Below are positions 1-39,672 of a DNA stretch of 39,672 nucleotides, one piece after another. A program made the translations under genes and the position numbers. The DNA comes from an uncultured Mailhella sp. (GTDB taxonomy: Bacteria > Desulfobacterota > Desulfovibrionia > Desulfovibrionales > Desulfovibrionaceae). A model generated the notes under the pieces. The model saw only the letters and a program-made list of their open reading frames with translations. It was not told the DNA's origin and made no database searches. Numbering within the stretch: position 1 is the first letter of the stretch; the number at the start of each line of letters is the position of its first letter. Location of the stretch: the NCBI GenBank assembly GCA_944322695.1, contig CALUPQ010000084.1, forward strand, positions 1-39,672, given 5' to 3'.

Positions 1-66
1 AGATACAAAGCTGGGCCAGGGCCCGGATTCGAGCTGGTCCAACAGGGGGGTTGCATGTTTCGCCAT
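1..66 (-). CDS. dsrA: DsrA, dissimilatory sulfite reductase alpha subunit (N-terminal 22 codons only)
   Basis: The minus strand reads ATG at 66-64 followed by 22 codons giving MAKHATPLLDQLESGPWP and then SFVS, which matches the conserved N-terminus of Desulfovibrio DsrA as I remember it. A good ribosome binding site, GGAGGT, lies 6 nt upstream (revcomp of 73-78). DsrA with DsrB forms the cytoplasmic siroheme/[4Fe-4S] enzyme that reduces sulfite in anaerobic sulfur respiration. The gene runs off the left edge, so no catalytic or cluster residues can be checked. It is divergent from the gene at 692, with about 625 bp of control region between them. Only 22 residues support the call, but they are very characteristic. 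Confidence 0.88.
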   Translation of the reverse strand, partial: MAKHATPLLDQLESGPWPSFVS

Positions 67-691
67 TGCCTTACCTCCACATGGTTGATTATGGGTCTGT
101 CGCTTTGCCAACCAATGAGCCGGAAAAGTTTTCCGCTCAGACAGAGCGACCCCTGATACACCAATACTGAGCCGGATGTGCGAGGGCACAATTCAAGTCC
201 CGGCCTTACAGCGTGTAACCCCGTTACTACCCTATTTTAGGTGCGAGCACAATAGCTCGGCCTCTGTTCACAAGCCAGTGCGCTTTTCCAAGGTCGTAAA
301 AAAGGTGAAAAACCTGTATTTTCAAGGATAAAACCATAAAATGCGGTATTTTTCGACCGTTCCCCCCGTAATGGTTGGTTCCGAAAAGGAACGAGCAGAG
401 CCGAGTGAAGGAGGATGGGGAACGAAGGGGGGCTTGCAATATATTGAAATAAAACAATTAAAAAAATACTGAAAATGTACCAGGGGGATTGCGTCGAAAA
501 ATGTCAAGAGAAAAAAAGAACAAGCTGATGAAGTCGGGATTAATTTTTTAAGCTCGTCGCTTCCGGAACCCCTCCTGGGGAGGGAAAAAATTGGAGTGCT
601 CATAATACTTTATTTTTCCTGCATTAAAAGATAGGATGTACCATCCCTGTTAAAAGGGCCTGTCTGCCGGACGGGCCATTCCGGAGGTACC
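67..691. promoter_or_regulatory. Divergent control region between dsrA and the gene at 692
   Basis: This 625-bp stretch holds no convincing gene; the short ORFs on both strands have no recognisable sequence. It is clearly more A+T-rich (especially 290-350 and 430-560) than the flanking genes. It contains two related inverted repeats (177-190 and 241-250) on the dsrA side, a small hairpin CGCTC-AGACA-GAGCG near 139-153, and a GC-rich hairpin CCTCC/GGAGG near 570-583. The long dsrA leader is likely regulatory, but no promoter stands out clearly. Confidence 0.5.
177..253. repeat. Two copies of a GTGC-centred inverted repeat upstream of dsrA
   Basis: TGTGCGAGGGCACA at 177-190 is a perfect 5-bp inverted repeat with a 4-bp spacer. 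GTGCGAGCAC at 241-250 is a 4-bp inverted repeat with a 2-bp spacer. Both continue into AAT on the plus strand, so on the dsrA strand both read ATTGTGC then TCGCAC. The spacing (about 111 and 175 bp from the dsrA start) suggests a regulator binding site, possibly of the CRP/FNR type. No regulator can be named from the sequence. Confidence 0.35.
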
Positions 692-2521
692 ATGATTCTT
701 TTCAAGAAAAGTTCCGAGCGCAGCCTTCATCTGGAGGAGAGGGCCGACCCCCAGCTTTACCGTGAACTTTTCCCCTATACGAGGATTGGGCGCATAGGGT
801 TCGACGGCACCATCATCGCCCCTCGCCCGGCCGACCCATGCTTCATTACCGATACGACCTTCCGCGACGGGCAGCAGGCCCGTCCTCCCTATACGGTCAA
901 GCAGATAGCCCACATTTTCGACTTGCTGCATAAGCTCGGCGGCAAGAGCGGGCTCATTCAGGCTTCGGAATTTTTCATGTACTCCGCCAAGGACCGCAAG
1001 GCCATAGAAACCTGCCGTGCCCGCGGATACCGCTTTCCCCGCGTCACGGGCTGGATTCGCGCCAACGAAAACGACCTCCGCATCGCCAGGGACATGGAGT
1101 TCGACGAGGTGGGGCTGCTTACCAGCGTGTCCGACTATCATATCTACCTTAAATTAGGAAAGACGCGCCAGCAGGCCATGGACGACTACCTGCGCATCGT
1201 GGAGCGCGCCCTTGAGTGGGGCATCGTGCCGCGCTGCCATTTTGAAGACATAACCCGCGCGGACATACACGGGTTCTGTCTGCCTTTTGCCTCGCGCCTC
1301 ATGGAGCTTGCGCGCAAGGCCTCCATGCCGGTGAAAATACGCCTCTGCGATACCATGGGCTTCGGCGTGCCCTACGCCGGAGCGGCGCTTCCGCGCTCTG
1401 TGCAGGGCATCGTGCGCGCCTTTACCGACGAGGCGGGCGTGCCCGGCCAGTGGCTGGAGTGGCACGGCCACAACGATTTTCACAAGGTGCTCGTCAACGG
1501 CGTCACCGCGTGGCTGTACGGCTGCGCTTCCGTGAACGGGGCGCTGCTCGGCTTCGGCGAACGCACGGGCAACACTCCCGTGGAAGCGCTGGTCATGGAA
1601 TACATTTCCCTGACCGGCAACGACGACGTGGCGGACACCACGGTCATTTCCGAAATCGCCGAATACTTCGTCAAGGAACTCGAATACACCATTCCGCCGA
1701 ACTATCCCTTCGTGGGCAGCGACTTCAACGCCACCAGCGCGGGCGTGCATGTGGACGGCCTCGCCAAGAACGAGGAAATCTACAACATTTTCGATACGAA
1801 CAAGATTCTCAACCGGCCCGTTCCCATCATCATTACCGACAAGTCCGGTCGTGCGGGCGTGGCCTATTGGATTAACACCAATCTGGAGCTGGACGAAAGC
1901 CGTCACGTCACCAAGAAGCATCCTGCCGTGGGCCAGATATACAACGCCATCATGCAGGCCTACGAGGCGGGGCGCAACACCTCTTTCTCCAACAAGGAAA
2001 TGCTGGCGCTGGTCAAGCACTTCATGCCCGAGCTTTTCGTCTCCGAACTGCAGAAGCTCAAGAGAGTGGCCAGCCGCCTTGCCTCCGGCATCATGACGCG
2101 TCTTGCCGAGGCGTGCCGCGCCAGCCGTACGGACCAGGAGCGCTGCGATGCCATGCAGACCTTTGCCGACCATTATCCCTATATCCAGTTCATCACCCTT
2201 ACCGACGCCCACGGCAAGCTGCTTCAGGCCGTGGTCACGGACGAGGCCAATACCGACAAGTACGGGCATCTGCCCGAGCCCGGCTATGACTACTCCGACC
2301 GCATCTGGTTCAAGATGCCCATGCAGGACGGTGAACTGCACGTGACGGACGTGTATCAGTCCCAGTACACGGGCGCGCTCATTCTTTCCGTTTCCCAGGC
2401 GGTGACGGACGACAAGGACGAGATTGTCGGCGTGCTGTGCGGGGATATACAGCTTGAAGAGATTCTCAAGCATACCGAGGACCTGGAAGCCGAGGAAAAG
2501 GATAATTCCGGTCAGATGTAA
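692..2521 (+). CDS. DRE-TIM metallolyase, Re-citrate synthase/isopropylmalate synthase-like, with C-terminal Cache-like sensor domain
   Basis: 609 residues; ATG preceded by GGAGGT at 683-688. Residues about 50-380 form an HMGL-like TIM barrel of the isopropylmalate/homocitrate/Re-citrate synthase family: DTTFRDGQQ at 54-62, HGHNDF at 258-263 with the two metal histidines, GERTGN at 289-294 and GVHVDG at 351-356. The ARPPYT continuation and the SEFF and HFEDITRAD blocks resemble the clostridial/Desulfovibrio subgroup that contains Re-citrate synthase, so condensation of acetyl-CoA with oxaloacetate is the best guess. The exact acyl acceptor cannot be decided from sequence. Residues about 465-592 do not belong to a LeuA-type regulatory domain; they look like a PAS-fold Cache/PDC sensor (YIQFITLTDAHGKLL, DYSDRIWF, GVLCGDIQLEEIL) without membrane segments. 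A strong terminator follows directly. It is divergent from dsrA. Confidence 0.75.
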   Translation: MILFKKSSERSLHLEERADPQLYRELFPYTRIGRIGFDGTIIAPRPADPCFITDTTFRDGQQARPPYTVKQIAHIFDLLHKLGGKSGLIQASEFFMYSAKDRKAIETCRARGYRFPRVTGWIRANENDLRIARDMEFDEVGLLTSVSDYHIYLKLGKTRQQAMDDYLRIVERALEWGIVPRCHFEDITRADIHGFCLPFASRLMELARKASMPVKIRLCDTMGFGVPYAGAALPRSVQGIVRAFTDEAGVPGQWLEWHGHNDFHKVLVNGVTAWLYGCASVNGALLGFGERTGNTPVEALVMEYISLTGNDDVADTTVISEIAEYFVKELEYTIPPNYPFVGSDFNATSAGVHVDGLAKNEEIYNIFDTNKILNRPVPIIITDKSGRAGVAYWINTNLELDESRHVTKKHPAVGQIYNAIMQAYEAGRNTSFSNKEMLALVKHFMPELFVSELQKLKRVASRLASGIMTRLAEACRASRTDQERCDAMQTFADHYPYIQFITLTDAHGKLLQAVVTDEANTDKYGHLPEPGYDYSDRIWFKMPMQDGELHVTDVYQSQYTGALILSVSQAVTDDKDEIVGVLCGDIQLEEILKHTEDLEAEEKDNSGQM

Positions 2522-2527
2522 ACCTTG

Positions 2528-2563
2528 GCCGCGCCTTCCCAAGACGGAGGCGCGGCGTTTTTT
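2528..2563 (+). terminator. Rho-independent terminator after the DRE-TIM gene
   Basis: GCCGCGCCT (2528-2536) pairs perfectly with AGGCGCGGC (2548-2556), followed by G and six T. It lies 7 bp after the stop codon. It also rules out the longer upstream start of the serine dehydratase ORF. Confidence 0.93.
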
Positions 2564-2626
2564 CGTCGGAAGGGCATCCCTTCTGCCGAGGAATGCCGGA
2601 ATATTCTTTTAATGAGGAAGCGCTTC

Positions 2627-3994
2627 ATGCAGCCCATTACCACGTCGATTTTTTCGCTGTTCAAGGTCGGACCCGGTCCTTCTAGCTCGCATACCATCGG
2701 CCCCATGACCGCGGGACGTCTTTTCTCCCTCACCTGTGCCGAACTGCCGCGTGAAGTCCTGGCCCGTGCCGCCCGCATTCGGGTGCGTCTTTTCGGCTCC
2801 CTGAGCGCCACGGGAGCCGGGCACGGTACGGATGCGGCCGTTCTTGCGGGCATACTCGGAATACGGCCGGAGGACTGCCCTCCCGGTTTTCTTGCCAAAC
2901 TGTCCGCGGAGCCTGCCGTTGAGCACAGGGTGGAGCTCGGCGTGGGCAGTGCGCTCATGACCCTTTCCGACGTGGTTCATGACTCCGTGGTGCATGACTA
3001 TCCCTACAGCAACACGCTTCTTGCCGAACTGCTCGACGCTTCGGGCGGCGTGCTGTTCGAAAAGGCCTATTATTCGGTGGGCGGCGGCTTCGTGCAGTGG
3101 GACGGCTGGAAGGCGCCGGAGCTGGGCGCCCCCGCATATCCCTACAGCAACATGAAGGAGCTGCGGGGCATAGTGCGCAGTCAGGGGCTGAATCTCTATG
3201 AAATCATGCTTGCCAACGAGTCGGCCATCACCGGAGCGTCGCGCACGTCCATCATCGACGGTCTGAACGACCTTCTGGACAGAATGGAGGAGTCCGTAAG
3301 GCACGGGCTCAACGGCAGCGGGTATCTTGCCGGTCCGCTCAAGGTCGAGCGCAAGGCGCACATGCTGCATGAAAGAGCGCGGGCATTGCAGGCCGCTCCC
3401 GGCAAGTTCCTTGCCGGGCTCAACGCCTACGCCTTTGCGGCTTCGGAGGAAAACGCCTCCGGCGGCGTCATCGTCACGGCGCCTACCTGCGGTTCCGCCG
3501 GGGTCATGCCCGCGCTGGTCTATGCCATGCGTCACGACATGTTCATCGGCGACAGAGCCATACGCGAGGGATTCCTTGCAGCTGCCGCGGTGGGCTTCAT
3601 CGCCAAGCACAATGCCAGCATCGCCGGGGCGGAAGTGGGCTGTCAGGGCGAAATAGGCGTGGCTTCCGCCATGGCCGCCGCCATGCTCACCGATGCGCAG
3701 GGCAATCCTTCCCGCTACGTGGAAAACGCCGCCGAAGTGGCGCTGGAACATCACCTCGGCATCACCTGCGACCCTGTGGGCGGCTATGTGCAGATTCCCT
3801 GCATTGAGCGCAACGCCATGGGCGCGGTCAAGGCGTTCAACGCGTCTCTCATCAGCACGGGAACAAGTCCGGAGGCTCATCGCGTCTCCCTTGATGCCGC
3901 CATCGCCGCCATGGCCGAAACCGGCAGGGAAATGAGCCACAAGTTTAAGGAAACATCCATGGGCGGACTTGCCGTCAGCATGGTCACCTGCTGA
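2627..3994 (+). CDS. sdaA: L-serine ammonia-lyase, iron-sulfur dependent, single chain
   Basis: 455 residues from the ATG at 2627, which has GAGGAAG at 2614-2620 as its binding site. The open frame extends back to 2525 but would cross the terminator, and an ATG at 2612 has no better site. It deaminates L-serine to pyruvate and ammonia with a catalytic [4Fe-4S] cluster. KVGPGPSSSHT near residues 13-23, the catalytic-domain block APTCGSAGVMPA, and cysteines at 339, 381 and 392 with the 42- and 11-residue spacing of the known cluster ligands are all present. The protein ends in a cysteine (455), as in Legionella-type enzymes where the C-terminal cysteine occupies the active site. The length matches E. 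coli SdaA. It stands alone between a terminator and the DsbA-like gene. Confidence 0.95.
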   Translation: MQPITTSIFSLFKVGPGPSSSHTIGPMTAGRLFSLTCAELPREVLARAARIRVRLFGSLSATGAGHGTDAAVLAGILGIRPEDCPPGFLAKLSAEPAVEHRVELGVGSALMTLSDVVHDSVVHDYPYSNTLLAELLDASGGVLFEKAYYSVGGGFVQWDGWKAPELGAPAYPYSNMKELRGIVRSQGLNLYEIMLANESAITGASRTSIIDGLNDLLDRMEESVRHGLNGSGYLAGPLKVERKAHMLHERARALQAAPGKFLAGLNAYAFAASEENASGGVIVTAPTCGSAGVMPALVYAMRHDMFIGDRAIREGFLAAAAVGFIAKHNASIAGAEVGCQGEIGVASAMAAAMLTDAQGNPSRYVENAAEVALEHHLGITCDPVGGYVQIPCIERNAMGAVKAFNASLISTGTSPEAHRVSLDAAIAAMAETGREMSHKFKETSMGGLAVSMVTC

Positions 3995-4144
3995 CGTTGC
4001 TTTTCGAAAAGTGCGGCTCCGAATGCTTGTTTTCGGCTGAAGAACAGACTGTTTCAGCCCGAAAGCCTCAGCAATGTTTCGTAAAAACCGCCTGCCTTGT
4101 CAGGCTGCATCGAAAAAGATATAGTCGCGCAAAAGGAGATGAGC

Positions 4145-4939
4145 ATGTCTTTTTTTCGTCATATATGCCTGATGCTTTTTCTGCTTTCTGGAGGAGTTCT
4201 CGTTGCAGGAACGGCTCAGGCCGCGCCCGCGTCGGAGGCTGCCGCACAGCTTGAGGCTCTTTTGAAGGCCCATCCGGAACTGATATTGAACGTTCTTGAA
4301 CAGCATAGTGAAGAACTGCTTGATATTGTTCAGAAGGGGTCGGACAAGCGCCGCCGTTCGGTTCTTCTGCGCCAGTGGGAGAGCGATATCAACGAGCCCA
4401 AGCAGGTGGCCGTCGAGGGACGCCCCGTGGGCGGCGCCGCGGATGCTCCGGTCACCATCATCGCCTTTTCCGATTTTCTCTGCACCTACTGCCATCAGGC
4501 TGCCTATACCGTGGGCAATCTGATGAAGCGTTACCCCGGAAAGGTGCGCCTCATCTTCAAGCAGATTCCCAAGACCCAGGCCGGACGCATGGCCGCCGAG
4601 TGGTTCATTGCCGCCTATCAGACGGACAAGACGAAGGCGTGGAAGATGTACGCGCTTCTTTTTGACCGTCAGAAGCAGGTGGAAGACAACACGCTTGCCG
4701 CGCTGCGTGAAATTGCCGCGGAAGCCGGGTTCGACGCGAAGGCTCTGGAGGCTTCCGTCAAGAGCAAGGCCAAGGAACTCGACGCCATGCTCGCCGCCGA
4801 CGCCGCCGATGCCAATGCCCTCGGCTTTGTGGGACCCCCCTATTTCCTTGTGAACAACATGGTGCTGCGCGGGGCGCTTCCCATGGAAAATTTTGTGGAT
4901 GCCGTGGACATGGCTCTCAAGCATACGGCGGCCAAGTAG
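4145..4939 (+). CDS. Exported DsbA-family thiol:disulfide oxidoreductase
   Basis: 264 residues from the ATG at 4145, with AAGGAG at 4133-4138 (the ATG at 4139 overlaps that site). Residues 1-27 are a signal peptide (hydrophobic LMLFLLSGGVLVAG, cleavage after AQA). Residues about 30-85 are a helical stalk rich in E, L and Q, and from 95 on there is a DsbA-type thioredoxin fold with the redox motif CTYC at 113-116, a helical insertion and the cis-proline segment GPPYFLV. This architecture (N-terminal helix plus DsbA fold) resembles the ScsC/Com1/BdbD group, some of which oligomerise through the stalk and act as isomerases. It acts in the periplasm. The ribF start lies 4 bp after its stop, suggesting co-transcription. 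Confidence 0.85.
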   Translation: MSFFRHICLMLFLLSGGVLVAGTAQAAPASEAAAQLEALLKAHPELILNVLEQHSEELLDIVQKGSDKRRRSVLLRQWESDINEPKQVAVEGRPVGGAADAPVTIIAFSDFLCTYCHQAAYTVGNLMKRYPGKVRLIFKQIPKTQAGRMAAEWFIAAYQTDKTKAWKMYALLFDRQKQVEDNTLAALREIAAEAGFDAKALEASVKSKAKELDAMLAADAADANALGFVGPPYFLVNNMVLRGALPMENFVDAVDMALKHTAAK

Positions 4940-4943
4940 TCTC

Positions 4944-5873
4944 ATGATTGTCGATTCTCATCCGAAAACGCTGCGCGACTATGCAGCGTGGGACGTTTGC
5001 GCGGCCACCGTCGGCAACTTCGACGGTGTGCATCTCGGCCACCAGGCGCTGCTGCGTCGTACGGTGGAGTACGCGCATGCCAAAGGCATTCCTGCCGTTG
5101 CCGTGACGTTTGACCCCCATCCTGCGGCGGTTCTTTCCTCCTGTGCGCCCAAGGTGCTCTGTTCCACGGCCCAGCGCCTGGAATATATGGAAGAGCAGGG
5201 GATAGATGCCGTCCTTGTGCTCCATTTCGACAGAAGCCTTGCCTCGGAAAGTTCGGGGGATTTCTGCCGTCGGGTGCTTATGGAGGGCCTGCAGGCGGAA
5301 GAGCTGTTCATCGGATACGATTTCCGCATGGGCAGGGACCAGTCCGGGCTGGCGGAGCTGTGCAGCGTGTTCCCTCATGTCACGCAGGTGGAGGCCGTCA
5401 TGAAGGACGGCGCTCCCGTCAGCTCCACGCGCATCAGAAAGGCTTTGGCGGAAGGCAGACTTGAAGAGGCCAATGCCCTCCTGGGACGTCCTTTTTCCGT
5501 ACAGGGAGAAGTGGTGCACGGGGAAGGGCGCGGCGGCCCTCTGCTGGGAATACCCACGGCCAATCTCGACATTTCCCACAGCCAGGCCATGACGGCTCCG
5601 GCCGTGTATGCCACTTCCGCCCGTCTGCTGGACGGGGAAGGTGCGGGGGAATGGCGCATGGCAGTCACCAGCTTCTGCAAGAATCCTACCTTTGACGGGG
5701 CTGCCCTGACCTTGGAAACCCATATCATGGATTTTTCGGGCGATATTTACGGACGCGGGCTGGAGGTGCGTTTTCTTGCCCGGCTGCGCTCGGACCGTCG
5801 TTTCGATGGGCTGGAAGCCCTGAAGGCGCAGCTTCATGCCGACATGGAAGAAAGGAGAGGTCTGCCTCTCTGA
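4944..5873 (+). CDS. ribF: Bifunctional riboflavin kinase/FAD synthetase
   Basis: 309 residues, the normal family length. It converts riboflavin to FMN and then to FAD in the cytoplasm. The N-terminal nucleotidyltransferase domain carries GNFDGVHLGH at 24-33 and TFDPHP; SSTRIRKAL marks the end of that domain. The C-terminal flavokinase domain has the GPLLGIPTANL substrate-binding block. The ATG at 4944 follows the preceding stop by 4 bp and has no clear binding site of its own, so translation is probably coupled to the upstream gene. Confidence 0.95.
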   Translation: MIVDSHPKTLRDYAAWDVCAATVGNFDGVHLGHQALLRRTVEYAHAKGIPAVAVTFDPHPAAVLSSCAPKVLCSTAQRLEYMEEQGIDAVLVLHFDRSLASESSGDFCRRVLMEGLQAEELFIGYDFRMGRDQSGLAELCSVFPHVTQVEAVMKDGAPVSSTRIRKALAEGRLEEANALLGRPFSVQGEVVHGEGRGGPLLGIPTANLDISHSQAMTAPAVYATSARLLDGEGAGEWRMAVTSFCKNPTFDGAALTLETHIMDFSGDIYGRGLEVRFLARLRSDRRFDGLEALKAQLHADMEERRGLPL

Positions 5874-6219
5874 GCACTTCCTGTTTCGGGCAGAAGCGGA
5901 CCTGCCGGCTCCGTTATGGAGCGGGGCATCCTGCCTTGCTGGAAGCCATGAGCTGCTTCAGAAAAGGCGTTTTTCTGCCGGCAGACCGGGAAAGGAGAGC
6001 GGTCCGGGAGAAATTCTTTCCGGAGTGTCATTTTCTGGAAGCAATGAACGGCGAGGCACTTTGTCCTGAAGGAATTTGCGAGGGAAAAGCGTGCAATCTC
6101 CTCAAGGGAAATTCCGCTCCGTCCCCGGATGCATGCTTTCGCAGCTAACGAAGGAGCCGGGTTGCCGCGGGAAAAAAGGCTTGCCCGCCGGCGGCAGTTC
6201 GTGTAAAACACACGTTTGT
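5874..6219. other. Gene-less spacer between ribF and tRNA-Ser
   Basis: I see no supported gene in these 346 bp; short ORFs here have no recognisable sequence or good start site. A tRNA promoter is possible just before 6220 (TTGCCC at 6181 and TAAAAC at 6204, 17 bp apart), which is weak. Confidence 0.4.
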
Positions 6220-6313
6220 GGAAAGGTAGCGAAGAGGCCGTAACGCGCTCGACTCGAAATCGAGTTATCGGTGATGAGCCGGTACGTGGGTTCGAATCCC
6301 ACCCTTTCCGCCA
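6220..6313 (+). tRNA. tRNA-Ser (anticodon CGA), CCA encoded
   Basis: Acceptor stem GGAAAGG (6220-6226) pairs with CCTTTCC (6303-6309), discriminator G6310, encoded CCA 6311-6313. The anticodon arm is CTCGA-CT-CGA-AA-TCGAG, followed by a long variable arm typical of serine tRNAs and a T arm with GGTTCGAATCC. It reads UCG codons. It lies next to a broken integrase gene, as expected for an integration site. Confidence 0.97.
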
Positions 6314-6329
6314 GAATAGATGCTGAGAA

Positions 6330-6372
6330 AGTCCCATAAGGTACATAAACCCTTGTGGGACTTATTTTTTTT
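6330..6372 (+). terminator. Terminator after tRNA-Ser
   Basis: AGTCCCATAAGG (6330-6341) pairs with CCTTGTGGGACT (6351-6362), a 12-bp stem with one G-U pair, followed by TATTTTTTTT. Confidence 0.93.
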
Positions 6373-6412
6373 AAAAATTATAGTCCCGCATAATCCAGGA
6401 AGCAACATGGAC

Positions 6413-6488
6413 ATACCCCCAAAATTGGGGGTACATTTGGGGGTATCTTGCGAAAATATCGGATGGCCCCTTTGAAAATACCCCCAAA
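6413..6488. repeat. Four copies of ATACCCCCAAA in two orientations upstream of the integrase remnant
   Basis: Copies: 6413-6423 (plus), 6425-6433 (minus, 9 bp), 6436-6446 (minus) and 6478-6488 (plus). The first two form a near-perfect palindrome, ACCCCCAA-AA-TTGGGGGT. Repeats of this size just before a tRNA-associated integrase gene are what arm-type integrase binding sites (or the operator of an autoregulated integrase) look like. That role is inferred. Confidence 0.7.
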
Positions 6489-6499
6489 TGGAGTAAATC

Positions 6500-6697
6500 A
6501 TGCGTAAAGTCGATATGTTATCGGCTAAAGAAGTCGAAAAGGCCAAGCCTCTGGAGAAGCCCTGCAAGCTCATGTACGGAGAAGGTCTCTACCTGTATGT
6601 CACGCCTGCCGGAGGCAAGTTCTGGAGGTTGAAATATAGAAGACCTGATGACAAGGAAGATACTTTGAGTCTTGGAAGGCTGCATATACTGTGTTGA
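6500..6697 (+). pseudogene. Truncated P4-type tyrosine integrase (N-terminal arm-binding domain only)
   Basis: 65 codons with binding site GGAG at 6490-6493. The protein MRKVDMLSAKEVEKAKPLEK continues through YGEGLYLYVTPAGGKFW and RLKYRRPDDKEDTLSLGR, the standard start of the DUF4102 domain of P4/tRNA-type integrases, which normally continue for about 400 residues. After LSLGR the frame changes to LHILC and stops; the core-binding and catalytic domains (R-H-R-Y) are absent, and the next kilobase contains no integrase sequence I recognise. It lies 187 bp after tRNA-Ser. Most likely it is what remains of an excised or deleted island. Confidence 0.85.
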
Positions 6698-6909
6698 AAA
6701 AGATGAGCATAGTCTGAAGGTCCGAGAGAAAGCGGCGGAAGGAGCTGCTTCCAAAAGGAGGAGAACAGGCGCTTGGCATTGATGCAGCATGGATGCCGGG
6801 GCCGGTTTCGCAGGGGACGAAGGGGTGACTGTTGCCTGGCTGACACCGGGCGGAACGGTTTGTCGGATGACATGACGTTTTGGGGGAAAGTGTTTCATGA
6901 TTTTGCTTT

Positions 6910-6942
6910 GACCGGGGCGACTGCGTCTTCCGGTCTTTTTTT
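6910..6942 (+). terminator. Candidate terminator in the decayed region
   Basis: GACCGG (6910-6915) pairs with CCGGTC (6930-6935), followed by seven T. The loop is long (14 nt), so it is moderate in quality. Confidence 0.6.
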
Positions 6943-7408
6943 GTCTTTCCGCATTGTTCGCCTGCCGGTTGCGGGGAGAAGTGAAACATGACGGAAGGGC
7001 GTTTCTTACGAGTCTCCGTGCTCGTGTGCTTTGGTCTCAGGGGAGGGAAGCTGTCTTCCCGATGACGTTACCGCGGCTCGGCATACGGGCGGTGTTTCCA
7101 GAGCTGCGGCAGTCGTGATGCGGCGCGCTCCGTTTGCCCGGCCTCTACCGACCGCGATGAAAAGGCCTCCGTCCGCGTTGGCATTGTTCCCGGAGCAGGC
7201 CGGTACGTTTTTCTCTTTTCTTGAATCGGTCACGTGCGGTTTTCGTTGTCCTGGCACGGTGCTTCTCTCGTGTCGCAGGGTGCCTTCCACGTCCTGCCGG
7301 GAAAGTTTTCCGTCGGCCTTCTTTTCTGCCAGTCCGGCAGGCCTCCTGTTTCGTTAGTCCCCTTCAGGTTCCCGCGCAGCGGTGCATTTCCCGGAATATG
7401 AACGCTGC

Positions 7409-7629
7409 ATGACGCATTTTTATTTGCGCACAATGACGCAAATAACCGGCGTATCACGTTGTATTTTTTGTTTAAAAAACTCCCTTTCCGATGGGAAGAG
7501 ATGAGTTTACCGCATTTTTTTTCCTTCTGCCGGAAAAAAGGTTATGGAAAATTAATAATCCCGTCATTCCTGATATACATATCCATTTTATATCCATACG
7601 CATATTCGCATTTTCTCTTATTGTGCGAA
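7409..7629. promoter_or_regulatory. Putative operator elements upstream of the phn operon
   Basis: ATGACGCA occurs at 7409-7416 and again at 7433-7440, 24 bp apart. ATTTGCG (7422-7428) and CGCAAAT (7437-7443) form a 7-bp inverted repeat with an 8-bp spacer. TTCGCA (7605-7610) and TGCGAA (7624-7629) form a second inverted repeat. The segment is A+T-rich and lies before phnC. There is no clear match to the E. coli Pho box. The regulator is unknown; no phnF is present in the window. Confidence 0.4.
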
Positions 7630-7717
7630 ATACATGGGCATAAAAACATCCATTACTTCCTTTAATACTATGCCGTACAGGTTTTAAGTACTGCATCACA
7701 GGTTATGGAGGATATCC

Positions 7718-8548
7718 ATGATTCATGTCACGGGACTGAATAAGACGTTTTCCGGCGTGCAGGCTCTCAAGCATATTGATTTGCATATCAAGCCCGGAGA
7801 AATGGTTGCCCTCATAGGTTCTTCCGGCTCCGGCAAGTCCACGCTCATGCGTCATATCTGCGGCCTTACCGTCAGCGACAGAAACTCCGGCGAGGTGAAG
7901 GTCAACGGCTACACCATTCAGAAAAACGGCGCGCTGAGCGGCAACATACGCGACATACGCACCCATATCGGCGTCATTTTCCAGCAGTTCAATCTGGTGG
8001 GGCGCATCAGCGTCGCCCGCAACGTAGCGTTGGGAGCCCTCGGGCGTACGCCGTTTCTTCATGGTCTGGCGGGGCACTTTTCCCCTGAGGATGTGGAGCT
8101 GACCCTGCGTGCCCTTGAGCGCGTGGGCATACGCGACAAGGCCTGGCAGCGCACGTCCACCCTTTCCGGCGGGCAGCAGCAGCGGGCCGCCATCGCCCGT
8201 GCGCTGGTTCAGCGTTCCGAGGTGCTTCTTGCCGACGAGCCCATCGCCTCTCTGGACCCGGAATCCGCCCGCAACGTCATGGACACCCTGCAGGAGCTCA
8301 ACAGAACCGACGGCATGACCGTGGTGGTCACGCTGCATCAGGTCGATTATGCCGTTCGTTACTGCCCGCGTACCGTGGCGCTGAAGAAGGGGGAAATCGT
8401 TTTTGACGGTCCCACCCGCGACCTGACGCCCGCCATGCTCAACAGCCTCTACGGTGCGGAGAGCCGCGAACTCTTTGGGGAGAAAAGCTCCGTCCGTGCC
8501 ATTGTTCCCTCTTCCGTCCGCGGCGAACGCACGGCGGCCGCCGCGTAA
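7718..8548 (+). CDS. phnC: Phosphonate ABC transporter ATPase PhnC
   Basis: 276 residues; ATG with GGAGG at 7707-7711. Walker [10 protein letters not shown] at 34-42, a Q-loop in [19 protein letters not shown] signature LSGGQQQR from 149, Walker B VLLADEP ending at 175, and the H-loop in [11 protein letters not shown]. The NLVGR and QVDYAVRYC segments are typical of PhnC. It supplies energy for import of phosphonates, with PhnD as binding protein and PhnE as permease. The C-terminal tail after about residue 255 is low in complexity. It is the first gene of the operon. Confidence 0.95.
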
Positions 8549-8603
8549 ATTCATGTGCATTCGGAGCCGTCATGCTCCGATAATTCCAACAAAGGATTTT
8601 TCG

Positions 8604-9575
8604 ATGCGTCTTCGTTTCCTCTCCGTCCTGTTGTCCGCAACGCTGCTTCTGGGGGCCTCCTCCGTCAGAGCCGAGGAACCCGACACCCTCAACTTCGGCA
8701 TCATTTCCACCGAGTCCTCCCAGAACCTCAGAACCATGTGGGACCCCTTCCTTGAGGATATGAGCAAGGCTACGGGCATGAAAATCAAGGCGTTCTTCGC
8801 CAGCGACTACGCGGGCATCATTGAAGGAATGCGCTTCAAGAAGGTCGACCTCAGCTGGGTGGGCAACAAGGGGGCCATCATGATGGTGGACCGCGCCAAC
8901 GGTGAAGTGTTTGCCCAGACCTGCGACGTGGACGGCAAGACCGGATACTGGTCATACATGATAGCCCACAAGGACAGCGGCATAAAAAATCTCGACGATA
9001 TGTTCGCCCGCGCTTCCGAGCTCACCTTCAGCAACGGCGACCCCAACTCCACCTCCGGCTACCTTGTGCCCGGCTACTACGTCTTCGCCAAGAACGGCAA
9101 GGACCCCAAAAAGCTTTTCAAGCGCGTCGTCGCCTCCAACCATGAATCCAACGCCCTTGCCGTGGCCAACAGGCAGGTGGACGTGGCCACCTTCAATAAC
9201 GAAGGCATGGGCAGACTGGAGGAAGTCTATCCCGACAAGGCCAGCCAGCTGACCGTCATCTGGAAATCTCCCCTCATCCCCAGCGACCCGCTGGTGTGGC
9301 GCAAGGACCTTTCCGACGAGACGAAGAAGAAAATCACCGACTTCATCTTCAGCTACGGCGTGTCCGGCAAGAACGTGGAGCAGGAAAAGCAGGTCCTGGC
9401 CAAGCTGCAGTGGGGCCCCTTCAAGAAGTCCGACAACAGCCAGCTCGTTCCCCTTCGCCAGCTTGAGCTGTTCCGCGAAAAGATGTCCGTGGAAGGCAAC
9501 ACGAACATGAGCGAAAAGGAAAAGGCCGAACGCATCGCCGACATCGATGCCAAACTCGCCGCCCTCGGCAAGTAG
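8604..9575 (+). CDS. phnD: Phosphonate-binding periplasmic protein PhnD
   Basis: 323 residues from the ATG at 8604, site AAAGGA at 8591-8596; the longer open frame back to 8454 overlaps phnC and is unlikely. Residues 1-23 are a signal peptide (FLSVLLSATLLLGAS, cleavage after VRA). The mature part begins DTLNFGIISTESSQNL and has the PhnD-type blocks MWDPFLEDMSK, DYAGIIEGMRF, DLSWVGNKGAI and ASNHESNALAVANRQVDVATF. Its job is to capture phosphonates in the periplasm for PhnE/PhnC. A strong terminator follows at once. Confidence 0.95.
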   Translation: MRLRFLSVLLSATLLLGASSVRAEEPDTLNFGIISTESSQNLRTMWDPFLEDMSKATGMKIKAFFASDYAGIIEGMRFKKVDLSWVGNKGAIMMVDRANGEVFAQTCDVDGKTGYWSYMIAHKDSGIKNLDDMFARASELTFSNGDPNSTSGYLVPGYYVFAKNGKDPKKLFKRVVASNHESNALAVANRQVDVATFNNEGMGRLEEVYPDKASQLTVIWKSPLIPSDPLVWRKDLSDETKKKITDFIFSYGVSGKNVEQEKQVLAKLQWGPFKKSDNSQLVPLRQLELFREKMSVEGNTNMSEKEKAERIADIDAKLAALGK

Positions 9576-9582
9576 TCGTCCC

Positions 9583-9615
9583 GCCCTTCTCTGGAAACGG
9601 AGAAGGGCTTTTTTT
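9583..9615 (+). terminator. Strong terminator between phnD and phnE
   Basis: GCCCTTCTC (9583-9591) pairs perfectly with GAGAAGGGC (9600-9608), followed by seven T. It sits inside the transport gene group, so it probably sets a high phnD level relative to the downstream genes. Confidence 0.93.
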
Positions 9616-9662
9616 GAACGTTTTCCCGCAAGCAGGCGCGGTTTTTGCCGGCACACAATCCC

Positions 9663-10460
9663 ATGTACGCTTCTTCCGAACCTTCGTTAAGGCCCCCGCT
9701 CAGCCTCGGGGAAAAAGCCTCCCGCTTCCTGACCTGGACGGCCGTTCTCGCGCTTCTTGCCTGGTCATGGCACGGCGCGGAAATGAGACCCCTCGCCCTG
9801 ATTGCCGATGCTGGCAACATAGGCACGCTCATAGGCGACTTTTTCCCGCCCGACTTCACCGACTGGCGCATGTATGTGAAGGAAATGCTCGTCACTTTGC
9901 AGGTCGCCGTATGGGGCACGGTGCTTGCCGTCATCTGCGCGGTGCCTCTCGGCATCATGTCTGCGGAAAACATGGCTCCCTGGTGGGTGCGTCAGCCCGT
10001 CCGCCGCATGATGGACGCGGCGCGCGCCATCAATGAAATGGTTTTCGCCATGCTCTTCGTGGTGGCCGTGGGGCTGGGGCCCTTCGCAGGCGTCCTCGCC
10101 CTGTGGGTGCATACCACGGGCACGCTGGCCAAGCTCTTTTCCGAAGCCGTGGAAGCCATTGAGACGGCTCCCGTGGAGGGTGTGCGTTCCACCGGCGCCA
10201 GCTATCTTGAGGAAATTGCCTACGGCGTCATTCCCCAGGTGTTTCCCCTCTGGATTTCCTACTCCCTGTACCGCTTCGAAGCCAACGTCCGCTCCGCCAC
10301 CGTGGTGGGCATGGTCGGCGCGGGCGGCATAGGCATGGTGCTGTGGGAGCTCATACGCAGCTTTGAATTTCCCCGCACCTGCGCCGTCATGGCCATCATC
10401 GTGCTGGTGGTCACCCTGTTCGACCTGTTCTCCCAGAAGCTGCGCAAAATGGTGCTGTGA
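9663..10460 (+). CDS. phnE: Phosphonate ABC transporter permease PhnE
   Basis: 265 residues from the ATG at 9663; a TTG at 9645 in frame is an alternative and neither has a good binding site. Hydrophobic segments near residues 20-35, 75-100, 120-150, 195-225 and 235-255 suit an inner-membrane permease. The EAA-type cytoplasmic loop is seen in [17 protein letters not shown], followed by [19 protein letters not shown], a typical PhnE block. It forms the channel for PhnCDE. Its TGA overlaps the next ATG by one base. Confidence 0.93.
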
Positions 10461-11221
10461 TGTCCGCCCGTTACGCCCTGTACTACGCGCCCGGCGCGCT
10501 CTCCGCCCTGCATGCCGCAATCACGCCTCTTTTCGGACGGGATGCCCTCGGCAATCGGAACTTTTCTCCCGTTCCCCCGGCAGACGGCGTCTTCTCTTCC
10601 GACGTCTGGGCCTCCATGGTGGCGGTTCCGGCCAAATACGGACTGCACGCCACGCTCAAGGCTCCCTTCGAGCTTTCGCCCCGCTGGAACGACGACCGGG
10701 ACATGCTCAAGGCCCTTTCTCTGGCCTGTGAGGAGCTGGCCCGCCGTCACGAACCGCTTACCACCACGCCCCTTGAACTGCGCAGCCTGAGCACGGGCTC
10801 CGGATGCTTTCTCGCGCTGACGCCCGCCTGCGGCTCCGAATCCTTCGCAGAGGCGAACCCAGCGCTGGCCGCGCTGGAAAAGGACTGCGTGACCGCGCTG
10901 GAAATCTTCCGCGCGCCCCTTGAGGAGGCCGACATCAGAAGACGGGGAGAACTGACGCCCAAGGAAGCCTCCTACCTCGTGAGATACGGCTATCATCGGA
11001 TATTCGACCTCTTCCGTTTCCATATGACGCTTACCGATTCCATGCCCGAATCCCGTCTCGCTCTGGTGGAGAAAAGCCTGCGCTCCAGCCTTTCCGCCTT
11101 CATCGACCGGCCGCTCGTCGTGGATTCCATCAGCCTGTTCCGCCAGAAGGACCGCACCTCGCCTTTTGTGGAACTGTCCCGTTTTTCCCTAGGAACGAAC
11201 AACAACAGGAACGATTCATGA
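10460..11221 (+). CDS. DUF1045 phosphonate-metabolism protein, 2H-phosphoesterase fold
   Basis: 253 residues. Starts at ATG 10460 (TGATG with phnE; a GTG at 10457 is also in frame) and ends in ATGA overlap with phnG. Two HxT motifs, HAT at 63-65 in YGLHATLKAPF and HMT at 188-190 in FRFHMTLTDS, define the 2H phosphoesterase superfamily, whose members hydrolyse cyclic phosphates and related esters. The protein matches the DUF1045 family found with C-P lyase operons. The substrate is not established. Because no phnP is visible here, opening of 5-phosphoribosyl 1,2-cyclic phosphate is a reasonable proposal. Confidence 0.88.
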   Translation: MSARYALYYAPGALSALHAAITPLFGRDALGNRNFSPVPPADGVFSSDVWASMVAVPAKYGLHATLKAPFELSPRWNDDRDMLKALSLACEELARRHEPLTTTPLELRSLSTGSGCFLALTPACGSESFAEANPALAALEKDCVTALEIFRAPLEEADIRRRGELTPKEASYLVRYGYHRIFDLFRFHMTLTDSMPESRLALVEKSLRSSLSAFIDRPLVVDSISLFRQKDRTSPFVELSRFSLGTNNNRNDS

Positions 11222-11667
11222 ACACACAGCTCAGACGCAGAGAGTACATGCGTCTTTTGTCCCTCGCTCCGGTCGAGGAGCTGGAAAACTTTCTTTCCGG
11301 GCTTGACGAACTGCCGACCTGGAAACTGCTCCGCGGGCCGGAAAGCGGGCTTGTCATGGTGCGCGGCCGCATAAGCGGCGAAGGCCCCCTGTTCAACGTG
11401 GGCGAAGCCCTTGTGACCCGCTGCGTGGTCACGCTGCCCGGCGATGCCTGCGGCTGCGGTTACGTTCTCGGGGAAAGTCCCCGTCATGCCGAGCTTGCGG
11501 CGCTGTGCGATGCTCTCTGGCAGCAGGAAGCCTACGCCGGCCTGTTCGACAGGGAGCTGAAGCCCCGCCTCGAAGGCGTGCTTCGGGAACGCGAAAGACT
11601 GGCGGCCGAAGAGGCCGCGCCCACGAAGGTGGACTTTTTCACGCTGGTACGAGGTGAGGACAAATGA
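11218..11667 (+). CDS. phnG: C-P lyase core subunit PhnG
   Basis: 149 residues, close to the usual 150. Recognised from RREYMRLLSLAPVEELE, LLRGPESGLVMVRGRISGEG, FNVGEALVTRCVV and CGYVLGESPRHAELAALCDAL, all PhnG family blocks. PhnG is part of the PhnGHIJ core complex and takes part with PhnI in attaching ATP ribose to the phosphonate. Both ends overlap the neighbours by 4 bp (ATGA), showing tight translational coupling. Confidence 0.95.
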   Translation: MNTQLRRREYMRLLSLAPVEELENFLSGLDELPTWKLLRGPESGLVMVRGRISGEGPLFNVGEALVTRCVVTLPGDACGCGYVLGESPRHAELAALCDALWQQEAYAGLFDRELKPRLEGVLRERERLAAEEAAPTKVDFFTLVRGEDK

Positions 11668-12290
11668 ACAGCATCACTTCCAACCCCGCCCGCTGGGAAA
11701 ACCCCGTGAGGCAGTCTCAGCAGGCGTTCCGCAGTCTCCTGCAGGCGCTTTCCCGCCCCTGCATGCCCGTTTCCATGCCTTTGCCGGAAGGCGGCGCCGG
11801 TTCTCTGCCACCGGAACTTGCGGCCATTGCCCTGACCATGTGCGACCAGGACACCGCCGTATGGCTTTCCCCCTCTCTGGATACCGAGGAAGTGCGCCGC
11901 TGGTTCCGCTTTCAGTGCGGAGCTTCCGTGACGTCCTCTCCTGCCATGGCGGACTTTGCCTTTGCCGCCCGTCCGGAGGATATGCCGCTTCTTTCGGACC
12001 TTTCCAGAGGAGAGCCGGAATACCCCGACCGCTCCACCACCCTTTGCGTGGGAGGCGTGAGCTTTGACCGGGAAGGGAACTCGCTCAGCGTTCTGGCCTC
12101 CGGTCCGGGCATAAGTACCTCCCTGATGTTTTACTGCAACCTTCCCGAAGAATTTCTTGGCCGGTGGGAGGAAAACCATCAGGCCTTTCCGCAGGGCGTG
12201 GACGTCTTCCTCTGCGGGCAAAGCATGGTCGCGGGACTGCCGCGCAGTACATGCCTGAAGGCGCAAAAGGAGGAAACGTCATGTATGTAG
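11664..12290 (+). CDS. phnH: C-P lyase core subunit PhnH
   Basis: 208 residues. PhnH-type blocks include NPVRQSQQAFRSLLQALSRP near the N-terminus, ALTMCDQDTAVWL, a predicted FRFQCGA segment, and RSTTLCVGGVSF with GPGI near residue 150. PhnH is a PLP-transferase-fold scaffold protein without PLP in the core complex. It starts in a 4-bp overlap with phnG and its last 10 bp overlap the phnI start. Confidence 0.94.
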   Translation: MNSITSNPARWENPVRQSQQAFRSLLQALSRPCMPVSMPLPEGGAGSLPPELAAIALTMCDQDTAVWLSPSLDTEEVRRWFRFQCGASVTSSPAMADFAFAARPEDMPLLSDLSRGEPEYPDRSTTLCVGGVSFDREGNSLSVLASGPGISTSLMFYCNLPEEFLGRWEENHQAFPQGVDVFLCGQSMVAGLPRSTCLKAQKEETSCM

Positions 12291-13396
12291 CCGTCAAAGG
12301 CGGGGAAAAGGCCATCGACGCCGCCCACGCGCAGCTTCGCCGGGAACGCCGCGGCAGGCTCGACGTGCCGGAGCTCACCACGGAACAGATTGCCTCCCAG
12401 CTCAAGCTTTCCGTTGACAGGGTCATGACCGAGGCCTCTCTGTACTGTCCTTCGCTGGCGGCCCTTACGGTGAAGCAGGCCATGGGCGACCTTCAGGAAG
12501 CGGTGTTCCTTCTCCGTGCCTACCGTACCACGCTTCCGAGATTCGGTTCCTCCGAACCCGTGGACACTTCGTCCATGCGCGTTTCCCGCCGCATATCCGC
12601 CACATGGAAGGACCTGCCCGGCGGACAGATTCTCGGCTCCACCTTCGATTACACCCACCGGCTTCTGGACCGCAGCCTCGCGGGAGAGGGAGAAAGCACG
12701 CTTCCGCCCGCTCCGGACAAGGGGGAAGGGATATGCGTGAAGGGCCTGCCCCGTGCCATGAGCGCGCTGGGCACGGAAGGACTGCTTGAAGCGGTGCCCG
12801 AAGCCTCTTCCGATACGGCCGCCGACCTTACCCGCCGTCCGCTGGTGCTTCCCGCCGACGGGCCGGAAGACCGTCCCGTACGTCTTCAGACGCTGGCTCG
12901 GGCCGACGAGGGCTTTCTTCTCGGCATGGCCTATTCCACACAGCGCGGCTTCGGCGCGGTTCATCCCTTCACGGGCGAGCTGAGGCGCGGCTTCGTGGAG
13001 CTGGTCATCACTCCGGAAGAGCTGGATTTTCCCATAGTGGCCGGGGAAATCGAAATGACGGAATGCGACACCGTAAGCCGCTATACCGGCACGGCCATGC
13101 CTCCCTGTCTTACCCGTGGCTACGGACTCGTGTTCGGCAACAATGAAAGAAAGGCCATTTCCATGTCCATCGTGGACCGGGCCCTGCGCGCCAAGGAGCT
13201 GAAGGAGCCCGAGACCGGGCCCGCGCAGAACCCCGAATTCGTGCTGCTGCATGGTGACAACGTGGATGCCTCCGGTTTTGTGCAGCACATCAAACTGCCC
13301 CACTATGTGGACTTTCAGGCGGAACTTTCCCTGATACGCGAGCTGCGCGCCGCGAAGCAGGAAGATTCCCCTGCCCGAGGAGAACGGTCATGTTGA
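12281..13396 (+). CDS. phnI: C-P lyase core subunit PhnI, nucleosidase
   Basis: 371 residues from the ATG at 12281, with AAAGGAGG at 12265-12272; the frame is open further upstream inside phnH, but this start carries the conserved MYVAVKGGEKAI. With PhnG, H and L, PhnI displaces adenine from ATP to give ribose 1-phosphonate 5-triphosphate. Family blocks: DAAHAQLRRERRG, QLKLSVDRVMTEASLY, LLRAYRTTLPRFG, RRISATWKDLPGGQILG, FDYTHRLLD, and ELDFPIVAGEIEMTECD. Length is close to E. coli PhnI (354). Confidence 0.95.
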   Translation: MYVAVKGGEKAIDAAHAQLRRERRGRLDVPELTTEQIASQLKLSVDRVMTEASLYCPSLAALTVKQAMGDLQEAVFLLRAYRTTLPRFGSSEPVDTSSMRVSRRISATWKDLPGGQILGSTFDYTHRLLDRSLAGEGESTLPPAPDKGEGICVKGLPRAMSALGTEGLLEAVPEASSDTAADLTRRPLVLPADGPEDRPVRLQTLARADEGFLLGMAYSTQRGFGAVHPFTGELRRGFVELVITPEELDFPIVAGEIEMTECDTVSRYTGTAMPPCLTRGYGLVFGNNERKAISMSIVDRALRAKELKEPETGPAQNPEFVLLHGDNVDASGFVQHIKLPHYVDFQAELSLIRELRAAKQEDSPARGERSC

Positions 13397-14298
13397 CTTT
13401 GCAGCAGGACAGCCTGCGCAGCGGTGAGAAGGAAAAGATGCCTCTTGAAGGCTACAACTTCGCCTATCTCGATGAAAGTACCAAAAGGATGATTCGGCGC
13501 GGGCTTCTGAAGGCCGTGGCCGTTCCCGGCTATCAGGTTCCCTTTGCCGGGCGTGAGATGCCCATGCCCTGCGGATGGGGTACCGGCGGCATACAGGTGA
13601 CGGCGAGCGTCATAGGGGAGGAGGACGTGCTCAAGGTCATCGACCAGGGCTCCGACGACACCACCAACGCCGTGTCCATACGCCGTTTCTTCGCCAGCAC
13701 CACGGGCGTGAAGACCACCACCCATACGGCGGAGGCCACCATCATCCAGACCAGACACCGCATTCCCGAACACCCGCTGACCGAACAGCAGATACTGGTC
13801 TATCAGGTGCCGCTTCCCGAGCCTCTGCGCTGGCTTGAGCCCAGCGAAAAGGAAACCCGCACCCTGCACGCGCTTGAGGAATACGGCCTCATGAACGTGA
13901 AAATCTATGAGGACATCATGCGCCACGGCGCCATAGCCATGAGCTTCGACTACCCGGTGCGCGTGAACGGGCGCTACATCATGAGCCCCTCGCCCATTCC
14001 GCGCTTCGACAACCCCAAGATGCATCAGTGCCCGGCTCTGCAGCTTTTCGGCGCAGGGCGCGAGAAGCGCCTGTACGCCATTCCTCCCTATACCGACGTG
14101 AAAAGTCTCGATTTCGAGGACTATCCCTTCGAGGTGCAGCACTGGGACGAACCCTGCGCGCTGTGCGGGGCTCGTCACACCTATCTCGACGAAGTGGTGC
14201 TTGATGACACGGGCAAAAGGATGTTCGTCTGCTCCGACAGCGACGCCTGTGCGGAAAACAGGGCCCGGCAGGGCATGACGGAGGTTTCCCATGACTGA
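13390..14298 (+). CDS. phnJ: Carbon-phosphorus lyase PhnJ (radical SAM)
   Basis: 302 residues. PhnJ cleaves the C-P bond of ribose 1-phosphonate 5-phosphate, giving the cyclic phosphate and the alkane (methane from methylphosphonate). The cluster motif is intact: C256, C259 and C281 (CX2CX21C), with C287 matching the E. coli thiyl cysteine, all shifted by exactly 15 residues, and the glycyl-radical glycine in VPGYQVPF is G47 (E. coli G32). The 15 extra N-terminal residues precede EGYNFAYLDE. It starts 7 bp before the phnI stop. Confidence 0.97.
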   Translation: MLTLQQDSLRSGEKEKMPLEGYNFAYLDESTKRMIRRGLLKAVAVPGYQVPFAGREMPMPCGWGTGGIQVTASVIGEEDVLKVIDQGSDDTTNAVSIRRFFASTTGVKTTTHTAEATIIQTRHRIPEHPLTEQQILVYQVPLPEPLRWLEPSEKETRTLHALEEYGLMNVKIYEDIMRHGAIAMSFDYPVRVNGRYIMSPSPIPRFDNPKMHQCPALQLFGAGREKRLYAIPPYTDVKSLDFEDYPFEVQHWDEPCALCGARHTYLDEVVLDDTGKRMFVCSDSDACAENRARQGMTEVSHD

Positions 14299-15070
14299 AC
14301 AGCTTCCCGTGCTCAGGGCCGAGTCCCTTACCAGGCGCTACGGTGAAAGACTGGGCTGCCGCAACGTTTCGCTGGAACTGTGGCCGGGCGAGGTGCTCGG
14401 CATCGTCGGCGAATCCGGTTCCGGCAAAAGCACGCTTCTCAACATGCTTTCAGGCAGACTGACGCCGAGCGAAGGCCGCGTGCTCTACCGCGATGCGCAC
14501 GGGGCCGACATCGACCTGCACGCGCTGAGCGAGGGGGAGCGCCGCCGTCTTTTGCGTACGGAACTCGGCTACGTGCATCAGAACCCCCGCGACGGGCTGC
14601 GCATGCAGGTAAGCGCCGGCGCCAACATAGGCGAGAGACTCATGGCCGCCGGGGGCAGAAATTATGGAAAGCTGCGCGCCACCGCTCTGGAATGGCTGGA
14701 CAAGGTGGAAATAGCCGCCCCCCGCATCGATGATGTTCCCGCCCGTTATTCCGGCGGCATGCAGCAGCGCCTGCAGATAGCCCGTAACCTTGTGACCGGC
14801 CCGAGGCTCGTTTTCATGGACGAACCCACCGGCGGACTGGACGTTTCCGTGCAGGCCCGCCTGCTGGACCTTCTCCGCAGGCTCGTGCGCGACATGGACT
14901 TGGCCGTGGTGCTCGTCACCCATGACCTTGCCGTGGCTCGTCTGCTCTCCCATCGGCTCATGGTCATGTATCACGGCGAAGTCGTGGAGCAGGGCCTTGC
15001 CGACCAGGTGCTCGACGACCCGCATCATCCCTACACCCAGCTTCTGGTTTCCTCCATCCTCCAAGGATGA
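14291..15070 (+). CDS. phnK: C-P lyase complex ATPase PhnK
   Basis: 259 residues; overlaps phnJ by 8 bp and has GGAGG just upstream. ABC ATPase with Walker A GESGSGKST, signature YSGGMQQRLQIARNL, Walker B LVFMDEPTGGLD and H-loop VVLVTHDLAVARLLS. HQNPRDGLRMQVSAGANIGERL is typical of PhnK. It is not a transport ATPase: in the known complex a PhnK dimer docks on PhnJ of the core. Confidence 0.94.
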   Translation: MTEQLPVLRAESLTRRYGERLGCRNVSLELWPGEVLGIVGESGSGKSTLLNMLSGRLTPSEGRVLYRDAHGADIDLHALSEGERRRLLRTELGYVHQNPRDGLRMQVSAGANIGERLMAAGGRNYGKLRATALEWLDKVEIAAPRIDDVPARYSGGMQQRLQIARNLVTGPRLVFMDEPTGGLDVSVQARLLDLLRRLVRDMDLAVVLVTHDLAVARLLSHRLMVMYHGEVVEQGLADQVLDDPHHPYTQLLVSSILQG

Positions 15071-15831
15071 CCATGATGAATACGACAAGCAATACCTTCT
15101 CCGCTTCCTCAAGGGAAACGGCCGCGAACGAGGCCCTTCCGGTCATCGAAGTTTGCAATCTGTGCAAGGAGTTCATCCTGCATCAGCAGGGCGGCACGCA
15201 CATCGAGGCTCTCAGAAACGTGAGCTTTCATGTGAACGCCGGGGAATGCGTGGCTCTGTACGGGCCTTCCGGCTCGGGCAAGTCCACCATGCTCAAGGCC
15301 CTGTACGGCAACTATCTGCCTTCGTCGGGCAGCATCCTCGTGCGCTGCCGCGACGGGGAAACGGACATGGCTTCCGCCTCTCCCCGTCAGGTGAGCCGTC
15401 TGCGCCGTGAATGCATAAGCTATGTCAGCCAGTTCCTTCGCGTCATTCCCCGCGTGTCCACCCTCGACCTTGTGGCGGAGCCTCTGCTCGCCGCGGGCTT
15501 CGGGGAGGAAAAGGCCATGGGCCGGGCCCGGGATTTGCTGCGGAGGCTGAACCTTCCCGAAAGACTCTGGGACCTCGCGCCCGCCACCTTCTCCGGCGGC
15601 GAACAGCAGCGGGTGAACATTGCACGGGGCTTTTGCCGCCCCACGCCCATTCTGCTGCTCGACGAGCCTACCGCCTCTCTCGACGCCATGAACCGAAAGG
15701 TCGTCGTCGAACTCATCCATGAGGCCTGCGAGCGCGGCTGCGCCGTGGTGGGCATTTTCCATGACGACGACACGCGGCGCGCCGTGGCCCATCGCTCCGT
15801 CGTCATGAGCCGCCCCGGCGAGCATGCCTGA
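15067..15831 (+). CDS. phnL: C-P lyase-associated ATPase PhnL
   Basis: 254 residues; ATGA overlap with phnK. Walker A GPSGSGKST, signature FSGGEQQRVNIARGF, Walker B ILLLDEPTASLD and the IFHDDDTRRAVAHR H-loop region, all as in PhnL. PhnL is the second ABC protein of the C-P lyase machinery and is needed for the nucleosidase step. The N-terminal 25 residues are variable, and ATG codons at 15073 and 15076 are possible alternative starts. Confidence 0.94.
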   Translation: MTMMNTTSNTFSASSRETAANEALPVIEVCNLCKEFILHQQGGTHIEALRNVSFHVNAGECVALYGPSGSGKSTMLKALYGNYLPSSGSILVRCRDGETDMASASPRQVSRLRRECISYVSQFLRVIPRVSTLDLVAEPLLAAGFGEEKAMGRARDLLRRLNLPERLWDLAPATFSGGEQQRVNIARGFCRPTPILLLDEPTASLDAMNRKVVVELIHEACERGCAVVGIFHDDDTRRAVAHRSVVMSRPGEHA

Positions 15832-15859
15832 GTCCATCTTCCGAAAAAGGATTGCCATC

Positions 15860-17008
15860 ATGAAAGAACAGATTTTCTATCACTGCAACGTGGTTACGGA
15901 ACACGATGTCATCAGCGGCCACGTGCTCGTCCGTGACGGACGCATCGCCGCCGTGGAGGAAGGGACGCCCATTCTTTCCCATGCGACGGACGCCGTGGAT
16001 TTGGAAGGCGACTATCTTCTTCCGGGGCTTGTGGAGCTTCATACGGACAACCTTGAAAAGCATATCCTGCCCCGGCCCAAGGTGCTCTGGCCCCAGCCGG
16101 AATCGGCCTTCTTCGCCCACGACGCGCAGATTGTGGCCTCGGGCATCACAACGGTGTTTGATGCGCTTTCCGTCGGCGAGTATCATGACAAGGGGCGCAT
16201 CGCCATGCTCGGCGAGGCCGTGGAAGCGCTTAATCACTGCCGCGAAAGCGGACAGCTGCGCGCGGAACACCTGCTGCATCTGCGCTGCGAGGTGGCGGAC
16301 CCGCGCATGCAGGAGCTGTTCTTCCCCCTTTCCGACAACCCCGGTCTGCACCTCGTGTCCCTCATGGACCACACTCCGGGTCAGCGTCAGTGGCGCAATA
16401 CCGAAAGCTACCGTACCTACTACAGCAACACCATATCGTGGACGGACGACGAGTTTAAGAAAATGGTGGACGAGCTTCGGGCCCGGCGGGACTTATGTGC
16501 GGACAGCAACGCCGCCTCGGTCATGGCGTTCTGCCGCGAGCGCCATCTGCCCATGGCCAGCCACGACGATACCCTGGTGGAACATGTGAACGAAGCCCTT
16601 GCCAACGGCATACGCATCAGCGAGTTTCCCACCACGGAGGAAGCGGCCCGCCACGCCTCGGAAAACGGCATGACGGTGCTCATGGGCGCGCCCAACATCG
16701 TGCGGGGCGGTTCGCATTCCGGCAACGTGTCGGCGGAAAGCGTTGCCCGGGAAGGCTATCTCGGCGCGCTTTCTTCCGATTATGTGCCCATCAGTCTCAT
16801 CAGCGCGGTCTTCGCCCTGAAAGAGAGAGACGTCATGCCTCTGCCTGAAGCCGTGAGCCTGGTGTCTTCCCACCCCGCCGACGCCGTGGGCCTCAGCGAC
16901 AGGGGACGCATTGCCGAAGGGCTGCGTGCCGACCTTGTGCGCGTGCGGCATCTGGAAGGCGTGCCCGTGGTGCGCAACGTATGGCGCGAAGGGGAAAGGG
17001 TGTTCTGA
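15860..17008 (+). CDS. phnM: Alpha-D-ribose 1-methylphosphonate 5-triphosphate diphosphatase PhnM
   Basis: 382 residues from the ATG at 15860, site AAAAGG at 15845-15850; an upstream ATG at 15824 lacks a site and overlaps phnL. Amidohydrolase-fold metalloenzyme that removes pyrophosphate from the ribosyl triphosphate. The metal site begins with LVELHTDNLEKH; other PhnM blocks are ITTVFDALSVGEYHDKGR, LVSLMDHTPGQRQW, ASHDDTLVEHVNEA, RISEFPTTEEAA and VLMGAPNIVRGGSHSGN. Length is close to E. coli PhnM (378). TGATG coupling to phnN. Confidence 0.96.
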   Translation: MKEQIFYHCNVVTEHDVISGHVLVRDGRIAAVEEGTPILSHATDAVDLEGDYLLPGLVELHTDNLEKHILPRPKVLWPQPESAFFAHDAQIVASGITTVFDALSVGEYHDKGRIAMLGEAVEALNHCRESGQLRAEHLLHLRCEVADPRMQELFFPLSDNPGLHLVSLMDHTPGQRQWRNTESYRTYYSNTISWTDDEFKKMVDELRARRDLCADSNAASVMAFCRERHLPMASHDDTLVEHVNEALANGIRISEFPTTEEAARHASENGMTVLMGAPNIVRGGSHSGNVSAESVAREGYLGALSSDYVPISLISAVFALKERDVMPLPEAVSLVSSHPADAVGLSDRGRIAEGLRADLVRVRHLEGVPVVRNVWREGERVF

Positions 17009-17571
17009 TGCGCGGCAGGCTCGTCTATGTCATGGGGCCTTCAGGCGCGGGGAAGGATTCGCTGCTCGACATGCTGCGGCAGACGTTCTGCGGGCAGCCT
17101 GTCGCCTTTCCGAGGCGCTACATCACAAGGCCTTCCTCAGCCGGGGGCGAAAGACATATTCCCATAACCCCTGAGCATTTCAGGCATCTTGAAGAGCAGG
17201 GATACTTTTCCCTGCACTGGGCCAGCCACGGCTACCTGTACGGCATAGCGGCCAGTACGGAAGCGGCGCTTGAGTGCGGCGTTTCCCTCATCGTCAACGG
17301 TTCCCGCGCGGCCTTTCCCCAGGCTCTGCACCGCTATCCCGACCTTCTGCCCGTGCTCGTCACCGTTCCGCCGGACATACTCCGCGAAAGGCTCGTGAAG
17401 CGCGGGCGGGAATCCGGGGAGGAGCTGGAGGAAAGGCTCAGAGCCGCCTTCATGCCCGTTCCCGAAGAGAACGCTGTCCCGTACTGGATACGGCTCGACA
17501 ATTCCGGCCCTCTGGAACAGAACGCCCGGGCGCTGACGGCATCCCTCAAGGGGGCTCTCGGCCTCGCCTGA
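17008..17571 (+). CDS. phnN: Ribose 1,5-bisphosphate phosphokinase PhnN
   Basis: 187 residues from the ATG overlapping the phnM stop by one base. P-loop kinase of the guanylate-kinase type: GPSGAGKDSLLDML, RRYITRPSSAGGERHIP, LHWASHGYLYGI and VNGSRAAFPQA are diagnostic. It phosphorylates ribose 1,5-bisphosphate to PRPP, returning the phosphonate-derived phosphate to nucleotide synthesis. It is the last gene of the operon. A related second copy lies at 18819-19460 on the other strand. Confidence 0.95.
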   Translation: MRGRLVYVMGPSGAGKDSLLDMLRQTFCGQPVAFPRRYITRPSSAGGERHIPITPEHFRHLEEQGYFSLHWASHGYLYGIAASTEAALECGVSLIVNGSRAAFPQALHRYPDLLPVLVTVPPDILRERLVKRGRESGEELEERLRAAFMPVPEENAVPYWIRLDNSGPLEQNARALTASLKGALGLA

Positions 17572-17639
17572 GCGTTCCCATGCTCATGGGAGGGAGAAGC
17601 GTTTCTCCCTTCGCGTTCAATCATGCTGCTCATGTCCTG

Positions 17640-17690
17640 AAAAGCCGTCCCTTTGCAGTGCGCTCAGAGCGCCGCACCCGGGCGGCTTTT
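17640..17690 (+). terminator. Candidate terminator of the phn operon
   Basis: AAAAGCCGTCC (17640-17650) pairs with GGGCGGCTTTT (17680-17690) with one G-U pair, enclosing an inner hairpin GCGCT-CAG-AGCGC. The T tract is short (TTTTGTCT), so termination may be incomplete. A second small hairpin, GGGAGAA/TTCTCCC, lies near 17592-17609. Confidence 0.55.
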
Positions 17691-17752
17691 GTCTGGCGCT
17701 CTGGGACGGCCGGGGAAAACCGGGGAGGCTATGCGGGGCTTTCCCGGAAGCC

Positions 17753-17780
17753 TTGACAGAACAGCGTTCGTATCTATGTT
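17753..17780 (+). promoter_or_regulatory. Sigma-70 promoter of the molbindin gene
   Basis: TTGACA at 17753-17758, 16-bp spacer, TATGTT at 17775-17780. The coding start is at 17820, giving a leader of about 30 nt with AAGGAG at 17806-17811. Confidence 0.75.
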
Positions 17781-17819
17781 TGCTCTGCATCCATTTTCGA
17801 CATTTAAGGAGTTGCTCCC

Positions 17820-18248
17820 ATGAAAATTACGACGAAGAATGTACTGGAAGGTGTGGTCACGGCCGTGAAGAAAGGCGCGGTGAACGACGAAGTCTCCATC
17901 GACCTCAAGGGCGGTCTCAAGGTTTCCGCCATCGTGACCAGCCAGAGCACCGAAACGCTGGGTCTCAAGCCCGGCAAGGAAGTGCTGGCCATGGTGAAGG
18001 GCATCAACGTGCTGCTGGCCAGCGACTTGGAAGGCTACAGCTTCTCTTCCCGCAACATGCTGCCCGGCACCGTGAAGGGCGTGAAGAAGGGACAGATTAT
18101 GGCCAGCGTGGCCGTGGAACTCGACAACGGCGACCGTCTGACCTCCGTATGCACGGTGGACAGCGCCGAGGATGCCGGCATTGCCGAAGGCGTGCGCGTG
18201 CAGGCCGCCATCAAGGCTCCTCATGTGATTCTCGCTGCGAAGAACTAA
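17820..18248 (+). CDS. Molybdate-binding di-TOBE (molbindin, Mop-type) protein
   Basis: 142 residues in two similar TOBE/Mop domains: residues about 6-65 (NVLEGVVTAVKKGAVNDEVSI, TLGLKPGKEVLAMVKGINVLL) and about 76-140 (NMLPGTVKGVKKG, DAGIAEGVRVQAAIKAPHVIL). There is no DNA-binding or ATPase domain, so this is a free-standing molbindin that binds molybdate or tungstate in the cytoplasm for storage or buffering. It has its own promoter and terminator. It converges on a Moco-riboswitch-like unit on the other strand, which supports a role in Mo/W metabolism. Confidence 0.92.
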   Translation: MKITTKNVLEGVVTAVKKGAVNDEVSIDLKGGLKVSAIVTSQSTETLGLKPGKEVLAMVKGINVLLASDLEGYSFSSRNMLPGTVKGVKKGQIMASVAVELDNGDRLTSVCTVDSAEDAGIAEGVRVQAAIKAPHVILAAKN

Positions 18249-18287
18249 TCCTCGCTGTCCGTTTTGTGACGGGCACGTTTCCGATAG

Positions 18288-18316
18288 AAAAAGCCGGCCT
18301 GCGGGCCGGCTTTTTT
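18288..18316. terminator. Bidirectional terminator shared by molbindin gene and the minus-strand riboswitch unit
   Basis: GCCGGCC pairs with GGCCGGC around a TGCG loop (stem about 18293-18310). Six T follow on the plus strand and five on the minus strand, so the hairpin can end transcripts from both sides. The stop codon of the minus-strand small ORF (18316-18318) touches its edge. Confidence 0.92.
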
Positions 18317-18444
18317 CATGCTTTCGGAGGAGCGAGGGCATAACGAGCTTCTTCCTTTGAATATCGCGTCAGGGATGTGGCTTCCGTTATCCTGCCATGG
18401 GCCAGAGCCGCCGCAACACAGAAGAGGAGAGGAAATCTTTTCAT
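18316..18444 (-). CDS. Small ORF (42 codons) downstream of Moco-like RNA; possible exported peptide or remnant
   Basis: ATG at 18444-18442 with GGAG at 18454-18451, 6 nt spacing. The product starts MKRFPLLFCVAAALAHG, which looks like a signal peptide, followed by about 25 polar residues with no recognised motif. It ends exactly at a terminator and lies between a riboswitch-like RNA and that terminator, so it occupies the place of the regulated gene. It may be a real small exported protein, or the first codons of an exported Mo/W-binding protein gene whose rest has been deleted. No family assignment is possible. Confidence 0.42.
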   Translation of the reverse strand: MKRFPLLFCVAAALAHGRITEATSLTRYSKEEARYALAPPKA

Positions 18445-18450
18445 GCGATT

Positions 18451-18506
18451 CTCCATGCCGCGCATACGCGCGTTTCCGGTGTTGCTCACAGAGGAAAACA
18501 CCAGAA
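18451..18506 (-). promoter_or_regulatory. Putative expression platform of the Moco-like RNA
   Basis: On the minus strand GCGGCATGGA occurs twice: as the P1 3' strand and again at 18461-18452, where it includes the start of the GGAG ribosome binding site of the small ORF. The P1 5' strand can therefore pair with either. Two further hairpins lie between: TTCTGGTGTT/AACACCGGAA (18506-18474) and CGCGC-GTAT-GCGCG (18472-18459), the latter competing for the second copy. This layout fits control of translation initiation. Confidence 0.5.
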
Positions 18507-18556
18507 CCATGAATGCGGGCGGTATGTGGACATGGCTCAAGCGCAGCGTTTTCTTT

Positions 18557-18638
18557 CCATGCCGCAGGGGCATTTACGGGAGGCGGTTCCGTTTCCAGAG
18601 CCACCCTGTGAGCAGAAACTCAGGTCGGAGCGGCATGG
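18557..18638 (-). promoter_or_regulatory. Moco/Tuco riboswitch-like RNA (molybdenum or tungsten cofactor)
   Basis: Read on the minus strand: P1 is CCATGCCGC (18638-18630) with GCGGCATGG (18565-18557), 9 perfect pairs. Inside are P2 (CCTG with CAGG, plus AG/CT), and a GGTGG/CCGCC stem capped by TCTG-GAAA-CGGA with a GNRA tetraloop. Next comes CGCCTCCCGTA, which I recognise as the conserved 3' block of the E. coli moaA Moco RNA, and TGGAAAG after P1 also agrees with it. P3 is almost absent, as in the variant attributed to tungsten cofactor. It lies between a promoter and a small ORF. The family call is from memory of the consensus; a covariance search would settle it. Confidence 0.65.
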
Positions 18639-18677
18639 CGCGGGGCTTTAGCCGGACCGACTCGAAAACTTATTTTT

Positions 18678-18706
18678 GAAATAGACAAGCGCCGTGGCTT
18701 TGTCAA
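18678..18706 (-). promoter_or_regulatory. Promoter of the riboswitch/small-ORF unit
   Basis: On the minus strand TTGACA (18706-18701) is followed by a 17-bp spacer and TATTTC (18683-18678). Predicted transcription would start near 18671 and give an RNA of about 380 nt to the terminator. The -10 match is moderate. Confidence 0.55.
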
Positions 18707-18818
18707 GCAGCTCCGGAAAAAAGGAGGAGTTCTCTTTGAAACTGCGTGTGAAGGGAAGGGTAGGCTTTCGGCATGCGGACATGGAGACAGGGCCTGCGGA
18801 CCTTGGCAGGCAGAGGCG

Positions 18819-19460
18819 TCAGCGCCGGCGAAGGCGCTCTCGAAGCTCCTCCGCCAGGACGAGCGCGGCCTCGTGCAGCGAGGATGAGTTGTCGATGCGT
18901 ATCCAGTCCGAAACGTGTTCTTCTCCGGGAATGGGCATGGAGGCTTTTTGCAGGCGGGCGTTCAGCTCCGGTTCCGATTCGCGGCCGCGTTTTAAAAGCC
19001 GTTCACGAAGAACGGCGACAGGCGCGCTGACGAGCACGGGCAGCAGGTCGGGAAACAGGGCCAGCGCCTGCGGAAAGGCTGCGCGGGAGCCGTTGACGAG
19101 CAGGAAGAGGCCCTGCTCCAGAACGGCGGTGGAAGAAGAGGAAATGCCGTAGAGGCGGCCGTGGCTTGCCCAGTGCAGGGCGAAGAAGCCTTGCGCCGCA
19201 AGGCGTTCGAAACGGTTTCGGCTCAGGGGAATGTGTTTTTCTCCCCCGTCCGACGCCGGGCGGGTGATGTAGCGTACGGCATAAGCCAGAGGCAGGTCTG
19301 GAACGATGCTTCGCAGCTCTTCCAGAAGGCTGTCCTTTCCCACCCCGGAAGCGCCCATGACATAGACGAGTCTGCCGCGGGGCGGAACTTTGGGGAAGAA
19401 GCTCCGGACCTTTTTTGAGGGAAGAAGAGTGTCGCAGTACAGGGGCTGCGCTTCTGTCAT
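18819..19460 (-). CDS. Second PhnN-like ribose 1,5-bisphosphate phosphokinase
   Basis: 213 residues; AAGGAG precedes the ATG at 19460. Residues from about 29 on match the operon PhnN closely: GRLVYVMGASGVGKDSLLEEL, RYITRPASDGGEKHIPL, LHWASHGRLYGIS, VNGSRAAFPQALALFPDLLPV and LRERLLKRGRE. The first 28 residues are extra. All nucleotide-binding and substrate blocks look intact, so it is probably active. It lies outside the phn operon, on the opposite strand and alone. It may have a different regulation or a related substrate. No terminator is obvious after it. Confidence 0.85.
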   Translation of the reverse strand: MTEAQPLYCDTLLPSKKVRSFFPKVPPRGRLVYVMGASGVGKDSLLEELRSIVPDLPLAYAVRYITRPASDGGEKHIPLSRNRFERLAAQGFFALHWASHGRLYGISSSSTAVLEQGLFLLVNGSRAAFPQALALFPDLLPVLVSAPVAVLRERLLKRGRESEPELNARLQKASMPIPGEEHVSDWIRIDNSSSLHEAALVLAEELRERLRRR

Positions 19461-19603
19461 GGTCGGAGCACTCCTTGCCTTTGCGGTTCGGTTTTTCCGG
19501 CCGGAGGGGCGTGGATGGCCGTCCGTTCATGATAGGGGATGCGTCGGAGGGCGTCAAACCGTCTGCACGGAAGGCGGCGGGTGGTACGGGGCCGCGGAGG
19601 GCG

Positions 19604-20122
19604 TCACCGAACCGGAATTTCCCCGGGATGCCTGCGGGCCGCGCTATCCAGAATGCGGGCGATGATGAAAATGCCCGCTATGTTGAAAACAAGGCGCAGG
19701 AGCATGAAGCGCGGGCCGAGCGTGGCGCTTTCAAACATGAGGAGCGGAATTTTTGTGGTGGACCATGCGCCGATGAAGATGAACACGTTGAGCATGCGCG
19801 CGCCTTTCTTCATCATGACTCCGGCCAGAGGAAAGGCCGCGTACAGCGGCCCTGCCGCGGCAGAGCCCAGCAGAAAAGCCAGAAGCATGCCTCTGATTCC
19901 CGAGCCATCCCCCATGTATTTCATCATGGTTTCTCTCTCCACCCACACGTCCAGGAGACCGAGAAGCACGAAGATGGGCGGCAGGAAGGACAGCATTTCC
20001 ACAAGGTTGTCCCGCGTGATTTCCACGGAGGCTCTGCCAGTTTCCGGCTCCAGGGCGAAGAGAACGGCGTTCAGGCAGAGAAGGGCCAGAAGAACACGAT
20101 ACCTTTTGACGAGCGCGACCAT
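19604..20122 (-). CDS. Predicted permease, C-terminal half (ArsP/DUF318-like)
   Basis: 172 residues with four or five membrane segments. The block LSFLPPIFVLLGLLDVWVERETMMKYMGDGSG followed by GMLLAFLLGSAAAGPLYAAFPLAGVMMKKGA is typical of the COG0701/UPF0718 permeases (ArsP-like, UPF0718), which are usually one chain of about 300-350 residues. Here it begins in a TAATG overlap with the preceding permease half, so the two probably form one transporter. The substrate is unknown; an ArsR regulator heads the operon, suggesting a metalloid or metal. Confidence 0.78.
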   Translation of the reverse strand: MVALVKRYRVLLALLCLNAVLFALEPETGRASVEITRDNLVEMLSFLPPIFVLLGLLDVWVERETMMKYMGDGSGIRGMLLAFLLGSAAAGPLYAAFPLAGVMMKKGARMLNVFIFIGAWSTTKIPLLMFESATLGPRFMLLRLVFNIAGIFIIARILDSAARRHPGEIPVR

Positions 20123-20598
20123 TACAGAAGCACCCCCATGACGATGGAAGAGAGAACGGCATAGACAAAGGCCAGCAGGTTTCTCTCCACGGCAAGGCGC
20201 TTGCCGAAGAAGGTGCTTTCCAGCGGCAGGGTGACGATGCCGACCATCATGAGCGTGGTGAGGAACATGGCCATCTGTCCGTAGCCCGCGCCGGAAGCGA
20301 GAAGGGACGCCGCCAGCGGAAAGGCGATGAACCCCGGAATGAGCGTGACCGAACCGACGGCCGCGGCCAGCGCCATGCCGAGAGCGCCGGACTCTGCGCC
20401 CAGCAGACGGGAGATGAGGCTCTCGTCCACAATGGCAAGCATGAGGCCCACAAGGACGAGGATGGACAGAAACTGCGGCAGTATGCCTTCAAAGGATTTC
20501 CAGGCCTTTTTCAGGGCCAGCGCGGTTTTTGCTCTGTCCCGGGAGAAGGACAGGCCGAGCAGAAGAAGCGTGCATGCGTAAAGAAGCGCGGTGGACAT
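20122..20598 (-). CDS. Predicted permease, N-terminal half (ArsP/DUF318-like)
   Basis: 158 residues, four to five hydrophobic segments: STALLYACTLLLLGLSF, ILPQFLSILVLVGLMLAIVD, GMALAAAVGSVTLIPGFIAFPLAASLL and MAMFLTTLMMVGIVTLPLE. The pattern of a PGFIAFPLAASLL core repeat mirrors GPLYAAFPLAGVMM in the partner protein, so the halves are likely duplicated domains. It starts 3 bp after the ArsR stop with AAGGA upstream. Confidence 0.78.
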   Translation of the reverse strand: MSTALLYACTLLLLGLSFSRDRAKTALALKKAWKSFEGILPQFLSILVLVGLMLAIVDESLISRLLGAESGALGMALAAAVGSVTLIPGFIAFPLAASLLASGAGYGQMAMFLTTLMMVGIVTLPLESTFFGKRLAVERNLLAFVYAVLSSIVMGVLL

Positions 20599-20601
20599 GG
20601 G

Positions 20602-20970
20602 TTATTTTCCTTTTTCCGGCAAGGGAGCCATGGGCAGCCGGATGAAACCTGCGCTGCCGTGACACATCCTCCGGACGCTTTCGGCGCAGGCTCCTTCCGC
20701 TTCCGGACGAATGTCTGCCAGAGACTCGATGTCCCTGGCCAGAGCGCGCAGTCTTTCCCTGTCGATGGAGTAGTGCATGAAATGGCCGCGCTTTTCTCCG
20801 GTGAGCAGCATGGCCTGCCTGAGAACCCTGAGGTGTTGTGATACCGCGCTTTCGCTGATGCCGAGGGCTCGGGCCAGCGCGGAGACGCAGCAGTTGTGCC
20901 GAAGCAGCAGAACTATGATGCGGCGGCGGTTTTCATCGGCCAGTGCGCGGTAAAGAGATGCGGTTTCCAT
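20602..20970 (-). CDS. ArsR-family transcriptional regulator
   Basis: 122 residues. Winged HTH: LYRALADENRRRIIVLLLRHN at the start, recognition helix SALARALGISESAVSQHLRVLRQA, and wing LLTGEKRGHFMHYSID. At the usual metalloid-binding site (CVC in ArsR) it has NCCVS, so two adjacent cysteines are present, and further cysteines lie in the tail (EGACAES, RRMCHGS). It is likely a derepressor that controls its own operon with the two permease halves. A 16-bp palindrome lies upstream. Confidence 0.92.
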   Translation of the reverse strand: METASLYRALADENRRRIIVLLLRHNCCVSALARALGISESAVSQHLRVLRQAMLLTGEKRGHFMHYSIDRERLRALARDIESLADIRPEAEGACAESVRRMCHGSAGFIRLPMAPLPEKGK

Positions 20971-20996
20971 GGGGTCCGGCGTAGGGTGAATTTTAA

Positions 20997-21012
20997 TTAA
21001 GTAATTACTTAA
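20997..21012. promoter_or_regulatory. Palindromic operator upstream of arsR
   Basis: TTAAGTAATTACTTAA is a perfect 16-bp palindrome about 27 bp upstream of the arsR start codon, in an A+T-rich patch. Size and position fit an ArsR-type operator overlapping the promoter. Confidence 0.72.
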
Positions 21013-21063
21013 ATAAAAGGGACGGCCGGCGCTGTCAACAGATGAAGATTGCCGTAAGCCGGA

Positions 21064-21106
21064 AAAACGTCATCCCCGCGGCGTGGGGACGCCTGCGGGG
21101 ATGACG
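21064..21106 (-). terminator. Terminator of the DUF1538/P-II operon
   Basis: CGTCATCCCCGC (21068-21079) pairs perfectly with GCGGGGATGACG (21095-21106), with a small inner hairpin GGCGT/ACGCC. On the minus strand five T follow directly. It ends transcripts arriving from the P-II gene. Confidence 0.9.
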
Positions 21107-21147
21107 GAGTTTCTGGTAAGGACATGCCTCGGCCGGAGCTTTGGCGG

Positions 21148-21846
21148 TCAGTCTTTCTTTGTGCCCAGGGTTTCGAAGGATTCCACGGGGGTACGGAAGG
21201 CGATGCCGGAGCCGGGCTCCGCGTTTTGAAAGTCCGCCCTGATGCTGTCCATGATGCGCGCGCTGTCGGCTTTGGGGCTGAGAATCATGACCAGTTCCTT
21301 TTCCGGCACGATGGTGATGCCGAAGAAGGTGGCGTCGTCAGGCCTTGCGGTACCGCGGGCATGGATGACGGTGCCGCCCGTGGCGCCGGCGCGGCGAGCC
21401 GCGTCCATGACCTGGTCGGCGCCGCCGTCGTTGACGATGATGGAAAGAAGTTCGTAGCCGGGCGCGTCCTGGCTGTTGTCAGACATGATATCCTCCTGAG
21501 ACTGGGAAAGGGCGGCGGTCGGAGCCGAACACTGGGGACGGAAGACGTCGAGTACGTTGATGGTGAACATGATGCCGCGCGTTCTGGCCAGAGAAGGGGC
21601 GTGACGCAGCGCTTCCATGACGGGCCGTACGAGGTGTGTGGGAAGAAGGCAGTAGAGCAGTTCCTTTTCCACGTCGTCCAGCCCGAGGATGCGGAGCCAT
21701 TTGCTCTGCGCGGTGCCGCGGCCCATGAGGACGGTGCCGCCGAGAGCGCCGGCCTTCCGGGCTTCGGCCACCACGTCATCGCATTTGTGTTTTTCTATGA
21801 CGGCGACGAGCAGCTTGCCCGCGCTTTCACTGGAAGAGGTATTCAT
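21148..21846 (-). CDS. Tandem P-II-like signal protein (two P-II domains)
   Basis: 232 residues from the ATG at 21846, which overlaps the DUF1538 stop. Domain 1 (about 10-105) and domain 2 (about 127-225) are each P-II-like: KLLVAVIEKHKCDDVV with AGALGGTVLMGRGTA, and YELLSIIVNDGGADQVM with AGATGGTVIHARGTA. The linker (about 106-126) holds an in-frame ATG at 21486 preceded by AGGAGG, so a separate 112-residue second domain, the normal P-II length, may also be made. The canonical GlnB T-loop tyrosine region is not evident. P-II proteins bind nucleotides and control transporters; the DUF1538 partner is the likely target. Confidence 0.85.
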   Translation of the reverse strand: MNTSSSESAGKLLVAVIEKHKCDDVVAEARKAGALGGTVLMGRGTAQSKWLRILGLDDVEKELLYCLLPTHLVRPVMEALRHAPSLARTRGIMFTINVLDVFRPQCSAPTAALSQSQEDIMSDNSQDAPGYELLSIIVNDGGADQVMDAARRAGATGGTVIHARGTARPDDATFFGITIVPEKELVMILSPKADSARIMDSIRADFQNAEPGSGIAFRTPVESFETLGTKKD

Positions 21847-23297
21847 GAGCGAACTCCCGTCTTGCGGCTGAAAACGATGCCCAGAAGCTGGATGGCGATG
21901 AGGGGCGTCATGGCAATCATGGCGATGCAGCCGAAGGCATCCACGGCGGGATTGCCTCCGACCCCCTTGGAGACTCCGAGCATGAAGGCCAGAATGAAGG
22001 TGGAGGCCATGGGTCCGGAGGCCACGCCGCCGGAGTCGAAGGCGATGGCGGTGAACATGCGCGGACACAGGCGCATGAGCAGCATGGCGATGACATAGCC
22101 CGGTGCCAGGAAGACCCAGAGACTCGTGCCCGTGGTCACCCTGTACATGGCAATGCCCACGGCCAGCGAAACGCCGGCGGAAAGGGCGGCCAGCATAAGG
22201 CCGCGCCTGATGGCGCCGCCGGAGACCTGCTGTACCTGTTCGGTGAGAATCCATACGGCGGGTTCCGCACATACCACCACGGCCCCGAGCACAAGCGCCA
22301 CGGGGATGAGCAGAAAGCGGTTTTCCGGAGCGGAGAGCAGCGCCCCCAGAGCGTCGCCTGCGGGCATGAAGCCGCCCTTTACGCCGAGGAAGAACAGAAC
22401 GACGCCGAGGAAGGTGTAGATGAGACCCATGACCGTGCGCAGCGTCTGTCTGCGGGAGAGCCGGATGAGGAACAGCCGGAACAGCAGGAACAGCACGGCC
22501 AGCGGCCCGAGGGCCATGGACACTTCATGGACGACTTCCGGCAGCAGACGAAGGAAGTGTTCGACAAGTCCTTCCTGGACGGATGCAGCCGCGGCCTGAT
22601 TTTCCGGCATGGCCGGAGAGGCGAAGAGCCCCAGCATCAGCACGGCGAGGATGGGGCCTACCGAAGCCAGTCCCACGAATCCGAAGCTGTCGTCCCCGGC
22701 ATGGCTGCCGCCGCGCACCGCCGCCACGCCCACGCCGAGCGCCATGATGAAGGGCACCGTCATGGGGCCGGTGGTGGCTCCGCCGGCGTCGAAACCTATG
22801 CCCAGAAAGAGTCCGGGGGTGAAGTATGCGCAGAGAAATACCGCTCCGTAGCAGAGGAAGAGCAGCAGCTTGAGCGGAAGCTGAAAAATGATGCGCGCCA
22901 TGGCCACGGCCACGAAAAATCCGACCCCGGCCGCAATGATGCAGACGAGGGCCATGGGAGCGATGACCGGAGCAACCCCCGTGACCTGAGCCGCCAGCAC
23001 CTGTACGTCCGGCTCGGCCACGGTGATGATGAACCCGACCACGAAGCCCGCGGCCAGCATGAGGGCAAGGTTGCGCTTGCCGGTAAGGGTGGAGCCCACC
23101 TTCTGCCCCACGGGCAGCACGCCGATGTCGGCCCCCACCAGAAAAAGTCCGAGGCCGATGATGAACAGCACCGCTCCTGCGAGAAAGCTCGGCAGAGCGT
23201 CGCCGAGCGGAGCAACCGTCAGGTGAAGCAGAAGAACCAGAATGACTATCGGCACTACCGATATCACGGACTCCCTGCATTTCTCGATGAAGAGCAT
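21843..23297 (-). CDS. DUF1538 family membrane protein
   Basis: 484 residues, about 12-13 membrane segments, ATG at 23297 with AAGGA upstream. Built of two similar halves: GIGFDAGGATTGPMTVPFIMA in the first half matches AIAFDSGGVASGPMASTFIL in the second, and EPDVQVLAAQVTGV matches EPAVWILTEQVQQV. Such a repeat with GP-containing discontinuous segments is typical of secondary transporters, but the substrate of DUF1538 is not known to me. Its gene overlaps the tandem P-II gene by 4 bp, so the pair probably forms a P-II-gated transporter. Confidence 0.85.
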   Translation of the reverse strand: MLFIEKCRESVISVVPIVILVLLLHLTVAPLGDALPSFLAGAVLFIIGLGLFLVGADIGVLPVGQKVGSTLTGKRNLALMLAAGFVVGFIITVAEPDVQVLAAQVTGVAPVIAPMALVCIIAAGVGFFVAVAMARIIFQLPLKLLLFLCYGAVFLCAYFTPGLFLGIGFDAGGATTGPMTVPFIMALGVGVAAVRGGSHAGDDSFGFVGLASVGPILAVLMLGLFASPAMPENQAAAASVQEGLVEHFLRLLPEVVHEVSMALGPLAVLFLLFRLFLIRLSRRQTLRTVMGLIYTFLGVVLFFLGVKGGFMPAGDALGALLSAPENRFLLIPVALVLGAVVVCAEPAVWILTEQVQQVSGGAIRRGLMLAALSAGVSLAVGIAMYRVTTGTSLWVFLAPGYVIAMLLMRLCPRMFTAIAFDSGGVASGPMASTFILAFMLGVSKGVGGNPAVDAFGCIAMIAMTPLIAIQLLGIVFSRKTGVRS

Positions 23298-23567
23298 GGG
23301 TATCCTTTAGACTGTTGAGAGTGAAAGAGATACCGGTGTCCCGGCAGGTCTTATGCAAAACGGCGTTTCATTGGAAGTGTCGGTTGAAATGCCGGTTGTT
23401 TGAACGTTATTTACGTAAAATCAAAGAAGCATATATGATATGATGCGGAAAGTTGCGGAACGGCACCTTTGAGCAGGTGGCGGATGACCACATGTTATCC
23501 TGTGGGGGATGTCTGAGTTCGTGGCTTTTCCGACTGCTTGCGGAACCGTTTCGCCTTCTTTTGAATA
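23298..23567. other. Spacer upstream of the DUF1538 operon
   Basis: 270 bp without a gene. It contains a 10-bp palindrome TTTACGTAAA at 23410-23419 in an A+T-rich patch; the DUF1538 promoter should be here but is not clear-cut. Confidence 0.4.
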
Positions 23568-24332
23568 TTAAGAAAGAAAGAAGCGATAGGCAAGGGTGGA
23601 AAGCAGGAGAGAAAGCGTCACATAGAGAAAATTTCTGACCATGCGCGTGCCTATGCGGATGGCAAGGCGTGTTCCGAGCTGATTGCCGAGAATGTTGGCC
23701 ACGGCGAGGGGAATGCCCAGACTGAAGAGGGTGACGCCGCCGGAGGTGAACACAGCAAAGGCTCCGGCGTTGGAGGCCAGGTTGAAGACCTTGGCCGTGG
23801 CCGAAGCCCGGACGAGCCCCATGTGCAGCAGAAGGTGCTGGGCGATGATGAAGAAGCTCCCCGTGCCCGGACCGAAGAAGCCGTCATAGCCGCCGATGAG
23901 AAAGCCCATCAGGATGACGCGAATCCAGAGGTGACGCTCGGGCAGTTCCCCTTCCGTGGAGACGAGCCTGCCGGAAAACAGAGAGATGACCATGCCCACG
24001 GGCAGCAGAAAGACGAGCAGTTTTCCCAGAAGGGCGCTGTCGATGTGCAGGGCGAGGGCCGAGCCTGCCATGCCGCCGGCAAAGGCCGAGATGAAGCCTG
24101 CCGGAGCGATGCGCAGCACGACGAGATGATTGCGTGCAAACGTCCACAGCGAGGTGAGGGAACCGAGCGTGCTGGCGAATTTTCCCGTGCCGAGGGCCAT
24201 GTGGGGCGGCACTCCGCACAGCAGCAGGGCGGGCGTGGAAATGAGCCCGCCGCCTCCGGCCACGGAGTCCACGAAACCGGCGAGAAAGAAGAACACGCAA
24301 AGAACGACAAGAACGGCAAGAGAGATGTCCAC
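23568..24332 (-). CDS. TauE/SafE family membrane transporter (sulfite/sulfonate exporter-like)
   Basis: 254 residues, GTG start at 24332 with AAGG upstream. About eight membrane segments. Family blocks: FLAGFVDSVAGGGGLISTPALL near the N-terminus, GTGKFASTLGSL, GGYDGFFGPGTGSFFI at mid-protein and NLASNAGAF in the third quarter, with GNQLGTRLA near the end. TauE/SafE proteins export sulfite, sulfoacetate or related anions; in a sulfite reducer this could guard against sulfite or organosulfonate accumulation. The substrate is not determined. Transcribed away from the AraC-type regulator gene at 24542, which may control it. Confidence 0.9.
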   Translation of the reverse strand: MDISLAVLVVLCVFFFLAGFVDSVAGGGGLISTPALLLCGVPPHMALGTGKFASTLGSLTSLWTFARNHLVVLRIAPAGFISAFAGGMAGSALALHIDSALLGKLLVFLLPVGMVISLFSGRLVSTEGELPERHLWIRVILMGFLIGGYDGFFGPGTGSFFIIAQHLLLHMGLVRASATAKVFNLASNAGAFAVFTSGGVTLFSLGIPLAVANILGNQLGTRLAIRIGTRMVRNFLYVTLSLLLSTLAYRFFLS

Positions 24333-24541
24333 GGCAGAAAGACCTTATTGGGTGTTGCGGAAACAGGCTCCTTTTAAACAAAAAAGCCTCGTTTGTCGAA
24401 ATGGACTTTTCGCAATGCCGGTGAGAGAATCAGGCAAGAAAAAGAGGAAATCGTATCTAGGGCATGACCGCTCTTCATGCATAGAATGAAGCTGTCTCAA
24501 GCGCCCGTCCGGGCGTCGGGAAGCCTTACAGGAGGTGTGTC

Positions 24542-25453
24542 ATGGAGGAATGGAAACGCATCAACGACGGTCTCAGGGAAAAGGTTCTGCGTCACATGCC
24601 CGAACCGGGGCTGAAGGAAACCGCGGTCCCCGGGCTGTCCATGTCGCATCGTCTGGCGCACGACATTCTGGAGAGCAGCCTGTACAGGCCCTGCATAGGC
24701 ATCATGCTTCAGGGAAAGAAGAAGTCCATCATAGGCATGGAGGAATACGTTTACGGCGAGGGGCAGTGCCTGCTGGTGGGCGTGGACGTTCCCAGTTCCT
24801 TCTATGTGGTGGAGGGCACGAAGGAGGCGCCTTTCCTGTGCCTTTCCCTGGAAGTGGACAGGTTCATGTTCACCCGGCTGGCCGCCGAAGTGCCGCTTCC
24901 CGAAGGAAGTCCGGTGGAAGACTGCGTGCGCGGCGTGTCCGTGGCCGACGTGGACGTTTCGGTGCTGGACGCATTTTCCCGGCTCGTGGACCTTCTGGAC
25001 AGGCCAGAGCAGATACCGGTGCTCGGTCCCATGATTATAAGGGAAATCTATTACCGCATGCTCATAGGTCCGCAGGGCGCGTTTCTGCGCAGCTTTCACA
25101 CGCTGGGTTCGCAAAGCATGCAGATAGCCCAGGCGGTGACGTGGCTGCGCGACAACTACCGTTCGCCCCTTCAGGTGGAGGAGCTGGCCCGCAGGGTGAA
25201 CATGGCCACGTCCACGTTCCACCGGCGTTTCAAGGAAGTGACCAGCCTGAGTCCCCTGCAGTTTCACAAGAGGCTGCGCCTCATCGAGGCACAGCGGCTC
25301 ATGCTTTCCGAGCGCGTGGACGCGGCAAGCGCCGGTCTCGCCGTGGGCTATGAAAGCCCCACGCAGTTCAACCGGGAATACAAGCGTCTGTTCGGAGAGC
25401 CGCCCCACAGGAATATCACGAGGCTCAAGAGCGCCACCGTGGGCAGGACTTAG
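24542..25453 (+). CDS. AraC-family transcriptional regulator
   Basis: 303 residues; strong site AGGAGG at 24530-24535. The N-terminal AraC_N-type domain (about 20-170; SLYRPCIGIMLQGKKKSIIG, VVEGTKEAPFLCLSLEVD) resembles YqhC-like regulators. The C-terminal double HTH spans about 195-295: AVTWLRDNYRSPLQVEELAR, MATSTFHRRFKEVTSLSPLQF, QRLMLS and the second motif AVGYESPTQFNREYKRLFG. The ligand is unknown. It is divergent from the TauE/SafE gene and converges with gpsA, leaving 2 bp between their ends. Confidence 0.93.
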   Translation: MEEWKRINDGLREKVLRHMPEPGLKETAVPGLSMSHRLAHDILESSLYRPCIGIMLQGKKKSIIGMEEYVYGEGQCLLVGVDVPSSFYVVEGTKEAPFLCLSLEVDRFMFTRLAAEVPLPEGSPVEDCVRGVSVADVDVSVLDAFSRLVDLLDRPEQIPVLGPMIIREIYYRMLIGPQGAFLRSFHTLGSQSMQIAQAVTWLRDNYRSPLQVEELARRVNMATSTFHRRFKEVTSLSPLQFHKRLRLIEAQRLMLSERVDAASAGLAVGYESPTQFNREYKRLFGEPPHRNITRLKSATVGRT

Positions 25454-25455
25454 GC

Positions 25456-26457
25456 TTATTCTTCTTTCAAAGGGCGGTCCATGAGGTCCCGCACGGCCGT
25501 TTCCGGGCCGGTCCCCTCATACAGAATGCGGCACACCGCCTCGGTGACAGGCGCCTCGATGCCGAAGCGGGCGGCAAGCTGTCGCGCAGCGCCTGCTGTT
25601 TTGACGCCTTCCGCCACCATGCCGAGGGAGGAGACGATGGCCTCAAGGCTTTCCCCGCGGCCGAGGCGCTCGCCTACCTGCCTGTTGCGGGAAAGGCCGC
25701 CCGTGCAGGTGAGAACGAGGTCCCCCAGGCCGGAAAGCCCCATGAAGGTAAGAGGCCTTGCTCCCATGGCAACGCCCAGCCGGCTCAGTTCCGCAAGCCC
25801 CCGCGTGATGAGTGCCGCGCTGGCGTTGGAGCCGAAGCCGAGCCCCGTGCAGACGCCGGCGGCAATGGCCATGACGTTTTTGAGCGCTCCGCCTGTTTCC
25901 ACGCCGGTCACGTCCGTGCTGGAATAGCAGCGGAAGAAGGGCGTGGAGAAAAGGCTGCGCAGCATTGCGCCGAGAGTTTCGTCCCGACAGCCGAGCACCA
26001 CGGCGGTGGGCTGGGCGTCCATGACTTCCGCGGCGAAGGACGGGCCGGAGAGCACGGCGTATCGCGCGGCCAGCTCCGGCAGTTCTTCCTGCAGCACGCG
26101 GCTCATGGTCAGGCAGGAGCCGTTTTCCAGTCCCTTGGATGCGTTGACGATGACGGTTTCCGGGGAAAGGAACGCCCCGGCGCTTTTCAGCCAGCTTCTT
26201 TGATGCTGGCAGGGAACGGCAAGCACCACCACGTCGCATGCCTGCAGAGCCTGCAGGTCCGTGGTTGCCGTCACTTTCGGATGAAGGGCCTTTCCGGGAA
26301 GATAGCGGGGGTTTTCATGCCGCTCGTTGACGGCCCGGGCCACGGTTTCATCGCGGAGAACAAGCGTGGTTTCATGACCGGCCGCGGCCAGCACATGCGA
26401 GAGGGCCGTGCCCCAGCTTCCGCCTCCGGCTACGGCGGTACGAAGAGATGTCGTCAT
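25456..26457 (-). CDS. gpsA: Glycerol-3-phosphate dehydrogenase [NAD(P)+]
   Basis: 333 residues, AAGGAG upstream of the ATG. Reduces dihydroxyacetone phosphate to sn-glycerol 3-phosphate for phospholipid synthesis. NAD-binding motif GGGSWGTALSHVLA near residues 11-24, then VLAVPCQHQR, NASKGLENGS, LSGPSFAAEV, the catalytic-lysine region TGGALKNVMAIAAG, and the substrate block FGSNASAALITRGL with GLSGLGDLVLTCTG. Length is typical. Confidence 0.96.
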   Translation of the reverse strand: MTTSLRTAVAGGGSWGTALSHVLAAAGHETTLVLRDETVARAVNERHENPRYLPGKALHPKVTATTDLQALQACDVVVLAVPCQHQRSWLKSAGAFLSPETVIVNASKGLENGSCLTMSRVLQEELPELAARYAVLSGPSFAAEVMDAQPTAVVLGCRDETLGAMLRSLFSTPFFRCYSSTDVTGVETGGALKNVMAIAAGVCTGLGFGSNASAALITRGLAELSRLGVAMGARPLTFMGLSGLGDLVLTCTGGLSRNRQVGERLGRGESLEAIVSSLGMVAEGVKTAGAARQLAARFGIEAPVTEAVCRILYEGTGPETAVRDLMDRPLKEE

Positions 26458-26513
26458 ACGGGCTCCTTGTTCCCGCTCACTATGGCGTAGAAGTATGAAG
26501 GGAGCATGGCAAT

Positions 26514-26546
26514 AAAAAAGGAAGTTCCGGAGGAACTTCCTTTTTT
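26514..26546. terminator. Terminator downstream of cysE (bidirectional form)
   Basis: AAAAAAGGAAGTTCC (26514-26528) pairs with GGAACTTCCTTTTTT (26532-26546) around a 3-nt loop. It can act on both strands; here it ends the cysK-cysE transcript on the minus strand. Confidence 0.93.
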
Positions 26547-26558
26547 ATGGATTCAGGG

Positions 26559-27524
26559 TCAGTCTTTTTCTTTTTTGCCCGTGAGGGCTTCGCCGGTTCT
26601 GGCCTTGGGACCGCTCTGGACGATGCGGCTGCCTTCGGGCACGCTGTGGGTGAGCCACACGTTGCCGCCGATGACGGAGCCCTTGCCTATGGTGATGCGG
26701 CCGAGGATGGAAGCGCCCGCGTACACCGTGACATTATCTTCCAGAATGGGGTGACGGGGAATGCCCTTCACCAGCGTGCCGTCGGCGTTCTTGGAGAAGG
26801 AAAGCGCGCCGAGGGTAACGCCCTGGTACAGACGGCAGCCCTTGCCTATGATGCACGTTTCGCCGATGACCACGCCGGTGCCGTGGTCGATGAAGAAGTT
26901 TTCACCAATCTGCGCGCCGGGGTGGATGTCGATGCCCGTGCGGGAGTGGGCCATTTCCGCAATGATGCGCGGAATGATGGGCACGTGCAGGGCGTAGAGC
27001 TCGTGGGCGATGCGGTGATGAATCATGGTGAGCATGGAAGGATAGCAGAAGATGGTTTCCCCGGGACTTGTGGCCGCGGGGTCGCCCTCGTAGGCGGCGC
27101 GGGCGTCTTCCGTCAGCATGTCGCGTATGGCGGGGATGCGCTGCATGAACTTCATGGCCATTTCCTTCGAGGCCACGTCGCAGCCGCGGCAGTCGTTCAC
27201 GTAGTCGGCGCAGGCAAAGCAGCCGCCGCGCCGAATCTGCTCGCTGAGCAGGCGGAAGATGGAATCGAGGTTGGCGGCGAGATGATAGCGCAGCGACTCG
27301 CGGTGCACCTGAGAAGGACCGAAGTAGCCGGGGAAGAGTACGGCCTTGAGCCGCTCCATCATTTCCTTGAGCACTTCCTGAGAGGGCAGAGGCGTGGAGC
27401 AGTCCTTGGAGTTGAGCACGGTGGACAGGGATTCCGGACGGCACAGGGCGTCGGTCACCTCGTCGAGTTCACGCATGCGGGAGATGGCAAGTTCCTTGTC
27501 GGGTGCGGGGCAGCAGGAGTTCAT
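26559..27524 (-). CDS. cysE: Serine O-acetyltransferase with N-terminal cysteine motif
   Basis: 321 residues from the ATG at 27524, with AAGGA about 8 nt upstream; longer frames overlap cysK. Converts L-serine and acetyl-CoA to O-acetylserine. The left-handed beta-helix is clear: DIHPGAQIGENFFIDHGTGV, VIGETCIIGKGCRLYQGVTLGA, and GIPRHPILEDNVTVYAGASILG. The longer N-terminal half resembles EpsC-type enzymes of Desulfovibrio. Unusual: C102, C105, C112 and C115 form CX2CX6CX2C in GGCFACADYVNDCRGC, a candidate metal or cluster site. Lies 4 bp after the cysK stop. Confidence 0.94.
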   Translation of the reverse strand: MNSCCPAPDKELAISRMRELDEVTDALCRPESLSTVLNSKDCSTPLPSQEVLKEMMERLKAVLFPGYFGPSQVHRESLRYHLAANLDSIFRLLSEQIRRGGCFACADYVNDCRGCDVASKEMAMKFMQRIPAIRDMLTEDARAAYEGDPAATSPGETIFCYPSMLTMIHHRIAHELYALHVPIIPRIIAEMAHSRTGIDIHPGAQIGENFFIDHGTGVVIGETCIIGKGCRLYQGVTLGALSFSKNADGTLVKGIPRHPILEDNVTVYAGASILGRITIGKGSVIGGNVWLTHSVPEGSRIVQSGPKARTGEALTGKKEKD

Positions 27525-27528
27525 GGGC

Positions 27529-28452
27529 TCAGTCCTTGGAGAAGAGGGGAGTGGAAAGATAGCGTTCGCCGGTGTCCGGCGCGATGGTGACGATGTGTTT
27601 GCCTGCAAATTCGGGACGCATGGCAAGCTTCATGGCGGCGCACACGTTGGCGCCTGAGGAGATGCCGCAGCTCAGGGATTCCTCGCGCATGAGCATGCGG
27701 GCCGTTTCCATGGCTTCTTCGGTGCTTACGGTGATGATTTCGTCGATGACGGCGCGGTCGAACACCGCGGGCACGAAGTTGGCGCCGATGCCCTGTATGC
27801 CGTGCGCTCCTGCGCGTCCTTCGGAGAGCACCGGGGATTCGGCGGGCTCCACGGCCGCACAGAAGACGGAGGCGTCGGCCTCCTTCAGGCGGCGGCTTAC
27901 GCCGATGACCGTGGCGCCAGACCCCACCCCGGCCACAAAGGCGCAGGGGGAGAAGCCTTCCTTGCGGCAGTCTTCAAGAATTTCCACGCCCGTGGTCTCG
28001 TAGTGCACACGAGGCCCCACGGGGTTGCTGAACTGGTTGGGACGGAAGGCTCCGGGAAGGGTGGAGAGAAGTTCGTCCACCTTGTCCTGTGAGCCCTGCA
28101 TGCCTTTTTCCGCAGGTGTGAGCACCACTTCGGCGCCCATGGCTCGAAGCAGGGCCACGCGCTCGCGGCTTGCCGAGGAAGGCATGGTGAGAATGAGCCG
28201 CAGGCCCGTTTTTCTGCACGCCACGGCAAGTCCGATGCCGAGGTTGCCGCTGGTGGCCTCCACCACGGTTCCGCCGGGCGCGAGAATCCCTTCCTGCATG
28301 GCGGCCTTCAGATAGCCGAATGCCGCTCTGTCCTTGATGGAACCGCCGGGGTTGCGGGCTTCGTATTTGACGTGGATGTCGGCGGGAAGGCCGGCGGAAA
28401 CATGGTCCAGGAATACAAGGGGCGTGTGCCCTATGGTATCGAGAATATTCAT
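27529..28452 (-). CDS. cysK: Cysteine synthase (O-acetylserine sulfhydrylase)
   Basis: 307 residues from the ATG at 28452 with GAGGGAC upstream; a TTG four codons earlier is less likely. PLP enzyme that makes L-cysteine from O-acetylserine and sulfide. PLP lysine K40 lies in NPGGSIKDRA; the substrate loop TSGNLG at 67-72 differs from the usual TSGNTG in having leucine; GVGSGATVIGVSRRLKE is the phosphate-binding loop (usually GTGGT). These differences leave CysM-like or other sulfhydrylase specificity possible, but the pairing with cysE supports cysK. Confidence 0.9.
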   Translation of the reverse strand: MNILDTIGHTPLVFLDHVSAGLPADIHVKYEARNPGGSIKDRAAFGYLKAAMQEGILAPGGTVVEATSGNLGIGLAVACRKTGLRLILTMPSSASRERVALLRAMGAEVVLTPAEKGMQGSQDKVDELLSTLPGAFRPNQFSNPVGPRVHYETTGVEILEDCRKEGFSPCAFVAGVGSGATVIGVSRRLKEADASVFCAAVEPAESPVLSEGRAGAHGIQGIGANFVPAVFDRAVIDEIITVSTEEAMETARMLMREESLSCGISSGANVCAAMKLAMRPEFAGKHIVTIAPDTGERYLSTPLFSKD

Positions 28453-28460
28453 GGAGTCCC

Positions 28461-28754
28461 TCAATGGTCGGAGGAAGGGGGCATGTCGTCCTTGGTGAAC
28501 ATGCGCCAGAGCACGGAAGTCTCCCCGTCTTTTTCACGCTTTTCCGGCGTGACGTACAGGATGGGTTCATCCTTCCACAGGTAGGTCATGCTGTTGTCCG
28601 GAGCAATGTGACAGGCCATGTTGGCTGCGATTTCTTCCGGGGCCAGCTTGCGGGGGTTCACTCCCATTTCCTCAAGCTGTTCGCGCAGAAGTTCCTCCAC
28701 GCGGGCGGCTACCTGCAGGTTCGGTTTCGGGGCGTCTTCACGGGGGTCTGACAT
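28461..28754 (-). CDS. Small conserved-looking protein heading the cysK-cysE operon, function unknown
   Basis: 97 residues from the ATG at 28754 (site GAGG). I do not recognise a family. The sequence is soluble and acidic, with a helical N-terminal half (VAARVEELLREQLEEMGVNPRKLAPEEIAANMACHI) and a YLWKDEPILYVTPEKREK segment. It is 8 bp upstream of cysK and preceded by a clear promoter, so it is transcribed first in the cysteine synthesis operon. Confidence 0.8.
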   Translation of the reverse strand: MSDPREDAPKPNLQVAARVEELLREQLEEMGVNPRKLAPEEIAANMACHIAPDNSMTYLWKDEPILYVTPEKREKDGETSVLWRMFTKDDMPPSSDH

Positions 28755-28799
28755 GATGTCCTCACATGGCAATGGTGTGACCTCTGGGGTCTGCTTTTA

Positions 28800-28827
28800 T
28801 ACATAATCGTTTACACAGACTTGGCAA
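28800..28827 (-). promoter_or_regulatory. Promoter of the unknown gene-cysK-cysE operon
   Basis: On the minus strand TTGCCA (28827-28822), 16-bp spacer, TATGTA (28805-28800), about 45 bp before the start codon. Confidence 0.65.
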
Positions 28828-29414
28828 GTCCGCGGCGGGAGGGAAACGTGTCTTGCCCTTGTACGGAGGAGGGGCGCCCCGTGGATATCCGGGCCTTCAG
28901 GATGGAGGCGTGGGAAATGATGTCAGTCATGATGGATGCGGAAATCCCCCGTGTCCAGGGAATGGAGGGGTATCTTCCCGGGCAGTGCGCCTGTTTCTGC
29001 AATTTCCGCTTTACCTGTACCGGGAGAGGCATGGCAATAGGGGAACGGTACTGAAGGCATGGCATAAGACTCTTTCATAGTACAGCCGTGAAGGCGCAGC
29101 GACACGCAGGCCGGCAGGCGACTTCGGGTTCAGCCTTTTCTGCCGGAGCCGTATCGAACACTGCAGGCAGCTGAGAGATAGGAACGTTTTTCAGCGACGG
29201 CGTTGAGGGGGGCTGCGGGAGCAGACTCGGGCCGTCATGGAGCGGCTTCAGCCTGTGCGCAGCAGGCCGTGATGCGTGGCCGTTTTTGCCGTGACGAGGT
29301 AAGGCTTTTGAAAATAAGAGATACGGTGTATGCTGTCGGCGCTGGCCCCCTGGAGAATATGTCTTTCCCTGTCGGGACAGATTAATGGAGCCCATAAGGG
29401 CTGTGGGAGAAAAC
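28828..29414. other. Gene-less spacer upstream of the glycosyltransferase
   Basis: About 590 bp without a supported gene. A 57-codon frame (GTG 28881 to 29054) has a GGAGGAGG-like site but a methionine-rich, unrecognisable product. A weak promoter for the next gene may lie at 29308-29334 (TTGAAA, 15 bp, TATGCT). Confidence 0.4.
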
Positions 29415-30503
29415 ATGACAGAGCATACCGCACTTGTTCCGGTCTTTGAACGGGCCGTTCCCATCGTCTTTGGTGCCGATGAAGGATTTTTCATGCCGCT
29501 TGTCGTCTGCGTCCAGTCCATTGTGGAGAATGCTTCCGACGACGAATGCTACGACATCATTGTTCTCGCCAATAAGTTCAGTGAAAGATATACGGAGCTT
29601 CTTCTTTCGACGGCAAAAGGAAAGGCGAACATTTCCATCCGGGTGCATGATGTGGAGCCGTTCCTGAAAAGTTTCGACATGAGCAGGCTCAAGACCGGGC
29701 ACAGGCTTTCTCTGGCAGCCTATTACAGATTGTTCATCCCCGAGCTCATGAAGGATTACAGCAAGGCGCTGTACATCGACGGGGATACGGTTCTTCTTGA
29801 GGACATCGCCGGTCTCTACCATACCGATGTTTCGGAATATTATGCCGCCGTCGTCAAGGACTACAACATCATCCGCGACATGAGCATGAGTTTTCGGCGG
29901 CATGTTCAGCAGGTGCTTCAGATGGAGGATACCGGCGCGTATTTCAATTCGGGCGTGCTTGTGCTGAATCTGGATATGATTCGTCGGGACTTCTCTCTGC
30001 CGTTTTTCATGGAGCAGGCGGAGCTCAAGGGGACCAAGCATCACGACCAGGACGTGCTCAACAGTCTTTTCTACGGCAGAGTCCGGTATCTGTCGCCGAA
30101 ATATAACTCCATGTGGCAGAACAGGGAGTTGTACACTGCCGTGGAAGGCGGCGATGAGGCAGTACGGCACCCGGTCCTCGTGCATTATCCCGGCGGCGGC
30201 AAGCCGTGGCTGAAGGGAGGCGCCTTCCGAGAAGCCTCCCGGCATTTCTGGAAGTATGCCGTGAAATGCCCGTATGCGGAAGAAATCATGGAAGCATGCA
30301 GGCAGGATTGCGCCCGCAGCGTGGCGGGATATGCTGAGCAGAGGAAGCGTTATCTGTGGTATAAGCTGCTTTCTCTGCTGCTGTTCGGCAGAAAGCGCCG
30401 TCATTATGCGGAAAAGGTGCAGGCCATGCGCCGTTCTCTCGCGGAAACGGAAGCATTGATGAAGGGGGGCGAAGAAGCCATGCCGTGGAAGGCGGTATCT
30501 TAA
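29415..30503 (+). CDS. Family 8 glycosyltransferase
   Basis: 362 residues from the ATG at 29415 (GGGAG 6 nt upstream); an ATG at 29385 lacks a site. GT-A fold: VPIVFGADEGFFMPLVVCVQS near the N-terminus, DxD motif in ALYIDGDTVLLED (DGD 122-124), YFNSGVLVLNLD, KHHDQDVLNSLFYG and the HYPGGGKPW metal-binding histidine block. Such enzymes transfer glucose or galactose to lipopolysaccharide core or other surface glycans. A basic, helical C-terminal tail (after about 300) may bind membrane. No other surface-polysaccharide gene is near. Codons are less G+C-rich than in its neighbours, which hints at acquisition. Confidence 0.92.
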   Translation: MTEHTALVPVFERAVPIVFGADEGFFMPLVVCVQSIVENASDDECYDIIVLANKFSERYTELLLSTAKGKANISIRVHDVEPFLKSFDMSRLKTGHRLSLAAYYRLFIPELMKDYSKALYIDGDTVLLEDIAGLYHTDVSEYYAAVVKDYNIIRDMSMSFRRHVQQVLQMEDTGAYFNSGVLVLNLDMIRRDFSLPFFMEQAELKGTKHHDQDVLNSLFYGRVRYLSPKYNSMWQNRELYTAVEGGDEAVRHPVLVHYPGGGKPWLKGGAFREASRHFWKYAVKCPYAEEIMEACRQDCARSVAGYAEQRKRYLWYKLLSLLLFGRKRRHYAEKVQAMRRSLAETEALMKGGEEAMPWKAVS

Positions 30504-30568
30504 GTTTTTATCTCATCTCAGCCGACTTTGCTTTCCTGGTCTTCGGCTGGAAAGCCGGAATACGGACG

Positions 30569-30616
30569 AAAAAAGGCGGGAGCATCCTTTTTCGGGGATG
30601 CTCCCGCCTGTCTTTT
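30569..30616. terminator. Bidirectional terminator between glycosyltransferase and leuB
   Basis: GGCGGGAGCATCC (30575-30587) pairs with GGATGCTCCCGCC (30596-30608). The minus strand continues with six T (ending leuCDB) and the plus strand with TGTCTTTT. Confidence 0.92.
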
Positions 30617-30635
30617 ACCGAAGAGGCCGAGAGTC

Positions 30636-31709
30636 TCAGATTCTGTCGCAGACGGCCTTGCCCATGTCGGTGGTGGATACGGGAGTGATGCCGTTTTCGG
30701 CGATGTCGCCGGTGCGGATGCCCGCTTCGAGCACGGCCGTCACGGCGTTGTCGATGGCGGAGGCTTCCTTTTCAAGCCCGAAGCTGTAGCGCAGCATCAT
30801 GGACACGGACAGGATGGTGGCGAGCGGATTGGCGATGTTCTTGCCCGCAATGTCGGGAGCGGAGCCGTGGCTCGGTTCATAGAGACCGAAGGAGCCGTCG
30901 GCGAGGCTCGCGGAGGGCAGCATGCCGAGGGAGCCGGTAATCATGCTGGCTTCGTCGGACAGAATGTCGCCGAACATGTTGGAGGTGAGGATGACGTCGA
31001 ACTGGCCGGGACGGTACACGAGCTGCATGGCCGCGTTATCGACGTACATGTGGGAGACGGTCACTTCCGGATACTCGGCGCTCATTTCGTTGACGACCCT
31101 GCGCCACAGGCGGGAGGTTTCCAGCACGTTGGACTTGTCCACGCTCACGAGGTTCTTTTTGCGGGTCATGGCGGCGTTGAAGGCCACCTTGGCGATGCGG
31201 CGGATTTCCATTTCGCTGTAGCGTTCCACGTCGTAGGCTTCCTGACCGTACTTGCCATCTCTCCAGCCGTGTTCGCCGAAGTAGATGCCGCCGGTGAGTT
31301 CGCGCACGATGAGAAGGTCCATGCTGTCGCCGATGTTTTCATGCTTGATGGGGCAGGCGCCGCTCAGCGCCTTGTGCATGATGGCCGGGCGAAGGTTGGC
31401 GTAAAGGCCGAGGCCTTCGCGGATTTTGAGCAGGGCCTTTTCCGGGCGCTCGGGACCGGACAGGTTGTCCCACTTGGGGCCGCCCACCGCGCCGAGCAGC
31501 ACGGCGTCGTTCTTTTTGCAGATGTCCACGGTGTCTTCGGGGAAGCAGGTGCCCACGGCGTCGTAGGCCGCGCCGCCCATGAGCAGGTGCGTGAACACGA
31601 ATTCATGGCCGAACTTCTGTCCGACCTTTTCCAGAACTTTGGGGGCTTCGGTGACGATTTCCGGACCGATGCCGTCGCCGGGAATGACTGCGATGCGATA
31701 GGTTGCCAT
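30636..31709 (-). CDS. leuB: 3-isopropylmalate dehydrogenase
   Basis: 357 residues, AAAGGA upstream. Oxidises and decarboxylates 3-isopropylmalate to 2-oxoisocaproate in leucine synthesis. [14 protein letters not shown] at the N-terminus, [11 protein letters not shown], the [13 protein letters not shown] substrate block, [34 protein letters not shown] and [17 protein letters not shown] are diagnostic. Third gene after leuC and leuD, separated from leuD by an attenuator-like hairpin. Confidence 0.96.
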
Positions 31710-31778
31710 GGTATGTCCTTTATGAAGGAAAAGGTTGTCGGAACGGCCGGATGTCCGGCTCTTCCGTGCGTTTTTTCG

Positions 31779-31817
31779 AAAAAAGGCGCTCCGGAGGCTT
31801 CCGTCCTCCCGGGCGCC
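31779..31817 (-). terminator. Partial terminator/attenuator between leuD and leuB
   Basis: On the minus strand GGCGCCCGGGAGG (31817-31805) pairs with CCTCCGGAGCGCC (31797-31785) with two mismatches, followed by six T. It lies inside the leu operon, so it probably lowers leuB transcription rather than ending it fully. Confidence 0.6.
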
Positions 31818-31832
31818 GGCTTTCTGAATGGT

Positions 31833-32345
31833 TCAGCTTTTGGCGCGCAGGGCGTCTATCTTGGCCTTCGAGTAGTTCACCAGACCGCCGCAGGCGATGA
31901 GGTTCTGCATGAAGGGCGGAAAAGGCTCGGCCTGAAAGGTTTGGCCCGTGGTTTCGTTGGTGATGACGCCGGTCTCGAAATCGACGCTCACCGTATCGCC
32001 TTCATGGATGTTTTCCGCCGCCTCGGGGCATTCCAGAATGGGCAGGCCGATGTTGAGGGCGTTGCGGAAGAAGATGCGGGCGAAGGTGGAGGCGATGACG
32101 CAGGAAATGCCCAGGTACTTGATGGACAGAGGCGCGTGTTCGCGGGAGGAGCCGCAGCCGAAGTTCTTGTGCGCCACCATGATGTCTCCGGGGCGGGCCT
32201 TCTTCACGAAATCGGGGTCTTCCGATTCCATGCAGTGGGAGGCCAGCTCCTTTGCGTCCGTGACGTTGAGGTACTTGCCGGGGAGAATGACGTCGGTATT
32301 GACGTCGTCGCCGAAAACGAAGGCTTTGCCGTGAGCGTTCTGCAT
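31833..32345 (-). CDS. leuD: 3-isopropylmalate dehydratase small subunit
   Basis: 170 residues. With LeuC it isomerises 2-isopropylmalate to 3-isopropylmalate. Short archaeal/anaerobe-type Leu[22 protein letters not shown], the substrate-binding [40 protein letters not shown]. Its ATG overlaps the leuC stop by one base (TGATG). Confidence 0.95.
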
Positions 32346-33625
32346 CAGTCCTCTCCTTCCTTGTCCATGATGGTCTCAGGGCTGACGATGCGCCCCGCTA
32401 TGGCCGAAGCGGCCGCCACGGCCGGGCTGCACAGATAGACTTCCGACTCCACATGACCCATGCGTCCCACGAAGTTGCGGTTGGTGGTGGAAAGGCATTT
32501 TTCCCCGGCGGCGAGTATGCCCATGTGTCCGCCGAGGCAGGCCCCGCAGGTGGGAGTGCTCACGGCGCAGCCGGCGTCCATGAAGGTGCGGATATAGCCT
32601 TTCTCCATGCATTCCATGTAGATGGAAGGCGTGGCCGGGATGACGATGACGCGCACGCGGTCGCTGATTTTCCTTCCTTTCAGGATGCTCGCGGCCATGG
32701 CCATGTCTTCCATGCGGCCGTTGGTGCAGGAGCCGATGAACACCTGGTCGAGCGGAACGTCGCCCACTTCGTCGATGGTGCGGGTATTGGAGGGCAGGTG
32801 CGGGAAGGCCACGGTGGGACGGATGGAGGAGAGGTCGATGTCGATGGTCTTCTCGTATTCGGCGTCCTCGTCCGCTTCGTAGGAGGTCCAGCTCTTCGTG
32901 CAGTGGGCTTCAAGGTAGGCGCGGCAGACGGCGTCCACGGGGAAGGTGGCGTTCTTGGCACCGGCTTCGATGGCCATGTTGGTCATGGAGAAGCGGTCGT
33001 CCATGGAAAGGTTCGCCACGCCGTCGCCGGAAAATTCCATGGAGCGGTACAGCGCGCCGTCCACGCCGATGAGACCGATGATGTGCAGCATCACGTCCTT
33101 GCCGCAGACCCACTTTCCGGGCTTGCCGGTAAGGTTGAAGCGGATGGCGGAGGGCACCTTGAACCAGTTTTCGCCCGTGGCCATGCCCATGGCCAGGTCG
33201 GTGCTGCCCACGCCCGTGGAAAAGGCGCCGAGCGCGCCGTAGGTGCAGGTGTGGGAGTCGCCGCCGATGATGACTTCGCCGGGCGCCACGATGCCCTGCT
33301 CGGGCAGAAGGGCGTGTTCTATGCCCATGCGACCCACGTCGAAGAAGTGGGTGAGCTCGTTTTCGCGCGCAAATTCGCGGCACGCCTTGCACTGCATGGC
33401 GGCCTTGATGTCCTTGTTCGGGGCGAAGTGGTCGAGCACGACCACCACCTTGTCCTTGTCGAAGACCTTTTCTGCGCCCGCCTTGCGGAATTCGGGCACG
33501 GCGAGGGCAATGGTGATGTCGTTGCCCATGACGATATCGAGCTTCGCTTCAATGAGCTGGCCCGCCGTCACGCTTTCAAGCCCGGCATGCGCGGCCAGTA
33601 TCTTCTGTGTTACGGTCATACCCAT
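32345..33625 (-). CDS. leuC: 3-isopropylmalate dehydratase large subunit
   Basis: 426 residues, the HacA/LeuC2 type. [4Fe-4S] enzyme of the aconitase family: [52 protein letters not shown] and [12 protein letters not shown] carry the cluster cysteines. AAGGA precedes the ATG at 33625; a second in-frame ATG lies two codons later. First gene of leuCDB. A leuA is not visible nearby. Confidence 0.95.
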
Positions 33626-33695
33626 GAGGATATCCTTGTCGTAGAAGGGGGGAGCCTGCCCTGTACCTGACAGGGACGGGCAAAAAAGTCTTTTC

Positions 33696-33724
33696 AGAAT
33701 AAAGAAGCGTTTTCTGCTTGTCCA
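33696..33724 (-). promoter_or_regulatory. Promoter of leuCDB
   Basis: On the minus strand TGGACA (33724-33719), 17-bp spacer, TATTCT (33701-33696). The leader of about 65 nt contains a small hairpin CCCTG-TCAGGTA-CAGGG (33659-33675). No leucine-rich leader peptide or T-box was seen. Confidence 0.72.
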
Positions 33725-33781
33725 GAGGAAAGGCGGGCGGGAAAAGCCCCGGACGCGGGGCGAAGCGTTCGTGCAGCAAGA

Positions 33782-33820
33782 AAAAGCAGGCTCCCTGCAT
33801 CATAAGACGCAGGGAGCCTG
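33782..33820 (-). terminator. Terminator after the cysteine desulfidase gene
   Basis: CAGGCTCCCTGC (33787-33798) pairs perfectly with GCAGGGAGCCTG (33809-33820). On the minus strand it is followed by CTTTTTC. It lies about 24 bp after the stop. Confidence 0.88.
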
Positions 33821-33843
33821 AGAAGTGAGATGCCGGGAAAGCC

Positions 33844-35124
33844 TCAGGACTTGTGCAGCATGATGTCGAGGATGACCTTGTCGGCCTCCTTCATGCCCGT
33901 GGAGCCGAGACGGCCGAGGTTGGCGATGCAGGCCTCGATGTCGTCGTCCACGATGCCTTCGTTGCCGGGAACCACGGTGCCGTTCAGGGCGAGCAGCACG
34001 GCCTGTATGCCTGCGCTCACGGCGGTGGCCACCTTGAGGGCGCAGCTGCTTTTCGCGCCGTCGCATATCATGCCGGAAACGTTGCCCACCATGTTGCGCA
34101 CGGTGCGCTCCATGTCCCTTAGACCGCCGCCGAGCAGCAGCGCGATGCCGCAGGCCGAGGCCGTGGCCGCCACCATGGCCCCGCAGTGAGCGGAAAGGCG
34201 GCCGAGGTGATGCTTGATGTGGATGGACGTGAGGTGGCTCATCATGAGGGCGCGGGCCAGCTTCTCGTCGTCGGACTGCATGCGTATGGCGCAGGCCACC
34301 ACGGGCATGGTGCAGGTGATGCCCTGATTGCCGCTGCCGGAATTGCTCATCACCGGCATCATGACTCCGGCCATGCGCGCGTCGGCCGCGGCGGCGGTGA
34401 GCTTGGTGGCGAAGGTGGGCAAGTCGTCGGCAAGGATGTGCTTGCGTATCTGCGTGTCCATCATTTTGCCCACGCCGAGGCCGTACTGACGCCGAAGCCC
34501 CTCTTCCGCCACGCGGCGGTTCATGCGCGCGGCTTCCAGAATGAAGCTGATTTCGTCAATCGGAGCCGTGGTGGCAAGGTCGTAGATGCCGGCGAGCGTG
34601 AGCGGCCAGGGAGCGTCGTCGCCTTCCTGTACGGAGGTGTCCGGCTGTTCAAAGGTGAGCGCGCCGTTTTTCCACACGCGGGTGATGTTGTCGTGGCTGC
34701 CCGAAAGCTCGGCGGCAGTGCTTTCTTCTCCGGCAAAGGCGGTCACCAGGCAGTAGAGAAGCTGGTCGTTGTCCGCAAGGTGCAGGTTGACGGCGTCTTT
34801 TGCCAGCATCTCGCGGGCGCTTTCGGCCGTCTCTTCGGAAAGCTCCTTCAGGCATTCCAGCCCGAGGGCGCTTTTTCCGCCGAGAGCGCCCGCGGCCGCG
34901 GCCACGCCGAGCCCCATCTCGCCCGTGCCGGGCACCATGACGCCCATGCCGTTCTTGAGCAGGTTGGCGCTTACGGCCACATCCAGCTTTTCAGGCCGGC
35001 GGCCGAGCTCCTCCGCGGCGCGGGCCGCGGTGAGGGCTACGGCAATGGGCTCCGTGCAGCCGAGCGCGGGCACGACTTCTTTGCGCAGCAGGGAAAGATA
35101 GGCGTTGCGGTCGCTCTCGTTCAT
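33844..35124 (-). CDS. cyuA: L-cysteine desulfidase, UPF0597/CyuA (YhaM) family
   Basis: 426 residues from the ATG at 35124, in ATGA overlap with the upstream symporter; the frame is open further but only inside that gene. UPF0597 blocks: PALGCTEPIAVALTAARA near residue 20, NLLKNGMGVMVPGTGEMGL, MMDTQIRKHILAD, VMSNSGSGNQGITCTMPV and ARLSAHCGAMVAATASACG, plus GMICDGAKSSCALKVATAV; the cysteines fit an oxygen-sensitive [4Fe-4S] enzyme. Family members release sulfide, ammonia and pyruvate from L-cysteine. Symbol taken from the E. coli homologue. Confidence 0.87.
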   Translation of the reverse strand: MNESDRNAYLSLLRKEVVPALGCTEPIAVALTAARAAEELGRRPEKLDVAVSANLLKNGMGVMVPGTGEMGLGVAAAAGALGGKSALGLECLKELSEETAESAREMLAKDAVNLHLADNDQLLYCLVTAFAGEESTAAELSGSHDNITRVWKNGALTFEQPDTSVQEGDDAPWPLTLAGIYDLATTAPIDEISFILEAARMNRRVAEEGLRRQYGLGVGKMMDTQIRKHILADDLPTFATKLTAAAADARMAGVMMPVMSNSGSGNQGITCTMPVVACAIRMQSDDEKLARALMMSHLTSIHIKHHLGRLSAHCGAMVAATASACGIALLLGGGLRDMERTVRNMVGNVSGMICDGAKSSCALKVATAVSAGIQAVLLALNGTVVPGNEGIVDDDIEACIANLGRLGSTGMKEADKVILDIMLHKS

Positions 35125-36350
35125 GCGTTTTCTCCGGCGGATTTGTGCTGCAGCTCGCCGAGCTGTTCGTTGCGGTTGAAGAGGCCTTCCAGCATGAGGG
35201 TCAGCGCGCCGTCGCCCGTGATGTTGCAGGCCGTGCCGAAGCTGTCCTGCAGGGCGAAAATGGCGATGAGCAGGGCCACGCCGTTCTGGTCGAAGCCGAG
35301 AACGCCGGTGACTATGCCGAGGGAGGCCACCACGGTGCCGCCGGGCACGCCAGGAGCGCCCACGGCGAAGACGCCGAGCAGCAGGCAGAAGAGAATCATG
35401 ACGCCGACGCTGGGGAGCGTGCCGTAGAGCATGAGGTGCAGCGTCATGCAGAAGAAGGTTTCGGTGAGCACGGAGCCGCACAGGTGCACGGTGGCTCCGA
35501 GCGGAACCATGAATTCCACAAGGTTCTTGCTGAGCACGCGGGACTTATGGGCGCAGTCCAGCGCCACGGGAAGCGTGGCCGCGCTGGACATGGTGCCCAC
35601 GGCGGTGAGATACGCGGGCGTGTAGTAGCGGAAGACTTCCCAGGGGTTGCGGCCGGAAAGCAGGCCGCCTATGCCGTAGAGCACGGCGAGCCAGATGAAG
35701 TGTCCCACGATGACGATGAGCACCATGGAAATGAACACGGGCAGATGCAGGCTGAGAGAGCCTTCGTAGGCGAGGCCGAGGAAGGACATGCCCACGAAGA
35801 AGGGCAGGATGGGAATCATCACGCGGATGACGAGAGAGCTCATGATGCGCTCAAGCTCGGAAAAGAGCCTGGCCATGTTTTCCGACTTTGTCCAAGTGAT
35901 GGCCACGCCGAAGAAAAGGGCCAGAATGAGCGCGCTCATCACGCTGAAGAGCGGGGGAATGTCCAGTCGGAACACGATTTCCGGCAGGGAGCGCAGCGTT
36001 TCGGTGGTTGTGGCGATGGAGAGGTGCGGGATGATGACGTAGCCCGACACGGTGGAGAAGAAGGCCGCACCGATGGAGGAGAGGTAGGCAATGGCCACGG
36101 CGGTGAACAGAATCTTGCTCGCGTTCTGTCCGAGGCGGACGATGGCCGGGGTGATGAATCCCACGATGACGAGGGGCACGAGGAAGAAGATAATCTGCCC
36201 GAAGATGTAGCGCAGGGACACCACCACATCCATGAGATGATGCAGCGGGCTTTCGGTGTTGCCGCCGAGGTATGTTCCCACAAGGGAACCGATGACGATG
36301 CCGGCGAGCAGTTTGAGAATCAGGGAAAAATCAGCAGCCTTGGCGGACAT
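35121..36350 (-). CDS. DAACS-family dicarboxylate/amino acid:cation symporter
   Basis: 409 residues, about eight membrane segments plus two re-entrant loops. Family signatures: TMSSAATLPVALDCA (the serine-rich hairpin 1), MVPLGATVHLCGSVL, GVFAVGAPGVPGGTVVASLGI (hairpin 2) and DSFGTACNITGDGALTLM (cation/substrate site). It is a sodium- or proton-coupled importer. Its gene overlaps the cysteine desulfidase gene by 4 bp, so cysteine (or cystine/serine) is the likely substrate, although glutamate/aspartate transport is the family default. Confidence 0.9.
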   Translation of the reverse strand: MSAKAADFSLILKLLAGIVIGSLVGTYLGGNTESPLHHLMDVVVSLRYIFGQIIFFLVPLVIVGFITPAIVRLGQNASKILFTAVAIAYLSSIGAAFFSTVSGYVIIPHLSIATTTETLRSLPEIVFRLDIPPLFSVMSALILALFFGVAITWTKSENMARLFSELERIMSSLVIRVMIPILPFFVGMSFLGLAYEGSLSLHLPVFISMVLIVIVGHFIWLAVLYGIGGLLSGRNPWEVFRYYTPAYLTAVGTMSSAATLPVALDCAHKSRVLSKNLVEFMVPLGATVHLCGSVLTETFFCMTLHLMLYGTLPSVGVMILFCLLLGVFAVGAPGVPGGTVVASLGIVTGVLGFDQNGVALLIAIFALQDSFGTACNITGDGALTLMLEGLFNRNEQLGELQHKSAGENA

Positions 36351-36656
36351 GGTAAGCCTCCATCATTAAAAGTACGCATCAGCGCTGTAGCACAGGCAGA
36401 GCGTCTTCGCAACATCAGCGGCGAAGAAGGAGCGTCCGGAAGCGCCCTGACGGGTATTTTTTCTTTCCCGAGAAAGAAGTTTCGAGAGGGAGTGAAGCGC
36501 GGAAGCTCTGTGCCTCGTTTCAGCGGTTTGCGCAAAAAGGAAGGGGGAGAAGGAGGGGCCGGGGCTGACGAAAATGAGGAGGAATAAAAAAATCTCGTAG
36601 AAAATGCTTGACGAAGTGGGAAAAGGTCTATAAGAATCGTCCTCACCGAACAATAA
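36351..36656. other. Divergent spacer between symporter and tRNA-Val
   Basis: 306 bp with no supported gene. A possible tRNA promoter lies at 36608-36634 (TTGACG and TATAAG, with a short 15-bp spacer). The symporter promoter is not clear. Confidence 0.45.
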
Positions 36657-36732
36657 AGGCGCGTAGCTCAGGTGGCAGAGCACTTCCTTGACACGGAAGG
36701 GGTCAGCAGTTCAAGTCTGCTCGTGCCTACCA
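36657..36732 (+). tRNA. tRNA-Val (anticodon GAC), CCA encoded
   Basis: Acceptor AGGCGCG (36657-36663) pairs with CGTGCCT (36722-36728, one G-U), discriminator A, CCA at 36730-36732. D arm AGCTCAGGTGGCAGAGC, anticodon arm CTTCC-TT-GAC-AC-GGAAG, T arm with GTTCAAGTC. Confidence 0.96.
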
Positions 36733-36746
36733 CAAAAACACATCGG

Positions 36747-36777
36747 AAAGGGAGGCAGCGCCTCCCTTTCTTTTTTT
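36747..36777 (+). terminator. Terminator after tRNA-Val
   Basis: AAAGGGAGGC (36747-36756), AGC loop, GCCTCCCTTT (36760-36769), then C and seven T. Confidence 0.93.
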
Positions 36778-36808
36778 GTTTCACATCTGGATTTTTTTGG
36801 AGTTTCCC

Positions 36809-38755
36809 ATGCAGATATCCGTAGAAGGAAAGTTGGTTGAGGCCGCCGCCGGCGCTTCGTGCGCCGAGGTGCTGAAGCAGGCTCTTTCCGGCAAACGGTT
36901 CAAGGCCGCTCTTGCCTGCCGCGTGAAGACCGCGGACACGGAAGAACTGCTCGATATTTCTGCTGAAATGCCCGCCGATGCGCTGGAAGCCGCCCCTGTG
37001 ACGGCTGAGGACCCCGAAGGGCTTCAGCTGCTGCGTCATTCCACGTCTCATGTCATGGCCGCCGCCGTGCAGAAGCTCTTCCCCGGCGTGAAGGTCACCA
37101 TCGGCCCGTCCATAGACTCCGGTTTCTATTACGACTTCGACGCTCCCCGTCCCTTCTCTCCCGATGACCTCGAGGCCATCGAGAAGGAAATGCGCGCCAT
37201 CATCGCCGCGAACGTTCCCTTCGAGCGTTCCGTCATGAAGAAGGACGACGCCATCGCCCTGTTCCGCGACAAGGGCGAGAACTACAAGGTGGAGCTCATC
37301 GAGGGCATCGACGCCGACACCGTGTCCCTGTATCGCTGCGGTGATTTTCTCGACCTCTGCCGCGGACCGCACATTCCCGGCACGGGCGCGGTCAAGGCCT
37401 TCAAGCTGCTCTCCGTGGCCGGCGCCTACTGGCGCGGCGACGAGAACAACCCCATGCTCTCCCGCATCTACGGCACGGCGTTCCCGGACGAAAAGGGCCT
37501 CAAGGACTACCTTGCCGCCATCGAGGAAGCCAAGAGACGCGACCATCGCCGTCTCGGCAAGGAGCTCGGTCTCTTCTCCTTCCACGAAGACGTGGCCCCC
37601 GGCATGTCTTTCTGGCTGCCCAAGGGCATGATGCTCCGCACCATTCTGGAAGACTTCCTCGTGCGCGAACATCTCAAGCGCGGCTACGACCTCGTGCGCG
37701 GTCCGCAGATTCTGCGCCGCGAGCTGTGGGAGCGCTCCGGCCATTACGACCACTACCGTGAAAACATGTACTTCACGGAAATCGAAGGCGACGTGCACGG
37801 CGTGAAGCCCATGAACTGCGTGGGCCACATGCTCATGTACGGCGAAACCCTGCACAGCTACCGCGATTTGCCCGTGCGCCTCTTCGAGCTCGGCGTGGTG
37901 CACCGTCACGAGAAGTCCGGCACCCTGCACGGCCTTCTGCGCGTGCGTCAGTTCACGCAGGACGATGCCCACATCATCTGCTCCATCGACCAGCTGGAAG
38001 AGGAAATCCTGAACGTCATGCACCTTTCCGCAGACCTCATGGATTTGTTCGGCTTCAAGTACCGCATTTTCATTTCCACCCGTCCCGAGGACAGCATCGG
38101 TTCCGACGAGGCGTGGGAGCGTGCGACTGGCGCGCTCATCAAGGCCGTGGAAAAGGAAGGCAAGCCCTACCAGATTAATGAGGGCGACGGCGCCTTCTAC
38201 GGTCCGAAAATCGATATCAAGGTCACCGACGCCATCGGCCGCGAATGGCAGCTTTCCACCATTCAGGTGGACTTCACGCTGCCGGAGCGCTTCGACTTGG
38301 TGTATGTCGGTCAGGATGGCGAACGCCATCGTCCCGTCATGGTGCATCGCGCCATTCTGGGCTCTCTGGAACGCTTCATCGGCGTTCTTACCGAGCATTT
38401 CGCCGGTGCCTTCCCTGCCTGGCTCGCGCCCGTGCAGGCCCGCATCGTCAATGTGACGGATGCCCAGATGGATTATGTCAAAGAGATGAAGAGCCGCCTT
38501 GCCGCCGCCGGTATCCGCGTGGAGACCGACCTGCGCAACGAGAAGCTGGGCTTCAAGATTCGTGAAGCGCAGCTGGCCAAGATTCCTTACGTCCTCGTGG
38601 TGGGCGACAAGGAAGTGGCCGATGGCGGCTTCAGCGTCCGTCTGCGCTCCGGCGAGAACATCGGCTTCCGCTCCGTGGAAGACGTCATCGCCATGATTCG
38701 GACGGACAGTGAGGAACCGTTCAAACGTGGAGGTATGAGCTATAGCTTCGCCTAA
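36809..38755 (+). CDS. thrS: Threonine-tRNA ligase
   Basis: 648 residues from the ATG at 36809 (TTGGAG 6 nt upstream; an earlier frame start at 36776 overlaps the terminator). TGS domain 1-60, editing domain with [18 protein letters not shown] and the CRGPHIP zinc-like block, class II catalytic core with [10 protein letters not shown] and VVHRHEKSG and motif 3 in [15 protein letters not shown], then the anticodon-binding domain from about 540. Length is typical. Confidence 0.97.
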
Positions 38756-38756
38756 C

Positions 38757-39293
38757 ATGAGACCTCGCCGCGACGTGCCTCAGGACGGTGTGCGCCGCAA
38801 CGAGCAGATTCGTGCCCGTGAAGTACGGGTGATTGGTCCGGAAGGTGAACAGATTGGTATCCTTCCCTGTTCTGACGCCATCGCCATGGCCCATGAGGCC
38901 GGCTACGACCTGGTGGAAGTCGCCGCCAACGCGGAACCGCCCGTCTGCCGCATCATGGACTTCGGCAAGTTCAAGTACGAACAGCAGCAGAAGAAGAAGG
39001 AAGCCAAGCGTAACCAGACCGTGGTGCAGATAAAGGAAATCAAGGTCCGTCCCAAGACCGACGACCATGACTACGAAACCAAGCTGCGCCATATCCGCCG
39101 CTTCCTCACGGACGGAGACCGTTGCAAGGTCACGGTGTTCTTCCGCGGGCGCGAAATTGTGCATAAGGACCGCGGCGAATCCATTCTGACCAAAATCATC
39201 GCCGACACCGCCGATGTGGGCAAGGTCGAACAGGCACCCAGCGCTGAAGGCCGCACCCTTCAGATGCTGCTCATTCCTCTTCCCAAGAAGTAG
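38757..39293 (+). CDS. infC: Translation initiation factor IF-3
   Basis: 178 residues. N domain RRNEQIRAREVRVIGPEGEQIG, linker rich in Q and K (FKYEQQQKKKEAKRN), C domain with KEIKVRPKTDDHDYETKLRH and FRGREIVHKDRGE. It starts at an ATG one base after the thrS stop. No good binding site is next to it, so translation is likely coupled to thrS. Binds the 30S subunit and monitors start codons. Confidence 0.96.
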   Translation: MRPRRDVPQDGVRRNEQIRAREVRVIGPEGEQIGILPCSDAIAMAHEAGYDLVEVAANAEPPVCRIMDFGKFKYEQQQKKKEAKRNQTVVQIKEIKVRPKTDDHDYETKLRHIRRFLTDGDRCKVTVFFRGREIVHKDRGESILTKIIADTADVGKVEQAPSAEGRTLQMLLIPLPKK

Positions 39294-39296
39294 TCT

Positions 39297-39347
39297 TTCA
39301 TCCGGCACGGCAGGGCTCTGCGTCCTGTCGTGCCGGATGAAGTTTTT
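39297..39347 (+). terminator. Terminator after infC
   Basis: An 18-bp stem (39297-39314 with 39324-39341, one G-U pair) followed by GTTTTT. It separates infC from rpmI, which are often co-transcribed in other bacteria. Confidence 0.92.
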
Positions 39348-39462
39348 CGCGGGGGACCGCGATGAACGGGAGGGTGCGCCCTTTCGTTTCCGGAAGAGAG
39401 CCGACGGAAGGTTCCGCTGCGCGCGGGCGTGTTTCTCTGCGCCGCGGACCTGATTTTTTTGC

Positions 39463-39491
39463 TTGCAGATTGCTCGAAAATGCTGCATAGT
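39463..39491 (+). promoter_or_regulatory. Promoter of rpmI
   Basis: TTGCAG (39463-39468), 17-bp spacer, CATAGT (39486-39491). The match is moderate, but a promoter is needed because of the terminator upstream. Confidence 0.5.
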
Positions 39492-39557
39492 CGGTCCTTT
39501 CGGATGCCCAAATCGTTCTTTCCGTTTTCGGAAAGCGCGAATATCAAGGAGTTGGTT

Positions 39558-39672
39558 ATGCCCAAGATCAAGACCAGCCGTTCTGCCGCCAAGCGTTTCA
39601 GCACCACCGGCAGCGGCAAGTTCCGCCGTCGTCGTCAGAACCTGCGCCACATCCTCACCAAGAAGGATGCCA
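39558..39672 (+). CDS. rpmI: 50S ribosomal protein L35 (partial, runs off the right edge)
   Basis: 38 complete codons are present. The product begins [20 protein letters not shown] and continues with the basic [16 protein letters not shown], the normal L35 sequence. AAGGAG at 39546-39551 precedes the ATG. Its C-terminal part, and probably rplT, lie beyond the window. Confidence 0.96.

Follow-up and report, generated by a model that had tools for sequence, protein, structure and literature searches.

An intact riboswitch of the molybdenum-cofactor (Moco) family, together with the leader that carries its start site, has very probably been orphaned in the window, here the whole stretch of 39,672 nt analysed (uncultured Mailhella sp., contig CALUPQ010000084.1), by a deletion of ~3 kb that took the rest of modA, modB, modC and nearly all of a DUF364-family gene. 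Only 15 modA-like codons lie behind the riboswitch because the deletion likely joined the leader to the end of the operon. The locus looks like a known riboswitch class and not a new small-protein system.

The covariance-model scan called for by the earlier note, which had recognized a Moco-type riboswitch, confirmed this identity: Rfam RF01055 matches the window at 18679-18534 on the minus strand over model positions 1-135 (66.3 bits against a gathering cut-off of 36; E-value of 5.9e-14). The same scan over the family found RF01055 in 17/288 genomes at E<=0.001 and in 15/288 over the cut-off, giving 27 listed places of which 25 are over the cut-off. Two of the further places lie in the genome of the window itself (206 contigs, 76.75% complete), on contigs C165 (L001) and C179 (L003). 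The window copy shares with the family the full-length match, P1, P3, a GNRA-capped P4 and the conserved junction. Leaders from 14 of the 25 places were aligned (10 window-type, 2 gene-less and 2 preceding an aldehyde dehydrogenase; 13 distinct rows), leaving out 8 that precede a molybdopterin-domain gene, 2 that precede a canonical modA, and L042. In the RNAalifold consensus of these 14 leaders the family fold (P1, P2-P4) is retained, with the P1 pairing GTTTTC/GAAAAC kept in 14/14 and P2 pairs changed on both sides in 1-2/14. Both the Rfam structure line and RNAalifold place P1 at 18669-18664 with 18553-18548, instead of the 9-bp helix CCATGCCGC/GCGGCATGG that had been proposed. That helix is paired in 83.8% of 117 cells and has one pair with both sides changed; 316/500 shuffles do as well, and the covariation check thus lends it no support beyond shuffles; its GCGGCATGG strand is variant in L029/L030 (GGGGTTGG) and L037 (CGGCTGG). 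Upstream of the aptamer, a promoter-like TTGACA (18706-18701) and TATTTC (18683-18678), spaced by 17 nt, are present on the minus strand (18706-18678) where they had been described. TTGACA recurs in the leaders of relatives, beginning 37-39 nt 5' of P1 in 12/14 of those compared, while the second hexamer matches at only 3-4 of 6 positions and a strict promoter scan reported nothing at the riboswitch locus.

The 42-codon ORF noted behind the aptamer extends from 18444 to 18316 (minus strand) and is preceded by a GGAG ribosome-binding site at 18454-18451. Its first 15 codons (MKRFPLLFCVAAALA, 18444-18400) are the signal-peptide start of a modA-like gene, 100% identical to the relative G194 and contained in a 37-residue match at 18510-18400. 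Of the 10 genomes of the genus that carry the riboswitch, 9 have a full-length modA-like gene behind this leader, with the same ribosome-binding site and ATG, and the one that does not is the genome of the window. The G194 copy encodes a periplasmic binding protein (PF13531, 149.8 bits) that scores 55.2 bits with the modA model TIGR01256, below its cut-off of 62.5, and molybdate is therefore the predicted ligand, with tungstate still possible. A blastn alignment of the window with G194 contig C280 (L033) runs at 81% identity over 1,189 aligned nt (19573-18399) and then ends. Past 18400 modA homology ceases, and from 18401 the letters CCC ATG GCA GGA TAA encode, in another frame, P-M-A-G-stop (18401-18387), which is how the DUF364-family gene ends in G194 contig C231 (FCPMAG-stop). 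At the collinear place 15 of 18 nt agree, for which the chance is ~2e-6 (base match 0.25) to 3e-5 (0.3) when 7 offsets are allowed. The putative deletion junction is placed from these comparisons at 18400/18401. Further downstream, 18328-17805, comprising the terminator and a Mop gene, display 88% identity to C231 over 526 aligned nt. On their own, the 84 nt between junction and terminator (18402-18319) align with a score of 35, and the best of 500 shuffles reaches 38; as they do not beat the shuffles, they were not used as support for the deletion.

The frame had been taken for a cofactor-controlled small-protein gene. A dedicated Moco-controlled gene of this kind would account for an open 42-codon frame with a ribosome-binding site and a signal-peptide-like start, but 15 of the codons belong to modA, the other 27 read out of frame through the DUF364 stop, and the product is without a Pfam match. 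Moreover, only codons 1-15 of the frame are common to relatives, where the same start codon opens modA in 9 genomes. What reads as a small ORF is the truncated beginning of a modA-like gene, continued out of frame into a DUF364-family tail, which leaves the small-protein gene unsupported, contradicted by the comparison and extremely unlikely.

The operon that the window has very probably lost is found whole in G190, where riboswitch, modA, modB (permease), modC (ATPase) and the DUF364-family gene are contiguous on one contig; on G190 coordinates the missing piece measures ~3.0 kb. The DUF364 assignment (31.5 bits) was made on the G194 C231 copy. Full-length matches to the G194 modA-like protein (E<1e-100) occur in 9/19 genomes of the genus. 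The genome of the window yields the stub and one 24% match only, and 24-26% matches are also present in G177, G189 and G194. With the lost permease as query, the best match in the same genome is 38% identical, and no relative of the DUF364-family protein was found there, an empty answer that says little without a positive genome in that search. Thus, no copy of the lost modA or modB was found elsewhere in the assembly, with modA, modB and DUF364 queried, although its fragmentation and incompleteness make this absence weak evidence.

That fragmentation is what would favour an assembly artefact, with the operon intact in the organism. This is very unlikely: the longest word common to the 90-nt neighbourhoods of the two breakpoints, for which related sequences stood in, has a length of 6 nt, which is not enough for a graph misjoin, and both flanks of the window belong to a single neighbourhood in relatives, while the removed modA, modB and DUF364-family genes were not recovered on other contigs. 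Two further observations were counted against a deletion. The G194 contigs that match the left flank (C280, with L033) and the right flank (C231, with L077) end in different modB alleles, and the riboswitch is without decay. The G194 bin may mix strains or contain two copies, as its two modB alleles differ.

The absence of decay is apparent from the comparison of the window with L033, which reveals 2 differences over 122 aligned nt of the aptamer and 1 over 107 nt from the platform through codon 15, or 3 over 229 nt combined. Elsewhere the two sequences differ at 8/41 positions of the loop spacer, 117/634 of the PhnN-like gene and 33/100 of the upstream spacer. Relative to eight outgroup leaders, 0-2 changes in aptamer and platform are peculiar to the window and 1-2 to L033. 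This preservation means that the deletion is recent or that the leader is still useful. In the genome of the window the switch would still be transcribed, but all it would control is a peptide of 42 residues that has no role, and the cell would depend for molybdate uptake on the ModA and ModB encoded on contig C179. The 38% permease match is a canonical ModB (232.4 bits; cut-off 182.6) on this 8.8-kb contig, which also holds a canonical ModA (221.2 bits; cut-off 62.5) and the riboswitch L003. Molybdate uptake is thus predicted to persist and the lost operon may have been redundant.

Directly 3' of the ORF lies a terminator-like hairpin (18315-18288, minus strand) of -20.4 kcal/mol (z -3.97), a stability that none of 200 shuffles attains. 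The fold energy supports the terminator described previously, though a strict terminator scan reported nothing at 18315-18288. The hairpin is also found behind the DUF364-family gene in G194 C231 and is shared with a convergent gene (17820-18248, plus strand) that encodes a molbindin-like protein with a double TOBE/Mop domain (PF03459, 89.8 bits; TIGR00638 Mop, 117.5 bits). The statement that no known Moco gene follows is thus true of the strand of the riboswitch, but it overlooks this convergent neighbour. Among relatives, G178, G187, G189 and G190 (4/9) have the Mop gene in convergent orientation, at 6-14 kb downstream of the switch; in G191 and G192 it is located elsewhere, and in G188 and G193 it is represented by a 32% relative only. 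Antisense action of the riboswitch transcript on the Mop gene was considered and appears unlikely because the terminator-like hairpin separates the two genes. A study of antisense-acting riboswitches gives 24 antisense-acting and 834 sense-acting MOCO cases (PMC9943018). The window resembles the antisense-acting systems in that its riboswitch is convergent to a molybdenum-related gene, and appears to differ in the hairpin between the genes, the arrangement giving no indication of transcription into Mop. On its other side the riboswitch is preceded by a PhnN-like kinase gene (18819-19460, minus strand; TIGR02322, 161.9 bits, cut-off 156) that is syntenic in relatives. Two PhnN-like kinase genes in fact flank the locus, at 16981-17571 (plus strand) and 18819-19460 (minus strand), and share ~60% identity over 172-183 residues; one follows phnM-like genes, the other an ArsR and a permease gene. 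The ArsR gene has upstream of it a DUF1538 protein (421.7 bits; 21151-23294, minus strand) and, overlapping that, a frame containing a P-II domain (56.5 bits).

EutX/Rli55, of the eut type, is a riboswitch-controlled small RNA. The window shares with it a riboswitch that reaches a terminator without an ordinary gene between, but here the gene-less state stems from a truncated operon.

Past P1, the leader contains conserved elements that could act as an expression platform (all coordinates on the minus strand). The decamer GCGGCATGGA occurs exactly twice in the window, as had been noticed, at 18565-18556 and 18461-18452 (at least two copies in 3/100 shuffles), and its second copy overlaps the GGAG ribosome-binding site. 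Of the masking scheme derived from this repeat, the part that stands is that the leader can pair with the ribosome-binding site. The role of CCATGCCGC as the mask is unproven, its pairing with the site being conserved (92.0% of 113 cells) without compensatory change (0 pairs changed on both sides). In the consensus fold of the 14 leaders the site is masked instead by a second CCATG copy (CCATGT, 18535-18530), a pairing kept in 92.1% of 76 cells with 1 pair changed on both sides, which 193/500 shuffles reach; this mask is no better supported than that by CCATGCCGC. A local hairpin ATGCC/GGCAT in the variable loop of the aptamer was tried and rejected (89.1% of 64 cells; 0 pairs changed on both sides).

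A downstream GTTTTC and TGTG.GC are invariant and complementary to GAAAAC and GCTCACAG of the aptamer. In the window, GTTTTC and CTGTGAGC span 18499-18484 and constitute a candidate, nested anti-aptamer pairing with the 3' strand of P1 and with GCTCACAG (18613-18606, complementary to 18491-18484). These helices are paired in 98.9% of 182 cells in 13 distinct leaders and are so nearly invariant that they offer no covariation. The same region forms a hairpin TTCTGGTGTT/AACACCGGAA (18506-18474), the 3' strand of which can alternatively pair with codons 9-11 of the ORF (18419-18413). Pairing of GCAACACC back to GGTGTT is found in 92.3% of 130 cells with 2 pairs changed on both sides (10/500 shuffles; covariation score 5/500), and forward to GTGTTGC of codons 9-11 in 92.3% of 91 cells with 3 such pairs (1/500 shuffles; covariation score 0/500), the changes of the latter being located in L028 and L034. 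As the shuffles ignore relatedness, the support for GCAACACC pairing is moderate. Codons 1-15 reveal no extra constraint, with 92/154 four-fold sites identical compared to 363/561 in codons 61-120.

When either the aptamer or the anti-aptamer fold was enforced, the accessibility of the start site was 0.04 and 0.48, respectively, in the window and 0.45 and 0.03 in L031, and the energy calculations gave no consistent open or closed state across the 14 leaders. Ligand-dependent refolding of the start site is likely. The model for relatives is a switch that controls translation of modA: in the ligand-free state GTTTTC and CTGTGAGC, downstream, would be paired to the aptamer (3' strand of P1 and P3 region), from which bound cofactor would release them, and the leader would then refold around the ribosome-binding site. 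Judged from the transporter context and the E. coli moaA case, plentiful cofactor would most likely repress uptake. In the E. coli moaA riboswitch the ribosome-binding site is located in P1 (Regulski et al. 2008, PMC2408646). This contrasts with the window, where the start site lies ~100 nt downstream and has its own conserved leader. In some leaders that precede molybdopterin-domain genes (L015, L010, L039), TGTGAGC or CGTGAGC, complementary to GCTCAC(AG) of the aptamer, was seen by eye at the ribosome-binding site, a hint that the platform also exists in a shorter form.

The genes downstream of each of the 25 places over the cut-off were read. Ten places are window-type: 9 have a full-length modA-like gene and the window has its stub. 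A gene encoding a molybdopterin-binding domain lies behind 8 (PF00994, 78.3 bits for L015; the other 7 assigned by eye from the N-terminus), a canonical ModA behind 2 (201.5 and 206.7 bits; cut-off 62.5) and an aldehyde dehydrogenase (PF00171) behind 3; the remaining 2, on C165 of the genome of the window (G000) and C166 of G194, are without a close downstream gene in view. A Moco-related gene context was therefore found at 19 of the 24 other places (9 modA-like, 8 molybdopterin-domain, 2 canonical modA). The window itself has the 15-codon modA remnant only, this context being usual and not required for the aptamer. A modABC-like operon is among the contexts named for Moco riboswitches by Regulski et al. 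(PMC2408646), and the copies in relatives share it, while the window copy keeps 15 codons of modA only.

The aldehyde dehydrogenase loci belong to two other genera (L040:8249-10374 in G095; L041, 1911-74, in G108 and L042, 1997-129, in G174, both on the minus strand), with the gene beginning 511 nt, ~670 nt and 272 nt from P1, respectively. A limited literature search did not find aldehyde dehydrogenase as a Moco riboswitch context. Between riboswitch and aldehyde dehydrogenase, G095 and G108 have a short ORF that resembles the modA start; in these two genomes the leader match stops near codon 15 and resumes only inside the aldehyde dehydrogenase gene. The second place with a modA-like start (L038:4980-5279 on C165; L034 on C166) is syntenic in the two genomes, with 80% identity over 2.8 kb upstream and a leader match to about codon 16. 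On C165 the next nameable frame of the same strand lies ~1.1 kb on (PF10589, 62.0 bits; PF14691, 44.8 bits), and C166 ends ~300 nt past the leader, so that a downstream gene may lie off the contig.

These loci bear on whether the leader and ~15 codons form a self-standing Moco-gated cassette, a leader ORF or regulatory RNA useful without modA, of which the window would be one case. The undecayed switch of the window, the C165/C166 locus with its leader kept and no close gene behind, the loss of the leader match near codon 15 in G095 and G108, and the three pairs changed on both sides between leader and codons 9-11 are consistent with such a unit. However, in the window the hairpin follows at once with nothing behind it on that strand, the sequence after codon 15 differs between loci, codons 1-15 do not exceed later codons in the conservation of their four-fold sites, and at C166 the contig end may hide the gene. 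As an explanation of the window the cassette is distinctly unlikely, and the deletion of a modABC-type operon is preferred.

As a reading of the family, the C165/C166 and G095/G108 loci, which keep the cassette without modA, point to a Moco-gated leader ORF. On this account, which is rather unlikely, the Desulfovibrionaceae Moco switch and ~15 modA codons would be a detachable cassette, separated from modA on at least three occasions (window; C165/C166; aldehyde dehydrogenase), with the short ORF as a Moco-gated leader whose translation decides on the synthesis of the NAD-type aldehyde dehydrogenase encoded downstream, an enzyme that would back up aldehyde oxidation dependent on molybdenum or tungsten. 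The window is the weakest case for it because of the terminator-like hairpin right behind the ORF. The three Moco riboswitch-aldehyde dehydrogenase loci are a lead in relatives, and the comparison of leaders yields a testable model of the expression platform for Desulfovibrionaceae Moco switches. The window provides a natural experiment in which the sensor is intact and its operon likely gone, and with which the rate of decay of an unused riboswitch, and any remaining action of an orphan leader, could be studied.
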